DNA of 64,000 nucleotides from Paraglaciecola sp. L3A3 (GTDB lineage: Bacteria; Pseudomonadota; Gammaproteobacteria; Enterobacterales; Alteromonadaceae). The stretch is from NCBI RefSeq assembly GCF_009796765.1, contig NZ_CP047023.1, positions 2,463,501 to 2,527,500 on the forward strand. The letters run 5' to 3'. Positions 1 through 64,000 of the stretch are shown piece after piece. Positions within the stretch are counted from its first letter, which is position 1. Every line of letters begins with the position of its first letter. Both the position numbers and the translations under genes were made by a program. The notes beneath the pieces were generated by a model. It did no database searches and was not told the origin of the DNA. It worked only from the letters and a program-made list of their open reading frames with translations.

Positions 1-291
1 GCAAATTACTTTGGTGAATGGTTTGCTACACATGCTGATGAACCAGATGAGTTTAGCTCTTATGGCTGGTCTGAAACAGCTGGTTCTTCAGTCACTTTAG
101 ATGCCGAAGTTAGTTATTTTGTGAACGATAGTATTACTTTGTCGATTGGTGCTAACAACATCCTAGATCAAGAAGCACAAAAACTGCAGCAAGGCGGTGC
201 TTATGGTGTAGTAAGTGGCAAGTATTATGAAAGTGGACCATTCGATTACAATGGTGGTTTTTATTATGCTAAGGCCACTTACTCCTTTTAA
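1..291 (+). CDS. TonB-dependent outer-membrane receptor, C-terminal end (partial)
   Basis: The reading frame is open from base 1 to a TAA at 289-291 and gives the last 96 residues of a protein that starts outside the window. It has the look of the last beta-strands of a TonB-dependent receptor: a 'GANNILDQEA' segment (the usual 'xxNLfdkx' turn) and a final strand ending in 'YAKATYSF', with the C-terminal aromatic residue typical of outer-membrane barrels. Such receptors import siderophores, vitamins or glycans using TonB/ExbBD energy. The substrate cannot be told from this fragment. A strong terminator follows, so it ends its transcript. Confidence 0.85.
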   Translation, partial: ANYFGEWFATHADEPDEFSSYGWSETAGSSVTLDAEVSYFVNDSITLSIGANNILDQEAQKLQQGGAYGVVSGKYYESGPFDYNGGFYYAKATYSF

Positions 292-310
292 TATTAGTTC
301 TTGCTAAATA

Positions 311-340
311 AAACCTCGTCAAATGACGGGGTTTTTTTTA
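311..340 (+). terminator. Rho-independent terminator after the TonB receptor
   Basis: A hairpin with arms CCTCGTC and GACGGGG around an AAAT loop is followed by eight T residues. It lies 20 bases after the receptor stop codon. Confidence 0.9.
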
Positions 341-493
341 TTCAAAATAATTTTAGTTACTTTGTGTTATTTCCATACATTTAGTTTAAAATAACAAGGT
401 CTGGTATTACCAGATGTCAATGCGTTATTCATTCAGTAAAACCTATCTATTTAAGATTATTCACGGCACAAAAAAGAGTAATAGGAGTCTAGT

Positions 494-1372
494 TTGTTCA
501 GTTATCGTCATAGTTTTCATGCCGGCAATCATGGGGATGTGTTAAAGCATCTATGCCAAATTTTTATTTTAGAGAAACTTAAAGAAAAAGATAAAGGTTT
601 TATATATTTTGATACTCATAGTGGAGCAGGGGTATACAAACTTAATTCTAATGAATCACTAAAAACTAAAGAGTTCGAGCAGGGGATTTCTCGTTTACAT
701 GATTTGCAAAGCAATCATCCACAATTAGATAAATATTTAAAATTAATTGCTGCTTATAAGCAATTTAATCAATACCCAGGTTCCCCAGAAATAGCTAAGA
801 GTTTACTCCGTGAACAAGACAAGATTGTACTGATGGAATGGAATAAACAAGAAGTTAGCAATCTTAAAAGTAATATTAATGGTAAAAATATTTCGGTTCA
901 TCACAGAGATGGTTTTGAAGGTTTATTAGCTCTTACTCCGCCAGAAATGAAAAGAGGTTTAGTACTTATTGACCCTCCTTACGAGTCATCATCTGAATAT
1001 GAACAAGTTGTTGATACCGTCATAAAAACATATAAACGATGGAATACTGCTATTTTTGCGATTTGGTATCCGTTAATAAAAGATCGTAACAAAGCCAGTG
1101 AAAGTTTTGAATCAGCCATAAGTAAACAAGGTAAAAGCCAAGCTATGCTTGACTCTTTAAGTCATCAAGAGTTTAAAAACCTATTACAAGTAGAGTTACG
1201 CGTGACTAATGAGGAGCATGCTGAAGGTATGTATGGTTCCGGACTAGTTATTATTAACGCACCTTGGCAATTAGATAAACAATTGAACGAGGCACTGGTA
1301 GATGTTACCCCTAAATTAGGAACTCATTCTGATGCGTCATTTTCAATCAATTGGTTAATTGAAGAAAAGTAG
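494..1372 (+). CDS. rlmJ: 23S rRNA (adenine(2030)-N(6))-methyltransferase RlmJ
   Basis: This cytoplasmic SAM-dependent enzyme makes m6A at position 2030 of 23S rRNA. The N-terminus 'SYRHSFHAGNHGDVLKH' is the RlmJ family signature. Motif I-like 'DTHSGAGVY' lies at about residues 40-48 and the catalytic DPPY motif at residues 160-163. The length of 292 aa is close to the E. coli enzyme (280 aa). The start is a TTG at 494; it is chosen because AGGAG lies at 483-487, 6 bases upstream, and because translation from it gives the conserved N-terminus. It is a single gene, followed after 43 bases by tesB on the same strand. Confidence 0.95.
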   Translation: MFSYRHSFHAGNHGDVLKHLCQIFILEKLKEKDKGFIYFDTHSGAGVYKLNSNESLKTKEFEQGISRLHDLQSNHPQLDKYLKLIAAYKQFNQYPGSPEIAKSLLREQDKIVLMEWNKQEVSNLKSNINGKNISVHHRDGFEGLLALTPPEMKRGLVLIDPPYESSSEYEQVVDTVIKTYKRWNTAIFAIWYPLIKDRNKASESFESAISKQGKSQAMLDSLSHQEFKNLLQVELRVTNEEHAEGMYGSGLVIINAPWQLDKQLNEALVDVTPKLGTHSDASFSINWLIEEK

Positions 1373-1415
1373 TCCTTACCTAGTTGGGTAATGTAACAAG
1401 AAGAAGTGAAATTAT

Positions 1416-2273
1416 ATGTCAGAAATAAAACTTGTCGATTTATTAACCTTAGAGCAATTAAAGCCTGGTCTATACAAAGGTCAAAGTTGGGATCTTGGGT
1501 TTCGTGCTTTATTTGGTGGGCAGGTGCTTGGCCAAGCTTTGGCTGCTGCCAAATTGACTGTTGAAAATGATAGAGTCGCCCATTCATTCCATAGTTATTT
1601 TTTGCTGCCAGGTGATGCTAATCAGCCTGTTGAATTTGATGTGGAAAATGTCCGAGATGGGAAAAGCTTTTCCACGCGGCGAGTAAAAGCAATACAAAAT
1701 TCAAAAGTTATATTCTATATGACTGGCTCGTTTCAAAAGCCAGAAATAGGCTTAACCCATCAAGATGCAAAAATGCCTGATGTTCCTCCACCTGATTCGT
1801 TAGATTCAGATCTAAACTATTTTGAAAGAATAAAAGCTGAATTACCTCACCGTTTACAAAAAGCTATGGATTACCACAAGCCTGTTGATACCAGAACTGT
1901 GCAGGCTATTGACCCAATGCAACCAAAAGTACAGGAGCCTAAGCGTTACATTTGGATGAAGTCCCAAGAAGTATTAGGCGCTAACATCAGTTTAAACCAA
2001 GAAATGTTAGCTTATGCATCTGATTATCATTTTCTTGCCACTTGTTTGCAGCCGCATGGGGTATCGATTCGAGATCAAAATTTACGTATAGCGACTATTG
2101 ACCACTCTATGTGGTTTCATCATCCTTTTAATTTTGATGAATGGTTATTATACAGCGTAGAAAGTCCCTTTACAGGAAGTGCCAGAGGGCTGGTTAAAGG
2201 ACAATTCTTTAATACGGCAGGAAAACTTGTCGCCTCGACCATGCAAGAAGGCTTAATACGTTTAGTCGATTGA
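1416..2273 (+). CDS. tesB: Acyl-CoA thioesterase II
   Basis: This is a double-hotdog thioesterase that hydrolyses medium- and long-chain acyl-CoA to free fatty acid and CoA. Its 285 aa match the E. coli TesB length (286). The catalytic triad known from E. coli (Asp204, Thr228, Gln278) is present one residue earlier: D203 in 'AYASDYHF', T227 in 'ATIDHSMW' and Q277 in 'STMQEG'. The N-terminal hotdog carries 'FGGQVLGQALAAA'. It lies 43 bases after rlmJ and may be co-transcribed with it; I see no convincing terminator between them. Confidence 0.96.
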   Translation: MSEIKLVDLLTLEQLKPGLYKGQSWDLGFRALFGGQVLGQALAAAKLTVENDRVAHSFHSYFLLPGDANQPVEFDVENVRDGKSFSTRRVKAIQNSKVIFYMTGSFQKPEIGLTHQDAKMPDVPPPDSLDSDLNYFERIKAELPHRLQKAMDYHKPVDTRTVQAIDPMQPKVQEPKRYIWMKSQEVLGANISLNQEMLAYASDYHFLATCLQPHGVSIRDQNLRIATIDHSMWFHHPFNFDEWLLYSVESPFTGSARGLVKGQFFNTAGKLVASTMQEGLIRLVD

Positions 2274-2470
2274 ATTCAAAAAATGCCCGATCTATATTGC
2301 TAGTCCGGGCTTAGGGAAATGGCTCTGTGTATCGAGCCTTGCGCTAACTTAATCAGATTACAAAGATATTAAATTTTAAACTAAAAATAGAACATGTCTA
2401 ATAAGTGGAATATATATTATTTATTAAACATTTATAGATTGGTTGCTATCAAGTTTTGTAAGGAAAAAAA

Positions 2471-2710
2471 TTGCTAAAATCAACGACAAATGAGCCATTG
2501 GTTTGCCCTTTTTGTCATACATATAATAATTGTTCGGCTTCAGCAGGCGTGACTTTAACCTGTTGGTGTTTTGATGTTCAAGTACCTGCTGAATTAGTTA
2601 AATTAGTCCCACATAAAACCGTTGATAAAAGCTGTATATGTCTATCTTGTATCCAGTTATTTAAACAAAATCCTGAAAAATTTATGCTTAATTTAACAAT
2701 ACAAAATTGA
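2471..2710 (+). CDS. Cysteine-rich CWC-family small protein
   Basis: A 79-aa protein with paired cysteines: 'CPFC' near residues 12-15, then an Asn and Cys, then 'CWC' near residue 32, and 'CICLSC' near residue 57. This spacing matches the cysteine-rich CWC family (PF14375), presumed metal-binding small proteins of unknown role. The start is a TTG at 2471, preceded by AGGA at 2461-2464 with a 6-base gap. There is no signal peptide, so it should be cytoplasmic. The function is not known. It stands alone between tesB and a secreted SIMPL protein. Confidence 0.75.
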   Translation: MLKSTTNEPLVCPFCHTYNNCSASAGVTLTCWCFDVQVPAELVKLVPHKTVDKSCICLSCIQLFKQNPEKFMLNLTIQN

Positions 2711-2823
2711 TTCATTTTTACTTTGATTTTGGTTTTATTGCTCACTATTGAGTTACAAATTGTTAAGGGCCTGTTCAGCTAAAACTAATATCATAGCTAC
2801 TCAAATTTTTTAAGGATGTCATT

Positions 2824-3510
2824 ATGCGTGTTGTAAATTTAACTATTATATTTTCTTTATTTTTTGTATTCGAAGTTATGGCTGAGCCTGCTAGTGACGT
2901 ACGCAGTATATCTGTATCAGGTGCTGGGAGTGTGGTAAGTACACCTGATCTTTTTAGTTTTTCTGTACATATAGAAGAAAAAGGTCGAGAAGCAGCAAAT
3001 CTAAATAAAATCATTATTGCTAAGACTACAGAAGCAGTGAATACCTTAATGACTATTGGTGTCGACAAACGAGCCATTCAATCATTGCAAGTTCGCTTTA
3101 ATCCTTGGATAGAATACGAAAACAAACAAAATGTGCAAAAAGGTTTTAGCTTAACCCGTAAAATCAATATTACCTTAGATGATATTCAACAGTATGACGA
3201 TGCTATTGATGCTTTATTGAAAATAGGAATTTCAAGGATAGATAGCTTTAATTCATCAGATAGTAAAAGTGCAGATAATTACAATAAAGCTTTAGAACTA
3301 TCTCTAATTAACGCTAAAGACCGTGCAAAGGATATGACTAAGGCTTTAGGCTTGAAAATTGGTAAAGTCATATCCATATCTGAACAATCCGTTGGTAGAG
3401 CAACTCCAGTTGTAATGGATGAGTTGCGTTCATTTAAGGCATCCAGTTATCAACCTGGTGAAGTCTCAACCCAAGCTAGGGTAAATGTGATTTTTTCTTT
3501 AGTCGATTAA
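2824..3510 (+). CDS. SIMPL (DUF541) domain periplasmic protein
   Basis: The 228-aa product starts with a signal peptide (hydrophobic stretch at residues 5-18, probable cleavage after 'VMA' at about residue 20). The mature part starts 'RSISVSGAGSVVSTPDLFSFSV' in two overlapping pieces, the typical opening of the SIMPL/DUF541 family (E. coli YggE type). The family forms periplasmic oligomers and has been linked to oxidative-stress tolerance; the exact role is unclear. It ends 23 bases before msrC on the same strand, so it could start an operon with msrC, the 95-aa gene, proQ and prc. Confidence 0.85.
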   Translation: MRVVNLTIIFSLFFVFEVMAEPASDVRSISVSGAGSVVSTPDLFSFSVHIEEKGREAANLNKIIIAKTTEAVNTLMTIGVDKRAIQSLQVRFNPWIEYENKQNVQKGFSLTRKINITLDDIQQYDDAIDALLKIGISRIDSFNSSDSKSADNYNKALELSLINAKDRAKDMTKALGLKIGKVISISEQSVGRATPVVMDELRSFKASSYQPGEVSTQARVNVIFSLVD

Positions 3511-3533
3511 TGTATTTGGAATACTAAAACCTT

Positions 3534-4013
3534 ATGAATCATACAAAGCAGCAACTTTATGCTGAAATGTCCTCACAAGCCGCAGCATTAGTTGCTGGTG
3601 AAACAGATCAAATTGCTAATATGGCAAACCTGAGTGCACTTTTGTATTGGGGTCTAAAGGATGTAAATTGGGCTGGTTTTTACCTTGTTAGAGACCAACA
3701 ACTGGTATTAGGACCATTTCAAGGTAAACCAGCTTGTATTCGTATTCCAATCGGAAAAGGTGTCTGTGGTACGGCTGTTTCTGAAAATTCAATTCAATTG
3801 ATTAATGATGTACATCAATTCGCAGGGCACATTGCTTGTGATGCACAATCAAATTCTGAAATAGTAATACCTATTGAGAAAGACGGCAAAATAATCGGAG
3901 TATTAGATCTGGATAGCCCAATTATTGCTCGATTTGACCATGAAGATAAAATTGGATTAATAAATATTGTGAATATTTTTGTACAAAGTATATCTAGTAA
4001 GGAAAATTGTTGA
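3534..4013 (+). CDS. msrC: Free methionine-(R)-sulfoxide reductase (GAF domain)
   Basis: This cytoplasmic enzyme reduces free L-methionine-(R)-S-oxide with thioredoxin-type reductant. The 159-aa protein is one GAF domain. The three cysteines used in the E. coli enzyme (C84, C94, C118) are all present at C68, C78 and C102 with identical spacing (10 and 24). The motifs 'WAGFYL' and 'GVLDLDSP' are typical of fRMsr. The stop codon directly abuts the next start codon, which suggests translational coupling. In Shewanella and relatives msrC also lies upstream of proQ. Confidence 0.93.
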   Translation: MNHTKQQLYAEMSSQAAALVAGETDQIANMANLSALLYWGLKDVNWAGFYLVRDQQLVLGPFQGKPACIRIPIGKGVCGTAVSENSIQLINDVHQFAGHIACDAQSNSEIVIPIEKDGKIIGVLDLDSPIIARFDHEDKIGLINIVNIFVQSISSKENC

Positions 4014-4301
4014 ATGAAAAGTTTAATTGATATTCATGTTGCATTAGCCACAGTAGAAGATATGGATTTTTGGGATAATAGGGCAGAAGAAGCTTGTGAT
4101 CGGTTAAATATTATACTGCACATGCTTTATGATAAAGCTGATGAAGATATAAAACCCACTAATTTAGAGCACATGATCCAATATATTTGGGAAAATTGGC
4201 GAGAAGATAGCCATTTACTCGATATAGATGAAGATGATTTGTACGACTGGGTTGACCAACTTCTAGCAACTTGGGATGATGAGCACCAAGAACCTCGTTA
4301 A
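4014..4301 (+). CDS. Small acidic conserved hypothetical protein between msrC and proQ
   Basis: A 95-aa, strongly acidic protein with no signal peptide or membrane segment. It looks mostly helical: 'DFWDNRAEEACDRLNIILHML' is one amphipathic helix split here by eye, and the C-terminal half has 'DEDDLYDWVDQLLATW'. I do not recognise a family. The start ATG at 4014 follows the msrC stop with no gap, and AAGG lies about 10 bases upstream. The tight coupling to msrC and the 20-base gap to proQ argue it is a real gene in the msrC-proQ-prc operon. The function is unknown. Confidence 0.75.
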   Translation: MKSLIDIHVALATVEDMDFWDNRAEEACDRLNIILHMLYDKADEDIKPTNLEHMIQYIWENWREDSHLLDIDEDDLYDWVDQLLATWDDEHQEPR

Positions 4302-4321
4302 CAATGTAACTAGAAGAATAA

Positions 4322-4960
4322 ATGGACACTCCACAAAAATTTTCAAACAGTAAAGAAGTCATCAATTTTTTAGTAGAAAGCTTTCCTGCTTGCTTTAGCA
4401 ATAAAGGTGATGCGAAACCTCTAAAAATTGGTATTTTTCAAGATTTAGCTGAGCGCCTAGAAGGTGAGGAGCGGGTAAGTAAAACCTTATTACGTTCGTC
4501 ATTGCGTCATTACACTAACAGTTGGCGCTATTTACATAGTATCAAAACTGGTGCTGAACGTGTGGACCTAGATGGTAAAGGTGTAGCAGTTATTGAAGAA
4601 GAACATGTTGAGCATGCGAAAAAGCAACTTGATGAAAGTAAGGCTAAAGTAGCGGCAAAACGCAAAGAACAAGCTGACGCTAATAAAAAGGCTAAGCCCA
4701 AAGATATACCTAAATTTAAAACAAACAAAAAACCAGTCCCAGCTAAAAAAGAACAGCCTAAAGTAAAACTGCCCCCAGCTGAAAAACTTACTGACGAAGA
4801 TGTTAAACCTGGCACAGCGGTAACCGTAAAAATAGGTAAAACACCTATGCCAGCCACTATCACGGATGTATCGAAAGATGACGTACAAGTGCAACTAGAT
4901 AGTGGAATGATTGTCAAAGTTAAATTAGAAAACTTAAGGTTAGCTCGTTCAAAGAGGTAA
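4322..4960 (+). CDS. proQ: RNA chaperone ProQ
   Basis: This is a FinO-domain RNA-binding protein that stabilises sRNAs and mRNA 3' ends. The N-terminal FinO domain (about residues 5-115) contains 'FPACFS', '[11 protein letters not shown]' and '[14 protein letters not shown]', which are family hallmarks. It is followed by a Lys/Ala-rich linker (about 120-160) and a C-terminal Tudor-like domain (about 165-212, '[17 protein letters not shown]'). Its 212 aa are near the E. coli length (232). It is followed after 4 bases by prc, the same order as in Enterobacteria and Vibrio, where the two genes are co-expressed. Confidence 0.95.
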
Positions 4961-4964
4961 ATAT

Positions 4965-7019
4965 ATGATTAGCTCAATTCGCACATCAGTGCTTTCAGCC
5001 ATACTTTTAGCAAGTACTGGTTCGATCGCTATAGAAAATAGTAACAGCAGTGATGAATTGCCTGTACTGAAGCAAGAGTCACAACATGTTGCTGCGGCAA
5101 AAAGGATTTCGTCACAGTTTCTGCGGTCCCATTACAAGCAAATTGAGCTTAATGATGCCTTGTCAGATAAAATTTTTCATCGCTTTCTACGGTCTTTAGA
5201 TTTCAATCGAAATGTTTTTACCGCGGAAGATATTGCTAGTTTTTCAAAATACAAAGATAAATTTGATGATGCAATTGAGCGCGGCAATTTAGCCATTGCT
5301 TATGAAATTTATCAACTTAGCTTGCAAAGACGAGAACAGCGTTACGAATATGCCTTAACTCTACTTGATAAAGAATTTAATTTTGAAGTTAAAAATGACA
5401 AGTTTATTTACGACCGAGAAGATGCTCCTTGGGCAAAAAACCAAGCTGAATTAGATGAGCTTTGGCGACAAAGAGTTAAGTATGACGCACTAAATTTAAA
5501 ATTAGCCGGTAAGGATTGGACTAAAACTCAAGAATTATTAACTAAACGATATAAACGTGGTATTAAACGTTTAACTCAATCAACCAGTGAAGATGTATTC
5601 CAGACGGTGATGCATTCGTTTGCTCGCAGTATTGAAGCACATACCAGTTATTTATCTCCTAGAAACGCTGAACGTTTTAAAATGGAGATGAACCTTTCTT
5701 TTGAAGGTATAGGTGCCGTTTTATTAAGTGAAGATGATTTTACTGTAATTCGAAGTGTAGTGCCTGGTGGGCCAGCTGAAACTTCAGGTAAAATTAAACC
5801 AGAAGACAAAATTGTTGGTGTCGCTCAAGATGATGAAGAATTTGTAGATGTTATTGGCTGGCGTTTGGATGAAGTTGTAGAACTTATTAAAGGTCCCAAG
5901 GGCAGTATAGTTAAATTACAAGTGGTAAAAGGTACATCTGAATCTACAGTGCCTGAGATTGTGACTTTAACCCGCGATAAAATTAAACTAGAAGATAGAA
6001 AAGCAAAATCTGAAGTTTACATTCCTAAAGATGGGGTGAATAAAGATCGTAAATTAGGCGTTATTACTATTCCTTCTTTTTACAATAATTTACATAAAGA
6101 TGTAATAGAAGAAATTACCAGCCTGAAAGAGCAAAATGTACAAGGTTTGATAGTCGATTTAAGAGGTAATGGAGGAGGTTCGTTAACTGAAGCCACTTTA
6201 TTATCTGGTTTATTTATCGACCGAGGTCCTGTGGTACAAATTCGCGATGGAGCAGGGCGAATTCGTGTAGAAAAAGATATAGACGGTAAAGTTTATTATG
6301 ATGGGCCTTTAACTGTCTTAGTGGACCGTTATAGTGCTTCTGCCTCTGAAATATTTGCGGCAGCTATGCAAGATTATAATCGTGGTTTGATTTTAGGCGA
6401 ACAAACCTTTGGTAAAGGCACTGTCCAACAACACAGACCTTTAGGTCGAATTTATGATTTGTACGAAAATCCATTAGGCAGTGTGCAATTTACGATCGCT
6501 AAATTTTATCGAATCAATGGCGGTAGCACTCAACATAAAGGGGTAATACCTGATATTTTATTCCCATCCGTTATCGATCATAAAGATTGGGGCGAAAGTC
6601 AGGAAGAAAACGCCTTACCTTGGGATAGTATTAGACGTGAAAACTATACAACCTTTGGTGAAAGTGGCGATATCATTAGTAAGTTAACAGCATTGCATGA
6701 TGAGCGTGTTAAAACTGAATTTAATTATATCTATGAAGATATCGTTCGCTATAAAAGTAAAAAAGAAGACAAAACTATTTCTCTAGTAGAGTCCGAGCGA
6801 TTAAAAGAAAAAACTGAAAATGAGCAGCGTAATCTAATTCGGGTTAATCAAAGGTTAGTCAAGCTAGGTTTACCTAAACTAGAAAAATTAGATGATATTC
6901 CTGACGAAATTGAAAAAGAACTTGAAGAGTTAGATCCTTTCTTAGATGAAGCTGCAAACATTACTTATGATGTGTTAGCAGCAGGAAAATACGCAATCAA
7001 CAGTAAGAATCATCAATAA
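4965..7019 (+). CDS. prc: Carboxy-terminal (tail-specific) protease Prc
   Basis: A periplasmic serine protease that trims FtsI and degrades SsrA-tagged or misfolded proteins, and with NlpI controls murein hydrolases. The 684 aa fit the family. A signal peptide occupies about residues 1-22. An N-terminal helical domain is followed by a PDZ domain (about 235-330, 'IGAVLLSEDD', 'VPGGPAETSGK'), then the S41 protease domain. The catalytic Ser/Lys dyad is S459 in 'YSASASEIFA' and K484 in 'FGKGTVQQ', spaced by 25 as in E. coli. It starts 4 bases after proQ and is closed by a terminator. Confidence 0.96.
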   Translation: MISSIRTSVLSAILLASTGSIAIENSNSSDELPVLKQESQHVAAAKRISSQFLRSHYKQIELNDALSDKIFHRFLRSLDFNRNVFTAEDIASFSKYKDKFDDAIERGNLAIAYEIYQLSLQRREQRYEYALTLLDKEFNFEVKNDKFIYDREDAPWAKNQAELDELWRQRVKYDALNLKLAGKDWTKTQELLTKRYKRGIKRLTQSTSEDVFQTVMHSFARSIEAHTSYLSPRNAERFKMEMNLSFEGIGAVLLSEDDFTVIRSVVPGGPAETSGKIKPEDKIVGVAQDDEEFVDVIGWRLDEVVELIKGPKGSIVKLQVVKGTSESTVPEIVTLTRDKIKLEDRKAKSEVYIPKDGVNKDRKLGVITIPSFYNNLHKDVIEEITSLKEQNVQGLIVDLRGNGGGSLTEATLLSGLFIDRGPVVQIRDGAGRIRVEKDIDGKVYYDGPLTVLVDRYSASASEIFAAAMQDYNRGLILGEQTFGKGTVQQHRPLGRIYDLYENPLGSVQFTIAKFYRINGGSTQHKGVIPDILFPSVIDHKDWGESQEENALPWDSIRRENYTTFGESGDIISKLTALHDERVKTEFNYIYEDIVRYKSKKEDKTISLVESERLKEKTENEQRNLIRVNQRLVKLGLPKLEKLDDIPDEIEKELEELDPFLDEAANITYDVLAAGKYAINSKNHQ

Positions 7020-7025
7020 ATTATT

Positions 7026-7050
7026 AGGGCTATTTTAGATAGCCCTTTTT
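7026..7050 (+). terminator. Rho-independent terminator after prc
   Basis: The hairpin AGGGCTA / TAGCCCT has a 7-base loop and is followed by a T run. It lies 7 bases after the prc stop and closes the msrC-proQ-prc transcript. Confidence 0.85.
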
Positions 7051-7087
7051 CTACTTTTACGCCAATAATAATACCTAGGGTCCACAT

Positions 7088-8413
7088 ATGAATACACGTG
7101 GTGAGTTTTCCTCTCGTATCGGTTTTGTCCTGGCTGCAGCTGGATCCGCTGTTGGTTTAGGTAATATTTGGGGGTTCCCAACACAAGTAGCAAGTAATGG
7201 CGGGGCTGCATTTGTCTTTGCTTATATGGTTCTCGCTTTTATGTTGGCTTATCCTGTACTTATGGCTGAGTTGATTATCGGCCGAGCCACACGTGCAAAT
7301 ATGGTTGATGCCTTGGGCAAAATTTCAGGTAATGTGTTTGGTAAAGCTGTAGGGGTGTGGGGTTTTGTTACCGTTTCGCTAATTTTATCTTTTTATGCAT
7401 TAGTGGCAGGCTGGATGTTGGCACACTTTATTCAGACGATAACTGACTTATCTAGCCAACAAACTTGGTCAGATTGGCTAGTTACTTCATCTTTACCTAG
7501 AGACATCATTTTTAGTGGAATATTCCTTTGTTTAACGGCATTTATTGTCACAGGTGGAGTGACAAAAGGTATAGAAAAATGGTCTGTTAGATTAATGCCG
7601 GCTTTGTTTATTCTCATCGCAATTTTAATTATCTATGTTTCTAGCCTAGATGGCGCTGCCAAAGGTTGGAATGTTTACTTATTACCTGATTTTAGTTTAT
7701 TGCTAGATCCTGAATTATTAATTAACGCTATGGGCCAAGCCTTTTTCTCTATGTCCTTAGGGGTAGGGACTATGTTGGTGTACGGCTCTTATGTCAGTAA
7801 AAAAGAAAATTTACCAAGCTTGGGAGCTTCTGTCGCTTTGGTCGACATAGGTGTTGCTGTGTTAGCTGGAATGTTGATTATTCCTGCTATGTATGTCGCT
7901 TTACATAACGGTATCGAAATTTTTACAGATGAGGGGGCTTTAATTGAAGGGCCAAACCTTATTTTTGCGGTATTGCCATCATTATTTGCAAGTATGGGGC
8001 AAATAGGTGTTTATGTTGCTTTTGTTTTTTTTGCTTTGATGATGATTGCTGCATTAACTTCATCTATTTCTATGCTTGAAGTGCCTGTTGCCTATGTTGT
8101 TGAGAGTAAAGGAGTCAGTCGTACAAAAGCAGTTTGGTTACTGACTTTAATAATCTTTTCTATTAGCTCGACTATTGCTTTTAACATGGAAAGTTTATTC
8201 GGCTTAGTTATCGATTTAACGACTAAATATAGCCAACCTTTATTAGGCCTTGTTTTGTGTATTTTTGCCGGTTGGGTATGGAAAAGAAACGAAATTTTAG
8301 CTGAAATTAAACACGGCAGTGAAAATGTCGAACAAGGACTATTTTGGAAAATTTGGCCTTGGTACGTAAAGTTTGTCTGTCCTGTGGTTATCTTACTAAT
8401 GTTCTTTTTGTAA
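7088..8413 (+). CDS. Sodium-dependent transporter, NSS/SNF family
   Basis: An inner-membrane Na+-coupled symporter of the neurotransmitter:sodium symporter family (amino-acid or amine uptake). The first membrane helix has the hallmark 'GSAVGLGNIWGFP' at about residues 18-30, where the unwound helix binds Na+ and substrate. The 441 aa with about 11-12 hydrophobic segments fit bacterial members with 11 helices. The substrate cannot be deduced. The next gene is an NhaC-type Na+/H+ antiporter 29 bases downstream; together they suggest Na+-driven uptake coupled with Na+ export. Confidence 0.9.
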   Translation: MNTRGEFSSRIGFVLAAAGSAVGLGNIWGFPTQVASNGGAAFVFAYMVLAFMLAYPVLMAELIIGRATRANMVDALGKISGNVFGKAVGVWGFVTVSLILSFYALVAGWMLAHFIQTITDLSSQQTWSDWLVTSSLPRDIIFSGIFLCLTAFIVTGGVTKGIEKWSVRLMPALFILIAILIIYVSSLDGAAKGWNVYLLPDFSLLLDPELLINAMGQAFFSMSLGVGTMLVYGSYVSKKENLPSLGASVALVDIGVAVLAGMLIIPAMYVALHNGIEIFTDEGALIEGPNLIFAVLPSLFASMGQIGVYVAFVFFALMMIAALTSSISMLEVPVAYVVESKGVSRTKAVWLLTLIIFSISSTIAFNMESLFGLVIDLTTKYSQPLLGLVLCIFAGWVWKRNEILAEIKHGSENVEQGLFWKIWPWYVKFVCPVVILLMFFL

Positions 8414-8442
8414 ATAATAAAAATGTCTAATGGGTAAAAAGA

Positions 8443-9936
8443 ATGACGAATAAAAAAATAATTAAAGAAGCTTCCTTATTAGACGCCGTTATTCCTATCG
8501 TTATTTTGATCTCGCTGCTGGGTGGTTCGGTTTATCTTTTTGCAGATAATTCTTCTTTTGGGCCTAACCAAATTGCACTATTAGTTGCTATGGGCATAGC
8601 GGCTTTAATTGGAATGAAGAATGGTTATAGTTGGGAAACTATTGAAGAAGGCATTATTCAAGGTATATCTCGTTCTTTAGGTGCAATACTAATCTTGTTA
8701 GCGGTCGGTTCATTGATCGGTACTTGGATGTTGGCCGGCACAGTTCCCACTCTTATATATTATGGTTTAGATTTATTAAATCCATCTCTGTTTTATAGCG
8801 CAAGCTGTTTAATTTGTGCTGTTGTAGCTATGAGTATCGGCAGCTCTTGGACCACAGCGGCAACAGTGGGAGTCGCCCTCATGGGCGTCTCGATTGGCAT
8901 GGGAATGTCTGAGGTCATTACTGCTGGAGCGGTTGTTTCTGGCGCATATTTTGGTGACAAAATATCTCCTTTATCTGAAACCACTAACCTAGCCCCAGCT
9001 ATCGCAGGAACTAATTTATTTGAACATATTCAGTATATGTTGTGGACAACCATCCCTAGTATTTTAATCACTTTAGTGTTGTTTGTAATTATAGGCTATG
9101 GCTCTTCACCTATTGATTCCGGCAGTAAAATTTTAGAAATGCAAACCTTATTAGCAGCAGAATTTAATCTTGGAATTGAAATGTTAATTCCTTTATTTGT
9201 GTTATTAACTCTGGCTATAAAAAAAGTTCCAGCGTTTCCAGCTGTCTCTATAGGAGCCTTACTAGGTGCGATTTGGGCGTTGATATTTCAACCTGAAGCA
9301 ATTTTAAGACTAGCTGAAGACAATGTAGATACAACTAAAGCTTCAATTGTGGTGGTATGGACTGCTCTGTTTGATGGTGTGTCTTTTTCTACTCCTAGTG
9401 ATACTTTAAACAGTCTGCTGAGCCGAGGTGGCATGTCGAGCATGTTAAATACTATTTGGTTAATAATGTGCGCTATGACCTTTGGTGCGGTACTTGAAAA
9501 AGTAGGGTTACTTAAACGAGCGGTTAAGGCCTTTTTATCGGGCGCAAAATCAGCAGGCGATATGATCACACGCACCATACTTACCTGTATAGGTACTAAT
9601 ATTATTACTGCCGATCAATATATTGCGATTGTTATGCCAGGTCGTATGTATAAGAATGAATTTGAAAAACGAGGATTGCATCAACTTAATCTTTCTCGTA
9701 GTTTAGAAGATGGAGGAACTTTAACATCACCTTTAATACCCTGGAACACCTGCGGTGTATACATGCATGGAGTATTAGGCGTGAACCCTCTTGATTATAT
9801 TTTTTATACTTTCTTTAATCTGATTAACCCGGTACTGGCTATTATTTATGCCTATTTAGGCATAAAAATATTGCGAGTACCTATCCCAAAACACTTAACT
9901 GAACAGCTAGATAAAACTGAATTAGCTGTTAAATAA
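8443..9936 (+). CDS. nhaC: Na+/H+ antiporter, NhaC family
   Basis: A 497-aa inner-membrane protein with 11-12 hydrophobic segments. The motifs 'MSIGSSWTTAATVGVALMG' and 'GAYFGDKISPLSETTNLA' are characteristic of NhaC-type antiporters. It exchanges cytoplasmic Na+ (or, in paralogues, organic ions such as malate/lactate) for H+. It follows the NSS transporter closely and probably shares its transcript. The exact exchange substrate is not provable by sequence, because the NhaC family includes exchangers with organic substrates. Confidence 0.88.
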   Translation: MTNKKIIKEASLLDAVIPIVILISLLGGSVYLFADNSSFGPNQIALLVAMGIAALIGMKNGYSWETIEEGIIQGISRSLGAILILLAVGSLIGTWMLAGTVPTLIYYGLDLLNPSLFYSASCLICAVVAMSIGSSWTTAATVGVALMGVSIGMGMSEVITAGAVVSGAYFGDKISPLSETTNLAPAIAGTNLFEHIQYMLWTTIPSILITLVLFVIIGYGSSPIDSGSKILEMQTLLAAEFNLGIEMLIPLFVLLTLAIKKVPAFPAVSIGALLGAIWALIFQPEAILRLAEDNVDTTKASIVVVWTALFDGVSFSTPSDTLNSLLSRGGMSSMLNTIWLIMCAMTFGAVLEKVGLLKRAVKAFLSGAKSAGDMITRTILTCIGTNIITADQYIAIVMPGRMYKNEFEKRGLHQLNLSRSLEDGGTLTSPLIPWNTCGVYMHGVLGVNPLDYIFYTFFNLINPVLAIIYAYLGIKILRVPIPKHLTEQLDKTELAVK

Positions 9937-9971
9937 TATTGATTATCTTCATCACAAGGTTCTAGTAAACA

Positions 9972-12587
9972 ATGGTAACAACAAATCCAGCGGTAAAACG
10001 TAGGGCTGATTATTTACAGCCTGATTTCTATATTACAAAAGTATCCTTAAAATTTCAGTTAGACGCCACTAATACGCAGGTTTTAAATAGAATAGTTGTG
10101 ACTAGAAATGGTCAACACGACCGACCTTTGGTTCTAGATGGAGAAGATATCAAATTGCTAACTGTTTTATTGGATGATCAACCGTTTACAGATTATCAAA
10201 CAGATGAAACATCATTAACAGTGAATACCTTAGCAAATGAGTTCACTTTAGCCATAACAAACTCTGTCAATCCCCAAGATAACTCAAGTTTAGAAGGTTT
10301 GTATTTATCTGCAGGTGCTTTTTGCACACAATGTGAAGCAGAAGGTTTTAGAAAAATCACGTATTTCTTAGATAGACCAGATGTTTTAGCGGCCTTTGAT
10401 GTGACCATTGTTGCAGATAAAACTGCGTTTCCATTTTTATTATCTAATGGTAATAAAGTTGACTCTGGAGACCTAGCTCATAATAAACATTGGGTCAAAT
10501 GGTCTGATCCCTTTAACAAACCCTGTTATTTATTTGCCCTAGTGGCAGGTGATTTCGATTTATTAGAAGATCAGTTTGTTACCCAATCAGGCCGCGATAT
10601 TGCCCTTCAATTATTTGTCGATAAAGGTATGGCTGAACGTGGTTATCATGCCCTTGAATCACTCAAAAAGTCTATGGCCTGGGATGAATCAGAATTTGGT
10701 TTAGAATACGATTTAGATATTTATATGATAGTGGCCGTAGATTTTTTTAATATGGGCGCAATGGAAAATAAAGGACTAAACGTTTTTAATAGTAAATTTG
10801 TTTTGGCCAATGCTGAATCAGCAACAGACGAAGATTATTTTAATATTGAAGCGGTTATTGGTCATGAATATTTTCATAATTGGACCGGAAATCGGGTGAC
10901 ATGTAGAGACTGGTTTCAGTTAAGTCTGAAGGAAGGGTTAACAGTTTTCCGTGATCAACAATTTAGTGCTGACATGTCATCTCCGGTTGTCAATCGTATT
11001 AAAAACGTAAGAATAATCAGAGAACATCAATTCGCTGAAGACGCCAGTGCTATGTCTCATCCTATTCGTCCAGATGAAGTGATTGAAATGAATAATTTTT
11101 ACACCGTCACTGTTTACGACAAGGGAGCGGAAGTTATCCGTATGATGCATACCTTATTAGGCAAAGATGGCTTTCGAAAAGGTATGGATCTCTATTTTCA
11201 GCGGTTTGATGGTCAAGCTGTCACCTGTGATGATTTTGTGCAAGCCATGCAAGATGCAAACGACAAAGATTTATCTCAGTTTACCCTTTGGTACAGTCAA
11301 TCGGGGACGCCTCTGATAGAAGTTGATGATAGTTTTGAATCTGTTACTGGGAGTTATGAAATACATTTTTCACAGAAAACAGAAGCTACTTTTGATCAAG
11401 TTAACAAACAAAATTTGTTGTTACCCATTCAATTCAGTTTATTAAATACTGATGGCACACTCATCCCATTTGATGGGGGGAATACCGAACAAATTATAGA
11501 ATTAACCGAACAGAAACAAAGTTATAAAATAAACAATTTAACAGCCAAACCTGTTCCGTCTTTATTACATAATTTTACTGCGCCTGTCAGATTAAATTAT
11601 AATTACAACGAAAGCGACTTAGCCAAAATTGTCTTGTACTCCCCAGACGACTTTACTCGTTGGGATGCCAGTCAAAGACTATTTAGTAATTGTATTCATA
11701 GCCTAGCCAAATTAACCGAAAGTGAACAACAATTTAAGATTAACAATACTTTAGCAGTATTTAGTGATGTGTTGGCCGACAACACACTTGATTTAGCTTT
11801 AAAAACAGAGATATTAACTATTCCCAGTTTCGAGACTCTGTTCCAGCAGGTGAATGCGGTCGATATCGATGTTTTGGCATCGTCTCGTAAAATATTACTC
11901 GCGGCGATAGCGAGTAAATTTCAGCAACAATGGTTTGCTATATATACAAGTTATTGCCCAGAGCGTTACCAATATACTATTGAGCAAGTAAAACAACGTA
12001 AGATGTCTAATTTAGTTTTAAAATATTTGGCTATTTCAGAACATAAAAATGTACAGCAGTTATTGGAAAAACAATTTGCTACTGCTGATAATATGACAGA
12101 TACCTTAGGTGCCTTAGCAGCAGCTCAAAACGGTGATTTAGCTACTTTTGAACGTTTAATGACAGCATTTGAAACTAAGTGGCAAAAAGATCCTCTCGTT
12201 TTAGATAAATGGTTTGCTTTACACGCTAATACCGACCGTGAAGATATATTATCTCGTCTAGAAATGTTAATGGCTCACCAGCAATATACTATTCATAACC
12301 CAAATAGAGTAAGAGCTCTAGTGGGCAGTTTTGCTTTTTATAATGTTTCTGGTTTTCATAATAAAGATGGAAGTGGCTATAAATTTGTGGCTGATTATTT
12401 GATTAAACTGAATGATATTAATCCGCAAGTTGCTTCAAGGATTATCACTCCACTAATACAATGGCAAAAGGTTGATCCCCAACGTCAAGAAATGATGCAG
12501 CATCAATTGATGCGTATAGGAAACACAAAAGGGTTAAGTAAAGATTTGTACGAAAAAATCACCAAGAGTTTACCTTTAGGTGACTAA
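9972..12587 (+). CDS. pepN: Aminopeptidase N
   Basis: A cytoplasmic M1-family zinc metallopeptidase that removes N-terminal residues during protein turnover. The 871 aa match E. coli PepN (870). The substrate-binding GAMEN motif is at residues 262-266 and the zinc-binding HEYFH at 298-302; the third ligand Glu follows 18 residues later in 'LSLKEG' (E321). All catalytic residues are intact. The gene is followed 5 bases later by the DUF2835 gene, an arrangement shared with other marine gammaproteobacteria. Confidence 0.97.
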   Translation: MVTTNPAVKRRADYLQPDFYITKVSLKFQLDATNTQVLNRIVVTRNGQHDRPLVLDGEDIKLLTVLLDDQPFTDYQTDETSLTVNTLANEFTLAITNSVNPQDNSSLEGLYLSAGAFCTQCEAEGFRKITYFLDRPDVLAAFDVTIVADKTAFPFLLSNGNKVDSGDLAHNKHWVKWSDPFNKPCYLFALVAGDFDLLEDQFVTQSGRDIALQLFVDKGMAERGYHALESLKKSMAWDESEFGLEYDLDIYMIVAVDFFNMGAMENKGLNVFNSKFVLANAESATDEDYFNIEAVIGHEYFHNWTGNRVTCRDWFQLSLKEGLTVFRDQQFSADMSSPVVNRIKNVRIIREHQFAEDASAMSHPIRPDEVIEMNNFYTVTVYDKGAEVIRMMHTLLGKDGFRKGMDLYFQRFDGQAVTCDDFVQAMQDANDKDLSQFTLWYSQSGTPLIEVDDSFESVTGSYEIHFSQKTEATFDQVNKQNLLLPIQFSLLNTDGTLIPFDGGNTEQIIELTEQKQSYKINNLTAKPVPSLLHNFTAPVRLNYNYNESDLAKIVLYSPDDFTRWDASQRLFSNCIHSLAKLTESEQQFKINNTLAVFSDVLADNTLDLALKTEILTIPSFETLFQQVNAVDIDVLASSRKILLAAIASKFQQQWFAIYTSYCPERYQYTIEQVKQRKMSNLVLKYLAISEHKNVQQLLEKQFATADNMTDTLGALAAAQNGDLATFERLMTAFETKWQKDPLVLDKWFALHANTDREDILSRLEMLMAHQQYTIHNPNRVRALVGSFAFYNVSGFHNKDGSGYKFVADYLIKLNDINPQVASRIITPLIQWQKVDPQRQEMMQHQLMRIGNTKGLSKDLYEKITKSLPLGD

Positions 12588-12592
12588 TAAGT

Positions 12593-12817
12593 ATGCACAG
12601 TTATTATTTTACACTCTCAATTAAGTATGACTTCTGTGAACAGTTTTATCAGCCTGGAGTTAATACTGTCATTATGACGGATGACAATGGTAAACGTATT
12701 CAATTACCAGTGTTAAATTTACGACCTTTTGTTAGTCCTACTGGGATAAAAGGTCGTTTTAGATTAGTGGTTGATAACAACAATAAATTACAAAGTTTCG
12801 AAAAAATATCAAATTAA
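12593..12817 (+). CDS. DUF2835 family protein
   Basis: A 74-aa protein with 'YYFTLSIKYDFCEQFYQPGVNTV' (split here for reading) and 'IQLPVLNLRPFVSPTGIKGRF', which is the DUF2835 family pattern. It has no signal peptide. The family is small, beta-rich and of unknown function, and is often found between pepN and the large NAD-GDH gene, as here. The start ATG at 12593 follows pepN by 5 bases, so it is probably coupled to pepN. Confidence 0.85.
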   Translation: MHSYYFTLSIKYDFCEQFYQPGVNTVIMTDDNGKRIQLPVLNLRPFVSPTGIKGRFRLVVDNNNKLQSFEKISN

Positions 12818-12820
12818 CTT

Positions 12821-12851
12821 TTGACTGAGTGAAATATCGACACTCAGTCAA
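12821..12851 (+). terminator. Hairpin after pepN-DUF2835, probable terminator
   Basis: There are perfect 11-bp arms, TTGACTGAGTG and CACTCAGTCAA, around a 9-base loop. The downstream T-content is moderate (TTGTCTTCT). It starts 3 bases after the DUF2835 stop and fits a terminator separating pepN from the GDH gene, although the U-tract is weak. Confidence 0.6.
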
Positions 12852-12990
12852 TTGTCTTCTCATATAAATAGCAAAAACTGTATATATCTCAGTATTTTGA
12901 CTAGTCTATTAGTTATTGATCAGTGTTGATTAATAACTAACTATTCCAAAAATTTCTCAAACAATAAGCAAATTTGGGGTGAGTAACTAT

Positions 12991-15900
12991 ATGACAGTTG
13001 TAAATAATCAAAACTCAGTACTTTTAGAAAATGTGTGTAAATTAATACTTAAAAAAGTGGCAGCAGAGCAAGTTGAGCCAATTACTAATTTTTCAAAAAT
13101 TTTATTTAATAATATCTCTAATGATGATTTAGAGGATAGAAATGTCAGTGATCTATATGGCGCCACTTTAAGCCTCTGGAATCAATTTGTTAACTATCAA
13201 GGAGACAAGCCATTTATTAGGGCTTTTAATCCTGAAATCAGTAAACATGGTTGGCAATCTACCCATACAATTGTCGAGATAATTGTACCTGATATTCCTT
13301 TTTTAGTGGATTCAGTGCGAATGGCTTTGAATTCTCAAGGCATAACTGCTCATTTATTGTTGCATAGTCCAATTGGTTTAATCCGAGATAGTGACCAAAG
13401 GTTTATGTCATTTGCAACAGCATCTACCGACGTGAAAACTTTAGTTAAACAAACGGTATTTTTGATTGAGGTTGATAGACAGACATCCAACAAAGCTTTA
13501 GAAAATCTGAGCTCTGAATTAACCTCTGTGGTAAATGATGTCTTTTTAGCGGTGCAAGATTGGAAATTGATTAGTAAAAAACTAACGTCAATTATTGATG
13601 AGTTTGATAATAACGCCAAAATTATTTCTGCTGCACAAAAAACGCAAACAAAAAAATTTTTAACTTGGTTAAATGATCATAACTTCACTTTGATGGGATA
13701 TCGCTCTTATAGTGTTATTGGTATTAAAGGCGACTATCGCTGGGTGGCCGATAATAAATCAAGTTTGGGATTGATGAAAAATTCGCAAACGGACAGACAA
13801 AGAGTGTTATCAAATATTGCGACTTCAGCTAGAGAAGAAGCGCTAAGTGTTAACCCATTAATGTTGACTAAGACTAATTCTCGATCAAGGGTTCATCGTC
13901 CTGCATATTTAGATTATATCGGTATTAAACGCTTTGACGATAAAGGTAATGTAGTCGGTGAAGACAGATTTATCGGCCTATATTCCGCATCCTTCTATAA
14001 CAGTAGTGCTGCGCAACTGCCTATTCTAAAGGAAAAAATCGATGCCATTGCCAAACAGTCGGGGTTTGAACCGGGATCACATGGACATAAAGCCTTTTTA
14101 AACATTATTGAAACTTACCCTAGAGATGAATTGTTACAGGGCAGTGTGCCAGAATTGGCTCAAATTATTCTCGGTATTTTTCAAATGCAAGAACGGGGAA
14201 TATCTAGATTATTTGTGCGCAAAGACGTGTTCGGGCGGTTTCTATCTTGTATGATTTTTGTGCCAAGAGAGCGTTACAACACACAACTTAGAAAAGACAC
14301 GCAAAAGTTACTACAAAAATCTTTTTCTAGTGAGCAAGAAGTTGAATTTACTACTTATTTTTCTGAATCTGTGTATGCCAGAACTCACTATATTGTCAGG
14401 GTTAAAAACAATAATGCGGAATATAATGTGAAGGAAATTGAAAGAAACATCATAGAGCTGAATAAAAATTGGGAAGACCAATTACAAGCCACTATTCGAT
14501 TGAATCATGGAGAAGCTAAAGGTAAAAAGCTTGAACAAAAATATATCAACGCATTTTCAAGCAGTTACAAAGAAAGCAATTTACCTAGTGTGGCCTTAGT
14601 TGATATTGATAAGTTAGAACAATTAGACAGTGAACATACCCTAGATATGCTGTTTTATAGACCTCAAGAAGAAGGGGCCAATAGCAAGGTTGTCAAATTA
14701 AAACTTTTTCATAAAAAGGAACCTATTCATCTGTCAGCTGTTTTACCCATGTTAGAAAATTTTGGTTTAAGGGTGATAGACGAAAGTCCATATAAAATCA
14801 GTCCATCGGAAGGTAATGTTAACTGGATTATGGATTTTTCTATGTTACATCACAGCAGTAATGATATGGATTTAGCTCAGGCGCAATCACTTTTTCAAAC
14901 TGCCTTTTCTCAGGTTTGGTATGGCGAGCTGGAAGATGACCCATTTAATCGTTTAGTGCTGGCTGGCGGTTTAACTGGTCGTAATGTGACAATATTACGT
15001 TCATACGCAAAATATATGCGTCAAATTGGTAGTTCTTTTAGTCGAGACTATATTGCCAATACTTTGTCGAATTATCCGGCTATTGCGACTAAGTTGACCA
15101 GTTTATTTATTCAAAAGTTTAATCCAACCATTCAAGCTAACCCAAAAGTGGAAGAGACAATATTGACTGATATTAAAACCCAGTTAGATAATGTTTCAAA
15201 TTTAGATGACGATAGAATTATTCGTCGTTATTTAGATTTGATACTCGCCACACTAAGAACTAACTTTTTTCAAAAAGATGAAAATAACCAAGACAAGCCG
15301 TACGTTTCATACAAACTTTATCCAGAACTTATACCAGATATGCCATTGCCTAAGCCAAAGTATGAAATATTTGTTTATTCGCCAAGAATCGAAGGGGTTC
15401 ATTTACGGGGCGGAAAAGTTGCACGAGGTGGCTTACGTTGGTCTGATAGACAAGAAGATTTTCGAACTGAAGTATTAGGTTTAGTTAAAGCTCAGCAAGT
15501 AAAAAATACTGTGATTGTGCCAGTGGGAGCTAAAGGTGGATTTGTTTGTAAAAAGTTGCCAATAGATCAAGGCCGTGATGCATTTCAAACTGAAGGCCAA
15601 GAGTGTTATAAGATATTTATTCGAAGTCTGTTAGATATTACAGATAATATTATTGATGGCAAAGTTGTGTATCCAAAAGATGTAGTTCGTTTGGATGACG
15701 ATGATGCATATTTGGTGGTAGCTGCCGATAAAGGTACTGCCACTTTTTCGGATATTGCGAACAGTATTTCTGCTGAGTTTAATTTTTGGTTAGGCGATGC
15801 TTTTGCTTCTGGCGGTAGTATTGGTTATGACCATAAAAAAATGGGGATCACAGCCAGAGGTGCATGGGAGTCAGTGAAACGGCATTTCCGAGAATTAGGT

Positions 15901-17829
15901 AAAAATTGTCAAACCACTGAGTTTACTTGTGTCGCCATTGGTGACATGGCGGGTGATGTATTTGGTAATGGCATGTTGTTATCCAAACACACGCAACTAG
16001 TGTGTGCTTTTAACCACTTACATATTTTCTTTGATCCCAGTCCAGATGTTAAAAGCAGTTACAAAGAACGTAAACGTTTATTTGCCAATCCATCTCTAGG
16101 TTGGGCGGACTATGATACGTCTCTTATTTCAGGAGGTGGAGGCGTTTTTAATCGTTCAGCTAAATCTATTCATCTTTCAACCGAAATGAAAAAATGTTTG
16201 TCCACTAAACAGCAAACTATGACCCCAAATGAACTAATTCATCACGTACTGCAAATGCCAATAGATTTAATTTGGAATGGTGGGATTGGTACTTATGTTA
16301 AGAGTACAAAAGAATCTCATGCACAAGTAGGTGATAGAGCTAACGATGATGTCCGTGTTAATGGTAATCAGTTACAAGCGAAAATAATTGGTGAAGGCGG
16401 TAACTTAGGCACAACCCAATTAGGTCGAATTGAATATGCCAATAACTGTGGCCGAATCAATACTGACTTTATTGATAACGTTGGTGGTGTCGATTGTTCA
16501 GATAATGAAGTGAATATCAAAATTTTGCTTAATTCTTTAGTCAGTGCTGGGGATTTAACTAATAAACAAAGAAACAACTTTTTATATGAGATGACCGAAG
16601 AAGTTGGGGATTTAGTGATCCAAGATTGTTATCGTCAAACAGAATCCATTTCTATTTCTGAATTAGGAGGGGTTGCACAATTAAAAGAACAACTTAGATT
16701 CATTCAGGCTTTAGAGAAAGAAGGATACTTAAATCGAGAATTAGAGTTCATTCCTAATGATGATGAAATTTCAGAACGTCTTGTTAAGAATAAAGGGTTA
16801 ACTCGTCCTGAATTATCAGTGTTAATTGCTTACGGTAAAATGGTCATGAAACAACAATTTAATACGCCTGAAATTACCGACAATCCGTATCATGGCAAGT
16901 TATTAATCAATGCCTTCCCAAAAAGGTTACAAACACAATTTTCTGCACAAATGCAAAATCATCCACTTAGAAGTGAAATTATAGCGACAAAATTAACCAA
17001 TAATATTATTAATGATATGGGTATGAATTATGTTTTTAGAATTAAAGAAGAAACGGGGGCAAGTGTCGCAGAAATTGCTAATAGTTATGTCGCGGTGAAA
17101 GGGATTTTTGCTATGGAATACTTATGGACTGAGGTGCAATCACTTGATAATCAAATTCCATCTGAGGTTCAATTGAATATGTTAAATGTGATGCGACGCA
17201 CTTTACGTAGAGCATCACACTGGTATCTTAGACATGGTAATAAAAATTTAGATATAAAAACATCGATTGATAGTTACCGAGCTTCATTTAATGATCTTTG
17301 TAAAAATATTAAACAATACTTAGTGGAAGCTGAATATCAACAACTTGAAGCGTCTTGTGCAACATTAGTCAAACAAGGTGTGCCAAAGAAAATTGCTTTC
17401 AAAGTGGCATCCTTAAGCAATATGTTCTCTTGTATGGATTTAGCACAACTTGCTGAAACAGAAAAACGCGATATAAAATTGGTATCAAGTTTGTACTTTA
17501 AACTAGGCTCAGAGCTTGAATTACATTGGTTTTTAGAACAAATCGACAAACAAACCGTCAATAATCATTGGCAAGCATTAGCTAGGGCTTCGTATCGCGA
17601 AGAACTCGTTTGGCAACAAAGATCCCTCGCTGCAGTCATGTTAGCATCGTGTGCTAAGAACCAAGATGCAGAAGCCATATTAAAAAATTGGATGGACAAT
17701 AATCAAACTTTACTCGAACGCTGGTATCATATGATGTCAGAGTTCAAAACCAGTACAACTCATGAGTTTGCAAAATTTTCAGTGGCCCTTAGACAATTAA
17801 TGTTGCTTAGCATTAGTGCTAATCACTGA
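12991..17829 (+). CDS. gdhB: NAD-specific glutamate dehydrogenase, large 180-kDa class
   Basis: This enzyme oxidatively deaminates glutamate to 2-oxoglutarate with NAD+, a catabolic role. At about 1,612 aa it belongs to the large bacterial GDH class: a long N-terminal region with ACT-like segments ('HGWQSTHTIVEIIVPDIPFLVDSV' in two overlapping parts), a central catalytic domain with 'LRWSDRQEDFRTEV' and the substrate-site 'PVGAKGGFV' (Lys near residue 848), a Rossmann part with 'IGEGGNLGTTQLGR', and a C-terminal helical domain. A GTG at 12979 is also possible, but GGGGTGAG at 12976-12983 is well spaced for the ATG at 12991, which I prefer. A strong terminator follows the gene. Confidence 0.95.
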   Translation: MTVVNNQNSVLLENVCKLILKKVAAEQVEPITNFSKILFNNISNDDLEDRNVSDLYGATLSLWNQFVNYQGDKPFIRAFNPEISKHGWQSTHTIVEIIVPDIPFLVDSVRMALNSQGITAHLLLHSPIGLIRDSDQRFMSFATASTDVKTLVKQTVFLIEVDRQTSNKALENLSSELTSVVNDVFLAVQDWKLISKKLTSIIDEFDNNAKIISAAQKTQTKKFLTWLNDHNFTLMGYRSYSVIGIKGDYRWVADNKSSLGLMKNSQTDRQRVLSNIATSAREEALSVNPLMLTKTNSRSRVHRPAYLDYIGIKRFDDKGNVVGEDRFIGLYSASFYNSSAAQLPILKEKIDAIAKQSGFEPGSHGHKAFLNIIETYPRDELLQGSVPELAQIILGIFQMQERGISRLFVRKDVFGRFLSCMIFVPRERYNTQLRKDTQKLLQKSFSSEQEVEFTTYFSESVYARTHYIVRVKNNNAEYNVKEIERNIIELNKNWEDQLQATIRLNHGEAKGKKLEQKYINAFSSSYKESNLPSVALVDIDKLEQLDSEHTLDMLFYRPQEEGANSKVVKLKLFHKKEPIHLSAVLPMLENFGLRVIDESPYKISPSEGNVNWIMDFSMLHHSSNDMDLAQAQSLFQTAFSQVWYGELEDDPFNRLVLAGGLTGRNVTILRSYAKYMRQIGSSFSRDYIANTLSNYPAIATKLTSLFIQKFNPTIQANPKVEETILTDIKTQLDNVSNLDDDRIIRRYLDLILATLRTNFFQKDENNQDKPYVSYKLYPELIPDMPLPKPKYEIFVYSPRIEGVHLRGGKVARGGLRWSDRQEDFRTEVLGLVKAQQVKNTVIVPVGAKGGFVCKKLPIDQGRDAFQTEGQECYKIFIRSLLDITDNIIDGKVVYPKDVVRLDDDDAYLVVAADKGTATFSDIANSISAEFNFWLGDAFASGGSIGYDHKKMGITARGAWESVKRHFRELGKNCQTTEFTCVAIGDMAGDVFGNGMLLSKHTQLVCAFNHLHIFFDPSPDVKSSYKERKRLFANPSLGWADYDTSLISGGGGVFNRSAKSIHLSTEMKKCLSTKQQTMTPNELIHHVLQMPIDLIWNGGIGTYVKSTKESHAQVGDRANDDVRVNGNQLQAKIIGEGGNLGTTQLGRIEYANNCGRINTDFIDNVGGVDCSDNEVNIKILLNSLVSAGDLTNKQRNNFLYEMTEEVGDLVIQDCYRQTESISISELGGVAQLKEQLRFIQALEKEGYLNRELEFIPNDDEISERLVKNKGLTRPELSVLIAYGKMVMKQQFNTPEITDNPYHGKLLINAFPKRLQTQFSAQMQNHPLRSEIIATKLTNNIINDMGMNYVFRIKEETGASVAEIANSYVAVKGIFAMEYLWTEVQSLDNQIPSEVQLNMLNVMRRTLRRASHWYLRHGNKNLDIKTSIDSYRASFNDLCKNIKQYLVEAEYQQLEASCATLVKQGVPKKIAFKVASLSNMFSCMDLAQLAETEKRDIKLVSSLYFKLGSELELHWFLEQIDKQTVNNHWQALARASYREELVWQQRSLAAVMLASCAKNQDAEAILKNWMDNNQTLLERWYHMMSEFKTSTTHEFAKFSVALRQLMLLSISANH

Positions 17830-17848
17830 AAAAAATAAATATTTATAC

Positions 17849-17877
17849 AGCCCTGGTATTAACCAGGGCTTTTTTTT
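17849..17877 (+). terminator. Rho-independent terminator after the GDH gene
   Basis: The stem AGCCCTGGT / ACCAGGGCT has a 4-base loop followed by eight or more T residues. The T run ends immediately before the pyrD ribosome binding site. Confidence 0.95.
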
Positions 17878-17888
17878 AAGGAAATTAT

Positions 17889-18896
17889 ATGTACTCCGTA
17901 ATTCAAAAATTATTATTCACACAAGACGCCGAATGGAGTCACGATTTTTCCATAAACTGGTTAAGGCGGACCCAACACAACTTTCTAAATTGTATTTATA
18001 AACAAGATATTCCAGATAAACCTGTTGAAGTATTTGGAATAACCTTTAAGAACCCTGTGGGTTTAGCGGCGGGCTTAGACAAAAATGGAGAATGTATTGA
18101 CGCATTTTCCGCTATGGGATTTGGCTTTATAGAGATTGGCACTGTCACCCCTAAACCACAGCCAGGAAATGAAAAACCTAGAATGTTTCGTTTACCTGAA
18201 GGGCAGGCGATTATCAATCGGATGGGCTTTAATAATAAAGGCGTAGATAACTTAGTTGATAATGTTAAACGGGCAAAATACACAGGTGTGTTAGGAATTA
18301 ATATTGGAAAAAATAAAGATACGCCAGAAGAAAACGCCTTAGACGATTACTTAATTTGTTTAAACAAGGTTTATCAATATGCCAGTTATGTCACGGTAAA
18401 TATTTCTTCACCTAACACGCCTGGTTTAAGAAATTTACAACACGGTAAAGCATTAGAAACTTTATTAGCCGGTTTAAAAAATGAACAAAACATCCTGCAA
18501 ATTAAGCATAAAAAGTATGTGCCGATCCTAGTGAAGATCGCTCCCGATCTAACTGATGAAGAAATTATTAACACCTGCGATTGTTTGATCAACTCAGGGA
18601 TCGATGGCGTTATCGCAACCAATACAACTTTGGACAGAGATCAAGTTAAAGGGCAGCAATATGCAAATGAAGCAGGGGGCTTAAGTGGTGCAGTGTTGAC
18701 AGCTAAAAGCCAAGCCGTTGTAAGCAAAATAAATGATCATATAGCAGGTAGAATGCCGGTTATAGGGGTAGGGGGTATTCACTCCGGATCCACAGCAAAG
18801 GATAGGATCAACTCTGGATCCAAGCTGATCCAAATTTATTCTTCATTGATCTACAAGGGGCCGAAATTGATCAAGGAGATCGTAGATTTTATATAA
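17889..18896 (+). CDS. pyrD: Dihydroorotate dehydrogenase (quinone), class 2
   Basis: This membrane-associated flavoenzyme oxidises dihydroorotate to orotate, passing electrons to quinone (pyrimidine synthesis). The 335 aa match E. coli (336). The N-terminal amphipathic helix (residues 1-40) docks to the membrane. Motifs seen: '[14 protein letters not shown]', '[14 protein letters not shown]', 'RMGFNN', and '[14 protein letters not shown]', whose second Ser (S174) corresponds to the catalytic Ser175. The ATG at 17889 has AAGGA at 17879-17883. The order pyrD-zapC-rlmKL-uup-rmf-fabA is that of E. coli. Confidence 0.97.
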
Positions 18897-19015
18897 TGAT
18901 CCTGCATTGATCTGATCGTTTTAGACTAAATAAATATGTGAATTAAACGCGTCTTACCTAGCAACTTATGGTAGGTTTTTAGGTAAGATTTTCTCTATAT
19001 GATTTGTTGAGCGTT

Positions 19016-19540
19016 ATGTTGCAGCCCATGTCCAATTGGTTTTGGTTTACTGAAAATAGTCAACTTATGTTGTCTATGGGATCTGAGTGGCAATGCACAA
19101 CTGCATTTGGTGAAAAACAGATTGTTAACATGCCAAACGAGAAACAACTATTTAGTTTGCAAGATACAGAGTGTTATCTTTCTTTGTTAAATAGTCTGAT
19201 AAATTGTGCTGCTAATTTTTCGGAAGCTCAGCTTACTCATATATTAATTAATGCCACTGCCGCCATTCAATTTCATAAACCGATTTCACCGAAAAGTTGG
19301 TTTTTCTCAGAAGTCGAAAACTTTGGGGTGCATCATAGATTATCTAGACTGACCAACCAATTAGGTGAAGGCATAGTCTTAGTGTTGATAGAAGAACAAC
19401 AATTAGCCACTTGTATGCTAATTTCTAGCCGTTTATTACTGACAGAAAAGAAAGCTTTAAGCCGTTTTGAATTAATAAAAGTGGCTAAAACCAGACTCGA
19501 ACCATTTTTGCTTGGCGAATGCGATCAACTCACAGCTTAA
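19016..19540 (+). CDS. zapC: Cell division protein ZapC
   Basis: ZapC is a cytoplasmic protein that binds FtsZ and bundles its filaments. The 174-aa product starts 'MLQPMSNWFWF' and has the short beta-rich pattern of the family, with 'KPISPKSWFFSEV' and 'LISSRLLLTEKK'. Identification rests mainly on the position between pyrD and rlmKL, as in E. coli and Shewanella, and on the N- and C-terminal patterns; overall similarity is modest. A TTG at 19004 would add four residues, but the ATG at 19016 gives the family-like N-terminus. Confidence 0.8.
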   Translation: MLQPMSNWFWFTENSQLMLSMGSEWQCTTAFGEKQIVNMPNEKQLFSLQDTECYLSLLNSLINCAANFSEAQLTHILINATAAIQFHKPISPKSWFFSEVENFGVHHRLSRLTNQLGEGIVLVLIEEQQLATCMLISSRLLLTEKKALSRFELIKVAKTRLEPFLLGECDQLTA

Positions 19541-19624
19541 AAAATCAAAAGAAAAACCGAATAAACATGCGCTTACTGTGCAATTACCGTATAATCGCGG
19601 CCGTTTTTAGCTGCGAGTATTACT

Positions 19625-21724
19625 ATGTTTGAATTTTTAATTACCACCTCCAAAGGGTTAGATGCACTTCTGTTAGAAGAGGTTGCAAGCATATGTCCTG
19701 ATGTGGCACTGAAAAATAAACCAGGACAAGTGATATTCAGCGGAGAGTTAGTTGACGCATATAAAGTTTGTCTGTGGTCTAGATTAGCCAACCGAGTATT
19801 AGTCAAACTAGCTGAAGGTGAAGTGAACGAGGCTGAAGACGTTTATAAAATTACCGATCAAGTTAATTGGCCCACCCAGTTTGCTATTAAAGATACTTTT
19901 ATGGTTGATTTTAATGGTACTAACCAGAGTATCAATAATACTCAGTTTGGCGGATTGAAAGTAAAAGATGCCATAGTCGACCAATTTTCGACCTTTTTTG
20001 ATGAAAGACCCTCTGTTAGTAAAATATCTCCTAATATAAAAATTCAAGCCCGCATGTGGCGCAGTATCTTAGGTATTTATTTAGATCTCAGTGGGCAGAG
20101 TCTGCACCAAAGGAACTATCGTCTGAAAACGGGACTGGCACCTGTCAAAGAACATTTAGCAAGTGCCATGTTAATCAGAAGTGGTTGGACAAAAAATACA
20201 GCCGCTCCTTTATTAGATCCTATGTGTGGTGCAGGTACCATTGCCATCGAAGGTGCCATGATAGCGGCTAACATGGCGCCAGGTTTAAAACGAACCAGTT
20301 GGGGCTTTGATAGTTGGAAAGTACATGATGCCGAGTTATGGCAAAATTTAAGCTTAGAAGCTGAACAACAAAGAGTTGAACCTGAATGCAAAATTACCGC
20401 TAGTGATATAGATGGTGCGGTTTTGTCGATAGCCAAAGAAAATGCTCGAACAGCAGGTGTTGACCAGTATATTCAATTCATTCAACAAAATGCTTGTGAA
20501 CTCAAATCAGAAGAAAACTCTGTTGGTTATCTAGTCAGTAATCCCCCTTATGGCGAACGTTTGAGTGAAGTACAACAGTTAACGCCGATTTTTCAAAAAT
20601 GGGGTACTTGGTTAAAACTTGAATATAAAAATTGGTTTGTGTCCCTGCTTACTTCAGATCGTAGTTTATTACGTGAAATGAAGTTAACCGCTAAAAAAGA
20701 ATACAAACTGATGAACGGTAAACTTGACTGTTTGTTGGTTAATTTTGAATTAGATGAAAAGAATTGCCAAATTCGAGAAATCAAACCACTGACTAACGAT
20801 TTTATTAATCGTTTTAGCAAAAATTTGCAAAAAGCTAATAAGTGGCTAAAAAATCAAAATACTAATTGTTACCGTATTTATGATGCTGACTTACCTGAGT
20901 ATAATGTTGCCATTGATCATTATCCTGGCCATCTTGTGGTGCAAGAATATTCAGCCCCTAAAGATGTCCCAGAACATAAGGCTAAAAGACGAATCAACGA
21001 AGTGATGCAATCTTTAGCGCAAGTGACAGGTCTACCTAGCGATAAAATCATCCTAAAAGTACGTGAGCAACAAAAAGGTAAAAACCAATACCAAAGAGTG
21101 TCTGAACGTAAAGAGCGTTTAGAAGTATTTGAGAATGGCGCTAAATTGTTAGTCAATTTACATGATTATTTAGATACAGGTTTATTTTTAGATCATCGAA
21201 TAACTAGACAACTTGTTCAGCAAAAAGCCAAATCTAAAGATGTACTTAATTTGTTTGCTTATACAGGAAGTGTTTCGGTACATGCTGCTTTAGGTGGCGC
21301 TAAATCAGTTACCACAGTGGATATGTCTAATACCTACATAGACTGGGCAAAAGACAACTTTATTTGTAATCATTTAAAAGGTGCTTATGAATTTATCCAG
21401 GCTGATTGTTTAACTTGGTTAAAACGTAACAGAAGCCAATATGATTTAATGTTTATCGATCCACCTTCTTTTTCTAATTCTAAACGAATGGAAGACACAT
21501 GGGATGTACAGAGAGACCATGTAGCATTGTTAACTGATGCCGTTAGTTGTTTAAATGCTAAAGGTGAGATTATATTTTCGAATAACCTGCGCCAATTTAA
21601 ATTAGATGAAGTGGCTATACAAGCATTAGGTTTGAGTATCAAAAATATATCCAAACAAACTTTGCCTGAAGATTTTCAAAGAAATCCAAAAATTCACCAT
21701 TGCTGGTTATTCACCAAAGAATAA
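19625..21724 (+). CDS. rlmL: Bifunctional 23S rRNA methyltransferase RlmKL
   Basis: This enzyme methylates G2445 (N2, RlmL half) and G2069 (N7, RlmK half) of 23S rRNA. The 699 aa match the fused gammaproteobacterial form. A THUMP RNA-binding domain occupies about 45-155, the RlmL methyltransferase about 160-390 with 'MCGAGTIAIEG' and the catalytic NPPY at 306-309, and the RlmK methyltransferase about 500-695 with 'NLFAYTGSVSV' and 'DPPSFSNS' at 612-619. It is followed after 4 bases by a glutaredoxin-like gene and then uup, suggesting one transcript. Confidence 0.97.
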   Translation: MFEFLITTSKGLDALLLEEVASICPDVALKNKPGQVIFSGELVDAYKVCLWSRLANRVLVKLAEGEVNEAEDVYKITDQVNWPTQFAIKDTFMVDFNGTNQSINNTQFGGLKVKDAIVDQFSTFFDERPSVSKISPNIKIQARMWRSILGIYLDLSGQSLHQRNYRLKTGLAPVKEHLASAMLIRSGWTKNTAAPLLDPMCGAGTIAIEGAMIAANMAPGLKRTSWGFDSWKVHDAELWQNLSLEAEQQRVEPECKITASDIDGAVLSIAKENARTAGVDQYIQFIQQNACELKSEENSVGYLVSNPPYGERLSEVQQLTPIFQKWGTWLKLEYKNWFVSLLTSDRSLLREMKLTAKKEYKLMNGKLDCLLVNFELDEKNCQIREIKPLTNDFINRFSKNLQKANKWLKNQNTNCYRIYDADLPEYNVAIDHYPGHLVVQEYSAPKDVPEHKAKRRINEVMQSLAQVTGLPSDKIILKVREQQKGKNQYQRVSERKERLEVFENGAKLLVNLHDYLDTGLFLDHRITRQLVQQKAKSKDVLNLFAYTGSVSVHAALGGAKSVTTVDMSNTYIDWAKDNFICNHLKGAYEFIQADCLTWLKRNRSQYDLMFIDPPSFSNSKRMEDTWDVQRDHVALLTDAVSCLNAKGEIIFSNNLRQFKLDEVAIQALGLSIKNISKQTLPEDFQRNPKIHHCWLFTKE

Positions 21725-21728
21725 TGCT

Positions 21729-21959
21729 ATGGAATTAATTTTATATTCTGGAAAAGACTGTTGTTTGTGCGACGAAGCAGAAACTTTAATCGAACAGATT
21801 AATGACAGGTCTATTAAATTAAGGAAAGTAGATGTTAAATCGTCTACTGAGTTATATCACCTATATGGCGCACGTATTCCTGTCATATATAGAGAAGATA
21901 TTAAACAAGAATTATCTTGGCCATTTGATTCTTCTAAATTAAGAGAGTTTATATTTTGA
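21729..21959 (+). CDS. Glutaredoxin-like (DUF836) thiol protein
   Basis: A 76-aa thioredoxin-fold protein. The N-terminal 'LILYSGKDCCLCDEA' carries the C-x-x-C redox motif of DUF836/YruB-type proteins, 'RKVDVKSSTELYHLYG' is the second strand-helix, and 'ARIPVIYRED' holds the cis-Pro loop ('IPV'). It is probably a cytoplasmic thiol-disulphide exchanger; partners are unknown. It overlaps the uup start by 4 bases and follows rlmKL by 4 bases. The same gene order is common in Vibrio and Shewanella. Confidence 0.85.
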   Translation: MELILYSGKDCCLCDEAETLIEQINDRSIKLRKVDVKSSTELYHLYGARIPVIYREDIKQELSWPFDSSKLREFIF

Positions 21960-23860
21960 GTTTAATGCAGTTAAAAAATGCCAGTATTATATTAGGACAT
22001 CCCCCTTTATTAAACGGTATCGAATTAGTAATCCATCCTGGAGAAAGGCTGTGTCTTGTAGGACGTAACGGTTGTGGTAAATCCACCTTATTAAAAGTTA
22101 TTGAAGGAGAAATCAAGCTAGATGATGGTCAACGTATGGTGAATAGCGATGTTAAAATCTCTCGTTTACCACAAGATCCGCCAGCCAGTGTTGAAAGTAG
22201 CTTGTTCGACTATGTTGCCGAAGGGTTAGCTGAAGTCGGGACCTATTTAAAAGACTATTTTCATCAAGCCGATTTAGTAGCAGAAGATCCTTCAGAAGCC
22301 AATATGAATAAATTGGAAACTTTGCAGAATTACATTGATCATCATAATGGCTGGCAATTTGAACAACGTATCCAACAAGTGTTAACCAAACTACAGCTGG
22401 ATCCAAATCAGCAACTTAGTAATTTATCCGGCGGATGGCGAAGAAAGGCTGCCTTAGCCAGAGCCATGGCCAGTGATCCAGATATATTATTACTAGATGA
22501 GCCTACCAACCACCTTGATATTGATATGATTAAATGGCTTGAAGAAGCCGTTAGTAATTATGATGGTGCAGTAGTGTTTGTTAGTCATGATAGGGCATTC
22601 ATTAGAAAGGTAGCCAGTAGGATCATTGATTTAGACCGTGGTAGCTTAGTGAGTTACCCAGGTAACTATCAAGAATATCTTGATCAAAAAACCCATGATT
22701 TAGAAGTTGAAGAAGCACAGAATGCTTTATTTGATAAAAAATTAAGTATTGAAGAAACTTGGATACGTCAAGGAGTGAAAGCCAGACGTACTAGAAATGA
22801 GGGTAGGGTACGCGCTTTAAAGGCGCTACGTTTAGAGCATTCGCAACGTGCTAATAAGTTAGGCAAAGCAAAAGTCAGTGTTAGTGAAGCTAAATCGTCT
22901 GGAAAAATTATTTTCGAGACAGAAGATTTACATTACGTTATTGGCGATAAACTGATTGCTGAATCGTTAACCTGCACCATAATGCGTGGTGAAAAACTGG
23001 CGTTAGTGGGTGGAAATGGCTGTGGTAAGAGTACCTTAATCAAATTATTGCTGGGCCAATTACAACCGACCTCTGGTACGGTTAAATCTGGCGCAAACCT
23101 AGAAGTAGCCTACTTTGACCAGCATAGAGACCAACTAGATGGTGAGTTACGCGTAATCGATACTATTGCTGACGGTAAACGTGAAGTAACTATCAATGAT
23201 AAAACTAGACACGTTATGAGTTACTTACAAGACTATTTGTTTACTCCAGAGCGTGTTAACTCTCCTGTTAAGTCTCTTTCTGGTGGTGAAAAAAATCGTT
23301 TGTTATTAGCAAAATTAATGCTCAGACCCAGCAACTTATTAATACTCGATGAGCCAACCAATGACCTAGATGTAGAAACCTTAGAGTTATTAGAAGATAC
23401 AATTTCTAATTATCCTGGCACAGTGATATTAGTTAGCCATGATAGGGAATTTGTCGATAATGTCGTGACTAGTAGTTTCTACTTTGAAGGTAATGGTGTA
23501 ATTAAGGAATTTGTTGGTGGCTGTACCGACATTAATAATTGGTATCAACAATTAGCCGCAAGTAAGAAGTCAAATACTGAAACAAAATCTAGTAATAAAG
23601 GTTCTAAGAATAAAGCACCATCTGAAACTAAAAGCAAAAAACTCTCATATAAGTTACAACTTGAATTAGAATCGTTACCTTTAAAAATCGAAACACTTGA
23701 GAATCAGGTTAAACAATTGCAAGGGCAAGTAAATGATCCTGAATTTTTCAAGCAAGATGAGTTAGAGACCGCTTCATTACTTTCTGAATTGACAGAAGCT
23801 GAAACTCAGCTTACTCAGTCTTATGAAAGGTGGGACGAAATTGAAAGTATGCTCGAATAG
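21956..23860 (+). CDS. uup: ABC-F family ATPase Uup
   Basis: This soluble tandem-ATPase lacks membrane domains and acts on ribosomes and genome stability (its loss raises precise transposon excision in E. coli). It has two NBDs: Walker A 'GRNGCGKST' near residue 38 and 'GGNGCGKST' near 350, signatures 'LSGGWRRKAALARA' and 'LSGGEKNRLLLAK', and the C-terminal coiled-coil (about 560-634) typical of Uup. The start is probably the TTG at 21956, which gives 'MSLMQL' like E. coli 'MSLISM' and overlaps the previous gene by 4 bases; an ATG at 21965 is the alternative. Confidence 0.95.
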   Translation: MSLMQLKNASIILGHPPLLNGIELVIHPGERLCLVGRNGCGKSTLLKVIEGEIKLDDGQRMVNSDVKISRLPQDPPASVESSLFDYVAEGLAEVGTYLKDYFHQADLVAEDPSEANMNKLETLQNYIDHHNGWQFEQRIQQVLTKLQLDPNQQLSNLSGGWRRKAALARAMASDPDILLLDEPTNHLDIDMIKWLEEAVSNYDGAVVFVSHDRAFIRKVASRIIDLDRGSLVSYPGNYQEYLDQKTHDLEVEEAQNALFDKKLSIEETWIRQGVKARRTRNEGRVRALKALRLEHSQRANKLGKAKVSVSEAKSSGKIIFETEDLHYVIGDKLIAESLTCTIMRGEKLALVGGNGCGKSTLIKLLLGQLQPTSGTVKSGANLEVAYFDQHRDQLDGELRVIDTIADGKREVTINDKTRHVMSYLQDYLFTPERVNSPVKSLSGGEKNRLLLAKLMLRPSNLLILDEPTNDLDVETLELLEDTISNYPGTVILVSHDREFVDNVVTSSFYFEGNGVIKEFVGGCTDINNWYQQLAASKKSNTETKSSNKGSKNKAPSETKSKKLSYKLQLELESLPLKIETLENQVKQLQGQVNDPEFFKQDELETASLLSELTEAETQLTQSYERWDEIESMLE

Positions 23861-24159
23861 TCAAATTAGCAGTAGGCAGAGGGCAAGGAAGTTTTTACCA
23901 TTTTCCTCATACCTTTGAAGATAATACAGATACTACTTATGTACTTAATAATTTTTCTTTCCGAGCTTTTGCTACACAAAATGGTTATGTAGTGGAATTG
24001 CTTACTGTTAAACTTGAGCCTATTCAAGGATGGGCAGAGGAAGAGTGTGAACCATCTGATATTGATAAGCCTCAAAAAAGGCAAGGTGCGAGCGCCTTTT
24101 GGTTTGTGCCGTTTTCGATTTTATCACTTGGTTTTAGACGCTTTAAAAAATCATCTTAA
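23845..24159 (+). pseudogene. C-terminal remnant of a DUF3466-like exported protein
   Basis: Frame 1 is open from 23845 to a TAA at 24157-24159 but has no start with a ribosome binding site. It reads 'VGRGQGSFYHFPHTFEDN', 'LNNFSFRAFATQNGYVVEL', and ends 'FWFVPFSILSLGFRRFKKSS': a hydrophobic segment plus a basic tail, like a C-terminal sorting anchor of the GlyGly-CTERM type. In Vibrio and Shewanella a roughly 600-aa DUF3466 protein lies exactly here, between uup and rmf. I infer that this is the last 100 residues left after deletion of the rest. The family assignment comes from position and tail, so it is moderate. Confidence 0.6.
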
Positions 24160-24188
24160 TAGAATTATAATCTCGTCTTTTTATAATA

Positions 24189-24216
24189 ACCCCCCGCTAA
24201 CTTGCGGGGTTTATTT
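24189..24216 (+). terminator. Rho-independent terminator after uup and the remnant
   Basis: The stem CCCCGC / GCGGGG has a TAACTT loop, followed by a T-rich tract (TTTATTTTAT). It closes the rlmKL-uup transcript 30 bases after the remnant's stop, which suggests it once belonged to the intact gene. Confidence 0.85.
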
Positions 24217-24256
24217 TATGTAAAATACCGCTTCCATTTCTATATTACAATTTTAT

Positions 24257-24288
24257 TACAAAAACGGTTTTTTATACAAAAACGGTTT
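24257..24288 (+). repeat. Two 14-bp direct repeats upstream of rmf
   Basis: TACAAAAACGGTTT occurs at 24257-24270 and again at 24275-24288, 18 bp apart start to start. They lie 150-180 bp before the rmf start. They may be a binding site pair or a chance AT-rich duplication; nothing else is recognised in the 24217-24436 stretch. Confidence 0.4.
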
Positions 24289-24436
24289 ATACCAAAAAAA
24301 AACATCCATTCAATAAGTTAAATAAAGTCAATAAATAAAGTCACTATTTGCTATTGAACCAAATAGGCTGATCCACTATCTCTATTACGTGGTTTACTTA
24401 ACCACAGATCATTTGCAATAGAAAAGAGGAAACTTA

Positions 24437-24613
24437 ATGAAAAGACAAAAAAGAGACAAGCTCTCTCGAGCTCATTCAAAAGGTTATCAAGCAGGTATTA
24501 CAGGTAGATCAAAAGACAATTGTCCATTTCAAGCTTCAGGCGCTCGTTCTGAATGGTTAGGAGGGTGGCGAGAAGCCATAGGTGATAGACACACCGGCCT
24601 CATCAGCAGATAA
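24437..24613 (+). CDS. rmf: Ribosome modulation factor
   Basis: A 58-aa basic protein starting 'MKRQKRDKLSRAHSKGYQAG' and containing 'GRSKDNCPF' and 'RSEWLGGWREA', the Rmf family pattern. Rmf binds near the anti-Shine-Dalgarno region and dimerises 70S ribosomes into inactive 100S particles in stationary phase. The length matches E. coli Rmf (55 aa). AGAGGA at 24425-24430 precedes the ATG by 6 bases. It is convergent with fabA, sharing a terminator; the rmf-fabA neighbourhood is conserved in gammaproteobacteria. Confidence 0.96.
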   Translation: MKRQKRDKLSRAHSKGYQAGITGRSKDNCPFQASGARSEWLGGWREAIGDRHTGLISR

Positions 24614-24614
24614 A

Positions 24615-24639
24615 AAAAGCCCCAAATGGGGCTTTTTTA
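24615..24639 (+). terminator. Bidirectional terminator between rmf and fabA
   Basis: The hairpin AAAGCCCC / GGGGCTTT has a short AAAT-type loop, with an A run upstream and a T run downstream, so it can end rmf on + and fabA on -. Confidence 0.92.
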
Positions 24640-24656
24640 CTAAACAAAGAAGGGTG

Positions 24657-25175
24657 TTAAAACTTACTGGTATCTTGGAACAAACCTACTTTCAAATCTT
24701 TAGCTTGATAGATAATACGTCCGTCTACTGCGACTGAACCATCACCTAAGCCCATATAGAGTTTACGTTTAATTACACGTTTCATATCAATACGGTATGT
24801 CACTTTTTTCGCTGTAGGTAAAATTTGCCCAGTGAATTTTACTTCACCCACACCTAATGCACGTCCTTTACCTGGACCTCCGCACCAACCTAAAAAGAAA
24901 CCAACAAGTTGCCACATTGCATCAAGACCTAAACAGCCTGGCATAACAGGATCACCTGGAAAGTGGCAATCAAAAAACCATAAATCAGGTGTGATATCTA
25001 ATTCAGCAATAATATACCCTTTATCATGCTCGCCACCTGTTTCATGAATTTCAACAACCCGATCCATCATTAACATATTTGGTGCAGGTAATTGGCTGTT
25101 TCCAGGTCCAAATAACTCTCCACGGCTACAGGCTAAAAGTTCTTCTTTAGTAAAGCTATTTTGTTGTATTGTCAT
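24657..25175 (-). CDS. fabA: 3-hydroxydecanoyl-ACP dehydratase/isomerase
   Basis: This cytoplasmic enzyme dehydrates 3-hydroxydecanoyl-ACP and isomerises trans-2- to cis-3-decenoyl-ACP, the branch point of anaerobic-type unsaturated fatty acid synthesis. The 172 aa match E. coli FabA. The catalytic His71 is in '[14 protein letters not shown]' and Asp85 in 'GLDAMWQL' (H70/D84 in E. coli). It is transcribed from a promoter whose spacer is a FabR-type operator (see 25208-25236) and ends at the terminator shared with rmf. Confidence 0.97.
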
Positions 25176-25207
25176 TCTATATACTTATGTTAATAATCTT
25201 GAGGGGT

Positions 25208-25236
25208 AATTTAGCGAACACTTGTACGCTAGACAA
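25208..25236 (-). promoter_or_regulatory. fabA promoter with an embedded FabR-type operator
   Basis: On the minus strand TTGTCT (25231-25236) and TAAATT (25208-25213) form -35 and -10 hexamers with a 17-bp spacer. The 18-bp palindrome AGCGAACACTTGTACGCT at 25213-25230 fills that spacer. It has the AGCG-nACA-nn-TGT-nCGCT form known for FabR, the unsaturated fatty acid repressor of fabA and fabB in gammaproteobacteria. It lies about 40 bp before the fabA start, so repressor binding should block RNA polymerase directly. Confidence 0.85.
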
Positions 25237-25291
25237 CTCTGAACAGTGATTATTTTCATTTTTTATGCAATTAGTTTAAAAAGGTTACACA

Positions 25292-25552
25292 TTGACTAGC
25301 ACAATTAAAACAAAACGTAGCGCTAATGCCGAAAAACAAAAACGTTTTAGAGAAAGACAAAAAGAAAATGGTAAAAAACAGGTTAGGGGATATGTTACCC
25401 CTGAGGCCATGAAATGTTATCAAGAAATAGCTGATAAGACGAATTGGACAGACAGTGAAATTTTAACCAACTCGTTACGCATAACCTACGCGGCTTATAA
25501 ATGTGGACAAATTAAGCTATTAAATGAATGGCTTAAAGACAATCAAAAATAA
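25292..25552 (+). CDS. Small basic protein, possible ribbon-helix-helix
   Basis: An 86-aa protein with a very basic N-terminus ('KTKRSANAEKQKRFRERQK') followed by 'GKKQVRGYVTPEAMKCYQEI', 'DKTNWTDSEILTNSLRITY'. The short strand-helix-helix order suggests an RHH-type DNA-binding fold, but I do not recognise a named family. The start is a TTG at 25292 with AAAAAGG upstream at about 25278-25284. It is divergent from fabA and is followed 19 bases later by the DUF1624 gene on the same strand. The function is unknown. Confidence 0.6.
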   Translation: MTSTIKTKRSANAEKQKRFRERQKENGKKQVRGYVTPEAMKCYQEIADKTNWTDSEILTNSLRITYAAYKCGQIKLLNEWLKDNQK

Positions 25553-25571
25553 ATCATCGCTAAATTAAATA

Positions 25572-26279
25572 ATGAAAACTAAACACACTAAAAGAATATT
25601 CGAACTCGATGCACTTAGAGGAATTGCTATTGTATTGATGATTATTTTTCACTTTGGTTATGATCTCGTGACATTTGGTTGGGCTCAGTATAATACAGGC
25701 GTCGATATAGAGTGGAGGACCTTCAGAGCTGTCATTGTGAGTTGTTTTTTATTGGCTGTCGGCATGAGCAGTTATTTGGCATACCATCAGCAGATAAATT
25801 TTAGAAAGTTATTTTTTGCCATCGGTAAGCTTTTAGCTGTATCTATATTTATATCTATCAGTAGTTTGTATATGTATCCGAACTCTTGGGTGTATTTTGG
25901 CATTATTCACCTCATAACTGTTTCGCTATTACTCTCTGTATTATTTGTCCGTATCCCTCACATAAGCGCTGTTATCGGTACTTTAATCATACTAGGGTAT
26001 GCCTTTGATTTTATCAGTATGAATAATATCTGGCTGTGGAGTGTTGAAAATTTAGGTATCCCTAAACGAACTGTTGATTTAGCTAGTTTTATTCCATGGT
26101 TTGGGGTGGTGTTATTAGGGATTTTTGTGATGCATAAGCAAATATTTAAATTGTCTGCACCAGCAAACAAATATACTGAATTTTTGGCTTTATTGGGTAA
26201 GCATTCTTTAGTGATATATTTAATTCATCAACCTATTATTTTTGCTGGGTTGTCACTCGTTGCCTATATCATTGAATAA
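25572..26279 (+). CDS. DUF1624 / HGSNAT-like membrane acyltransferase
   Basis: A 235-aa inner-membrane protein with about seven hydrophobic segments. The N-terminus 'RIFELDALRGIAIVLMIIFH' is the signature of the HGSNAT catalytic domain family (heparan-alpha-glucosaminide N-acetyltransferase-like, formerly DUF1624), whose eukaryotic member moves acetyl groups across a membrane. The C-terminal 'LLGKHSLVIYLIHQPIIF' matches the usual end. The substrate in bacteria is unknown. It ends at a terminator shared with the convergent lactonase gene. Confidence 0.82.
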   Translation: MKTKHTKRIFELDALRGIAIVLMIIFHFGYDLVTFGWAQYNTGVDIEWRTFRAVIVSCFLLAVGMSSYLAYHQQINFRKLFFAIGKLLAVSIFISISSLYMYPNSWVYFGIIHLITVSLLLSVLFVRIPHISAVIGTLIILGYAFDFISMNNIWLWSVENLGIPKRTVDLASFIPWFGVVLLGIFVMHKQIFKLSAPANKYTEFLALLGKHSLVIYLIHQPIIFAGLSLVAYIIE

Positions 26280-26283
26280 AAGT

Positions 26284-26316
26284 AAAGGCCGATATAACCG
26301 CTATATCAGCCTTTTA
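26284..26316 (+). terminator. Bidirectional terminator between the DUF1624 and lactonase genes
   Basis: An imperfect stem pairs AAGGCCGATATA with TATATCAGCCTT around a 5-base loop, with A-rich sequence upstream and T-rich sequence downstream. It serves the two convergent genes. Confidence 0.75.
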
Positions 26317-26318
26317 TA

Positions 26319-27353
26319 TTAACGGGTTTTAAGCGGAACACTCATCAAATAATCATCAGCCGAGATAAACAAATAATCTTCATTAGTGGTTAAAGCACAA
26401 TTTGATGTATTTTCGCCGGTCCTAATAATAGCTAAAAGTTTAGCCTCAGGCGTTAGCAACCAAACGCCACCTGGGCCGGTAGCGAATATGACACCACTAG
26501 AATGTACGGCTAAGCCATCAGCGCCACCTTTATGACCTGCAGTACCAGCCAGATGGTTAGCATCATAAAAACGTCGCTTGTTTTCGACATTGCCATGCGT
26601 ATTCACATCATAGGCAACCCAATGCTGATCTTTTGCATCCGAAACAGCTACGTATAAAGTTTTTTCATCTGGTGATAAACCAATACCATTTGGGAAGGTC
26701 AGTTGATCATCAAGTAAAGTTAATTCGCCAGCTTCTGTTAGGCGATATATACCACTGAAGGGCAATTGTTGCATTCTGTCAGGATCGGTTTTGTTCAAGC
26801 CGTAGGTAGGATCAGTAAAGTAGATATCGCCATTGCTGTGTTGAACCAAATCATTGGGACTGTTTAAACGTTTATCTCCATAGTGTGACACCAGTTTTGT
26901 GAATTTGTGTTTTGGCGCAGATGTGGGGGCATCCATAATCGAAATTTGCCTAGCACCTTGTTGCATTAATACTAGCTGCTTTTGATTATTGATTAATAAA
27001 CCATTCGAACCACCACCTGTGCCTGATTCTGCAGTGTTATAACCTGGATTCGCCATATATAAACTAGTGCCTGCTTTAGGATCGTATTTTAAAATTTTGT
27101 TATTGGGAATATCAGAAAATATTAAGTACTGTCCATCCTCTATCCAAGTCGGCCCTTCTATCCAAGTAAACCCTTCGCCACGAATACTGATACGCGTATC
27201 TTTATTAATATACTGTAAAGCTTGATCATCAAATATTTCGACAAAACCAACTGTTTTACTGGTTTCAGGTAAAACAACATAAGTGTTATGGGTAATGTTA
27301 TCTGCTTGGCAACCGCTGATAGCCACAATCATTGCTAGGAGTATTTTTTTCAT
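26319..27353 (-). CDS. SMP-30/gluconolactonase-like lipoprotein
   Basis: A 344-aa six-bladed beta-propeller hydrolase that probably opens sugar-acid lactones to aldonates. The N-terminus 'MKKILLAMIVAISGC' is a lipoprotein signal with its Cys at about residue 15, so the enzyme should sit on the periplasmic face of a membrane. Family motifs: 'EGPTWIEDGQYLIFSDIPNN', 'SNGLLINNQKQL', 'RLNSPNDLVQHSNGDIYFTDP' (metal-site Asn/Asp), and 'FPNGIGLSPDEKTLYVAVS'. It is last in the sugar-acid cluster; a terminator separates it from the MFS gene, so it may be expressed at a different level. Confidence 0.87.
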   Translation of the reverse strand: MKKILLAMIVAISGCQADNITHNTYVVLPETSKTVGFVEIFDDQALQYINKDTRISIRGEGFTWIEGPTWIEDGQYLIFSDIPNNKILKYDPKAGTSLYMANPGYNTAESGTGGGSNGLLINNQKQLVLMQQGARQISIMDAPTSAPKHKFTKLVSHYGDKRLNSPNDLVQHSNGDIYFTDPTYGLNKTDPDRMQQLPFSGIYRLTEAGELTLLDDQLTFPNGIGLSPDEKTLYVAVSDAKDQHWVAYDVNTHGNVENKRRFYDANHLAGTAGHKGGADGLAVHSSGVIFATGPGGVWLLTPEAKLLAIIRTGENTSNCALTTNEDYLFISADDYLMSVPLKTR

Positions 27354-27380
27354 TTTTTTGGATCCTTATTAAGCAAATGT

Positions 27381-27414
27381 AAAAAAGCCGTATTAAAGCT
27401 AAGCTAATACGGCT
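27381..27414 (-). terminator. Terminator between the MFS transporter and lactonase genes
   Basis: Perfect 10-bp arms (AGCCGTATTA and TAATACGGCT at 27386-27414) surround a 9-base loop. On the minus strand it is followed by six T residues, so it acts after the MFS gene. Only 27 bases remain before the lactonase start, so lactonase transcription must come from read-through or a promoter within the hairpin. Confidence 0.85.
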
Positions 27415-27440
27415 ATAAAATAATATTTGTTTAGCTACAG

Positions 27441-28757
27441 TTACGCTTCTTTTTTATCACCAGGTAAAACCACACGTTCAATTTTGCCCACTAGGAACAA
27501 ATAAGAACAAAAGCCAATACAAGCTAAAGAAGCAATAAAGAATAGTGCAGGGCGGAAATCTCCGTCAGTCACTAAAAACCCAATCACAACAGGAACAATT
27601 ACACCGGCTAAACTACCGACGGCATTCATACAACCACCGACTAAACCAATAAGTTGCTTAGGGGCCAATAGAGAAACAAATATCCAAGCGATAGACGACA
27701 AGCCATTACCAAAAAATGCGATAGATAAAAATGTAATGATTAAGGTAGTGTCGTCAGTATAGTTTGCGCCAATAATAAACATAGATAACAACATGCCAAT
27801 AATCATAGGGGTTTTACGTGACACTTCTTTCGATACCCCTTTTCGAACTAAGAAATCAGAGAAAAATCCAGAGATTAACACCCCACAAAATGCTGCAATA
27901 AAGGGGATTGACGCAAGAAAACCAGATTTAATAAAGCTTAGGCCGCGATATTCAACTAAGTAGGTAGGAAACCAAGTTAAGAAAAATATTAGGGTGCCAC
28001 CTAGACAAAATTGTCCAATATAAATTCCCCATAATTTTTGGTTTGAAAATACTATCTTAAGGTTTTCTTTAGTTAATTTAGATTCATTTTTTTCAACCAC
28101 AGGCTCTGCCACTTGCACTTCATCTTGACTAATGTGATCAAGTTCAGCTTGATTAGCGCCTTTATGGTCTTCTGGGTCTCGATAAAATACATACCAAATG
28201 GCTGCCCAAACAAAGCCAACTAAACCAGACACGATAAACAGTCCTCTCCAACCGAAAGCATCTTGAATGACTACTAATACAGGCATTAAAAAGGCTAAAC
28301 CAATAAATTGCCCAGAAGTGTAAATAGCAATCGCTGATGCCCGCTCATTTTCAGGAAACCAACTGGTGACTATTTTGTTATTACACGGATAGGAAGGAGC
28401 CTCAAATACACCAATCGCCATTCTTAAACCAATTAAGGCACCAAATGAGCTCACCAGACCTTGAACTAAGGTGGCGGCTGACCATAAAACCAAAATAACA
28501 GGATATAAAATTCGCGCTTTGACAAAATCAACGACAATTCCGCCTGGTATTTGACAGATCGAATAGGTCCAACCAAAAGCTGAAAATATTAAGCCCATTT
28601 GAATCGATGTCAGCTGTAATTCATCTGTAAGTGCTGCCGCAGCAACTGAGATATTAGTTCGGTCCATGTAATTAATAACTACGCTAAGGAATATTAAACT
28701 TAATATTTGAAATCTTTTGCGCGTCGGCTTTTCTTGCACTGGTACAGATGTTTGCAT
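27441..28757 (-). CDS. MFS sugar-acid transporter, ACS (anion:cation symporter) family
   Basis: A 438-aa inner-membrane protein with 12 hydrophobic segments. 'VVINYMDRTNISVAAAAL' in helix 1 and 'GLIFSAFGWTYSICQIPGG' in helix 2 match the ACS family (galactonate/hexuronate/glucarate permeases such as DgoT, ExuT, GudP). It probably imports an aldonate by H+ or Na+ symport. It sits directly after the DgoD-like dehydratase gene (45-base gap) in the same cluster, which supports a sugar-acid substrate, but the exact acid is not known. Confidence 0.88.
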   Translation of the reverse strand: MQTSVPVQEKPTRKRFQILSLIFLSVVINYMDRTNISVAAAALTDELQLTSIQMGLIFSAFGWTYSICQIPGGIVVDFVKARILYPVILVLWSAATLVQGLVSSFGALIGLRMAIGVFEAPSYPCNNKIVTSWFPENERASAIAIYTSGQFIGLAFLMPVLVVIQDAFGWRGLFIVSGLVGFVWAAIWYVFYRDPEDHKGANQAELDHISQDEVQVAEPVVEKNESKLTKENLKIVFSNQKLWGIYIGQFCLGGTLIFFLTWFPTYLVEYRGLSFIKSGFLASIPFIAAFCGVLISGFFSDFLVRKGVSKEVSRKTPMIIGMLLSMFIIGANYTDDTTLIITFLSIAFFGNGLSSIAWIFVSLLAPKQLIGLVGGCMNAVGSLAGVIVPVVIGFLVTDGDFRPALFFIASLACIGFCSYLFLVGKIERVVLPGDKKEA

Positions 28758-28801
28758 AATTTTAGCTCTTATTATTTATGAGTGATGAAAGTTAAAAGAA
28801 T

Positions 28802-29956
28802 TTACCAATTAGTGTACGACCCATCTTTTTTAATTAAACGAGGGGCTTCCCAATACTTAAAATCTAGATCTTTAATGAGATGTTCATTTACATCTACACC
28901 AAGACCAGGCTCGTCAGTGACTTGGAATGTATTATTTTTGACTAAAGGACGATTGATAAAATATCTATCAAAATCCGACATATCACCGTCGTAAGGGTTT
29001 AATTCTAACCAAGCCATATTGCTAATCGCTGCACAATAATGGATGGAAGCTGCGGTACAAATTGGACTAAGTGGGTTATGTGGCATCATGTCTATATAAT
29101 GTGATTCACACATAGCGGCAATTTTCATTGATTCGGTGAAACCACCTGCATTACATATATCGACACGGCCGAAATTTGTGATATTTTTTTCAACATAAGG
29201 GGCAAAATCCCACTTACTGGTAAACTCTTCACCGATAGCAAATGGTACATCGCACATTTGACGCAAGGCTTGATATGCTGCAGGTGATTCGTCACGAATA
29301 GGCTCTTCGATAAAATCTAAGGTACCTCTAGGCATACGTTGAATGAAGGAAACCGCTTCAGGCACCGACAATCTATGGTGGTAATCCATGCCCAGAATAA
29401 TATCTTCACCTAAAGCTTCTCTAGATTTACGTAACCATTTGGCAATTAATACCAGATTTTCTGTTGGCTCTAAAATAGTAGGTTTATCAGCTACACCATT
29501 TAAACCATGAGTGGTACGAATTACGTTCCAACCATCGTCTTTAAGCCGAAGTACATCATCAATTAATTCAGGTCCCATCGCTTTTGCACTGGTAGCGAAT
29601 AAAGGAATATTATTTCTTTGTTTACCGCCAAGTAATTTATATACAGGTATATTCATACTTTTAGCGACTAGATCATGTAAAGCAATGTCTATTGCAGCAA
29701 TTGCAGCGGCTAGTACGCGGCCTCCTTCAAAATATTGACCACGGTACATTTCTTGCCACATACCACCAATTTGAGTGGGATCTCGGCCAATTAAAAATTC
29801 ACTGAAATGTTCTACTGCCCCCATCACAGCTTTTTCTCTACCAGATAGGCCCGATTCTCCCCAGCCGTATATCCCTTCGTCTGTTTCTACTTTTACTAAG
29901 CAGACATTTCGAATGCCGGCCCAAAAGCCATAGGCTTTTACATTTGTTATTTTCAT
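28802..29956 (-). CDS. Enolase-superfamily sugar-acid dehydratase, galactonate dehydratase-like
   Basis: A 384-aa mandelate-racemase subgroup enzyme resembling DgoD along its length. Shared landmarks: 'MKITNVKAYGFWAG' start, 'ETDEGIYGWGE', 'GMDYHHRLSVPEA' (base His in the DgoD H185 position), 'FIEEPI', 'AIGEEFTSKWDF' (metal Glu), 'ICNAGGFTESMKIA', 'MMPHNPLSPI' (H285 position) and a C-terminal 'DGSYTNW'. It should dehydrate an aldonate to a 2-keto-3-deoxy acid with Mg2+. Substrate identity within this subgroup varies, so I do not name it dgoD. The 2-keto-3-deoxy acid kinase and aldolase are not in the window. Confidence 0.85.
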   Translation of the reverse strand: MKITNVKAYGFWAGIRNVCLVKVETDEGIYGWGESGLSGREKAVMGAVEHFSEFLIGRDPTQIGGMWQEMYRGQYFEGGRVLAAAIAAIDIALHDLVAKSMNIPVYKLLGGKQRNNIPLFATSAKAMGPELIDDVLRLKDDGWNVIRTTHGLNGVADKPTILEPTENLVLIAKWLRKSREALGEDIILGMDYHHRLSVPEAVSFIQRMPRGTLDFIEEPIRDESPAAYQALRQMCDVPFAIGEEFTSKWDFAPYVEKNITNFGRVDICNAGGFTESMKIAAMCESHYIDMMPHNPLSPICTAASIHYCAAISNMAWLELNPYDGDMSDFDRYFINRPLVKNNTFQVTDEPGLGVDVNEHLIKDLDFKYWEAPRLIKKDGSYTNW

Positions 29957-29974
29957 TTATGACTAAACCTTAAA

Positions 29975-30655
29975 TTATCGAAAGTGTTTCGACCAATATT
30001 GACCACTATTATCTATATGTTTATCCAGCACGCGCATCACCGCTGTTACATCTCGTTTCTCGATGCCATTCAAAATTTCTTGGTGTTCGAGTAAACTTTG
30101 TTCAAAACGTGTAGATGAAAAGCCTAGAGTGGCGTGGAAAGCTTGCAGCATTAATCGATTTTTTTGCCATAAACCGAAGGCACGTTGATTATAATGATGG
30201 CTATACATAAGAGCGTGAAAATCTGCATCTAACTCTCGATAACGGATATAAGCAGAAGGAGAAAGGTTGTGCATTTCTTCTAAAATAGCTTTTAGCTCAG
30301 TCATTTGTTCTGCCGAATGTTCACGAATAAACCATTCAATTAGATAAGGTTCGAGTAACTGCAATATTTCGAATACATCGCGCATGGTATGAAATTCAAA
30401 TTTAGTTACTCTTGAACCACTATTAGGCAAAATAGTAACAAAACCTTCACCTTGTAATTGCTTCAGTGCTTCTCGTACAGGGTTGATGCTGGTATTATAT
30501 TGTTTGGCTAACGCAGTGGTAACAAGCCTGTCACCGCTGACTAATTTACCTTTAGCTATGTCATTCAATATTTTTGTGTAAATTGTGTCTTCTTCAGATA
30601 TTAATTTACTGTCTGTATTATTATTGTTACTACCCATTTCAATCACATTATTCAT
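29975..30655 (-). CDS. GntR-family transcriptional regulator (FCD type)
   Basis: A 226-aa regulator. The N-terminal winged helix (about 20-90) has 'LVSGDRLVTTALAKQYNTSI' and 'PVREALKQLQGEGFVTILPN', the GntR signature. The C-terminal helical FCD ligand domain (about 95-220) has 'LDADFHALMYSHHYNQRAF', with His residues that usually hold a metal and an organic acid. It is the first gene of the minus-strand cluster, 18 bases before the dehydratase gene, so it probably represses the cluster until the sugar acid or its keto product binds. Confidence 0.9.
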   Translation of the reverse strand: MNNVIEMGSNNNNTDSKLISEEDTIYTKILNDIAKGKLVSGDRLVTTALAKQYNTSINPVREALKQLQGEGFVTILPNSGSRVTKFEFHTMRDVFEILQLLEPYLIEWFIREHSAEQMTELKAILEEMHNLSPSAYIRYRELDADFHALMYSHHYNQRAFGLWQKNRLMLQAFHATLGFSSTRFEQSLLEHQEILNGIEKRDVTAVMRVLDKHIDNSGQYWSKHFR

Positions 30656-30834
30656 TATAAATTACACACAATATTACTTAAAATTTGCAATAACTCAATA
30701 AATAATTCTTTTTCAGCGATATAAATTAACTTAATTTCAACAGAATATAGGGGGTTTGGCATTATTAGCCTCACAATGATAGCAAATCAAATAACAGAGG
30801 CTTAGAGAGATTATGGAAATTATAGCTAACAATT

Positions 30835-30863
30835 AGTATTGGTTGTGCAGCACAACCAATACT
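30835..30863. terminator. Perfect 29-bp palindrome downstream of ndh
   Basis: Arms AGTATTGGTTGTGC (30835-30848) and its exact complement (30850-30863) flank one central base. It lies 24 bases past the ndh stop on the minus strand. No T run follows on either side, so it may be a terminator of the non-canonical kind or a protein site. The rest of the 30656-30886 gap holds the GntR-gene promoter region and a 7-codon frame (ATG at 30814) with AGAG upstream that ends just before the palindrome. Confidence 0.5.
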
Positions 30864-30886
30864 TAATACATACTTTTTAGACAGAT

Positions 30887-32179
30887 TTAATGTAGTTTTA
30901 ATTTAGTGCCAACTAAATTACTGACTTTACGGCTAAGCAATACAAAAATGCCTTTTACCCAACCATGTACTGCGAATTGATGCATGTTATACAAAGATAT
31001 ATAAACCAATCTCGCTAATCTCCCTTCAATAAACATACTGCTATTTGACAAACTGCCCATTAAAGAACCGACTGTGCTGTATTTACTCAAATGAACAAGT
31101 GAACCGTAGTCAGTATATTTAAACGCTTTAAGTGGCTTAGACTTAAACGTATTAATTATATTGGTGGCAACGGTAGATGCCATTTGATGAGCTGACTGAG
31201 CACGGGGAGGCACCCAAGTGCCATTTTCTTGCTTAAAACCACAACAATCGCCTAATACATAAATACATTTATCCACTGTGCTTTTGAGTTGTGGCGTGAC
31301 TAATATTTGCTGTGCTCTATTGGTTTCGAAAATACCAAGTTGTTGAATAAAATCTGGTGCTTTTACCCCTGCTGCCCACACCATGAGATCAGCCTCAATT
31401 AATTCATTATCACTAGTAACAAAACCTTCTTTTTGAGCCTTAGCAACCCTTGTACCTTCTAATACTGTGATACCCAACTGACTTAATGCTCCGCGAGCAG
31501 AGTTGGCTATTCGTTCAGGCAAGGCAGGAAGAATTCGATCACCAGCTTCGATAATAGAAATTTTTAATCTATCAGCCGACATTTTTGGCATACCATAAGA
31601 TCTTGCCAAATTGGCGACATGGTGTAATTGTGCGGCTAATTCTGTTCCTGTTGCGCCACCGCCTACTATGGCAACTTGTAAGGTTTTACTGTCATCGGAC
31701 TGTTGATTAATTCTTAATAATTGATTTAATAATGCTTTATGAAAACGTTCAGCTTGAGTTAACGAATCTAAGAAGTATGCAAATTCACTTACTCCTAGGG
31801 TGCCAAAATCGTTACTGACACTGCCAATCGCTAATACTAGGTAATCGTATGATATTTGCCTTTCTGGCAAGAGCTGCTCACCACTTTCATCTGCGAGGGG
31901 ATCTAACGTAATCAACTTTTGCTGGTGGTCAATATGACTCATACAGCCTAATTGAAATTGATATTTCAACCGAGCAGCATGAATACTGTAATCAACGCCA
32001 TCAGAATTTTTATCTATGACCCCAGCAGCTACCTCGTGTAATAAAGGTTTCCACACATGAGTAGGGTGTTTATCGACTAAGATTATTTCGGCTAAATTTT
32101 GCTTACCTAAGGTTTTGCTTAGCCGGCTAACTAGCTCTAAGCCACCTGCACCTCCGCCTACAATGACAATTTTTTGCAT
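30887..32179 (-). CDS. ndh: Type II NADH:quinone oxidoreductase
   Basis: A 430-aa two-dinucleotide-fold flavoprotein that passes electrons from NADH to quinone without pumping ions. The FAD-binding 'IVIVGGGAGGLELVSRL' is at residues 3-19 and the NADH-binding 'VAIVGGGATGTELAAQL' near 168-184. 'VWAAGVKAP' and 'YVLGDCCGF' are also typical of NDH-2. The C-terminal region (about 385-430) is amphipathic for membrane binding. It is monocistronic, between the sugar-acid cluster and a repeat-rich gap. Confidence 0.92.
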   Translation of the reverse strand: MQKIVIVGGGAGGLELVSRLSKTLGKQNLAEIILVDKHPTHVWKPLLHEVAAGVIDKNSDGVDYSIHAARLKYQFQLGCMSHIDHQQKLITLDPLADESGEQLLPERQISYDYLVLAIGSVSNDFGTLGVSEFAYFLDSLTQAERFHKALLNQLLRINQQSDDSKTLQVAIVGGGATGTELAAQLHHVANLARSYGMPKMSADRLKISIIEAGDRILPALPERIANSARGALSQLGITVLEGTRVAKAQKEGFVTSDNELIEADLMVWAAGVKAPDFIQQLGIFETNRAQQILVTPQLKSTVDKCIYVLGDCCGFKQENGTWVPPRAQSAHQMASTVATNIINTFKSKPLKAFKYTDYGSLVHLSKYSTVGSLMGSLSNSSMFIEGRLARLVYISLYNMHQFAVHGWVKGIFVLLSRKVSNLVGTKLKLH

Positions 32180-32534
32180 GATAATAATCCTTAAAATTTA
32201 AAATAAAAAAGAGGCACTTGACTTGTTTTAGACACCGACAAAGAATTGTCATAAATAATGTGCGAAAAAATTAGAAAAAAACGCGAAAAAAAAGCACTGG
32301 AGTAACAAGTCGAAAAGCAATGGAAGTATTTTCTCATACTGTTTATAAAACTGTCTATCCCTTGTTTAGACACTAGTTGCATATAAAAGATAAACAAGGT
32401 CCCTTTAACTTTATCCCACTAAAAATAAAGTCTATCAGCAGACTTGATTTACGAATACATTTATTCTTGAATAATGTATTGCATTTAATTTTGAATATTG
32501 CATACTCTATTCAAAATAACATTTAAGGTTAAAC
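32180..32534. other. Intergenic region between ndh and the 70-aa gene
   Basis: This AT-rich 355-bp gap must hold the ndh promoter and the promoter of the small + gene. The clearest structure is an inverted repeat, CCTTGTTTA at 32360-32368 and TAAACAAGG at 32391-32399. I see no convincing gene; a 68-codon minus frame here has low-complexity sequence and no family likeness. Confidence 0.5.
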
Positions 32535-32747
32535 ATGAACAATAAAAAGACCCAGTTAAACAGTACACATGGTGGCATCAGAAAAGGAGCTGGCCGACCA
32601 AAAATCGCCCAACCTAAACAAAGCATTAGTTTACGATTGCACCCAGAAGTTGTTGGTTGGATCGACAGACAAGATGGTAACAGAGCAGAAGTAATTGAAC
32701 GTTTAGTCAGAGCAGAAAAAGATGAACAGTTAGATATGTTTGGCTAG
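32535..32747 (+). CDS. Small hypothetical protein with a GGxRKGAGRPK motif
   Basis: A 70-aa basic protein. 'HGGIRKGAGRPKIAQPKQ' is the glycine/arginine-rich motif often seen at the N-terminus of small phage- or plasmid-type RHH proteins, followed by 'SISLRLHPEVVGWID' (strand plus helix) and 'NRAEVIERLVRAEK' (second helix). This fits a ribbon-helix-helix DNA-binding fold. The ATG at 32535 has AAGG at 32525-32528. Its target is unknown. It stands alone beside a palindrome-rich stretch, so it may be of mobile origin. Confidence 0.65.
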   Translation: MNNKKTQLNSTHGGIRKGAGRPKIAQPKQSISLRLHPEVVGWIDRQDGNRAEVIERLVRAEKDEQLDMFG

Positions 32748-32760
32748 GTGTATAAAATAC

Positions 32761-32827
32761 GCTTCGCACACTAAGATTATGCACTTCGTGCACAGAGCAT
32801 GGCTACGCCACTTTTGCGCTGCGCGCA
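32761..32827. repeat. Cluster of mini-hairpins with 3-nt loops (copy 1)
   Basis: Four successive tiny palindromes have different stems but the same 3-base loop pattern T-N-C: GC-TTC-GC (32761-32767), TGCAC-TTC-GTGCA (32780-32792), TGGC-TAC-GCCA (32800-32810) and TGCGC-TGC-GCGCA (32815-32827). They are joined by 7-13-base linkers. About 50 bp of this block (32762-32812) is repeated almost exactly at 40481-40530. A further unit, TGGC-TGC-GCCA, is at 33221-33231, and CCC-TTC-GGG at 32946-32954. Confidence 0.8.
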
Positions 32828-33026
32828 CTAAGATTATTCACTGCGTTCACCAAGCATTCGCGTTGCTCACTGTCATCCATGACGTTTTTGACTCACATCC
32901 GTGAGAGCCAGTTACTCATGTTATGAAATACATCCCTATATTTCACCCTTCGGGCCGCACTAAAGTGCGTTCTAAATTTATCCAGTAAATTTAGTCAACA
33001 GCCAAGAAAGAGTAACCAGAAAGAGG

Positions 33027-33186
33027 CCGCGCTCCAGCAAAGCTCTGATTCTATTTTTTATAAACTCCTAAGGCCGTGCACTCTCTATTAAAGTAATAGG
33101 TTCCCGACAAAACACCACTCAATTGGCTATCCATGCCAATTGTCCTTTAGAGTTTGTAATAAAAAATAGCGAGCTTTGAGTCGCGG
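33027..33186. repeat. MITE-like 160-bp element with long imperfect inverted repeats
   Basis: The left arm 33027-33073 (starts CCGCGCTCC, ends CTCCTAAGG) is an imperfect inverted copy of the right arm 33144-33186 (starts CCTTTAGAG, ends GAGTCGCGG); the longest exact stretch covers CTATTTTTTAT against ATAAAAAATAG. Inside is a hairpin AATTGGC / GCCAATT at 33121-33141. There is no gene inside. It could be a non-autonomous mobile element or a structured RNA. Confidence 0.6.
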
Positions 33187-33260
33187 GTAAATCAAAAGCA
33201 TTCACTTCGTTCATAAAGCATGGCTGCGCCATTAAAAACTGCCGTGAACTCAAATTTCGT

Positions 33261-33289
33261 CATTCCGGTAGTCTTTTGAGCCGGAATCC
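33261..33289. repeat. REP-like palindrome
   Basis: ATTCCGG and CCGGAAT are separated by 12 bases (TAGTCTTTTGAG). This looks like an extragenic palindrome of the REP type. The rest of 33290-33558 holds no gene that I can see; it leads into the methyltransferase promoter. Confidence 0.5.
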
Positions 33290-33558
33290 ATTCTTTTAAA
33301 AGCAGTGCCTAGCCGCGAGAATCGAGTCAATAGCCTAAAAAGAATTTGTTACAGTGCATACAGAGGAATAAGCAATAGAATAAATAGAGTGGTTTTTCCC
33401 ACAATCATTATATTTTGCACATGGAGACGTTATTCGTTATAACTGAAGATCTTATGGGCGCATAAAAAGTGGCGAGAATGAAATTGGACAAATTGTCGTT
33501 AACCAAATATTTTTGGCGTTAACTAATTAGTTAGCCAATAAAAAGAGGATAATCACAT

Positions 33559-34161
33559 ATGTGGGATCAAAGATATAACGAAGATGGGTTTGCCTATGGA
33601 TTTGACCCAAATGATTTTTTGAGATCTGAGTATTTACGAATACCACAGGGAGGGCGAGTACTTTGTTTAGCTGAAGGAGAAGGTAGAAACGCAGTCTTTC
33701 TAGCTAAGCAGGGCTATGCAGTCACAGCAATTGACCAGTCTTCGGTTGGCCTTGAAAAGGCTAAAAACCTTGCTATTGAGAATGGCGTAGAAATATCAAC
33801 GATAGTTGCTGACTTGGCAGACTACGACATTGGCAGCGAGATTTGGGATGGTATTGTTTCTATTTCAGCACATATGCCACCTGAGGTGCGTAAAAAACTG
33901 CATGGTCAAGTTATTAATTCTTTGACTAAAGGTGGGGTTTTCATTTTAGAGGCTTATACGGAACGCCAAATTGAAATGGATGGGATCGGCGGGCCTCCAC
34001 CGTCACAAAAGGAAATGTTTATGTCTCTGAAAGAGTTAAAATCTGAGCTTAACGGCCTAGATTTTGTTTTTGGTTCTGAAGCGGAACGACATATTTCAGA
34101 AGGAAAATATCATCAAGGACAAAGCGCTGTTGTGCAGATTATTGCCTGTAAAGGCGGCTGA
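33559..34161 (+). CDS. Class I SAM-dependent methyltransferase
   Basis: A 200-aa cytoplasmic enzyme. It starts 'MWDQRYNEDGFAYGFDPNDF', typical of a TehB/thiopurine-type small methyltransferase group. Motif I is 'VLCLAEGEGRNAVFLAKQGY' (about residues 34-53), followed by the acidic 'VTAIDQSS' that binds the ribose of SAM. 'FILEAYTERQ' is the post-methylation strand. The substrate is unknown. AGAGGA at 33544-33549 precedes the ATG. Long repeat-rich DNA lies upstream and the convergent ABC genes lie 64 bases downstream. Confidence 0.82.
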   Translation: MWDQRYNEDGFAYGFDPNDFLRSEYLRIPQGGRVLCLAEGEGRNAVFLAKQGYAVTAIDQSSVGLEKAKNLAIENGVEISTIVADLADYDIGSEIWDGIVSISAHMPPEVRKKLHGQVINSLTKGGVFILEAYTERQIEMDGIGGPPPSQKEMFMSLKELKSELNGLDFVFGSEAERHISEGKYHQGQSAVVQIIACKGG

Positions 34162-34225
34162 GCCTAATCCGTTAGCCCTACGACTACGCACTCGACTACA
34201 TGGCATTTTACTAACTATTCCAACA

Positions 34226-35371
34226 CTACTCCAAGTTTTTATGAAAGCGCAGGGAAGCAATGGTTAACCCAACTAAGATAAAACCCAGTAAATAGAGCAT
34301 ATCAAAACTCATATTTAATACTTCTACATCTCGTAACACTACGCCTCGAATTAAACGTATGTAATGGGTGGCTGGTAACACTTCTGCTATATATTGAGCG
34401 AAGCGGGGCATGCCTTCATAGGGAAACATAAAACCCGACAGTAGGATGGATGGCAGTAATACAAAAATCGTCATTTGCATTGACTGTAATTGATTTTTAG
34501 CCACAGTCGATATCATTAAACCTAAGGTTAAACTGGCTAAAATAAATAAAGTGGTAGCAATAGCCAACTGCCATAAGCTACCCACCACCACTATATCGAA
34601 TAACACATAACCTAAGCCTAAAATAATCATCACTTGTAACGCGCCAATAAATAAGTACGGAATAATTTTTCCTAACATCAGTTCTAAGGAATGCACTGGC
34701 GTGGTGATTAAAAATTCTAGATTGCCGCGCTCGCGTTCACGCACTATGGCAGCCGAAGTAAACATGATCATTGTCATGGTTAAAATTACTGCGACAAGGC
34801 CTGGCACAGTATTCACCACAGTACGTTGTTCGGGGTTAAACAGTAATGTCACTTCAAATGTTGGAATTTGACGATTCACGGGTTTATGCAATAACTCACC
34901 TAGCGGCATATTCCGTAAGCTTTTAATGCTCGCAGCGATCATAGTATCAGAGCCATCAACCACCCATTGCCCAACAGGGCGACTGGTTTCTTCGTCGGTG
35001 GCGCTTGGGCTACCTAAACCAACACTACTGTGGCGGGCGACTCGATTATCTACATCCGCGGGAATATATAAAAATGCCCTGATGTGTTCACTATTAATGG
35101 CTAATTGTGCCTGTTCAATAGTGTTGTAATACTCACTGATTTTAACCACTTGGCTTGCTTGTACTGTTTGAATTAACGCGCGACTCAATCCCGTTTGGCT
35201 ATGATCAACCACACCTACAGGAATATCTCTTACTGTGGTATTAATGGCATAACCAAATAACACCAATTGGATCAGCGGAATTAAAATCACCATGCGTAAT
35301 GTCATACTATCGCGCTTGAGCTGTAATAGTTCTTTGCTAAGTATGGCTTGAATGCGCAGTAAGCTATTCAT
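34226..35371 (-). CDS. ABC-2 type exporter permease
   Basis: A 381-aa inner-membrane protein: helix 1 near residues 18-40 ('MTLRMVILIPLIQLVLFGYA'), a large extracytoplasmic domain (about 45-180), then five helices, including 'VAVILTMTMIMFTSAAIVRE' and the family's 'ERGNLEFLITTPV' coupling helix. It matches the YbhR/YbhS/YhhJ group. The start at 35371 ('MNSLLRIQ') is preferred over an upstream frame opening at 35419 because it overlaps the ATPase gene by only 8 bases. It forms an operon with the ATPase and HlyD genes. Confidence 0.88.
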   Translation of the reverse strand: MNSLLRIQAILSKELLQLKRDSMTLRMVILIPLIQLVLFGYAINTTVRDIPVGVVDHSQTGLSRALIQTVQASQVVKISEYYNTIEQAQLAINSEHIRAFLYIPADVDNRVARHSSVGLGSPSATDEETSRPVGQWVVDGSDTMIAASIKSLRNMPLGELLHKPVNRQIPTFEVTLLFNPEQRTVVNTVPGLVAVILTMTMIMFTSAAIVRERERGNLEFLITTPVHSLELMLGKIIPYLFIGALQVMIILGLGYVLFDIVVVGSLWQLAIATTLFILASLTLGLMISTVAKNQLQSMQMTIFVLLPSILLSGFMFPYEGMPRFAQYIAEVLPATHYIRLIRGVVLRDVEVLNMSFDMLYLLGFILVGLTIASLRFHKNLE

Positions 35372-36305
35372 GGTTAAGTACTTTGTGTTGAGTGTTTCCT
35401 GTTGAGGTAACAAACACATCTTCTAAACTCGGACGTACTAATGATAAACACTGTTGGCTTGGCATATTAGGTTGTTTGCCTAAGAACTCACAGGGATCGT
35501 TAATGTCATTACTGACAATCACTCGCAGACGTGCACCAAGCTGCGCAGCGGTTAGCACTTCGGGGAGTTTGATTAACTGCTGTTTTAAATGCCGTAAGTT
35601 TGAGCCATTTACTTCCACAACATGGGCTCCCATTTGTTGCATTAAGTCTTCTGGTTTGCCATCGGCTCGTTTAACTCCAGCATCTAGAATTGCCAGTTTG
35701 TGGCAGCGTTCAGCTTCATCCATATAATGGGTAGACACTAAAATAGTGGTGCCTTGTTCAGAAAGGTCGAATAATTTTTCCCAAAAATCTCGACGGTTTT
35801 GTGGATCAACCGCTGAGGTGGGTTCATCTAAAAACAGGAGTTCCGGTTTATGTATGGTAGCAGCCGCAAGGCCTAATCGTTGTTTTTGACCGCCACTCAT
35901 ACTGCCAGCTAATTGTGTCGTTAAGGCTTCAAGTTCATACAAAGTAATTAATTCTTCAATACGTTGTTTACGTTGCGCTGCTGGCAAGCTATATATCTTG
36001 CCCACAAATTGCAGGTTTTCTAACACAGTTAAATCATCATAAAGTGAGAATTTCTGGGTCATATAGCCAATGCGCAGCCGTAATTTATTGGCTTGTTGCG
36101 GTAACTGGCACCCCAGAACTTCAATGTTACCTGATGTTGGTTTAAGTAAACCTGTGAGCAAACGAATCGCTGTGGTTTTACCGCAACCATTGGGGCCTAA
36201 AAAGCCATATATTTGGCCTTTTTCTACTTGTAAGTTTAATTTATCTACCGCTTTGAGCGCGCCAAAATGCCGAGATAAATCTTGGACATTAATGACAATG
36301 CTCAA
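35364..36305 (-). CDS. ABC exporter ATP-binding protein
   Basis: A 313-aa cytoplasmic ATPase. Walker A is 'GPNGCGKTT' near residue 38, the Q-loop 'MTQKFSLYDDLTV', the signature 'SGGQKQRLGLA' near 140, Walker B 'LLFLDEPTSAVDP' near 160, and the switch His in 'VSTHYMDEA'. A C-terminal extension of about 80 residues follows, as in drug/lipid exporters. It pairs with the ABC-2 permease (8-base overlap) and the HlyD adaptor (4-base overlap). The likely job is efflux of a hydrophobic or toxic compound; the substrate is unknown. Confidence 0.9.
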   Translation of the reverse strand: MSIVINVQDLSRHFGALKAVDKLNLQVEKGQIYGFLGPNGCGKTTAIRLLTGLLKPTSGNIEVLGCQLPQQANKLRLRIGYMTQKFSLYDDLTVLENLQFVGKIYSLPAAQRKQRIEELITLYELEALTTQLAGSMSGGQKQRLGLAAATIHKPELLFLDEPTSAVDPQNRRDFWEKLFDLSEQGTTILVSTHYMDEAERCHKLAILDAGVKRADGKPEDLMQQMGAHVVEVNGSNLRHLKQQLIKLPEVLTAAQLGARLRVIVSNDINDPCEFLGKQPNMPSQQCLSLVRPSLEDVFVTSTGNTQHKVLNHE

Positions 36306-37240
36306 GGTAACAACACCTGCGCAGGTAGGCCACTAGGTAAATCAGCTGCACTACTAGGTAATTGCACCTCAGCTAGATACATCAGGCGGGCGCGCTCTTG
36401 TTGATTTAAGGCATAATAGGGAGTGAAAGCGGGTTCATTTGATATCCATCTTAAGGTGCTGCTGAACAACTGCTCACGGCCATCTACTTGTACATTTAGT
36501 TTGTCACCAATAGTGAGATTAGCGCGATAAGTTTCTGGCATATAAACCCGGGCATAAGGCGCTTCGCCAGCTAACACTATGGCTAATGGGCTTCCTATAG
36601 TGACACGTTCACCTAAATTCCAAGGTAAATTATCCAGTATGCCGTCACGGGTAGCGGTAATAGTCAGATCTTCTAGTTTATTTTGTTCCCCTTGTAAGGT
36701 CGCTTGGGCAGCGGCTAAGTGCGCCTCGGCAATGAGTAGATCTTCATCCCGGGTACCTTTTACCAATTCTGTTAATTTTTCTTTGGCGCTTTGCTCTATA
36801 GCTAATGCACTGTCTCTTTCTGCTCTGGCTTTTTCGACACTATCGGCGCTGGTTAAATCTACTTTGGCTATTTTTAGCTGTCGTTGATAATTCGCCTCAG
36901 CTTGGATCAGTCTGGCATTCGCGCCTTGCTTGTTAGCTCTGGCGGCGGCAATTTCTTCTTCTCTAGCACCTTTACGTAATTTAGCTAGATTTGCTTGGGT
37001 TTCGGCTACATTAGCTTGGGCTTTAGCCACCATAGCCAGTTGAAAACTATCATCAAGTTTAACTAATACATCACCCGCTTTGACAAAACTGCCTGGGGAT
37101 ATAGGTAACTGTACAATCACTTCATTTACCGTTGCAGAATGGGCAATTCTATCTCGCTCTAAGGTACCCAAGGCTTGTGGCGCATCGTTATTGCATGCAC
37201 AGAGTAACAGCAGAAAAGAATAGATCTTAATATTGCCCAT
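36302..37240 (-). CDS. HlyD-family periplasmic adaptor lipoprotein
   Basis: A 312-aa membrane-fusion protein that links the ABC exporter to an outer-membrane channel. The signal 'MGNIKIYSFLLLLCAC' has a lipobox, with the Cys at about residue 16. The biotinyl-lipoyl half-motifs lie at about 35-75 and 200-230, flanking a long coiled-coil hairpin (about 80-185, rich in Ala, Lys and Glu). The start at 37240 is chosen because AGGAG sits 7 bases upstream; the ATG at 37246 would be only one base from it. It is the first gene of a three-gene operon; the outer-membrane partner is not in the window. Confidence 0.88.
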   Translation of the reverse strand: MGNIKIYSFLLLLCACNNDAPQALGTLERDRIAHSATVNEVIVQLPISPGSFVKAGDVLVKLDDSFQLAMVAKAQANVAETQANLAKLRKGAREEEIAAARANKQGANARLIQAEANYQRQLKIAKVDLTSADSVEKARAERDSALAIEQSAKEKLTELVKGTRDEDLLIAEAHLAAAQATLQGEQNKLEDLTITATRDGILDNLPWNLGERVTIGSPLAIVLAGEAPYARVYMPETYRANLTIGDKLNVQVDGREQLFSSTLRWISNEPAFTPYYALNQQERARLMYLAEVQLPSSAADLPSGLPAQVLLP

Positions 37241-37469
37241 AAACATTCTCCTAAAATTGCATCTATAAACTGCGATGTTTCGGCTTACGTGAGTGTTAGT
37301 CGATGTCAGATACCAATTTATACTATTTTTACCTTAACGGGGCTGGATCTAATAGTAAAAAGGTTATTTATATTAAATAGATAAATATCAAATTGTATTT
37401 TTTATAGATGGTAACTTGGTGGCTCTTTTACGTTAATTCTTATTATATTTTATATTGTTAAAAACCTCC

Positions 37470-37500
37470 TTGACCTTACCATGGTGGCAAGGTTTAAACT
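37470..37500 (+). promoter_or_regulatory. MerR/CueR-type promoter and operator of copA
   Basis: The -35 TTGACC (37470-37475) and -10 TAAACT (37495-37500) are separated by 19 bp, the over-long spacer used by MerR-family activators. The spacer holds the palindrome ACCTTACC-ATGGT-GGCAAGGT (37473-37493), which matches the CueR operator form. It lies 38 bp before the copA start, and the cueR gene is downstream of copA, so copper-CueR should activate copA-cueR. Confidence 0.9.
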
Positions 37501-37537
37501 CATTACAAGTTCTAAATAGTAGTCGCTGGAGAAGTTT

Positions 37538-39982
37538 ATGAGTCACCCCACAATCCAACTTAAAATTATCGGCATGACTTGCAGCTCATGTGTCAATCGT
37601 ATTGAAAAAGCATTACAAAAAGTGGTTGGTGTAACTAGCGCCAGTGTAAATATGGCCACTGAAACTGCGACTATCGAGCTTGCCCAATACAATAGCGGTA
37701 GCGGCAATAATAGTGCGAGTGCCAATATCAGCGATCTAATTGATGCAGTCGTTGACGCTGGTTATCAAGTTGCAATACATGATTGGCAATTTGCCATTAA
37801 AGGTATGAGTTGTGCGTCTTGCGTGGCCAGAGTCGAAAAGGCAATCCATAAAATGCCTGGCGTGGTGACAGCTTCGGTAAATTTAGCCAGTGAAATGTTA
37901 CAAGTCACCGTTTTAGCTACGGTAACCAAGCAAGACATTGAGCAAGCAGTAGAGCAGGCCGGTTATAGCGTTTTGCCGCCTGAAGTAAATAACAATGTAA
38001 CACCTGTCGTTGAAACTCAAAGTCTATTTAAACAACCTTGGTGGCCAGTTTTAGCATCAGCTGTGCTCACCTTACCTTTAGTTTTCCCTATGTTTGGCAT
38101 GTTATTTAATCAGCAGTGGATGTTACCAGCATTTTGGCAATGGTTACTTGCTACACCCGTACAATTTTACTTTGGTTTTCGATTCTATCGAGCGGGTTGG
38201 GGCGCTTTAAAGGCGGGTGTGGGTAATATGGACTTACTGGTCGCCATAGGTACTAGTGCCGCCTATGGGCTGTCATTATATTTGTGGTGGAGCTTTACTA
38301 GTCAAACCGACATGCCGCACTTGTATTTTGAAAGCAGTAGCGCCGTCATCACATTAGTATTATTAGGTAAATACTTAGAACATAAAGCGAAAAGAAAAAC
38401 CACCGATGCACTGCGAGCATTAGAAAGCCTGAAACCGACTCAAGCTACAGTAAAACGAGACGGAAACTGGCAAACTGTGTTGGCATCGTTAGTTAAAACC
38501 GATGAAGTGGTGCAAGTTAAACCTGGCCAACGTGTGCCTGTGGATGGTGAGATATTACAAGGGCAAAGTCACTTAGATGAAGCGCTGATCAGCGGTGAAT
38601 CGATTCCCGTAAGTAAAAAAGTTGGAGACTCAGTCACCGGTGGCTCTGTTAACTTAGACGGCATTCTAGAAATTCGCGCCACTAGTGTGGGTACAGAATC
38701 GACTTTATCAAAAATTATCCAAATGGTAGAGCGCGCCCAAGGTGCCAAAGCGCCTGTGCAAGCAATCGTCGATAAAGTCAGTAGTGTATTTATTCCTGTG
38801 GTGTTGCTGGTAGCGCTGAGTACATTATTAATTACCGGCTGGTATCAAGGGGATTGGACCAATGGCATTTTGAATGCTGTCGCAGTATTAGTCATTGCTT
38901 GTCCATGTGCCCTTGGTTTAGCAACACCGGCGGCAATCATGGCCGGTACTGGCACAGCAGCACGATTGGGCGTGCTCGTTAAAGATGCGATTGCATTAGA
39001 ACAAGCTAAAAAAATAGACTTAGTAGTATTTGATAAAACCGGCACTCTAACCGAGGGTAAACCGGTATTAACTACCATGACAGCAATCAAAGGCAGTAAT
39101 GAATCGTTATTGCAGTTAGCTTATTCATTACAAATAGACAGCGAACATCCATTAGCTAAAGCTGTGGTCAATAATGCTTTAGAAAAAGCGGTACAGGCTT
39201 TGCCAGTACAAGATTTTCAAGTGGTAGCAGGTCATGGTGTAAAAGGTGTGATTGGTAAAGACCTTCACAAGGAACAAAATGAAGAGCTAGGCGAACAACT
39301 AATCTTCATGGGCAGTAGTTATTGGATGCAACAATTAGGCATCAATCTACCCAGCGAAAATGTCCCCACTGGTGGCTCAGTTTCTTGGTTAGCCAGTCAA
39401 CAACATGATAAAACCGAATTATTAGGCCTGTTTTGTTTTAGTGATAAATTAAAACCTGACGCAGTAAAAACGGTTAAAATTTTGCAACAACAAGGCATTA
39501 AAGTTGCCATGTTAACCGGAGACAATAAAGCCAGTGCCGCAGCTGTAGCAAATGAGTTGCATTTAGATGATTTTAAAGCGGAAGTATTACCTGAAGACAA
39601 AGCTAAGTATATTTTACAGTACCAACAAAAAGGTCAATTAGTGGCTATGGTGGGCGATGGTATTAACGATGCGCCAGCATTGGCCCAAGCCGATTTAGGT
39701 ATGGCCATGGCATCTGGAACCGATGTGGCGGTTAGCGCAGCCTCTATTACATTAATGCGCAGCGAACCAAGTTTAGTACCAACAGCTTTAATGATTGCCC
39801 GGCTGACTTATCGAAAAATAAAACAGAATTTGTTTTGGGCATTTATCTTTAATGCAGTAGGTATTCCATTAGCAGCCTTTGGTTACCTTGACCCGATTAT
39901 TGCTGGCGCGGCCATGGCCTGTAGTAGTTTATTTGTTATCAGTAATGCCTTGTTATTACAGCGCTTTAAGTTGGAGAAATAA
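37538..39982 (+). CDS. copA: Copper-exporting P1B-type ATPase
   Basis: This inner-membrane ATPase pumps Cu+ out of the cytoplasm. It is 814 aa long with two N-terminal HMA metal-binding domains (C15/C18 in 'GMTCSSC' and C92/C95 in 'GMSCASC'), eight predicted membrane helices, the actuator 'SGESIPV', the intramembrane CPC at 455-457, the phosphorylated Asp499 in 'DKTGTLTEGKP', the HP motif 'EHPLAKA' and 'VGDGINDAPAL'. All are intact. cueR follows 4 bases later. Confidence 0.97.
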   Translation: MSHPTIQLKIIGMTCSSCVNRIEKALQKVVGVTSASVNMATETATIELAQYNSGSGNNSASANISDLIDAVVDAGYQVAIHDWQFAIKGMSCASCVARVEKAIHKMPGVVTASVNLASEMLQVTVLATVTKQDIEQAVEQAGYSVLPPEVNNNVTPVVETQSLFKQPWWPVLASAVLTLPLVFPMFGMLFNQQWMLPAFWQWLLATPVQFYFGFRFYRAGWGALKAGVGNMDLLVAIGTSAAYGLSLYLWWSFTSQTDMPHLYFESSSAVITLVLLGKYLEHKAKRKTTDALRALESLKPTQATVKRDGNWQTVLASLVKTDEVVQVKPGQRVPVDGEILQGQSHLDEALISGESIPVSKKVGDSVTGGSVNLDGILEIRATSVGTESTLSKIIQMVERAQGAKAPVQAIVDKVSSVFIPVVLLVALSTLLITGWYQGDWTNGILNAVAVLVIACPCALGLATPAAIMAGTGTAARLGVLVKDAIALEQAKKIDLVVFDKTGTLTEGKPVLTTMTAIKGSNESLLQLAYSLQIDSEHPLAKAVVNNALEKAVQALPVQDFQVVAGHGVKGVIGKDLHKEQNEELGEQLIFMGSSYWMQQLGINLPSENVPTGGSVSWLASQQHDKTELLGLFCFSDKLKPDAVKTVKILQQQGIKVAMLTGDNKASAAAVANELHLDDFKAEVLPEDKAKYILQYQQKGQLVAMVGDGINDAPALAQADLGMAMASGTDVAVSAASITLMRSEPSLVPTALMIARLTYRKIKQNLFWAFIFNAVGIPLAAFGYLDPIIAGAAMACSSLFVISNALLLQRFKLEK

Positions 39983-39986
39983 CACT

Positions 39987-40394
39987 ATGCCTAAACTGGT
40001 GACCATAGGTGAAGCCGCACGTTTAACTGGGCTGAGTGCAAAAATGATCCGCCACTATGAAAAAATTGGCGTGTTACAACAGCCTAATCGTACAGACTCA
40101 GGTTATAGACTTTATAATCAGGCACAAATTCAACAACTTGGATTTGTCTATCAGTCGAGAAAACTCGGCTTTTCAATGCTCGAAATTAAATCACTATTAC
40201 AGTTTTGGCTCGACTCAGGCCGAGAAAGTCGCAATGTAAAACAACTGGCACAGCAACATTTACAAGACATTAATGACAAGATAGCCGAGCTACAACAAAT
40301 GAAAACTGTGTTGCAACAACTAGCTGATCAATGTGATGGTGACGGTAATTCAGAGTGTGCTATTTTGGATGGTTTAGCGCAGTTGCCTAGTTAG
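39987..40394 (+). CDS. cueR: Copper-responsive MerR-family regulator CueR
   Basis: A 135-aa regulator starting 'MPKLVTIGEAARLTGLSAKM', with the MerR winged helix (1-70), a dimerisation coiled coil (75-108) and the metal loop C-x7-C ('CDGDGNSEC'), which has the spacing of the E. coli CueR Cu+ site (C112/C120). The frame is open further upstream inside copA, but the ATG at 39987, 4 bases after the copA stop with GGAG at 39972-39975, gives the family start. It probably acts at the 37470-37500 promoter. Confidence 0.95.
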   Translation: MPKLVTIGEAARLTGLSAKMIRHYEKIGVLQQPNRTDSGYRLYNQAQIQQLGFVYQSRKLGFSMLEIKSLLQFWLDSGRESRNVKQLAQQHLQDINDKIAELQQMKTVLQQLADQCDGDGNSECAILDGLAQLPS

Positions 40395-40400
40395 TATATT

Positions 40401-40577
40401 CGCTTCGCGAAGGGAGGTTATGTGCTGCGCTTATTTATGTGCTTCGCACACAAGGCACGACTTCGTCGTAAAGCATGTGCTTCGCACACTAAGATACGCA
40501 CTTCGTGCACGGAGCATGGCTTCGCCACTTATGTGCTGCGCCACTTATGTGCTACGCACACTACTATGCGCTTCGCT
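40401..40577. repeat. Array of mini-hairpins with changing stems and a TNC loop (copy 2)
   Basis: There are at least seven perfect small palindromes in 160 bp: CGC-TTC-GCG (40401-40409), TGTGC-TTC-GCACA (40438-40450 and 40476-40488), ACGAC-TTC-GTCGT (40457-40469), GCAC-TTC-GTGC (40498-40508), TGGC-TTC-GCCA (40517-40527) and TGTGC-TAC-GCACA (40548-40560). The stems differ but always pair, so both arms change together. They lie between cueR and the transposase elements. I see no protein gene here. Confidence 0.85.
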
Positions 40578-40726
40578 TATGGCATCCATGCCTTTTTTCT
40601 AGCCGCATCCCTGCGGCCCGATTTACTTCTTTTCAAAAAGGTTACCTAGACACCCATTTTAAAATTTAGCAAAAATCTGGTTTTGTTCTAAGCTTTAAGG
40701 TATTCAAACAACCAAGGATGGTCGAT

Positions 40727-41263
40727 ATGCCCCAGTCACGTAAATCCCAAATTTCTCTTGTTGATACTCCTTATTACCATTGTGTTTCTCGCTGTGTTCG
40801 CCGCTCATTTTTGTGTGGCGAAGATAAATTCACAGGTCAAAGTTACGAACATAGACGGGGTTGGGTAGAAGAGCGTTTGTTGTTTCTTGGCTCTGTATTC
40901 TCAATTGATATTTGTGCTTATGCGGTGATGAGCAATCATACGCATATAGTGTTATGTGTTGATAAAGAAGAAGCCGATAAATGGTCATTAAAAGAAGTAC
41001 TTTATCGTTGGCATCAATTACATAAAGGCACATTACTTAGCCAACGGTTTATGCGTGACGAGTCACTCAGTAAAAGTGAGTTATTCACCTTACATGAAAC
41101 GATTAGTATTTATCGTCAACGTCTTTATGACATCAGCTGGTTTATGAGAAACCTCAATGAATACATAGCCCGTGAAGCAAATAAAGAAGATAACTGTACA
41201 GGCAGGTTCTGGGAAGGGCGATTTAAATCTCAAGCGCTGCTTGATGAAAGCGGGTTACCTTGA
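40727..41263 (+). pseudogene. IS200/RAYT-like transposase, copy A, 3'-truncated by copy B
   Basis: Residues 1-174 match copy B almost exactly and include the HUH motif 'NHTHIVL' and the 'LNEYIAR' region with the catalytic Tyr. Reading then runs into the left terminal repeat of element B, which supplies the codons for 'GLP' and the stop. The upstream terminal repeat TTACCTAGACACCCA is at 40642-40656. The ATG at 40727 is preferred over 40718 because CCAAGG (40712-40717) abuts the latter. The 3' end of copy A seems to lie beyond element B at 42530-42758. Confidence 0.85.
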
Positions 41264-42529
41264 CACCCATTTTAAATTTTAGCAAAAATCTGGTTTTGTT
41301 CTAAGCTTTAAGGTATTCAAACAACCAAGGATGGTCGATATGCCCCAGTCACGTGAATCCCAAATTTCTCTTATTGATACTCATTATTACCATTGTGTTT
41401 CTCGCTGTGTTCGCCGCTCATTTTTGTGTGGCGAAGATAAATTCACAGGTCAAAGTTACGAACATAGACGGGGTTGGGTAGAAGAACGTTTGTTGTTTCT
41501 TGGCTCTGTATTCTCAATTAATATATGCGCTTATGCAGTGATGAGTAATCACACTCATATAGTTTTGTGTGTTGATAAAGAAGAAGCCGATAAATGGTCA
41601 TTAAAAGAAGTGCTTTATCGTTGGCATCAATTACATAAAGGCACATTACTTAGCCAACGGTTTATGCGTGACGAGTCACTCAGTAAAAGTGAGTTATTCA
41701 CCTTACATGAAACGATTAATATTTATCGTCAACGTCTTTTTGACATCAGCTGGTTTATGAGAAACCTCAATGAATACATAGCCCGTGAAGCAAATAAAGA
41801 AGATAACTGTACAGGCAGGTTCTGGGAAGGGCGATTTAAATCTCAAGCGCTGCTTGATGAAAGTGCAGTATTAGCCTGTATGGCTTATGTGGATTTAAAT
41901 CCCATTCGAGCCAAAATGGAAAAAACACCTGAAACGTCCAAGCACACCAGCATTCAAAACCGTATCCACAGTCTAATCAAAGGAGAACAACCCACAAAGC
42001 TTATGCGTTTTGTGGGTAATCACAGACAAGATATGCCCAAAGGCATTGCTTATAGCTTGATAGATTACTGTGAATTAGTAGACTGCACCGGCAGGTGTAT
42101 TAGGGAAGATAAAGCGGGTCATATCGAACATCACAGCAGTCCTATTTTAGAACGGCTAGGCCTTGATTCTGACCAATGGTTGACCCTAACCACAGAGTTC
42201 GAACAACACTTTCATACAGCGGTAGGCAGTGAGCATATGATGCAACAATTTAAACACCACACAAACCATCAACGCATACGAGGGATGGCAAAGGCCAAAG
42301 CTTTACTACAACAAGCCTAAACAATAAAACCTCCAACTATATTAAATCAACCCACACAGTGGCGATTCTTGCTGCCTGCAATTTGAGTTAAGTCGCATAT
42401 TGCTCGGTATTTGTTACATCTAAACCATAAAACCCTATTTTAAAATCAAAGAATACAAATATTCAGGTAACTTTATGTTTGTTGATTAAACACCAATTGA
42501 GTATTTTACTACTTTGGGTGTCTTGGTAA
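41255..42529 (+). mobile_element. Complete 1,275-bp IS200/RAYT-like element, copy B, with terminal inverted repeats
   Basis: The left end TTACCTTGACACCCA (41255-41269) and right end TGGGTGTCTTGGTAA (42515-42529) are inverted repeats matching at 13 of 15 positions. Between them are a 70-bp leader, one transposase gene and a roughly 209-bp non-coding tail. The element lies inside copy A, whose gene it interrupts at about codon 175. HUH transposons usually lack true inverted repeats, so these ends may be recognised as hairpins, as in RAYT/REP systems. Confidence 0.8.
41340..42320 (+). CDS. IS200-like/REP-associated tyrosine transposase (copy B, intact)
   Basis: A 326-aa Y1-type HUH transposase of the RAYT-like long class. 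The N-terminal 'THYYHCVSRCVRRSFLCGED' opens the domain, the metal-binding HUH is H71-T-H73 in 'MSNHTHIVL', and the nucleophile is probably Y146 in 'RNLNEYIARE', followed by 'GRFWEGRFKS' and 'YVDLNPIRAKM', which are RAYT hallmarks. A roughly 120-residue C-terminal region follows. The ATG at 41340 has AAGG 9 bases upstream; the ATG at 41331 is too close to it. This copy should be active on sequence grounds. Confidence 0.85.
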   Translation: MPQSRESQISLIDTHYYHCVSRCVRRSFLCGEDKFTGQSYEHRRGWVEERLLFLGSVFSINICAYAVMSNHTHIVLCVDKEEADKWSLKEVLYRWHQLHKGTLLSQRFMRDESLSKSELFTLHETINIYRQRLFDISWFMRNLNEYIAREANKEDNCTGRFWEGRFKSQALLDESAVLACMAYVDLNPIRAKMEKTPETSKHTSIQNRIHSLIKGEQPTKLMRFVGNHRQDMPKGIAYSLIDYCELVDCTGRCIREDKAGHIEHHSSPILERLGLDSDQWLTLTTEFEQHFHTAVGSEHMMQQFKHHTNHQRIRGMAKAKALLQQA

Positions 42530-42758
42530 TCATTACTACAACAAGCCTAAACAATAAAACCTCTAACTATATTAAATCAACCCACACAGTGGCGATTCTT
42601 GCTGCCTGCAATTTGAGTTAAGTCGCATATAGCTCGGTATTTGTTACATCTAAGCTAAAAATCCTATTTTAAAATCAAAGAATACAAATATTCAGGTAAC
42701 TTTATGCTTGTTGATTAAACACCAATTGAGTATTTTACTACTTTGGGTGTCTTGGTAA
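42530..42758 (+). repeat. Displaced 3' tail of a RAYT-like element with right terminal repeat
   Basis: It starts with the last codons of the transposase gene (TTACTACAACAAGCC then TAA) and runs through the non-coding tail to a right end TGGGTGTCTTGGTAA at 42744-42758. It differs from the tail of copy B by a few bases. The likely source is copy A, from which the middle of the gene is now missing. Confidence 0.75.
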
Positions 42759-42767
42759 AATTCTTTC

Positions 42768-43459
42768 AATTACATAAAGGCACATTACTTAGCCAACGGT
42801 TTATGCGTGACGAGTCACTCAGTAAAAGTGAGTTATTCACCTTACATGAAACGATTAGTATTTATCGTCAACGTCTTTATGACATCAGCTGGTTTATGAG
42901 AAACCTCAATGAATACATAGCCCGTGAAGCAAATAAAGAAGATAACTGTACAGGCAGGTTCTGGGAAGGGCGATTTAAATCTCAAGCGCTGCTTGATGAA
43001 AGTGCAGTATTAGCCTGTATGGCTTATGTGGATTTAAATCCGATTCGAGCCAAAATGGAAAAAACACCTGAAACGTCCAAGCACACCAGCATTCAAAACC
43101 GTATCCACAGTCTAATCAAAGGAGAACAACCCACAAAGCTTATGCGTTTTGTGGGTAATCACAGACAAGATATGCCCAAAGGCATTGCTTATAGCTTGAT
43201 AGATTACTGTGAATTAGTAGACTGCACCGGCAGGTGTATTAGGGAAGATAAAGCGGGTCATATCGAACATCACAGCAGCCCTATTTTAGAACGGCTAGGC
43301 CTTGATTCTGACCAATGGTTGACCCTAACCACAGAGTTCGAACAACACTTTCATACAGCGGTAGGCAGTGAGCATATGATGCAACAATTTAAACACCACA
43401 CAAACCATCAACGCATACGAGGGATGGAAAAGGCCAAAGCTTTACTACAACAAGCCTAA
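42768..43459 (+). pseudogene. IS200/RAYT-like transposase, copy C, 5'-truncated
   Basis: From 42768 the sequence matches copy B from residue 98 ('QLHKGTLLSQRF') to the end, but the HUH half is gone. A reading frame can be drawn back to a TTG inside the preceding terminal repeat, but that is not a true start. Without the HxH metal site it cannot act as a transposase. Its junction with the right terminal repeat of the preceding tail (42758) has 9 bases of unrelated sequence. Confidence 0.85.
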
Positions 43460-43668
43460 ACAATAAAACCTCCAACTATATTAAATCAACCCACACAGTG
43501 GCGATTCTTGCTGCCTGCAATTTGAGTTAAGTCGCATATTGCTCGGTATTTGTTACATCTAAACCATAAAACCCTATTTTAAAATCAAAGAATACAAATA
43601 TTCAGGTAACTTTATGTTTGTTGATTAAGCACCAATTGAGTATTTTACTATTTTGGGTGTCTTGGTAA
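43460..43668 (+). repeat. Non-coding tail and right terminal repeat of copy C
   Basis: The 209-bp tail is nearly identical to 42321-42529 and ends in TGGGTGTCTTGGTAA at 43654-43668. It marks the right edge of the transposase cluster; the sequence after it (43669-43737) is unique. Confidence 0.8.
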
Positions 43669-43737
43669 TCGCCCTTTTATTTACAGCATTAAAGTGACTT
43701 CCAATTAGAATCTAAGTTATCCCCGCATTAATGGAAG

Positions 43738-46110
43738 TTAATCTGATAATTTGCTAGGGATAAAAATATCGAGTAAATAGTCAATTTCACCAGCAACCAT
43801 TCTTTCCAGGTAGCCGTTCGATAAGGTTACACTTTCAACTGTTATTGCATTAGTTAATTCAAGTAATGGTTTAGAGCTTAACTTTTGAGAAGGTAAATAC
43901 AGTGAGATATTGTATTGATATTTACACTCAATTTTATCCGCTTTAACATTTTTGTTACCAAACACATTTCTACTCTCAGTATAAGCACCATAAAAACTAC
44001 CAGAGAGTTTTAATATGAGCACATAATTAGGATGAGAATCCCGTGAACGTTTCAAGGCTGCTTTGGTTATTTCTTTCCTATCAACATTACATTTACTATC
44101 CACTTCTGACTTTTGGGAGTATTGAGTGCGTAAGCTAAAGCCTTTAGCCTTGTTAAGCGTACTCCATACTTTTGCTCCCGGTTTAGTATCAACAGCAGCG
44201 GGGTACTCGTATATAAAACGACCTCTTTCGGTAAAGAAATATCTTTCGATTAATGAGTCTATAATCCCTGATTTTTGGAATTTTCTTTTGTCATTTGCAG
44301 CTAGCCAACTGTAATGCCTGGCCGTTAGAATTTCACGTCTATAGTTTAAAGAAGCATTAAGATCGGCCGCAAGTCGAGAAGAAAAATCGATGAAACCACT
44401 GTAATATTTCTCTAGGCTTGCTAATTCGTTTAGCGTTTTGGTTTTGCTTATCCGATATTTATAAGCCGGTTTTTGGGCGATTAAAAATTTGGCACAATGG
44501 TTATTAGTACTTTCAATAACTTGAATGAATTCAGTATTTGATTTTAAACGGTCATATTTTTTTGTTGAACTTTTCACTAGTTCACGACAGCGGATCAATT
44601 GCTGCGTCTTATCTTTTATAGGATAAATTTCATTTTGTAATGTGCTTGCTATAGATTTGATGTATGGAGCCGCTATTGTACTTTGTTGCTTGATGGCAGC
44701 ATCTGAAATAGCTGATACATTTTCTGGAGTTAAATAATCAAGCATTAAAGCATAAGTTTTCTGCCAATTTTTGACTTCATAATAATGATCAACCGATGTT
44801 TTTTGACTTAAGTCTTCTATCACTACCGGTATGACAACCTCATTTAACTTAGCTCTGATTTTATCTTCTATCACTTTACGTTGGATTTCGGATAATTTTA
44901 GAAAATACTGCTGGTGTTCATATCTAAAATCAGCTAATTCAATAAGTTGAGTAATGTTTAATTCAAGCGATGCTATTTTTTCATCGATAAGTGTCGTTGC
45001 TTTACCCGTTGAAATATTTCTAGCTTTGGCTGTCAATAATTGTGTTGTTGACTGCTGTGTGTCCATTTTTGAACTAATTTCTGCATTTTGTAAGAAGGTG
45101 CGTATCCAATCATAAAAAACTACCGGCTTAGAGACATCTTTAATATAGCTATCGTTCTTAATAGCCGGCACCATGGCTGATAACCAGCCATTATAAATAG
45201 AGTTAGCAACGCTATTTATAATGATACTTTCATTATATTTGACCAGCGGCTTCGTAAGATAAATGAGGGAGTTTCGATATTTTTGAAGCTGCTCTTTAGG
45301 CGTAGAACAATAATTAGTTCCAGCTATTTGGCGACTAATATTATTTAGAAAACTACTTGGCTTGGCAAAATAGGGTTGATTAAAAATCGTTGCAAAAACG
45401 TCATGATTATACATTATTTGGTTATAATACTCGCTATGCCACCCATATCTTGTTTTAGATAGCTCGGCAAAGAATGTATTCACCCATTGTTTAGTTTGGC
45501 TAGTACAATAATTAATTGCTCTAGTGTTATACCTGTTAGCAGGCTGATTAAATATACTTTTTCCGGGAACATGTTGTTGTCTTTCCAGGGCTTTGGCTTT
45601 ATTGCTTTGTGCAAAAACATTAACGAGTTTTTGATAATCCTTACCAGGGACCATAATCATGTTTGAGCATGCTTCTAATGGTCTTATTGCAGTACTGACT
45701 TTCGCGGCAATAATTTCTTCACTCTGGGAAAAAACACCTTCAATGCGAGTAAAAGCAGTTTTTGTTTTAGGGCGAAAAAGCGTAAAAGTGCCTGAGCGCA
45801 TTTCAACAATGCCGGTCATTTCAGTCACTGGAACACTTAGCCTAGGCCTTCTTTCACTATCGATACCGTAATTTAGACTGAACTTAGCTGTTAAATCTTG
45901 CCCTACAGAATTCAGTGAAGTATTAAACCAGTAGTTATAGCCATTACAATGAATAACACTCATCCATTGTTGATTTATAGTCTGCTCGGAGATAGGTTTT
46001 AGCACCGCAGGCGCGTTGTTTCTTGCTGCAACATTATTGGGTGTGCTATTACAGGCTACTAAAAATATAGTAACGATAGCAATGATTAATTGAGGAGCTA
46101 TTTTTTTCAT
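43738..46110 (-). CDS. Large lipoprotein of unknown function
   Basis: A 790-aa product with a lipoprotein signal: 'MKKIAPQLIIAIVTIFLVAC' has a lipobox with Cys20, so it should be anchored in the inner or outer membrane. The start at 46110 is preferred because a frame opening at 46128 would add a non-signal 'MTGCCT' stretch, and AGGA lies upstream at a fitting distance. The mature part has an N-terminal beta-rich region (about 45-160), a long helical middle (about 170-590) and a beta-rich C-terminal part. I recognise no domain. It lies beside the transposase cluster, so it may be accessory DNA. Confidence 0.7.
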   Translation of the reverse strand: MKKIAPQLIIAIVTIFLVACNSTPNNVAARNNAPAVLKPISEQTINQQWMSVIHCNGYNYWFNTSLNSVGQDLTAKFSLNYGIDSERRPRLSVPVTEMTGIVEMRSGTFTLFRPKTKTAFTRIEGVFSQSEEIIAAKVSTAIRPLEACSNMIMVPGKDYQKLVNVFAQSNKAKALERQQHVPGKSIFNQPANRYNTRAINYCTSQTKQWVNTFFAELSKTRYGWHSEYYNQIMYNHDVFATIFNQPYFAKPSSFLNNISRQIAGTNYCSTPKEQLQKYRNSLIYLTKPLVKYNESIIINSVANSIYNGWLSAMVPAIKNDSYIKDVSKPVVFYDWIRTFLQNAEISSKMDTQQSTTQLLTAKARNISTGKATTLIDEKIASLELNITQLIELADFRYEHQQYFLKLSEIQRKVIEDKIRAKLNEVVIPVVIEDLSQKTSVDHYYEVKNWQKTYALMLDYLTPENVSAISDAAIKQQSTIAAPYIKSIASTLQNEIYPIKDKTQQLIRCRELVKSSTKKYDRLKSNTEFIQVIESTNNHCAKFLIAQKPAYKYRISKTKTLNELASLEKYYSGFIDFSSRLAADLNASLNYRREILTARHYSWLAANDKRKFQKSGIIDSLIERYFFTERGRFIYEYPAAVDTKPGAKVWSTLNKAKGFSLRTQYSQKSEVDSKCNVDRKEITKAALKRSRDSHPNYVLILKLSGSFYGAYTESRNVFGNKNVKADKIECKYQYNISLYLPSQKLSSKPLLELTNAITVESVTLSNGYLERMVAGEIDYLLDIFIPSKLSD

Positions 46111-46702
46111 AGTGCAACATCCTGTCAATGTTAATGAATTTGGTAATACTCAATTTATCGATAGTTTGATATTAAAACTGGGCAGGTTTATATATAACGA
46201 TCTTAGTAATAGGGTGATTTTGCAAGTGGTAAAACTACTTCAGATAGGAATTTTTGTATTTTATTCTACATCTGCTGATCGCTATTAATAAAACATTATG
46301 CTTTTCATCTGGCTATGTCAATAGTATGAGATTTAACCTGTAAGTTATGATTATGCTCGGATTGTAAATAGTATGACTATAGGTTTATTGAAATATATGA
46401 GTAAACACAATCGTTGGGGACAGAGAGACCTTGCTTTATCAAACTGTCTTTGACGCTGAATACTATTCACTGCTTAAAAAAATGTTTGGATGTGTGATAG
46501 ATGGCTATTACGATTTTATTTCTCTTCAAATTAAACACTCTTCACTTTAATTTTATTTTTTTGTTACTTGTAACGGTAATTACATCCAATATGGTAGGTG
46601 TGGTAAGTTTACTTTTTATTTTTGTTACAAGTAACAATTCATTGTATGAATTTGCTAAGGGTATTACTATTAAAAACAGAGCCCAATTTGTAGAAAGTTT
46701 AG
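46111..46702. promoter_or_regulatory. Intergenic region with paired GTTAC-NN-GTAAC palindromes
   Basis: This 590-bp gap holds GTTACTTGTAAC at 46563-46574 and its complement form GTTACAAGTAAC at 46624-46635, 61 bp apart. Both are 12-bp palindromes with 5-bp arms, as expected for operator sites, and they lie 70-140 bp before the putative DNA-binding gene at 46703. A hydrophobic 72-codon frame at 46501-46719 overlaps them but looks non-coding. Confidence 0.5.
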
Positions 46703-47326
46703 ATGATGAAGCAAGGTAATAAGAAAGTAGAAAACCCTGATGACATTTGGCAGCAGTTTGTTGCCAAAGGTTATGTTGAAAAATTGCTTCGTGCTGAGGA
46801 CTTTATTGATAAGCAAACAGTGCTGCCTGCATATAGTGATGCTTTTCCTAAACAAGCCATGAAAACCATTAAAGGCGCATTAACTGATGATGCTTACCTT
46901 AAACTCAATGGCCGCTGGCGAAAGTTTAAATATGACAAGTCGAATAACAACACAACTATTACCATTCATAAAGATACCTTACTGAAACTGAAAAAGTTTG
47001 CTGAAAAATCTGGCTTTAAAGATGATGCTTATGACTTTGCCTTGGAGTTTTTACTCGATCCAGAAGAAAAACTTGAGCCCTATATAAGCAACGATGAGCT
47101 ACTTAACATGGAATCCTTTATGAATGTCGAGCAAAGTATGACTTTGCTCAAGGCTAAGTTAAGACTGCGGCAACACACTTGGAAACAGGTGCTGAATATT
47201 ATTGAATATTCATTCAGATGTGGCTGGTTGGCTTGTAAGTCATTACGGGCAAACAAACGTACTCAAACTGCATTAGATGAGGCCTCGGAAAACTTTGTAG
47301 ATGAAGCTAAGGGCCTTAAAATATAG
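46703..47326 (+). CDS. Hypothetical protein, possible RHH DNA-binding
   Basis: A 207-aa cytoplasmic protein without signal or membrane segments. The middle region 'NNTTITIHKDTLLKLKKFAE' then 'DDAYDFALEFLLDPEE' has the strand-helix-helix order of a ribbon-helix-helix domain (about residues 85-125). It is preceded by a helical N-terminal region and followed by another helical stretch with 'RLRQHTWKQVLNIIEYSFRC'. This layout is reminiscent of MatP but I cannot show homology. Two 12-bp palindromes upstream could be its operators. The function is unknown. Confidence 0.6.
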   Translation: MMKQGNKKVENPDDIWQQFVAKGYVEKLLRAEDFIDKQTVLPAYSDAFPKQAMKTIKGALTDDAYLKLNGRWRKFKYDKSNNNTTITIHKDTLLKLKKFAEKSGFKDDAYDFALEFLLDPEEKLEPYISNDELLNMESFMNVEQSMTLLKAKLRLRQHTWKQVLNIIEYSFRCGWLACKSLRANKRTQTALDEASENFVDEAKGLKI

Positions 47327-47395
47327 GACCTTGCATAGGTTAGCTTATGGGGCAGGTTGCTAGCTACTTTGTTTCTCTGTGCCACATAACCATTT

Positions 47396-48241
47396 CTAGC
47401 GCTGTTTAATACCAGTATCGGCATTTGATTGTTCATCTATCCAGGGAATATTCTTGTAGTTAAAGCCTTTTTTAAGGGTGGGTTTGACTATTTCAAAATA
47501 TGGCGATAAATCAAAATCCCTGGGGATAAAATGGCTGTAATGGCGTTTTTCTAGACGGTCGTTGGAAATTTTCGCCCGCCTAAATAATGAAAAAGGCTTC
47601 GCCGGTATGGGAGTGCTGGCCACTTGATGATCATTCACTCTGCGCATTGGCAAGATAGGATATCGAATAGACTGAAACGCTTGAGCGACTAAGGTTGAAC
47701 AAATGGCTTTAGTGGGGTCGCCACTACCAAACTCTAACATACCCCGTCGAAAACGTTGTGGTACAGGCGGAGTAGGTAACAAGTACCTCATTAAATCAAT
47801 AATGTTTTTTGTGTCATATTGCACGCCAATTCGGGCAATTACATAATCTAATAAAACCTGAGTGTCTTTATCTGTCAGGCTCACAGCACGGCAAATACGC
47901 ATATTAAAACCAGCATATTTATCTAGAGGCACAGTAATCACGCCTTCAACCACATCAGCTTCTAACAGAGGTAATAAGTCATCCTGTTTACCAATATAAA
48001 TGCATACATGAGACCAAGTAGATTGTGTTAAATACTTAATGGCGGTACTAATACGGCTATTGCCTTCAATCAATATTAAGTCACCGAGTTTAAGGGTGTC
48101 TTGTAATTGCTCTGTGGTCATGGTGCTAAAGGTTTGGTACGAATCTCTTGGTTTATTTAAAAAGGCTGCTAATTTATCACCTAATGCATTGCCAATGCGT
48201 GATATCAACCCAATATTTTTATTTGTACTTTTTACTGACAT
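47396..48241 (-). CDS. YiiX/YebB-like NlpC/P60 permuted papain-fold hydrolase
   Basis: A 281-aa protein with 'KLGDLILIEGNSRISTAIKY', 'WSHVCIYIG' (His78) and 'AICSTLVAQAFQ' (Cys181). In the permuted NlpC/P60 group the His comes before the Cys, as here. These enzymes cleave amide or ester bonds in peptidoglycan peptides or lipids. I see no clear signal peptide, so a cytoplasmic or inner-leaflet lipid role is possible. The C-terminal roughly 70 residues, after 'RVNDHQVASTP', are an extension of unknown role. It is monocistronic and divergent from the integrase. Confidence 0.8.
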   Translation of the reverse strand: MSVKSTNKNIGLISRIGNALGDKLAAFLNKPRDSYQTFSTMTTEQLQDTLKLGDLILIEGNSRISTAIKYLTQSTWSHVCIYIGKQDDLLPLLEADVVEGVITVPLDKYAGFNMRICRAVSLTDKDTQVLLDYVIARIGVQYDTKNIIDLMRYLLPTPPVPQRFRRGMLEFGSGDPTKAICSTLVAQAFQSIRYPILPMRRVNDHQVASTPIPAKPFSLFRRAKISNDRLEKRHYSHFIPRDFDLSPYFEIVKPTLKKGFNYKNIPWIDEQSNADTGIKQR

Positions 48242-48579
48242 TATAAGTAGTTAGCCATTGTTAAGACTTTTAGTGACTGTCAAAGTTATTGTAATAACTG
48301 CAGTTAAATACTCTAAAATATTAACGCGCGATATTTAATTTGACAGAATATGATTAGTCCAAGAATAATCGCTATAAGGTTACGATACAACCAAGAACAG
48401 TTTAGGTAGATGTGACAACAGTATTTTATCTATGTTAGTGAGCTACACGCTAGGTAAATTAAACCTAGGTTATCTGACAAAACTAGTTTTAATTCACGTA
48501 GGAGCGCGTTTTGATATTTGGACTAATAAACTCTAATGGTTGTAAATACAGCTTAAAGTGGACCTAATATAGAATATAT
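48242..48579. other. Intergenic region upstream of the recombinase
   Basis: This AT-rich gap sits between divergent genes. It should hold the promoter of the amidase gene on the minus side. I see no tRNA, no gene and no repeat shared with other parts of the window; the notable feature is the palindrome that begins at 48580. Confidence 0.4.
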
Positions 48580-48615
48580 GTCAATTCGTAATAATTGACA
48601 TTATTACGAATTGAC
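48580..48615. other. Perfect dif-like inverted repeat next to a tyrosine recombinase gene
   Basis: Two exact 15-bp arms, GTCAATTCGTAATAA (48580-48594) and TTATTACGAATTGAC (48601-48615), flank a 6-bp core TTGACA. The layout (arms ending in ATAA, 6-bp centre, arms starting with TTAT) is that of Xer dif sites, but fully symmetric. It ends 30 bp before the recombinase start codon. It could be the recombination site of that enzyme or its operator. Confidence 0.7.
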
Positions 48616-48645
48616 TATGCACATATATGATGTAAAATCCCCCTT

Positions 48646-49965
48646 ATGAAATATCATCCCATAACAGACTCTATCAAGCTTATTCCCATGCAATTGTCAT
48701 TGTTGCGTGATTCTAGCCATGATACTAAAAGCGAATTTGGCCAGGTGTACCCATCGTTAGATTTGTATTTAAATGAATTCGAATCTTCAGGTATCCACGC
48801 CCGAAAAGATCTCGAGTTATTACTGCGCTTTTTAACCAATGTGGTTGGTAGCTCTGTTGGCACTCAAAATCGTTTTAGGAATGAAGCCGAACGTTTTATG
48901 CTGTTCTGCTGGAATGAAAAGCAAACCTCTGTTTTACAATCTGGCATCGATGACGTTCGAGAATATATTGATTGGATTTGGTCGCCACCTAAAGCCCTTA
49001 TTGCCGATACTACTATTGCCAGTCGATTTAAGTCACAAGGCAAATCTGATATTCGTTTAGTGAATCAGACATGGCGTCCTTTTGTGCATCGTTTATCTAA
49101 GGCTGAGCGTAAAACCCAATCTTTAATTACCCCTGAGAAAACGGGTAAGAGCCAAGTTAAAGCAAGGTACAGCCTGAACCAAACATCACTGCAAAATTCT
49201 TATGCGTCGCTCAATGTGTTTATTAAAGAGCTAACCGAGCAAGAACATATGCAACGTAACCCAGTGTTATTAGTGAAAAAAAGCTGTAAGTATCTGATAA
49301 AAGGTAAAATTTATAAGCCACCACACACCTTAGACGATGATATTTGGCAACTCTTTATTGAAACCCTGACAGACGCTGCAGATCTAAACCCAATCTATGA
49401 AAAACACCGGTTTTTAGTATTGTCTTTAAAGGTGTTGTTTTTAAGAATTTCAGAACTGGCAGATAGAGATTATTGCACCCCAGTATTTGGTCATTTTAGA
49501 CAAGATGTTTCCGGTGAAGGTTGGGTTTTGAATATAATCGGCAAAGGTAAAAAAGAGCGCTTAGTCACAGTACCAGACGGCTTTATTGACAATGTATTGA
49601 TACGTTATAGAGAATCTTTAGGTTTGTCTCCCCTGCCCCAGATTGATGAATCTACGCCTATTATGCCTTCACAAAAAACCGGTGAACCGCTGCATCAAGA
49701 CAGCTTGAACAATATGGTTGAAGAAGCCTTTGATTTAGTGATTAAACAATTAGTAAAAGCCAAAAAAGTTCAGCAAGCGCGTTCTATAGCTGGGGCATCG
49801 TCACACTGGTTAAGACATACAGGTGCCACCCAAGCGTTAAGTGAAATAAGCGAAACCATGTTAGCTGAAGAGTTAGGTCATGCAAGCGTGAAAACCACAG
49901 TAGAAATTTATGTAGCGCCCGCTCATAGAGACAGAATTAAAACTGGCGTTACCAGAAAACTGTAA
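48646..49965 (+). CDS. Tyrosine recombinase (site-specific integrase)
   Basis: A 439-aa site-specific recombinase. An N-terminal SAM-like core-binding domain (about 60-225) precedes the catalytic domain (about 235-435). All six catalytic residues are visible: R267 in 'LRISEL', K300 in 'IGKGKKERL', H387 and R390 in 'SHWLRHTG', H412 in 'LGHASVKTT' and the nucleophile Y422 in 'EIYVAP'. It is longer than XerC/XerD (about 300 aa). A perfect dif-like palindrome is directly upstream. No tRNA or att repeat was found. It may have carried in the stress-related genes on its right. Confidence 0.88.
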   Translation: MKYHPITDSIKLIPMQLSLLRDSSHDTKSEFGQVYPSLDLYLNEFESSGIHARKDLELLLRFLTNVVGSSVGTQNRFRNEAERFMLFCWNEKQTSVLQSGIDDVREYIDWIWSPPKALIADTTIASRFKSQGKSDIRLVNQTWRPFVHRLSKAERKTQSLITPEKTGKSQVKARYSLNQTSLQNSYASLNVFIKELTEQEHMQRNPVLLVKKSCKYLIKGKIYKPPHTLDDDIWQLFIETLTDAADLNPIYEKHRFLVLSLKVLFLRISELADRDYCTPVFGHFRQDVSGEGWVLNIIGKGKKERLVTVPDGFIDNVLIRYRESLGLSPLPQIDESTPIMPSQKTGEPLHQDSLNNMVEEAFDLVIKQLVKAKKVQQARSIAGASSHWLRHTGATQALSEISETMLAEELGHASVKTTVEIYVAPAHRDRIKTGVTRKL

Positions 49966-49996
49966 CGAGAAACCCTATGTTAGATGAAGATGTACC

Positions 49997-50617
49997 TTAT
50001 TCTGATTCAATAATTTCTTGTTCTAATTTAAAGCGCACTAGTTCGGCTAAGGTTCTTACTTCTAGTTTTTTCATCACTTGAGAACGATGCACTTCTACTG
50101 TTCGTTCGCTTATTCCTAAGTCATAAGCTATCGCTTTATTCATCTCACCTCTAGCAACACGTTCAAAAATTTGTTTTTCGCGCTCTGAAAGTAGCAGTAA
50201 TTTATTAAGTCTAAGATTAAGTTCATGCTGTTTAACACTTCTACTAGAATCAATTGTGAGGGCTTGATTGATCCTGTCTAGTAAGTCTTGTTCTCTAAAT
50301 GGCTTACGGATAAAGTCAATTGCACCTTGGCGCATCGCTTCAACTGCCATTGGAATATCGCCATGACCTGTGATAAAAATAATCGGTAAGTTTGAACCTA
50401 ATGTTTTTAACCTTTTTTGCAGATCTAACCCTGTCATTCGTGGCATACGAATATCAAGTATCAAACATCCACTCATTTTACTGTCATAATCATCAAGAAA
50501 ATCGACTGCATTACTGTACATTTTGACCACATGACCATCTATTTCAAGTAACAGGCTTAGGCCGTCGCGTATGCCTTCATCATCGTCAACCACATATACA
50601 GTTTGTTGTTCTTTCAT
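49997..50617 (-). CDS. FixJ-family two-component response regulator
   Basis: A 206-aa regulator. The receiver domain (about 5-120) has the acidic pocket 'VVDDDEG', phospho-acceptor D55 in 'LILDIRMP', Thr in 'FITGHGD' and Lys in 'FIRKPF'. The LuxR-type helix-turn-helix (about 140-200) has 'LSEREKQIFERVARGEMNKA' and 'GISERTVEVHRSQVMKKL'. Its start is one base after the stop of the upstream kinase gene, so they are coupled. FixJ proteins activate promoters in response to redox or oxygen through FixL-type kinases. Confidence 0.93.
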   Translation of the reverse strand: MKEQQTVYVVDDDEGIRDGLSLLLEIDGHVVKMYSNAVDFLDDYDSKMSGCLILDIRMPRMTGLDLQKRLKTLGSNLPIIFITGHGDIPMAVEAMRQGAIDFIRKPFREQDLLDRINQALTIDSSRSVKQHELNLRLNKLLLLSEREKQIFERVARGEMNKAIAYDLGISERTVEVHRSQVMKKLEVRTLAELVRFKLEQEIIESE

Positions 50618-50618
50618 A

Positions 50619-52403
50619 TTAGGTCTCTTGTTTGGTTGTAGGCAAGGTAAAATAAAAGGTTGCGCCGTTATCAGTATTATTTAAAAAATTTATGTGCCCT
50701 TGATGTGCTTCTATAATTGCTCGGCTAATAGACAAGCCCATTCCCATACCTGTTTTGTTGGTGGACGCAAAGGGCTGAAACAGATGTTTTTCTTCGTTCT
50801 GAGATATTCCATTACCCCTGTCAATGACTGCAAATACAACTGAATCATTTTGGTTGCTTTCGCTCACTCGTATGGTAATTACATTACCATTTCGGCAGAT
50901 TATTGCTCGCATAGAGTTTATGGCATTACGTAAAAGGTTAAGAATAACTTGTTGAATTTGCACAGTATCAACCATAACGATTGGTAGTTTTTTTGCAATG
51001 TTTGCTTCAATTTCAATATCGTAAATACGCGATTCGGCTTCTGCCAGTTTAATCACTTCTGTGACTAACTTGTGGCAGTTAGCCGCTTGTTTTTTTGTTT
51101 CATTTTGTCTTGTCATTAATTGCAGACGTTCAATAATGGCCCCGGCTCTTTGCGTATGTAAACTTAACTTGTCAAAGATTTCGGGTACTCGTTTATCGTC
51201 CCCTGAATCTAACAAACGCTTACCTGCTTGAGCAAATAAAGATATGGCAGCAAGTGGTTGATTAATTTCATGAGCAATACCAGAAGCCATTTCACCCAAG
51301 GCATTTAAGCGGTCTACGTAAGCCAATTGATCTCTATGAATACGGGCTTCATCTTCTGCGGCTCGTTGTTGTGAAATATCTCGAATCGAGACTACAAATG
51401 TTGGAGTTTTTTGTGCGGGAACTTCACTAACAGAGAACTTTACAGGAAATGTCATACCGTCCTTTTTTAAGGCGTTAGTTTCTTTGCCAACAGTATGGAG
51501 CCTTGCTGTACTGATGTTTGCTGTTACATTATAAATATCAGTCTCTTGCTCTTGCCAGAATTGAGGTACGAGTAAAATAATATTGTTGCTCTGCATATAA
51601 TCTTTAGAATAGCCAAACATAGTTTCAGCTGAGCGATTGAAGCTTGTAATCATCCCTGTGGAATTAATGGTTATAACAGCTTCTATTGCTGTATCAACTA
51701 ATGCCTCCGAAAAAGCTTGGGTTTCTTTTAGGGCTAATTCAGCTTGTTTTCGAGCGGTAATGTCACAAACAAAGCCTTCAATACAAACCTCGTTATTACC
51801 ACTGACTCCAACGCTACGGCCACGATGCCACACCCAACGTGATAGACCACTTTTGGTATTAATTCGACATTCAAAATCATACATTTTATTATTATATACT
51901 GCGTCATTTACCCATTTTATGACGTCATCACGATCTGCACTGTCTATCAAATCAATCAAACTGATATGTCCATCTATGATGTAACTTGCCTTATAACCCG
52001 TTAGAGAAAAACATGCGTCACTTAAAAATTCAACGCGCACCTCTATCTCTTTACTAGGGTTAATCACAACTCTGTAAGCTGTCCCGGGTAAATTTTGTAA
52101 TAACGTTTTCAATTGTTCTGCGTTGTCATTATTGGCAGCGGAGATCTTGCTGTTTTTCATAGATTGATGAACAAACAATACAAACAGAGTGCTGAATAAG
52201 ATAACAATACTCAGGTAAAACATTAGTGTACCTTCATCACTAAAGATGAAAGAAATAGGTGGATAGGCATTTTGTAGAGACCAAATCGTGTACAAAATTG
52301 CCATGCAACAGGCTCCAGTCAAAATCCCTGACCACAAGGAAATAAAAGGAGAAACTTTTCTCAGTAATAAATAGCTGGGTGCACTTATCAACCGGGTCCT
52401 CAC
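50619..52403 (-). CDS. FixL-like PAS sensor histidine kinase, kinase 1 (coupled to FixJ)
   Basis: A roughly 590-aa inner-membrane kinase. Two membrane helices lie at about 25-45 and 60-80 with almost no periplasmic loop. A PAS domain (about 100-215), a second PAS (about 225-340), HisKA with H378 in 'GIAHEINQPLAAIS', and HATPase_c ('NLLRNAINSM', 'DRGNGIS', 'GMGMGLSIS') follow. The second PAS is like the heme PAS of FixL but lacks the heme-ligand His (Thr at that place). The annotated GTG start has a poor ribosome site; a TTG at 52391 with GAGG upstream is also possible. Confidence 0.92.
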   Translation of the reverse strand: MRTRLISAPSYLLLRKVSPFISLWSGILTGACCMAILYTIWSLQNAYPPISFIFSDEGTLMFYLSIVILFSTLFVLFVHQSMKNSKISAANNDNAEQLKTLLQNLPGTAYRVVINPSKEIEVRVEFLSDACFSLTGYKASYIIDGHISLIDLIDSADRDDVIKWVNDAVYNNKMYDFECRINTKSGLSRWVWHRGRSVGVSGNNEVCIEGFVCDITARKQAELALKETQAFSEALVDTAIEAVITINSTGMITSFNRSAETMFGYSKDYMQSNNIILLVPQFWQEQETDIYNVTANISTARLHTVGKETNALKKDGMTFPVKFSVSEVPAQKTPTFVVSIRDISQQRAAEDEARIHRDQLAYVDRLNALGEMASGIAHEINQPLAAISLFAQAGKRLLDSGDDKRVPEIFDKLSLHTQRAGAIIERLQLMTRQNETKKQAANCHKLVTEVIKLAEAESRIYDIEIEANIAKKLPIVMVDTVQIQQVILNLLRNAINSMRAIICRNGNVITIRVSESNQNDSVVFAVIDRGNGISQNEEKHLFQPFASTNKTGMGMGLSISRAIIEAHQGHINFLNNTDNGATFYFTLPTTKQET

Positions 52404-52484
52404 AACACATTGGAAATTTTAAATAGACATTAATTATATTAACTATGTAAGCAGGGTCCAATTGTGGTTGTCCACATAAATTAC

Positions 52485-54569
52485 TTATGGGTAGCTATTT
52501 TCACTCTGAACAGTAGGAAGTATGAAATAAAATGCAGATCCAGCAGTAGGATTTTTAGCATAGTGAATACTCCCACCATGCTCTTCTATGATACTTTTTG
52601 AAATAGATAAACCGATTCCAGTGCCATTCTTTTTAGTGGAAGAAAAAGGGGTAAATAGCTTGCAAACCATGCTATCAGATAAGCCACATCCTGTGTCTAT
52701 AACCGATATTTTAACGCTTTTTTGCGTCATTAATTGCATCTGAAGTTCAATAATATTACCGTTTTCAAGCCCCCTATCCTGCATTGCTTCCATACCATTT
52801 CGCAGCAAATTTAGCAGCACTTGCTGTATTTGCACTACATCGACAAATACCTGTGTGAAAATTTTACAGTGATTAAACTTTATATTTATATCTCGCATTC
52901 TAGCGTCTGGCTCTGCTAGATTAGCCACTTCATTAATGAGCTTAAAACAATCAACCAATTCCTTTTGTCTATCCCCTCGTTTGGTCATTGCTTGCATTCT
53001 TTCTAAAACCGCACCAGCGCGATGGGAATGTTGACTTAACTTGTCAAATATTTCAGGCATTCTGGCAAAATCACCTCTGCCACATAGTTTTTTACCCGAT
53101 TCAGAATAGAGTGAAATGGTGGTTAAAGGTTGATTGATTTCATGAGCAATACCCGCCGCCATTTCTCCTAATGAATTAAGTCTATCGGCATGAGCCATTT
53201 GCTCAATATGAATACGCTTTTGGTCATCTGCTGCCCTTTGTTGGGTAATATCTCGGATCAAACCAACAAACACTCTATCTTGTTGATTTTTAATTTCGTT
53301 CACCGATAAATGAATGGGAAATATACTGCCATCTTTGCGTTGTGCTTCCAGTTCACGTCCATTTCCAATAATTGCCGATTTATTGGTCTTTAAATAATTA
53401 CTTAAGTAGTCATCATGTTTACTGGCGTATTCTTGAGGCATTAACAAATTGATATTTTTGTTTTTAATTTCATCAACTGTATAACCAAACATTTTTTCAG
53501 CAGCATCATTAAAACTTTGTATAAGACCTTTTTGATCGATTGTTATCACCGCTTCCACAACAGATTTGACTATGGCATCTGAAAATTCGTGGCTACGCAA
53601 TAGATCAACTTCGGCTTGTTTAATATTGGTAATATCAGTAATAAACCCTTCAATAATCGATTCATTATTGATTATAGATTTAACCGCTTCTCCTCGCTCC
53701 CAGATTAACCTTATACGATTGTCTTTAGTCAAAATGCGATATTCAAGTTCAAATAAACTATTATTTTTTATGGCTTGATTTACTGTTTGATAAACACGAT
53801 GGTAATCTTCGCTATGGATTATCTTACCCCACAGAATACTGTGTGTTTCGTATTCTTGTTTAGTGTAGCCAGTGACAGTCAAACAACCTTCGCTAGCAAA
53901 AATCATTGGCCAATTTTCTTGATTCCAAGATTGATAAGCCATGCCTGGTAAGTTTTTTAATAAATGCGCTACTTTATTCCTATCGTCATTAATGACTCTT
54001 GCTTTATTTCGGGCAGACAAAGCAGCGTAAACAGATAAACATATAAACAGCCACAACAAAATACCCAGCCACAGCAATATTTGGTTCATTTTAAAATAAG
54101 AATTATTTAAAAAATCGGCTTTTGGTAAGATGTTAATATGCCATGTTTGATTATCTAGGGTGAAGCTCGATTGTCTGCTCCATTCACTCTGATCTCCTAA
54201 GGTCGTTGATTGATTTGAATAGCGTTTTTTACCATTAACAGATAAAACAAACTGGTGTTCTATTAGTAAATATGAAGGGATTAAACTTTCGATGTATTGA
54301 TCTGTAATATTTTCCTTAAATTGAGTTGAATTAGCAGCCGTAACAGAGGTATTCATTTTATCTATAAGATTTTGTTGCAGTAATGAGGCAATACCTGTTG
54401 CGGTATTTTGGGTTAAACGATTCACATGTTCACGTGCTTGTGATGAGATAGAAAGTAAAGTTATGGCGATAATGGCAGCAGCAAATGCGCCAACAATAAT
54501 TGAGTACCATAAGTGCGCGTAACGTGAAAAAAATTGGACTATTGACACTTTGTTACTAGGGTTTGTCAT
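52485..54569 (-). CDS. FixL-like PAS sensor histidine kinase, kinase 2 (candidate heme sensor)
   Basis: A 694-aa kinase with a membrane helix at about 17-40, a roughly 125-residue periplasmic domain, a second helix at about 168-190, PAS 1 (about 200-320), PAS 2 (about 330-445), HisKA (H476 in 'GIAHEINQPLTTIS') and HATPase_c. PAS 2 aligns with FixL heme PAS: H385 in 'KHDDYLSNY' and R405 in 'IGNGRE' take the places of FixL H200 and R220, at the same 20-residue spacing. It is a paralogue of kinase 1, 81 bases upstream of it, so both may feed one FixJ. Confidence 0.92.
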   Translation of the reverse strand: MTNPSNKVSIVQFFSRYAHLWYSIIVGAFAAAIIAITLLSISSQAREHVNRLTQNTATGIASLLQQNLIDKMNTSVTAANSTQFKENITDQYIESLIPSYLLIEHQFVLSVNGKKRYSNQSTTLGDQSEWSRQSSFTLDNQTWHINILPKADFLNNSYFKMNQILLWLGILLWLFICLSVYAALSARNKARVINDDRNKVAHLLKNLPGMAYQSWNQENWPMIFASEGCLTVTGYTKQEYETHSILWGKIIHSEDYHRVYQTVNQAIKNNSLFELEYRILTKDNRIRLIWERGEAVKSIINNESIIEGFITDITNIKQAEVDLLRSHEFSDAIVKSVVEAVITIDQKGLIQSFNDAAEKMFGYTVDEIKNKNINLLMPQEYASKHDDYLSNYLKTNKSAIIGNGRELEAQRKDGSIFPIHLSVNEIKNQQDRVFVGLIRDITQQRAADDQKRIHIEQMAHADRLNSLGEMAAGIAHEINQPLTTISLYSESGKKLCGRGDFARMPEIFDKLSQHSHRAGAVLERMQAMTKRGDRQKELVDCFKLINEVANLAEPDARMRDINIKFNHCKIFTQVFVDVVQIQQVLLNLLRNGMEAMQDRGLENGNIIELQMQLMTQKSVKISVIDTGCGLSDSMVCKLFTPFSSTKKNGTGIGLSISKSIIEEHGGSIHYAKNPTAGSAFYFILPTVQSENSYP

Positions 54570-54767
54570 TTATACAATCCAATTGTTAGTAGTCTTTTGT
54601 TTAACAGCCGTTGGTTTTTACATACCAAGTCATTGGTCTAGGGTAAGAATAAACTCCGAAGATCAATATTACAATAGAATCAGAGTCTTAGGGGGATTAC
54701 TATCTGCGTATATTGAAAAGTTTGGCTGGAGCGTGCTTAAAGTGATTTTAAGATTAAATGTTATTTA

Positions 54768-54812
54768 AAAAGATGCCCTGAATAGAAACAATTGATGGTT
54801 AATATTCAGGGG
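54768..54812 (-). terminator. Probable terminator after the Usp gene
   Basis: CCCTGAATA (54776-54784) and TATTCAGGG (54803-54811) form an exact 9-bp stem with an 18-base loop. On the minus strand it is followed by ATCTTTTT, so it fits termination of the universal stress protein gene, whose stop is 26 bases away. Confidence 0.65.
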
Positions 54813-54837
54813 CGACATTCTCAATTAAACAGGGCGA

Positions 54838-55275
54838 CTAATCCTCGTGAATACGTACCGCCAATACATCTTGTTTAACACCATGCAGAACTGAATTTGC
54901 GGTAGAACCGAGTAGTAATTTAATACCGCTGCGGCCATGAGTACCAATGACAATTAAATCAGCTTTAATTTTGTCTGCGATATGTTTAATTTCATCCCCT
55001 GCTTCGCCTACTTTTAACAGTACTTTTTCCTCGGCAATACCGAACTGTTTGGCAATCCCTTTTAGCTTTTCACTGGCAAGTTCAATCCGTGTTGTATCTT
55101 CAACCATGTCTAAATTGGCCCCATATAAATAGGGTTGTATATAAATAGAAGGCATGGGAATATAAAGTAAACTTAGCTCATCAACTGAATCACATATAGT
55201 TAATGCCTTTTGAATAACGCTTTCGTATTGGGAATTGATATCAATGGCGACTAGTACATTTTTGTAATTACTCAT
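54838..55275 (-). CDS. Universal stress protein, UspA family
   Basis: A 145-aa single Usp domain (Rossmann-like): 'NVLVAIDINSQYESVIQKAL' at the start, 'ADLIVIGTHGRSGIKLLLGS' near residues 105-124 and a final strand 'DVLAVRI'. The nucleotide loop normally reads G-x2-G-x9-G-S/T; here the second gap is eight residues, one short, so ATP binding is uncertain. It lies between the FixL kinases and the voltage-sensor/CorA gene and is transcribed as they are. Usp proteins rise in growth arrest and redox or ion stress. Confidence 0.92.
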   Translation of the reverse strand: MSNYKNVLVAIDINSQYESVIQKALTICDSVDELSLLYIPMPSIYIQPYLYGANLDMVEDTTRIELASEKLKGIAKQFGIAEEKVLLKVGEAGDEIKHIADKIKADLIVIGTHGRSGIKLLLGSTANSVLHGVKQDVLAVRIHED

Positions 55276-55438
55276 TTTATTAATCCTTCAAACCATTACT
55301 AAAATTAACAATTACTACTATGCAAAAAAGTGCTTGTCACTGCTATTAGGTATTACCCGTAGTCGAATGTGGCTAGTACTTGGACAATTAAATGGGTTTT
55401 ATATCGACAATTCTAAGGTGGCGACTAAGTTCTAATCT

Positions 55439-56827
55439 TCAGCGTAACCACCCTTTTATTGCAAAAATATATAAACTCAGGGTCATTGTTACCCCTACCC
55501 CAAATGCAATTTGAGAAAGGGTTGCCGGCCATGGTGCATCTGTTATATTCATGCCAAGTAGACCCCCAATTGTTGCTGGAATTAGTGCCAATGCTGTAAG
55601 TAAAGCCAATAATCGCATTACCCGATTCATTTGAAAGGATGCAACATTAAGGCGTAGATCAACTAAACCCTGCAATGATTCTCGTATATCTTCTATGTTG
55701 TCATAAAGATCCAATGCATCATCAGCTAAAAACCTAAATGGCTCTCTAGCGCTGGGACTCGCATTGGCGATATTTATTTTGCCACTGTGTAAGTCTCTGA
55801 TCACGCTTTTCAGATGCTTCATACTGGCACGAGTTTTTAAAATGTCAGCCCTGAGGGTAAATGTACGTGCTAAAAAAGCGTCGTCTGCTAATAGACTTTG
55901 CTCAAGCTCTAGATTAGTTAGCATGACTTCAATAGTTTCAGTTACTTGGGTATAAGCTGACATTATTTCACTGACCAAGGCTAACGTCGCTCTGACAATC
56001 TTCGGAGTATTAGTATCAATACTAGACAATCGTAATTGTACTTTTTCATCTAGATCAGTATGCTCGCGACTCATGACAACAACATTTACAGCAGTACCGA
56101 CCAATAAAATCGGCGTACGTATCAGACGTTCGCCAGGCAACATCGGCCTTGGGTAGCGCACAAAAAAGGTAGAAAAATTTTCAAGAGTATCAAAACCAGC
56201 ACTCGATGAGCTGAACAGGCCTTTTACTGCACTGACAGGTACTCGCAATGCTTCAGTGATAGAGATTAGACGCGATTGATCTAAACCAGAAATGAATAGC
56301 CAATCTGGTTGGCCATTACTGATCCGGTTTAAACCTTGCTCCCAGCTAATGACTTCAAATTGTGTCCCTGTGTTACCTAGTAACTGTACTTTTAGCTCGG
56401 TTTCTGGGTGATTAGGACTATTATTAGCCGTTTTGTCGTCAATTTTAAGCGCTAGACTTGACCTGGCTCCCAATAAAGCAATGCGTCCCACTCTGATTAG
56501 TCTGAAAACTGGCGAATGTCTCAGTACATCCGGTACCAAAGGAATAAAAGCAATTAAAGCACTTAATATAATCAATATATCAATGACACGCCTGCCATCA
56601 ATTACAAATTCCATTTTATATTTAGCCAGCAATAAACCACTTGTATATTCCAAAATAAACAACAGGATAATGGCATATTCTAGTCCTGCCAATATGAGGT
56701 TTGTAGAGTCATTAAATTCAAATACTAATGGAGCTATAAACAAAAATAACGATAAAAGAGCAAAGAAGCCAAGCACGGCATCAGTGAGAAATCGTTCAAT
56801 TAACTTGATGAGAATTATCTTTTTCAA
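55439..56827 (-). CDS. Voltage-sensor-domain/CorA fusion membrane protein
   Basis: A 462-aa protein that joins two known modules. Residues 1-125 look like an S1-S4 voltage sensor: S1 about 15-36, S2 about 45-68 with F57-x-x-E60, S3 about 80-98 with D83, and S4 'FRLIRVGRIALLGARSS', with R109, R112, R115 and R122. Residues about 145-462 are a CorA-type Mg2+/divalent channel: cytoplasmic domain with 'DWLFISGLDQSRLISITEAL', a long stalk helix, TM1 ending in the signature G425-M426-N427, and TM2 (about 437-457). No S5-S6 pore is present. The TTG start has AGGAG 8 bases upstream. It lies between the Usp and MscS genes. Confidence 0.85.
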   Translation of the reverse strand: MKKIILIKLIERFLTDAVLGFFALLSLFLFIAPLVFEFNDSTNLILAGLEYAIILLFILEYTSGLLLAKYKMEFVIDGRRVIDILIILSALIAFIPLVPDVLRHSPVFRLIRVGRIALLGARSSLALKIDDKTANNSPNHPETELKVQLLGNTGTQFEVISWEQGLNRISNGQPDWLFISGLDQSRLISITEALRVPVSAVKGLFSSSSAGFDTLENFSTFFVRYPRPMLPGERLIRTPILLVGTAVNVVVMSREHTDLDEKVQLRLSSIDTNTPKIVRATLALVSEIMSAYTQVTETIEVMLTNLELEQSLLADDAFLARTFTLRADILKTRASMKHLKSVIRDLHSGKINIANASPSAREPFRFLADDALDLYDNIEDIRESLQGLVDLRLNVASFQMNRVMRLLALLTALALIPATIGGLLGMNITDAPWPATLSQIAFGVGVTMTLSLYIFAIKGWLR

Positions 56828-56925
56828 ATTTGTTACTCCTGAGGCACATATACAGAGTCTCCTTATTCCAGGTTCTTAGCCTGATTGACTTAGCAACTAA
56901 CAACTAGACGCTAAAGTAATGTTGT

Positions 56926-57963
56926 TTAATCTGTTTTACTGTCCTGATTTTTTAAGCGCTCTTCCTCTTCTTCAAGTTGGCGATTTAACTTTGTTAATTC
57001 AACTTCAATTGTTTCACGCTCTACATCGCTTAAGGTTTCTTTGCCTTTTTCTAAGTTCGCAGTGTGTTGTTCAATTGCGGTTTGAATATTTGTGATGGCT
57101 GAGGCCATTTCAGCTTTATCAAAGGCCAGCTTCTCTAAATTGTTTTCATTACTATCAACTTTAGGCTCAGAATATTGTGGGATGATAGCTTGTTCCCCCA
57201 TGACACGTGTGTTCATAAAGTTAGGAGATACGATTTCTATTTTGTCTGCATGTAAGCGATCTAGTACAGCATTATACAGCTTGGCTTTAACGGATAATAA
57301 ATGGCTTATATCTGCTAAATGTCCAGCAATTCTATAAGTCACAGAAAAGTCGCCTAAACTTTGGATTTGTACAAATCCTTCTGTTAAACCAGCATCTTCT
57401 GCGGCTAAACATAATTGCTTGGCAATGCGTTGTCTTGAAATGTCATAGCCTAAAGAAATATCAATCGACACAATCGTACCTGAACTTTTTACTACTTTTA
57501 CTGGATAGGTGACCATATGGATATTAGGGATTGTCACAAGATCACTTTTATCTGTTTGGATTTCAATGTGCAACAAGTTCATTTCTGTTGCTCGGCCTGT
57601 AATATTATCTACCGTAATGTAATCACCTAACTTGATATTTTTAATTATCCTTAGCATAACGCCAGCCAAGATATTGCTGATAAAAGTAGTGGAAGAAAAT
57701 GCAATTGCGGCACTGAGTAAAATACCAAATAAAGTTAATAATTGACCTCGTAGCGCATCACTTAACGGTAAAGCAATAATAATTGCTACCACAGAGACTA
57801 AGGTCAGAGACAACATTATGAACTGAAAAAGAAACTTACGTTTTTGCCAACGCTCTTTCAAGTAATGATTAAGGACAGCTAGCAGTATAAAACTAAAAAA
57901 TATTGTGATTAAAAGGATCACAATATTATAACTCGCAGAAAACATGTCCAATATATATGTCAT
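56926..57963 (-). CDS. MscS-family mechanosensitive channel
   Basis: A 345-aa protein with three membrane helices (about 10-32, 45-65, 72-105). The third has the Gly/Ala-rich pore pattern 'SAAIAFSSTTFISNILAGVM', followed by the beta domain ('LGDYITVDNITGRATEMNLL') and the C-terminal alpha/beta vestibule to about 250. A further 75 residues form a charged coiled coil ('ERETIEVELTKLNRQLEEEE') not present in E. coli MscS. It should vent solutes upon hypo-osmotic shock. It is in line with the CorA-fusion gene (98-base gap). Confidence 0.9.
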   Translation of the reverse strand: MTYILDMFSASYNIVILLITIFFSFILLAVLNHYLKERWQKRKFLFQFIMLSLTLVSVVAIIIALPLSDALRGQLLTLFGILLSAAIAFSSTTFISNILAGVMLRIIKNIKLGDYITVDNITGRATEMNLLHIEIQTDKSDLVTIPNIHMVTYPVKVVKSSGTIVSIDISLGYDISRQRIAKQLCLAAEDAGLTEGFVQIQSLGDFSVTYRIAGHLADISHLLSVKAKLYNAVLDRLHADKIEIVSPNFMNTRVMGEQAIIPQYSEPKVDSNENNLEKLAFDKAEMASAITNIQTAIEQHTANLEKGKETLSDVERETIEVELTKLNRQLEEEEERLKNQDSKTD

Positions 57964-58341
57964 TGTTACAACCTTAGGGATTAGCTAGATAATTAAGAAC
58001 TTTTTTGTCGTTATCGCCTTAGGTTTGTTAAACCCAATAATTCGTATTTAAACCATATCTGGGTTAAAAAGTCTTCTGTAAAAGGAGAAAACCCTAAGTA
58101 ATTGTTATAAATACATAAAGTAAAAGTCAAAATTGTCGACTAAACTAATATTAATTAATAACTATTACCTGAAAAGCTATTATCTATGTGTTTTGCTGTA
58201 AATGACCAAAGAGTTTTTTTATATAATAGTATTAATTCATAACACACTGATGTACGGTAAATAATATTCACCATTATGATACGAATGAACATATATTTGG
58301 TTGGCTAAATAATCAAATGACATTTTTGGACCTTGTGTATT
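57964..58341. other. Divergent intergenic region between MscS and GGDEF-EAL genes
   Basis: This 378-bp AT-rich gap must hold both promoters. I see AACCCA / TGGGTT at about 58029-58075 as a weak inverted repeat, and TTTTTTATATAATAGT at about 58214-58229 as a possible -10 area for the + gene. There is no coding frame of interest. Confidence 0.4.
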
Positions 58342-60435
58342 ATGAAATCAAGTAAAACTAGCAATATTCTTGCTCACCAGCAGGTGACTAATGATACTCT
58401 TCATCAGTTATTTGATGAAGTTAATGCTATTTCAGTTCAAGGATATGACGAAGAAAGGCGAGTTATATATTGGAATGAAGGAAGCGAATTACTTTACGGT
58501 TACAGGAAAGATGAAGCTTCTGGAAAAAAGTTAGAAGACCTCATCATTCCAGATACAATCCGCCAATTGGTGATTGATGCTCACTATCAGTGGATAAAGA
58601 ATGGCATTGAAATCCCTGCAACGGAAATTACCTTACGTCATAAAAATGGTAATGATGTTTCTGTGTTTTCTAGTCATGTCATGTTCACCAATCAATATAA
58701 TGTCAAACAAATGTATTGTATTGATATCGATTTATCTGATGTTAGGCAAGCTCAAGAACAAGCTATGTTTAAGCAACATATGCTCGAAACTATCTTTACT
58801 GCTATTCCTGATTTATTTTTCTTGATGACTGATGATGGAACTATCATTGATTATCATGCTAATGATGAACAAAATCTGTATGTTTCGCCTGAGCAATTTG
58901 TCGGCGCTAATATCAACTCTTTTTTACCCGAAAAAATTGTCATTTTATTTAAAAAAAATATAGCTAAGTTGAAACAACATAAAGGTATTGTTAGTTTTGA
59001 ATACGAACTTGATATGCCTCAAGGGCAGGCATTTTTTGAAGCCAGAATTAGCCTTTTGTCCAAATATAATCAAATTGTAGCAATTATACGTGATATTACT
59101 GAACAACAAAAAACGGCAGAATTAATTCGTCATCAGGCATACTTTGATAGCCTTACTTCCCTACCAAACAGATTTTTAGCTCTAGACCGTTTATCACAGA
59201 TGTTGGCCAGCGCTGAAAAAAATGCAGAAGAAATGGCCGTTCTTTTCATAGATATAGACGATTTCAAAAAAATAAATGATTCTCTCGGACATGAAATAGG
59301 CGATAAATTATTAGTCAGAGCTGCAAATAGATTACAAGATGTCATTCGCAATGAAGATACTGTTGGCCGCCTAGGGGGTGATGAATTTATTGTCTTACTT
59401 AAGGGACTTACAGATCATGAAGCTACTATGGACAGTGTCGAAAATCTGCTTAAAACATTTAGAACGCCTTTCATTCTGGATGGAAGAGAAATTATGCTCA
59501 CTATCAGTATTGGCGTGGCTATTTACCCTGATAACGGCAGATCATCTTCTGACCTAATACGAAATGCCGACACGGCCATGTACCAAGCAAAATCTTCAGG
59601 TCGTAATACTTTTTCGTTTTTTACTGACGAAATGAACGTCATAATGCAGCGCCGTTTTCAAATTGAAGAACAGATGTTAGGTGCATTAGCAAATAATGAA
59701 TTTGAAGTGTATTACCAGCCTCAGTTCAATGTTGAAAGCACCAAAATAATCGGTGCTGAAGCTTTACTTCGTTGGCATAATAAAAGTCTAGGAAGTATCA
59801 GGCCTGATGAGTTCATTCCCATTGCAGAACATACAGGGCATATAGTCCCTATCGGTGAATTTGTTATCAAACAAGCTTTAACCTTTTTGAATAAATGGCA
59901 AAAAATCGACCAACAGGATTATACTATTTCAGTGAATTTATCCCCCCGTCAATTTAGGGACACGGAGTTAGTGCAATTCATTAAAAACACCTTAAAAGAC
60001 ACCAATATTGCGCCACAATTTTTAGACCTTGAAATTACTGAAGGAGTTTTAATGAGTGGCCAATCCTATATCCTTCAAGCCTTCACTGAAATTAATCAAT
60101 TAGGTATTAAAATAGCAATGGATGATTTTGGCACAGGTTATTCGTCTCTTAGTTATTTGCGACAATACCCATTTGATGAACTAAAAATAGATCGTAGTTT
60201 CATTCAAGGTATTACTACGAACAAAGCAGATTGTGACTTGGTAAAAGCGACTATAGCCATGTCACATAGTTTAGGATTAACTGTGGTAGCTGAAGGAGTT
60301 GAAACGATTGAACAATTGCAATCGTTAGACTATTTGGGTTGTAATTTTGGTCAAGGTTATTATTTGAGTAAACCTATACCTGCAGATGAGTTGTTAGATT
60401 TTTCAGCTAATCATTTGAACAAACTTCGAAATTAA
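58342..60435 (+). CDS. PAS-PAS-GGDEF-EAL cyclic-di-GMP protein
   Basis: A 697-aa cytoplasmic protein. PAS 1 is at about 15-130 and PAS 2 at about 135-250. The GGDEF domain (about 260-425) keeps an intact GGDEF at 345-349, and the EAL domain (about 440-690) has EAL at 473-475, 'NLSPRQF', 'DLEITEGVL' and 'DDFGTGYSSL'. Both halves therefore look catalytically competent (synthesis from GTP and hydrolysis to pGpG). It has no membrane segment. The ATG at 58342 is preferred over a TTG at 58333 because GGA lies too close to the latter. It is divergent from the ion-channel genes. Confidence 0.93.
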   Translation: MKSSKTSNILAHQQVTNDTLHQLFDEVNAISVQGYDEERRVIYWNEGSELLYGYRKDEASGKKLEDLIIPDTIRQLVIDAHYQWIKNGIEIPATEITLRHKNGNDVSVFSSHVMFTNQYNVKQMYCIDIDLSDVRQAQEQAMFKQHMLETIFTAIPDLFFLMTDDGTIIDYHANDEQNLYVSPEQFVGANINSFLPEKIVILFKKNIAKLKQHKGIVSFEYELDMPQGQAFFEARISLLSKYNQIVAIIRDITEQQKTAELIRHQAYFDSLTSLPNRFLALDRLSQMLASAEKNAEEMAVLFIDIDDFKKINDSLGHEIGDKLLVRAANRLQDVIRNEDTVGRLGGDEFIVLLKGLTDHEATMDSVENLLKTFRTPFILDGREIMLTISIGVAIYPDNGRSSSDLIRNADTAMYQAKSSGRNTFSFFTDEMNVIMQRRFQIEEQMLGALANNEFEVYYQPQFNVESTKIIGAEALLRWHNKSLGSIRPDEFIPIAEHTGHIVPIGEFVIKQALTFLNKWQKIDQQDYTISVNLSPRQFRDTELVQFIKNTLKDTNIAPQFLDLEITEGVLMSGQSYILQAFTEINQLGIKIAMDDFGTGYSSLSYLRQYPFDELKIDRSFIQGITTNKADCDLVKATIAMSHSLGLTVVAEGVETIEQLQSLDYLGCNFGQGYYLSKPIPADELLDFSANHLNKLRN

Positions 60436-60457
60436 CGGTTTTATCAGCAAACCGTTT
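60434..60457 (+). terminator. Hairpin after the GGDEF-EAL gene
   Basis: AACGGTTT (60434-60441) pairs with AAACCGTT around a 7-base loop, overlapping the stop codon. It is followed by TTCTATTATC, a weak U-tract. It lies between convergent genes and may serve both. Confidence 0.6.
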
Positions 60458-60510
60458 CTATTATCAGGTTAAAATAAATGACTGTAAAAGTGAATTAAAG
60501 CCAGCCACTA

Positions 60511-61404
60511 TTATTTTGCTAATAACTCATAGCCTGCCAATACATCGTTAAGCTCTTCGTCAATTGAATTTTGGCGCCAGCGATTGAATTCTCGACCAAG
60601 ATTTTCAAGTAACTCATCAATGTTTTTTTCAGCACGTTGCATCGCTGCTAAGCGGCTGACATTTTCGCTAGCGAGTGATTCAGCGCATGCACGGTAAAGT
60701 GAAATAAAAACATATTCTCGAATAAGCGCCCTGACAGTAGCGGTAGTACTGCATAATATTTCGGGTAATAGTTTAGTGGGCCAAGGGATTTGAGCCAGAG
60801 TAAGTTGCCATTGCCGATCTAATGGTAACAATCTTTGGGATACGGGTTGATACAAGGTACCTACAGTCGGCTGGTTGTGAAAAACATAGACACTAGCGGA
60901 TTCAATTTGCGATGCATATTTTTCACTGTCGATCTGAATATTTCTAATCAAACCTGCAATATCGTTGACACTGGTTGGTACCGTAAAACCTTTGGCCATA
61001 TTAAAGCCCGCGTCAGCAAGGCGTGAATAAACTCGTTCACTCACAGCCCAAATCAACGGTTTACCACCAATATCCGCTAGGGTTTTGATGGCAAAATCAG
61101 CGACATCTTCATTGAATTGGCCAACTAGGCCTTGATCTGAACCAAATATAATCACCCCAATAACTTCATTGTTGTGTTTATTGGTCGGCAGATTTGTGGT
61201 AATTGCGGATATGTTGGATTCAGACGCACGTAAACTGGCACTCAAGCCCAGCTCAACAGTTCGGTAATAATCAGCTAATGCGCTTACAGACTGTTCATAT
61301 TGGCTAATGCTAGAGGCCGCAAGCGCCTTCATAGTGCGAACCACGCCTTTAAGATCGCTAGCACTGGCTATCTTATGACTTAGATTGGCTGCAGTGTTGC
61401 TCAT
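60511..61404 (-). CDS. atpG: N-ATPase (alternate F1F0 ATPase) gamma subunit
   Basis: A 297-aa central-stalk subunit. The N-terminal helix 'HKIASASDLKGVVRTMKALA' and the C-terminal 'ENVSRLAAMQRAEKNIDELL' form the rotor coiled coil, and 'VIIFGSDQGLVGQFNE' is the central Rossmann part. It couples F1 catalysis to rotation of the c ring. It is the last gene of the operon, sharing one base with the atpA stop. The order c-b-alpha-gamma, without a separate delta gene, is that of the Na+-type N-ATPase and not of the housekeeping atp operon. Confidence 0.9.
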   Translation of the reverse strand: MSNTAANLSHKIASASDLKGVVRTMKALAASSISQYEQSVSALADYYRTVELGLSASLRASESNISAITTNLPTNKHNNEVIGVIIFGSDQGLVGQFNEDVADFAIKTLADIGGKPLIWAVSERVYSRLADAGFNMAKGFTVPTSVNDIAGLIRNIQIDSEKYASQIESASVYVFHNQPTVGTLYQPVSQRLLPLDRQWQLTLAQIPWPTKLLPEILCSTTATVRALIREYVFISLYRACAESLASENVSRLAAMQRAEKNIDELLENLGREFNRWRQNSIDEELNDVLAGYELLAK

Positions 61405-62969
61405 TATGCATTGGCCTCAGTGGAATGATGCTGCACTATGCCTTGCTCTACTAAAAATCCGGCTAACGCTTTAGTGGCTAGTTTAATGATGATAGATCGG
61501 TCTTCATTGCTTAATTTTGCTGGGCTGTTAAATCGTTGACAAACCTCAGGCGGTAAATTAACCACAGCCTTACGCAAAATATTTTTAGCTTGATCCATCT
61601 GTCCTAAAGGGATGTTATCAAATAAGTTTGAAGTCAGAGCTAGCAGCGTAGTGATTTGTTCATGCACTGGCAGTGGCGACGATTCAGCTTGTTTAAGGCA
61701 AGCACGGATCCGTCGGCCATGTTCAATCGATTGAATAGTATCTCGATCCATACGAGCACCGAAACGGGCAAAAGTTTCGAGCTCTTCAAATTGCGCGTAA
61801 GCCAGTTTTAAGTTGCCAGCTACAGAGCGAAATGCTGCTAATTGGGCTTTCCCCCCCACCCTAGAAACAGATTTTCCTACATCAACTGCGGGTAAAATAC
61901 CTAACTCAAACAAAGAAGGTGACAAATATATTTGTCCATCTGTGATAGAAATTAGATTAGTTGGAATATAAGCCGAAATATTTTGCGCTTCAGTTTCAAT
62001 AATGGGCAGTGCAGTTAACGAACCACCACCACGCTCATCACAAAGGTGAGTAGCTCGTTCCAGTAATCGTGAATGTATATAAAAAATATCCCCAGGAAAG
62101 GCCTCTCGGCCCGGCGGGCGGCGTAACAGTAGGGATAGTTCGCGATAGGCTCTAGCATGTTTGGTTAGGTCGTCATAAACAACCAATACATCGCGGCCCA
62201 TTTCCATAAAATATTCAGCAATACTAGTAGCCGCGTAAGGGGCAATGTATTGCAAACCAGGCGGCTCGTTGCCTTCTGTGACAACTACAACTGTATAGGC
62301 CATTGCACCCTGCTTACGGAGTATGTCTACCGTTTTAGCCACAGTTGAAGCGCGTTGTCCAATCGCACAATATACACAAATGACGTTTTTGTCATGTTGG
62401 TTCAAAATGGTATCAATGGCAATCGCAGTTTTACCCGTTTGCCTATCACCTAGGATAAGCTCTCGTTGACCACGGCCCACTGGGATCATGGCATCAATCA
62501 CGACCAAACCGGTTTGTAGTGGAACTGTAATAGGTGAGCGGTCCATAATTGCTGCAGCGGGTCGTTCAATAGGTAGTCGCTGGTTAGTTTCAATTGTACC
62601 GCCATTATCAAGTGGCCTGCCAAGGGGATCGATCACTCGACCTAATAATTCTTCTCCAACTGCGACATCCATGACGCGACCACTGCGACGCACCTCATCA
62701 CCGGCTTGTAAGTGAGAATAGTCGCCGAGTAACACCACACCAATTTCGTCAGCATCTACATTAAAGGCGATACCAAGTACATCTCCTGGAAAAATAATTA
62801 ATTCTTCAAATCCGACTCCTGGCAGCCCAGATACTTTAGCAATACCGGTGGCCACATTGGTGATAGTCCCTACCTCATATGCTATCAATTCAGGCACAAA
62901 AAATTCTGTCGTTTGGCGGATATCGGCAAAGGTAGTCTCGAGAACACTGTTCAGGCTTTCATTTATCAT
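61404..62969 (-). CDS. atpA: N-ATPase alpha subunit
   Basis: A 521-aa non-catalytic nucleotide-binding subunit of the F1 head. The beta-barrel N-terminus ('[20 protein letters not shown]'), Walker A 'GDRQTGKT' at 174-181, '[20 protein letters not shown]' and the arginine-finger region 'SISRV'-like '[12 protein letters not shown]' are all seen. It overlaps atpF by 4 bases (ATGA) and atpG by 1 base, so the three are translationally coupled. Sequence and gene order fit the alternate (N-type) ATPase found as a second copy in marine bacteria. Confidence 0.93.
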
Positions 62970-63811
62970 GATGGAGTTTTGGCCTTGGCTGTTGGTTTAA
63001 CGTCTGCTATCTCTTTATCGGCTGAACTGCCTTTATTTTGGCCCTGTAACTTTTCGTTTAACAGGGCAGATACGTCCTGTTCTAACTGGCTAAGATAATC
63101 GTCTATACTCCAAACTAATTTTTGTCCGTTAGCGGTTAATTCAATACCACTAATAATTTCTTTTTGAGTTAAAAATTTAACGGGGATCTGTAAAGAAAAA
63201 GTTTGATTAATAGCCTTTTTGATTAACTCAATTTGAATTTCAGATAACTGAAACGCGCTTCGTAGTATTGCAGGAGAAGTTAACGTACATGTTTGTAATG
63301 CTTCACTAAGGATCGCTTTTTTAGATGTGTTGAGTTCTCTTAACCGACGAATGAATACTTCAATGGCTTGTTGTTCTAAACTGCTAGTTGCTATTTCACT
63401 TAAGGTTTTGCGCGTGATAGCAAACACTTCTTGACTTGTTTTTCGGCTCAAAGAATTTTTTAAATGTTGTACTTCGTTTGCCAAACTCTGTTGATATTTA
63501 TGACGTAAAACCTCAGCCTCTTTCTTAACGTCTTCAATTAAACGAGTTTGTTCAGCACTAGCTGCAGCAGCAGCTTGTTGCATAAGTTTGTCACTTTGTT
63601 GCTCAAAATTTTGGTTTTTAAGCTGAAACGTGTCCCGCTCAGTTTGCGCTTCGATCTGTTTAGCCGCAGCATCAGCTAATTCTGCAGTAATGCGTTGTTC
63701 TCGTGCATCAATAGCGTGTAAAACAGGTTGATATAAAAACCGTTTCAGTAACCACACTAATATCAAAAAATTAACAGCCTGAGCGGTGACTGTGAACCAA
63801 TCAATCAACAT
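62966..63811 (-). CDS. atpF: N-ATPase b subunit with delta-like C-terminal region
   Basis: A 281-aa stator subunit. One membrane helix lies at about 8-28 ('[20 protein letters not shown]'), then a long charged coiled coil (about 35-150), then a C-terminal region (about 170-255) with '[20 protein letters not shown]' that resembles the end of the delta/OSCP subunit. N-ATPase operons have no delta gene; the extended b subunit appears to supply that role. It starts 3 bases after the c-subunit stop. Confidence 0.88.
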
Positions 63812-63814
63812 AAT

Positions 63815-64000
63815 TTAACTACCTGCTTGAGCAATAGCGTAATTCCAAAATGGATTTGCGAATATCAAGATCATAGATACTACAAAACAATAAATAGCAG
63901 TAGATTCTATCATGGCTAAGCCAACAAAAAGGGTACGCGTAATGGTTGCTGAAGCATCCGGTTGTTGCGCTAAAGCACTAAGAGCAGTGGCTACAGCTCG
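63815..64000 (-). CDS. atpE: N-ATPase c subunit, C-terminal part (partial)
   Basis: The frame is open to the window edge and gives the last 61 residues, ending in 'WNYAIAQAGS'. The loop 'QQPDASATITRTLFVG' joins the two helices, and the second helix carries the ion-site motif 'MIESTAIYCF'. A Glu followed by Ser-Thr is the Na+-coordinating pattern known from Na+ c rings such as Ilyobacter tartaricus, which supports Na+ rather than H+ transport. The first helix, with the partner Gln/Glu, is outside the window. Confidence 0.92.
   Translation of the reverse strand, partial: RAVATALSALAQQPDASATITRTLFVGLAMIESTAIYCFVVSMILIFANPFWNYAIAQAGS

Follow-up and report, generated by a model that had tools for sequence, protein, structure and literature searches.

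Voltage-sensor domains (VSDs) are known to drive P-loop channels, to conduct protons in Hv1, and to control a phosphatase or one exchanger, according to the part of a 2025 review that was available (PMC12332018). The systems named in that part are Hv, Kv, a phosphatase and SLC9C1, and the word "CorA" is absent from it. In the available part of a 2024 review entitled "Voltage sensors" (PMC13095418), the single match to the string "cora" apparently refers to corals. SLC9C1 is called the only known VSD-regulated transporter in the accessible portion of a 2023 paper (PMC10620092). In the CorA of Thermotoga maritima (TmCorA), the cytosolic metal sites M1 and M2 involve D89 and D253 (in part from PMC3629940). 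Searches that combined terms for CorA or magnesium channels with terms for voltage, read at the level of titles and abstract openings of open-licence PMC papers, revealed none about a VSD-CorA protein. The combination of a VSD with CorA is visible in databases, both Pfam domains being already assigned in 62 of 82 homologues, of which few carry a name ("CorA" or "ion transporter"), but no description of it or experiment on it was found.

The gene described here encodes such a fusion. It is located in a 64,000 nt stretch of the Paraglaciecola sp. L3A3 genome (the window), and this genome comprises 5.3 Mb in a single contig. The features are listed in Table 1. The gene probably encodes a CorA-type divalent-cation channel that has its own voltage sensor and is gated wholly or partly by voltage, as judged from conserved residues and domain homology. 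A wider proposal is made more tentatively, namely that the family forms a new class in which a presumably pentameric CorA-type divalent pore is combined with five canonical VSDs and voltage replaces gating by cytosolic Mg2+. The closest named relatives are proteins of P. arctica (79% identity) and an uncultured Paraglaciecola sp. (75%). A preliminary description of this DNA had proposed a VSD followed by CorA, and a reading of the translation locates F57, E60, D83, R109, R112, R115 and G425-M426-N427 where they had been placed. The domain order is borne out by Pfam, family profiles, conservation and the CorA fold. S4 leads into the linker and then into CorA in the sequence, in Pfam and in the model, and no S5-S6 pore follows it, as had been said.

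Table 1. Coordinates of the VSD-CorA gene, its parts and the two flanking genes in the window.
Feature	Coordinates	Strand	Basis
Whole gene, VSD-CorA fusion, 462 aa, TTG start	55439..56827	-	ORF; homologues with equal length and domain order
AGGAG, RBS-like, 8 nt 5′ of TTG	56836..56840	-	By eye from sequence
Voltage-sensor domain, about residues 12-127	56447..56794	-	VSD profile against PDB; Ion_trans in 22/22
S1 helix, residues 16-35	56723..56782	-	AlphaFold2 model, DSSP
S2 helix, residues 40-67, with E50 and F57-x-x-E60	56627..56710	-	Model; conservation test
F57-x-x-E60, charge-transfer-centre motif	56648..56659	-	Conservation, 93 full-length rows
S3 helix, residues 78-92, with D83	56552..56596	-	Model, DSSP; D83 in 93/93 rows
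D83, third charge-transfer-centre residue	56579..56581	-	Conservation
S4 helix, residues 106-127	56447..56512	-	Model, DSSP; low pLDDT
S4 arginines R109, R112, R115	56483..56503	-	Conservation, 93 rows
Linker, residues 128-145, fast-evolving	56393..56446	-	pLDDT; identity to P. arctica
CorA part, residues 146-462 (cytosolic domain, stalk, TM1, TM2)	55442..56392	-	
Long stalk helix and TM1, residues 358-427	55547..55756	-	DSSP on AlphaFold2 model
GMN motif, residues 425-427	55547..55555	-	Conservation, 93 rows
TM2, residues 437-458	55454..55519	-	DSSP on AlphaFold2 model
MscS-like channel	56926-57963	-	Flanks fusion gene
Universal stress protein	54838-55275	-	Flanks fusion gene

The query alone matches Pfam Ion_trans (PF00520) over residues 21-117 at E=0.0013 with 18.4 bits, and the excised VSD piece scores 23.3 bits; both values are under the 25-bit cutoff. 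However each of the 22 VSD pieces of the family has an Ion_trans match at E≤0.1 (the best at 5e-12), and a profile built from 22 VSD rows finds Nav, Cav and Kv channels of solved structure in the PDB. Thus the VSD homology is secured by the family matches, although the query by itself remains below cutoff, and the earlier reservation that profiles might show no VSD fold is removed. Single-domain matches of the profile include Kv4.2 (2.8e-11) and 4dxw (7.9e-11), the latter being NavRh, listed as "Ion transport protein". The match to Nav1.7 amounts to 7.3e-25 when summed across the four repeats, the best single repeat giving 1e-6, and in the alignment with the second repeat the family F, E, W and D sit on F, E, W and D. 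E50 and E60 are 10 residues apart, and E60 and D83 are 23 apart; Kv1.2 has spacings of 10 and 23 at the equivalent positions.

The AlphaFold2 model places the four helices of the N-terminal part (Table 1) where those of a VSD are expected, with low confidence in S4 (pLDDT about 52-56 at residues 101-120, and 41 at 121-130). In a structure comparison with this model, rows for Kv4.2 and Nav1.8 are present with an rmsd of 17-22 over mixed domains. The absence of a clean VSD row from that listing is no evidence against a VSD, since the CorA part fills the list.

Conservation was assessed on 111 aligned rows, of which 93 full-length rows were kept (88 without duplicates, as five are contained in another row). 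The 18 rows dropped are fragments, contig ends, broken frames and P0083, in which the GMN region reads GVS with a gap. F57, D83 and R109 are present in 93/93 full-length rows, and residue 60 is E in 92 and D in one. Position 112 is basic (R or K) in 88 of the 93, position 115 is R in 89, and residue 122 is basic in every row. A general loss of the S4 arginines, which the preliminary description had considered as evidence against a sensor, is not what the homologues display: the arginines are kept in most of them, R109 in all 93, alongside an intact GMN in 91.

A set of 42 rows, drawn from the 93 and mutually less than 70% identical, was used to compare the seven textbook VSD positions (50, 57, 60, 83, 109, 112 and 115) with random sets of seven from residues 12-128. 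The textbook positions have a mean conservation of 0.946, the random sets a mean of 0.587, and 0 of 200,000 random sets reach 0.946. F57, D83 and R109 are kept in 42/42 rows; E50 ranks only 28th and R112 20th of the 117 positions by conservation.

Against a voltage-gated channel, the gating charge is modest, with three to four arginines in S4, and its pattern varies; the low confidence of S4 in the model is a further point against it. L014 has L at position 112. The Methanomicrobiales rows L019, L021, L022 and L023 have both Q112 and Q115, with arginines at 103/106/109 or at 106/109, an outward shift of S4 charges that represents a natural voltage-sensor variant. Eleven extra rows outside the 93 (P0093-P0103) include ten with the VSD and P0099 without it; among them P0101 lacks R115, P0102 has W112 and P0098 has S at 103. 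A proline at position 106, within the every-third-residue register of the S4 arginines, is found in 84 of the 93 rows, and an acid at residue 16, at the cytoplasmic end of S1, in 41 of the 42; both are traits of the family. Residue 79 (56591-56593) is R in the query and, in most relatives, the W of an NPWR motif that precedes S3.

The two halves of the protein appear to have evolved together. Relative to P. arctica, the VSD has a dN of 0.102 and a dS of 1.898, and the CorA part 0.111 and 2.689; with dS near or past saturation and one pair compared, only the low dN, alike in both halves, is interpretable. Identity to P. arctica is 83% in the VSD and 82% in the CorA part, and drops to 38% in the linker (residues 126-146), where the AlphaFold2 pLDDT is below 50 at residues 122-142. 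Pairwise identities of the VSD half and of the CorA half are correlated (r=0.85, 861 pairs). In a tree of the CorA part, the 36 fused proteins are on one side of a branch with support of 100/100 and the 16 ordinary rows on the other, the ordinary set being small, drawn except for TmCorA from the window's own class, and including one protein twice. These sequence comparisons indicate that the VSD and CorA domains are real, are joined in one frame and are inherited together.

To find fused and unfused relatives, the CorA part was also searched by itself. The search gave 99 proteins, and the CorA-part profile gave 83 at E≤1e-12, in each case among the 7998 candidates sharing most words that were scored. 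The matches are annotated with both domains or have the length of a fusion, and there are shorter ones in addition, five of which were read. P0086 (314 aa) starts just past the boundary of the VSD and linker, and may be a copy that lacks the VSD or a truncated gene call. P0099 (327 aa) has an N-terminus that looks unrelated, and may be a VSD-less relative.

The loose, fast-evolving linker is one reason to consider the VSD as a passive membrane module, serving to anchor, assemble or localise the CorA pentamer, that no longer relays voltage to the pore. The altered S4 patterns of some members, and the proline that interrupts S4 in most rows, are consistent with this. It should be noted however that most of the voltage-sensing positions belong to the best-conserved ones in the domain (F57, D83 and R109 without exception in the 42 rows), and a mere anchor would have no use for them. 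In addition, constraint on the VSD equals that on the CorA part in the single pair compared. A passive role is considered unlikely, and a sensor that acts on the pore remains the preferred reading.

The C-terminal part of the query matches Pfam CorA (PF01544) at E=1.4e-24 over residues 176-451. The family profile matches TmCorA at 2.8e-31, far better than CmaX (2.7e-5) or ZntB (1.4e-4). The model has the CorA fold, with a cytosolic alpha/beta domain, a long stalk and two C-terminal transmembrane helices. The match to Pfam CorA, the profile match to TmCorA and the modelled TM2 agree with the initial view that the remainder of the protein is CorA-like and ends with TM1, GMN and TM2. The two full-length rows without GMN read GTN and GEN, and more distant rows read GVS (P0083), GEN (P0100) and GVN (P0101).

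Metal sites were compared in 30 fused and 42 ordinary CorA-family proteins aligned to TmCorA; the ordinary set represents 43 loci, reduced to 42 distinct ORFs and taken as ordinary CorA. Residues equivalent to N288, M291, L294, G312 and N314 of TmCorA are kept in 28, 28, 29, 30 and 29 of the 30 fused proteins, respectively. M291 and L294 are the hydrophobic gate residues of TmCorA, and their equivalents here are M404 and L407. The cytosolic sites differ. Asp at TmCorA position 89 is found in 0/30 fused proteins (Glu in two) and in 22/42 ordinary ones, in a region where the alignment is weaker than around 253. At position 253 the fused proteins have neither Asp nor Glu (0/30), whereas the ordinary ones have Asp in 24 and Glu in 10 of 42. 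His at position 257 is present in none of the fused and in 24/42 of the ordinary proteins, and in 23/30 fused proteins the residue is D or E; thus a shifted metal site is possible. Glu at position 320, in the MPEL loop that follows GMN, is found in 21/42 ordinary proteins and in 0/30 fused ones, all of which have a gap. Fisher p values for the four differences are 7e-8 to 8e-7, which overstate significance because the sequences are related.

The residues needed for voltage sensing and for the CorA pore are thus kept in the family, as far as the alignments indicate, and the aspartates of the tested metal sites are gone. D89 and D253 are not universal among CorA proteins, so their absence leaves membership in the superfamily intact. 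The loss of the metal sites does not prove that voltage has taken over, since 3 of the 42 ordinary CorAs also have no acid at both Mg2+-site positions, M1-site mutants of TmCorA are still able to close (PMC8865849, in the part available) and the D253K change leaves Co2+ transport unaltered (PMC3629940, in excerpt). The preliminary description had taken over from CorA in general the gating by Mg2+ on the cytoplasmic domain. The assignment to CorA stands, but this mode of gating may fail here, Asp being absent from both tested TmCorA site positions in 30/30 fused proteins.

The gapped MPEL loop also brings in a reading in which the VSD does sense voltage, yet the pore conducts a divalent ion other than Mg2+ or operates as a ZntB-like proton-coupled transporter. 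Two further CorA-family proteins are encoded in the genome and could serve for Mg2+, and ZntB and CmaX do match the family profile, if weakly. The profile match to TmCorA far exceeds both, GMN is retained in nearly all rows, and MjCorA likewise is missing MPEL (PMC3629940, in the excerpt available). We consider this less probable still than a passive VSD, and retain a divalent-cation channel of CorA type.

The VSD might also itself conduct, as an Hv1-like proton pathway for which CorA would be a regulator or partner. The selectivity aspartate of Hv1 (Asp112 in the human protein) is in the S1 core. Each of the S1 core positions 18-33 of the fusion family has an acid in at most 2 of the 42 rows, and the CorA pore residues are retained. 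That a bare VSD conducts protons in Hv1 (PMC12332018, in the part available) speaks for such a pathway, as does the acid at position 16. The suggestion in the preliminary description that the sensor may be a proton path has become less likely with the S1 core lacking a conserved acid, and we regard it as quite improbable.

Lastly, the joining of two genes by an assembly or frame error is rejected, since nothing was found to support it beyond broken frames in some relatives (L017, L020, L024 and a copy in genome G150 with 13 stops) and the fusion recurs in the 93 full-length rows, or 88 once duplicates are removed, which come from numerous separate records and assemblies, including the 5.3 Mb single-contig genome; the assembly error named at the outset as a possible objection did not materialise.

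For the preferred reading, a channel with its own voltage sensor that may gate divalent-ion flow by voltage, as the preliminary description had suggested, the following mechanism is proposed. The topology of the fusion fits, as both ends of a VSD are cytoplasmic and so is the start of CorA. Five subunits would assemble as in CorA, with five VSDs surrounding the ten-helix membrane pore. On a change in membrane potential, S4 would move through the centre formed by F57, E60 and D83. The linker is poorly conserved and predicted to be loose, which argues against a rigid lever such as the S4-S5 linker, and favours coupling by contact over traction on the linker. The S4 motion would then reach the pore where the VSD touches the transmembrane helices (TM2) or the cytosolic funnel, and would favour or block the opening of the hydrophobic gate at M404 and L407. 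Voltage may in this way add to cytosolic Mg2+ as the gating signal, or replace it. The direction of gating is a guess; there is a weak preference for a pore open at negative potential and shut on depolarisation, because CorA uptake has a driving force at negative potential. Closure on depolarisation would stop the loss of divalent ions from a de-energised cell.

The fusion is scattered among prokaryotes. Among named relatives, a readable VSD is found in 22 of 57 loci; 28 loci (L030-L057), in which the match is confined to the end of CorA, were set aside as ordinary CorA, and of the remaining 29 seven (L017, L020, L024-L028) are broken, truncated or of insufficient length. Alignment A1 used 42 of 82 homologous proteins, and L023 was omitted from alignments A2-A4 (A2 being the VSD profile) as a near copy of L022. 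Named holders of VSD-CorA are Pseudomonadota (alpha, beta and gamma), Planctomycetota, Verrucomicrobiota, Myxococcota and the archaeal Methanomicrobiales, and an additional relative is a Methanocellales protein. At E≤1e-40, with the window's own genome counted, the fusion is present in 2 of 22 genomes of the genus, in 4 of 196 sampled genomes of the family (one copy degraded), and in 1 of 394 sampled genomes of the order, with at most four candidates scored in the genomes listed. This rarity indicates that the gene is not essential, and its patchy occurrence may point to horizontal transfer. Locus L064 (G150:C74), which belongs to a different genus in the family, has a fusion copy with 13 in-frame stops that is apparently decaying.

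The fusion gene is flanked by genes for an MscS-like channel and a universal stress protein (Table 1), which looked like a set of partners, and a cmaX-cfrX-cmpX operon is reported from P. aeruginosa. In 25 related loci neither neighbour was detected within 4.5 kb of the fusion at E≤1e-4, and both were likewise absent at E≤1e-6 from the rest of loci L001-L029 and L062-L064, several of which end at contig ends. An operon of the three genes was therefore dropped from consideration, the neighbours not being kept in related loci. The strand of the MscS-like and VSD-CorA genes also carries, upstream of both, genes for the gamma and alpha subunits of an alternate F1F0 ATPase at 60511-62969 (minus strand; TIGR03323 and TIGR03324, both above cutoff). 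In P. arctica (L001, 1-14844) the fusion is among genes for CNNM, a sulfate permease, a beta-CASP nuclease, phosphofructokinase, NhaA and a Na/Ca exchanger, and L003 also has NhaA. Taken together, the ion and energy genes of P. arctica and the alternate ATPase of the window may belong to an island for stress or ion homeostasis. Elsewhere in the window, two adjacent histidine kinases that look alike in sequence precede a FixJ-like response regulator (239 bits against a cutoff of 255) at 49997-54569 (minus strand); the first kinase is FixL-like, under the NCBIfam cutoff, and there are two kinases for the one regulator. Beside these genes, at 48646-49965 (plus strand), is a 439-aa ORF that we take, by motif, to resemble a tyrosine recombinase/integrase. 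Three near-identical tandem ORFs or fragments, repeated with truncations, are at 40718-43459 (plus strand), and presumably resemble a small transposase.

If the proposal is true, the family would represent a voltage-gated channel with a pore unrelated to that of P-loop channels, and would tie the membrane potential of microbes to Mg2+ directly at the molecular level. With CorA as effector, an unrelated pore would join those known to be served by VSDs, the sensor would be shown to work on a different pore architecture, and control of microbial Mg2+ by membrane voltage would become testable. Natural experiments are within reach in the archaeal members with shifted S4 charges, with ordinary Mg2+-gated CorAs for comparison.

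Compared with T. maritima CorA (PDB 8tmc, 2iub and 4i0u), the fusion adds an N-terminal VSD, and the fused proteins have no Asp at the positions of D89 and D253, a replacement at H257 and no MPEL loop. ZntB and CmaX, also of the CorA superfamily, match the fusion family much more weakly in sequence, and neither is known to have a VSD. The VSD resembles those of Nav, Cav and Kv channels in S1-S4, the F-x-x-E of S2, the D of S3 23 residues on, and the arginine at every third place in S4; it differs in that no S5-S6 (S5-P-S6) pore follows, the effector being a CorA pore. As in Hv1 the VSD is without S5-S6, but the S1 core has no conserved acid and a whole CorA is attached. SLC9C1, the sperm Na+/H+ exchanger, likewise has a VSD on a transport protein of another family (PMC6052114 and PMC10620092, in the portions available). 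It is however eukaryotic, and its VSD lies C-terminal of the exchanger, with a cyclic-nucleotide domain after it (PMC12332018, in the part available), whereas in VSD-CorA the VSD is N-terminal of a channel, in prokaryotes. Ci-VSP too combines a VSD with an effector outside the channel superfamily (same part of PMC12332018); its effector is a cytosolic phosphatase and the protein is monomeric, whereas that of VSD-CorA is a membrane channel of a pentamer-forming family. Ci-VSP and SLC9C1 are precedents, and count in favour of a CorA-type channel with its own voltage sensor.
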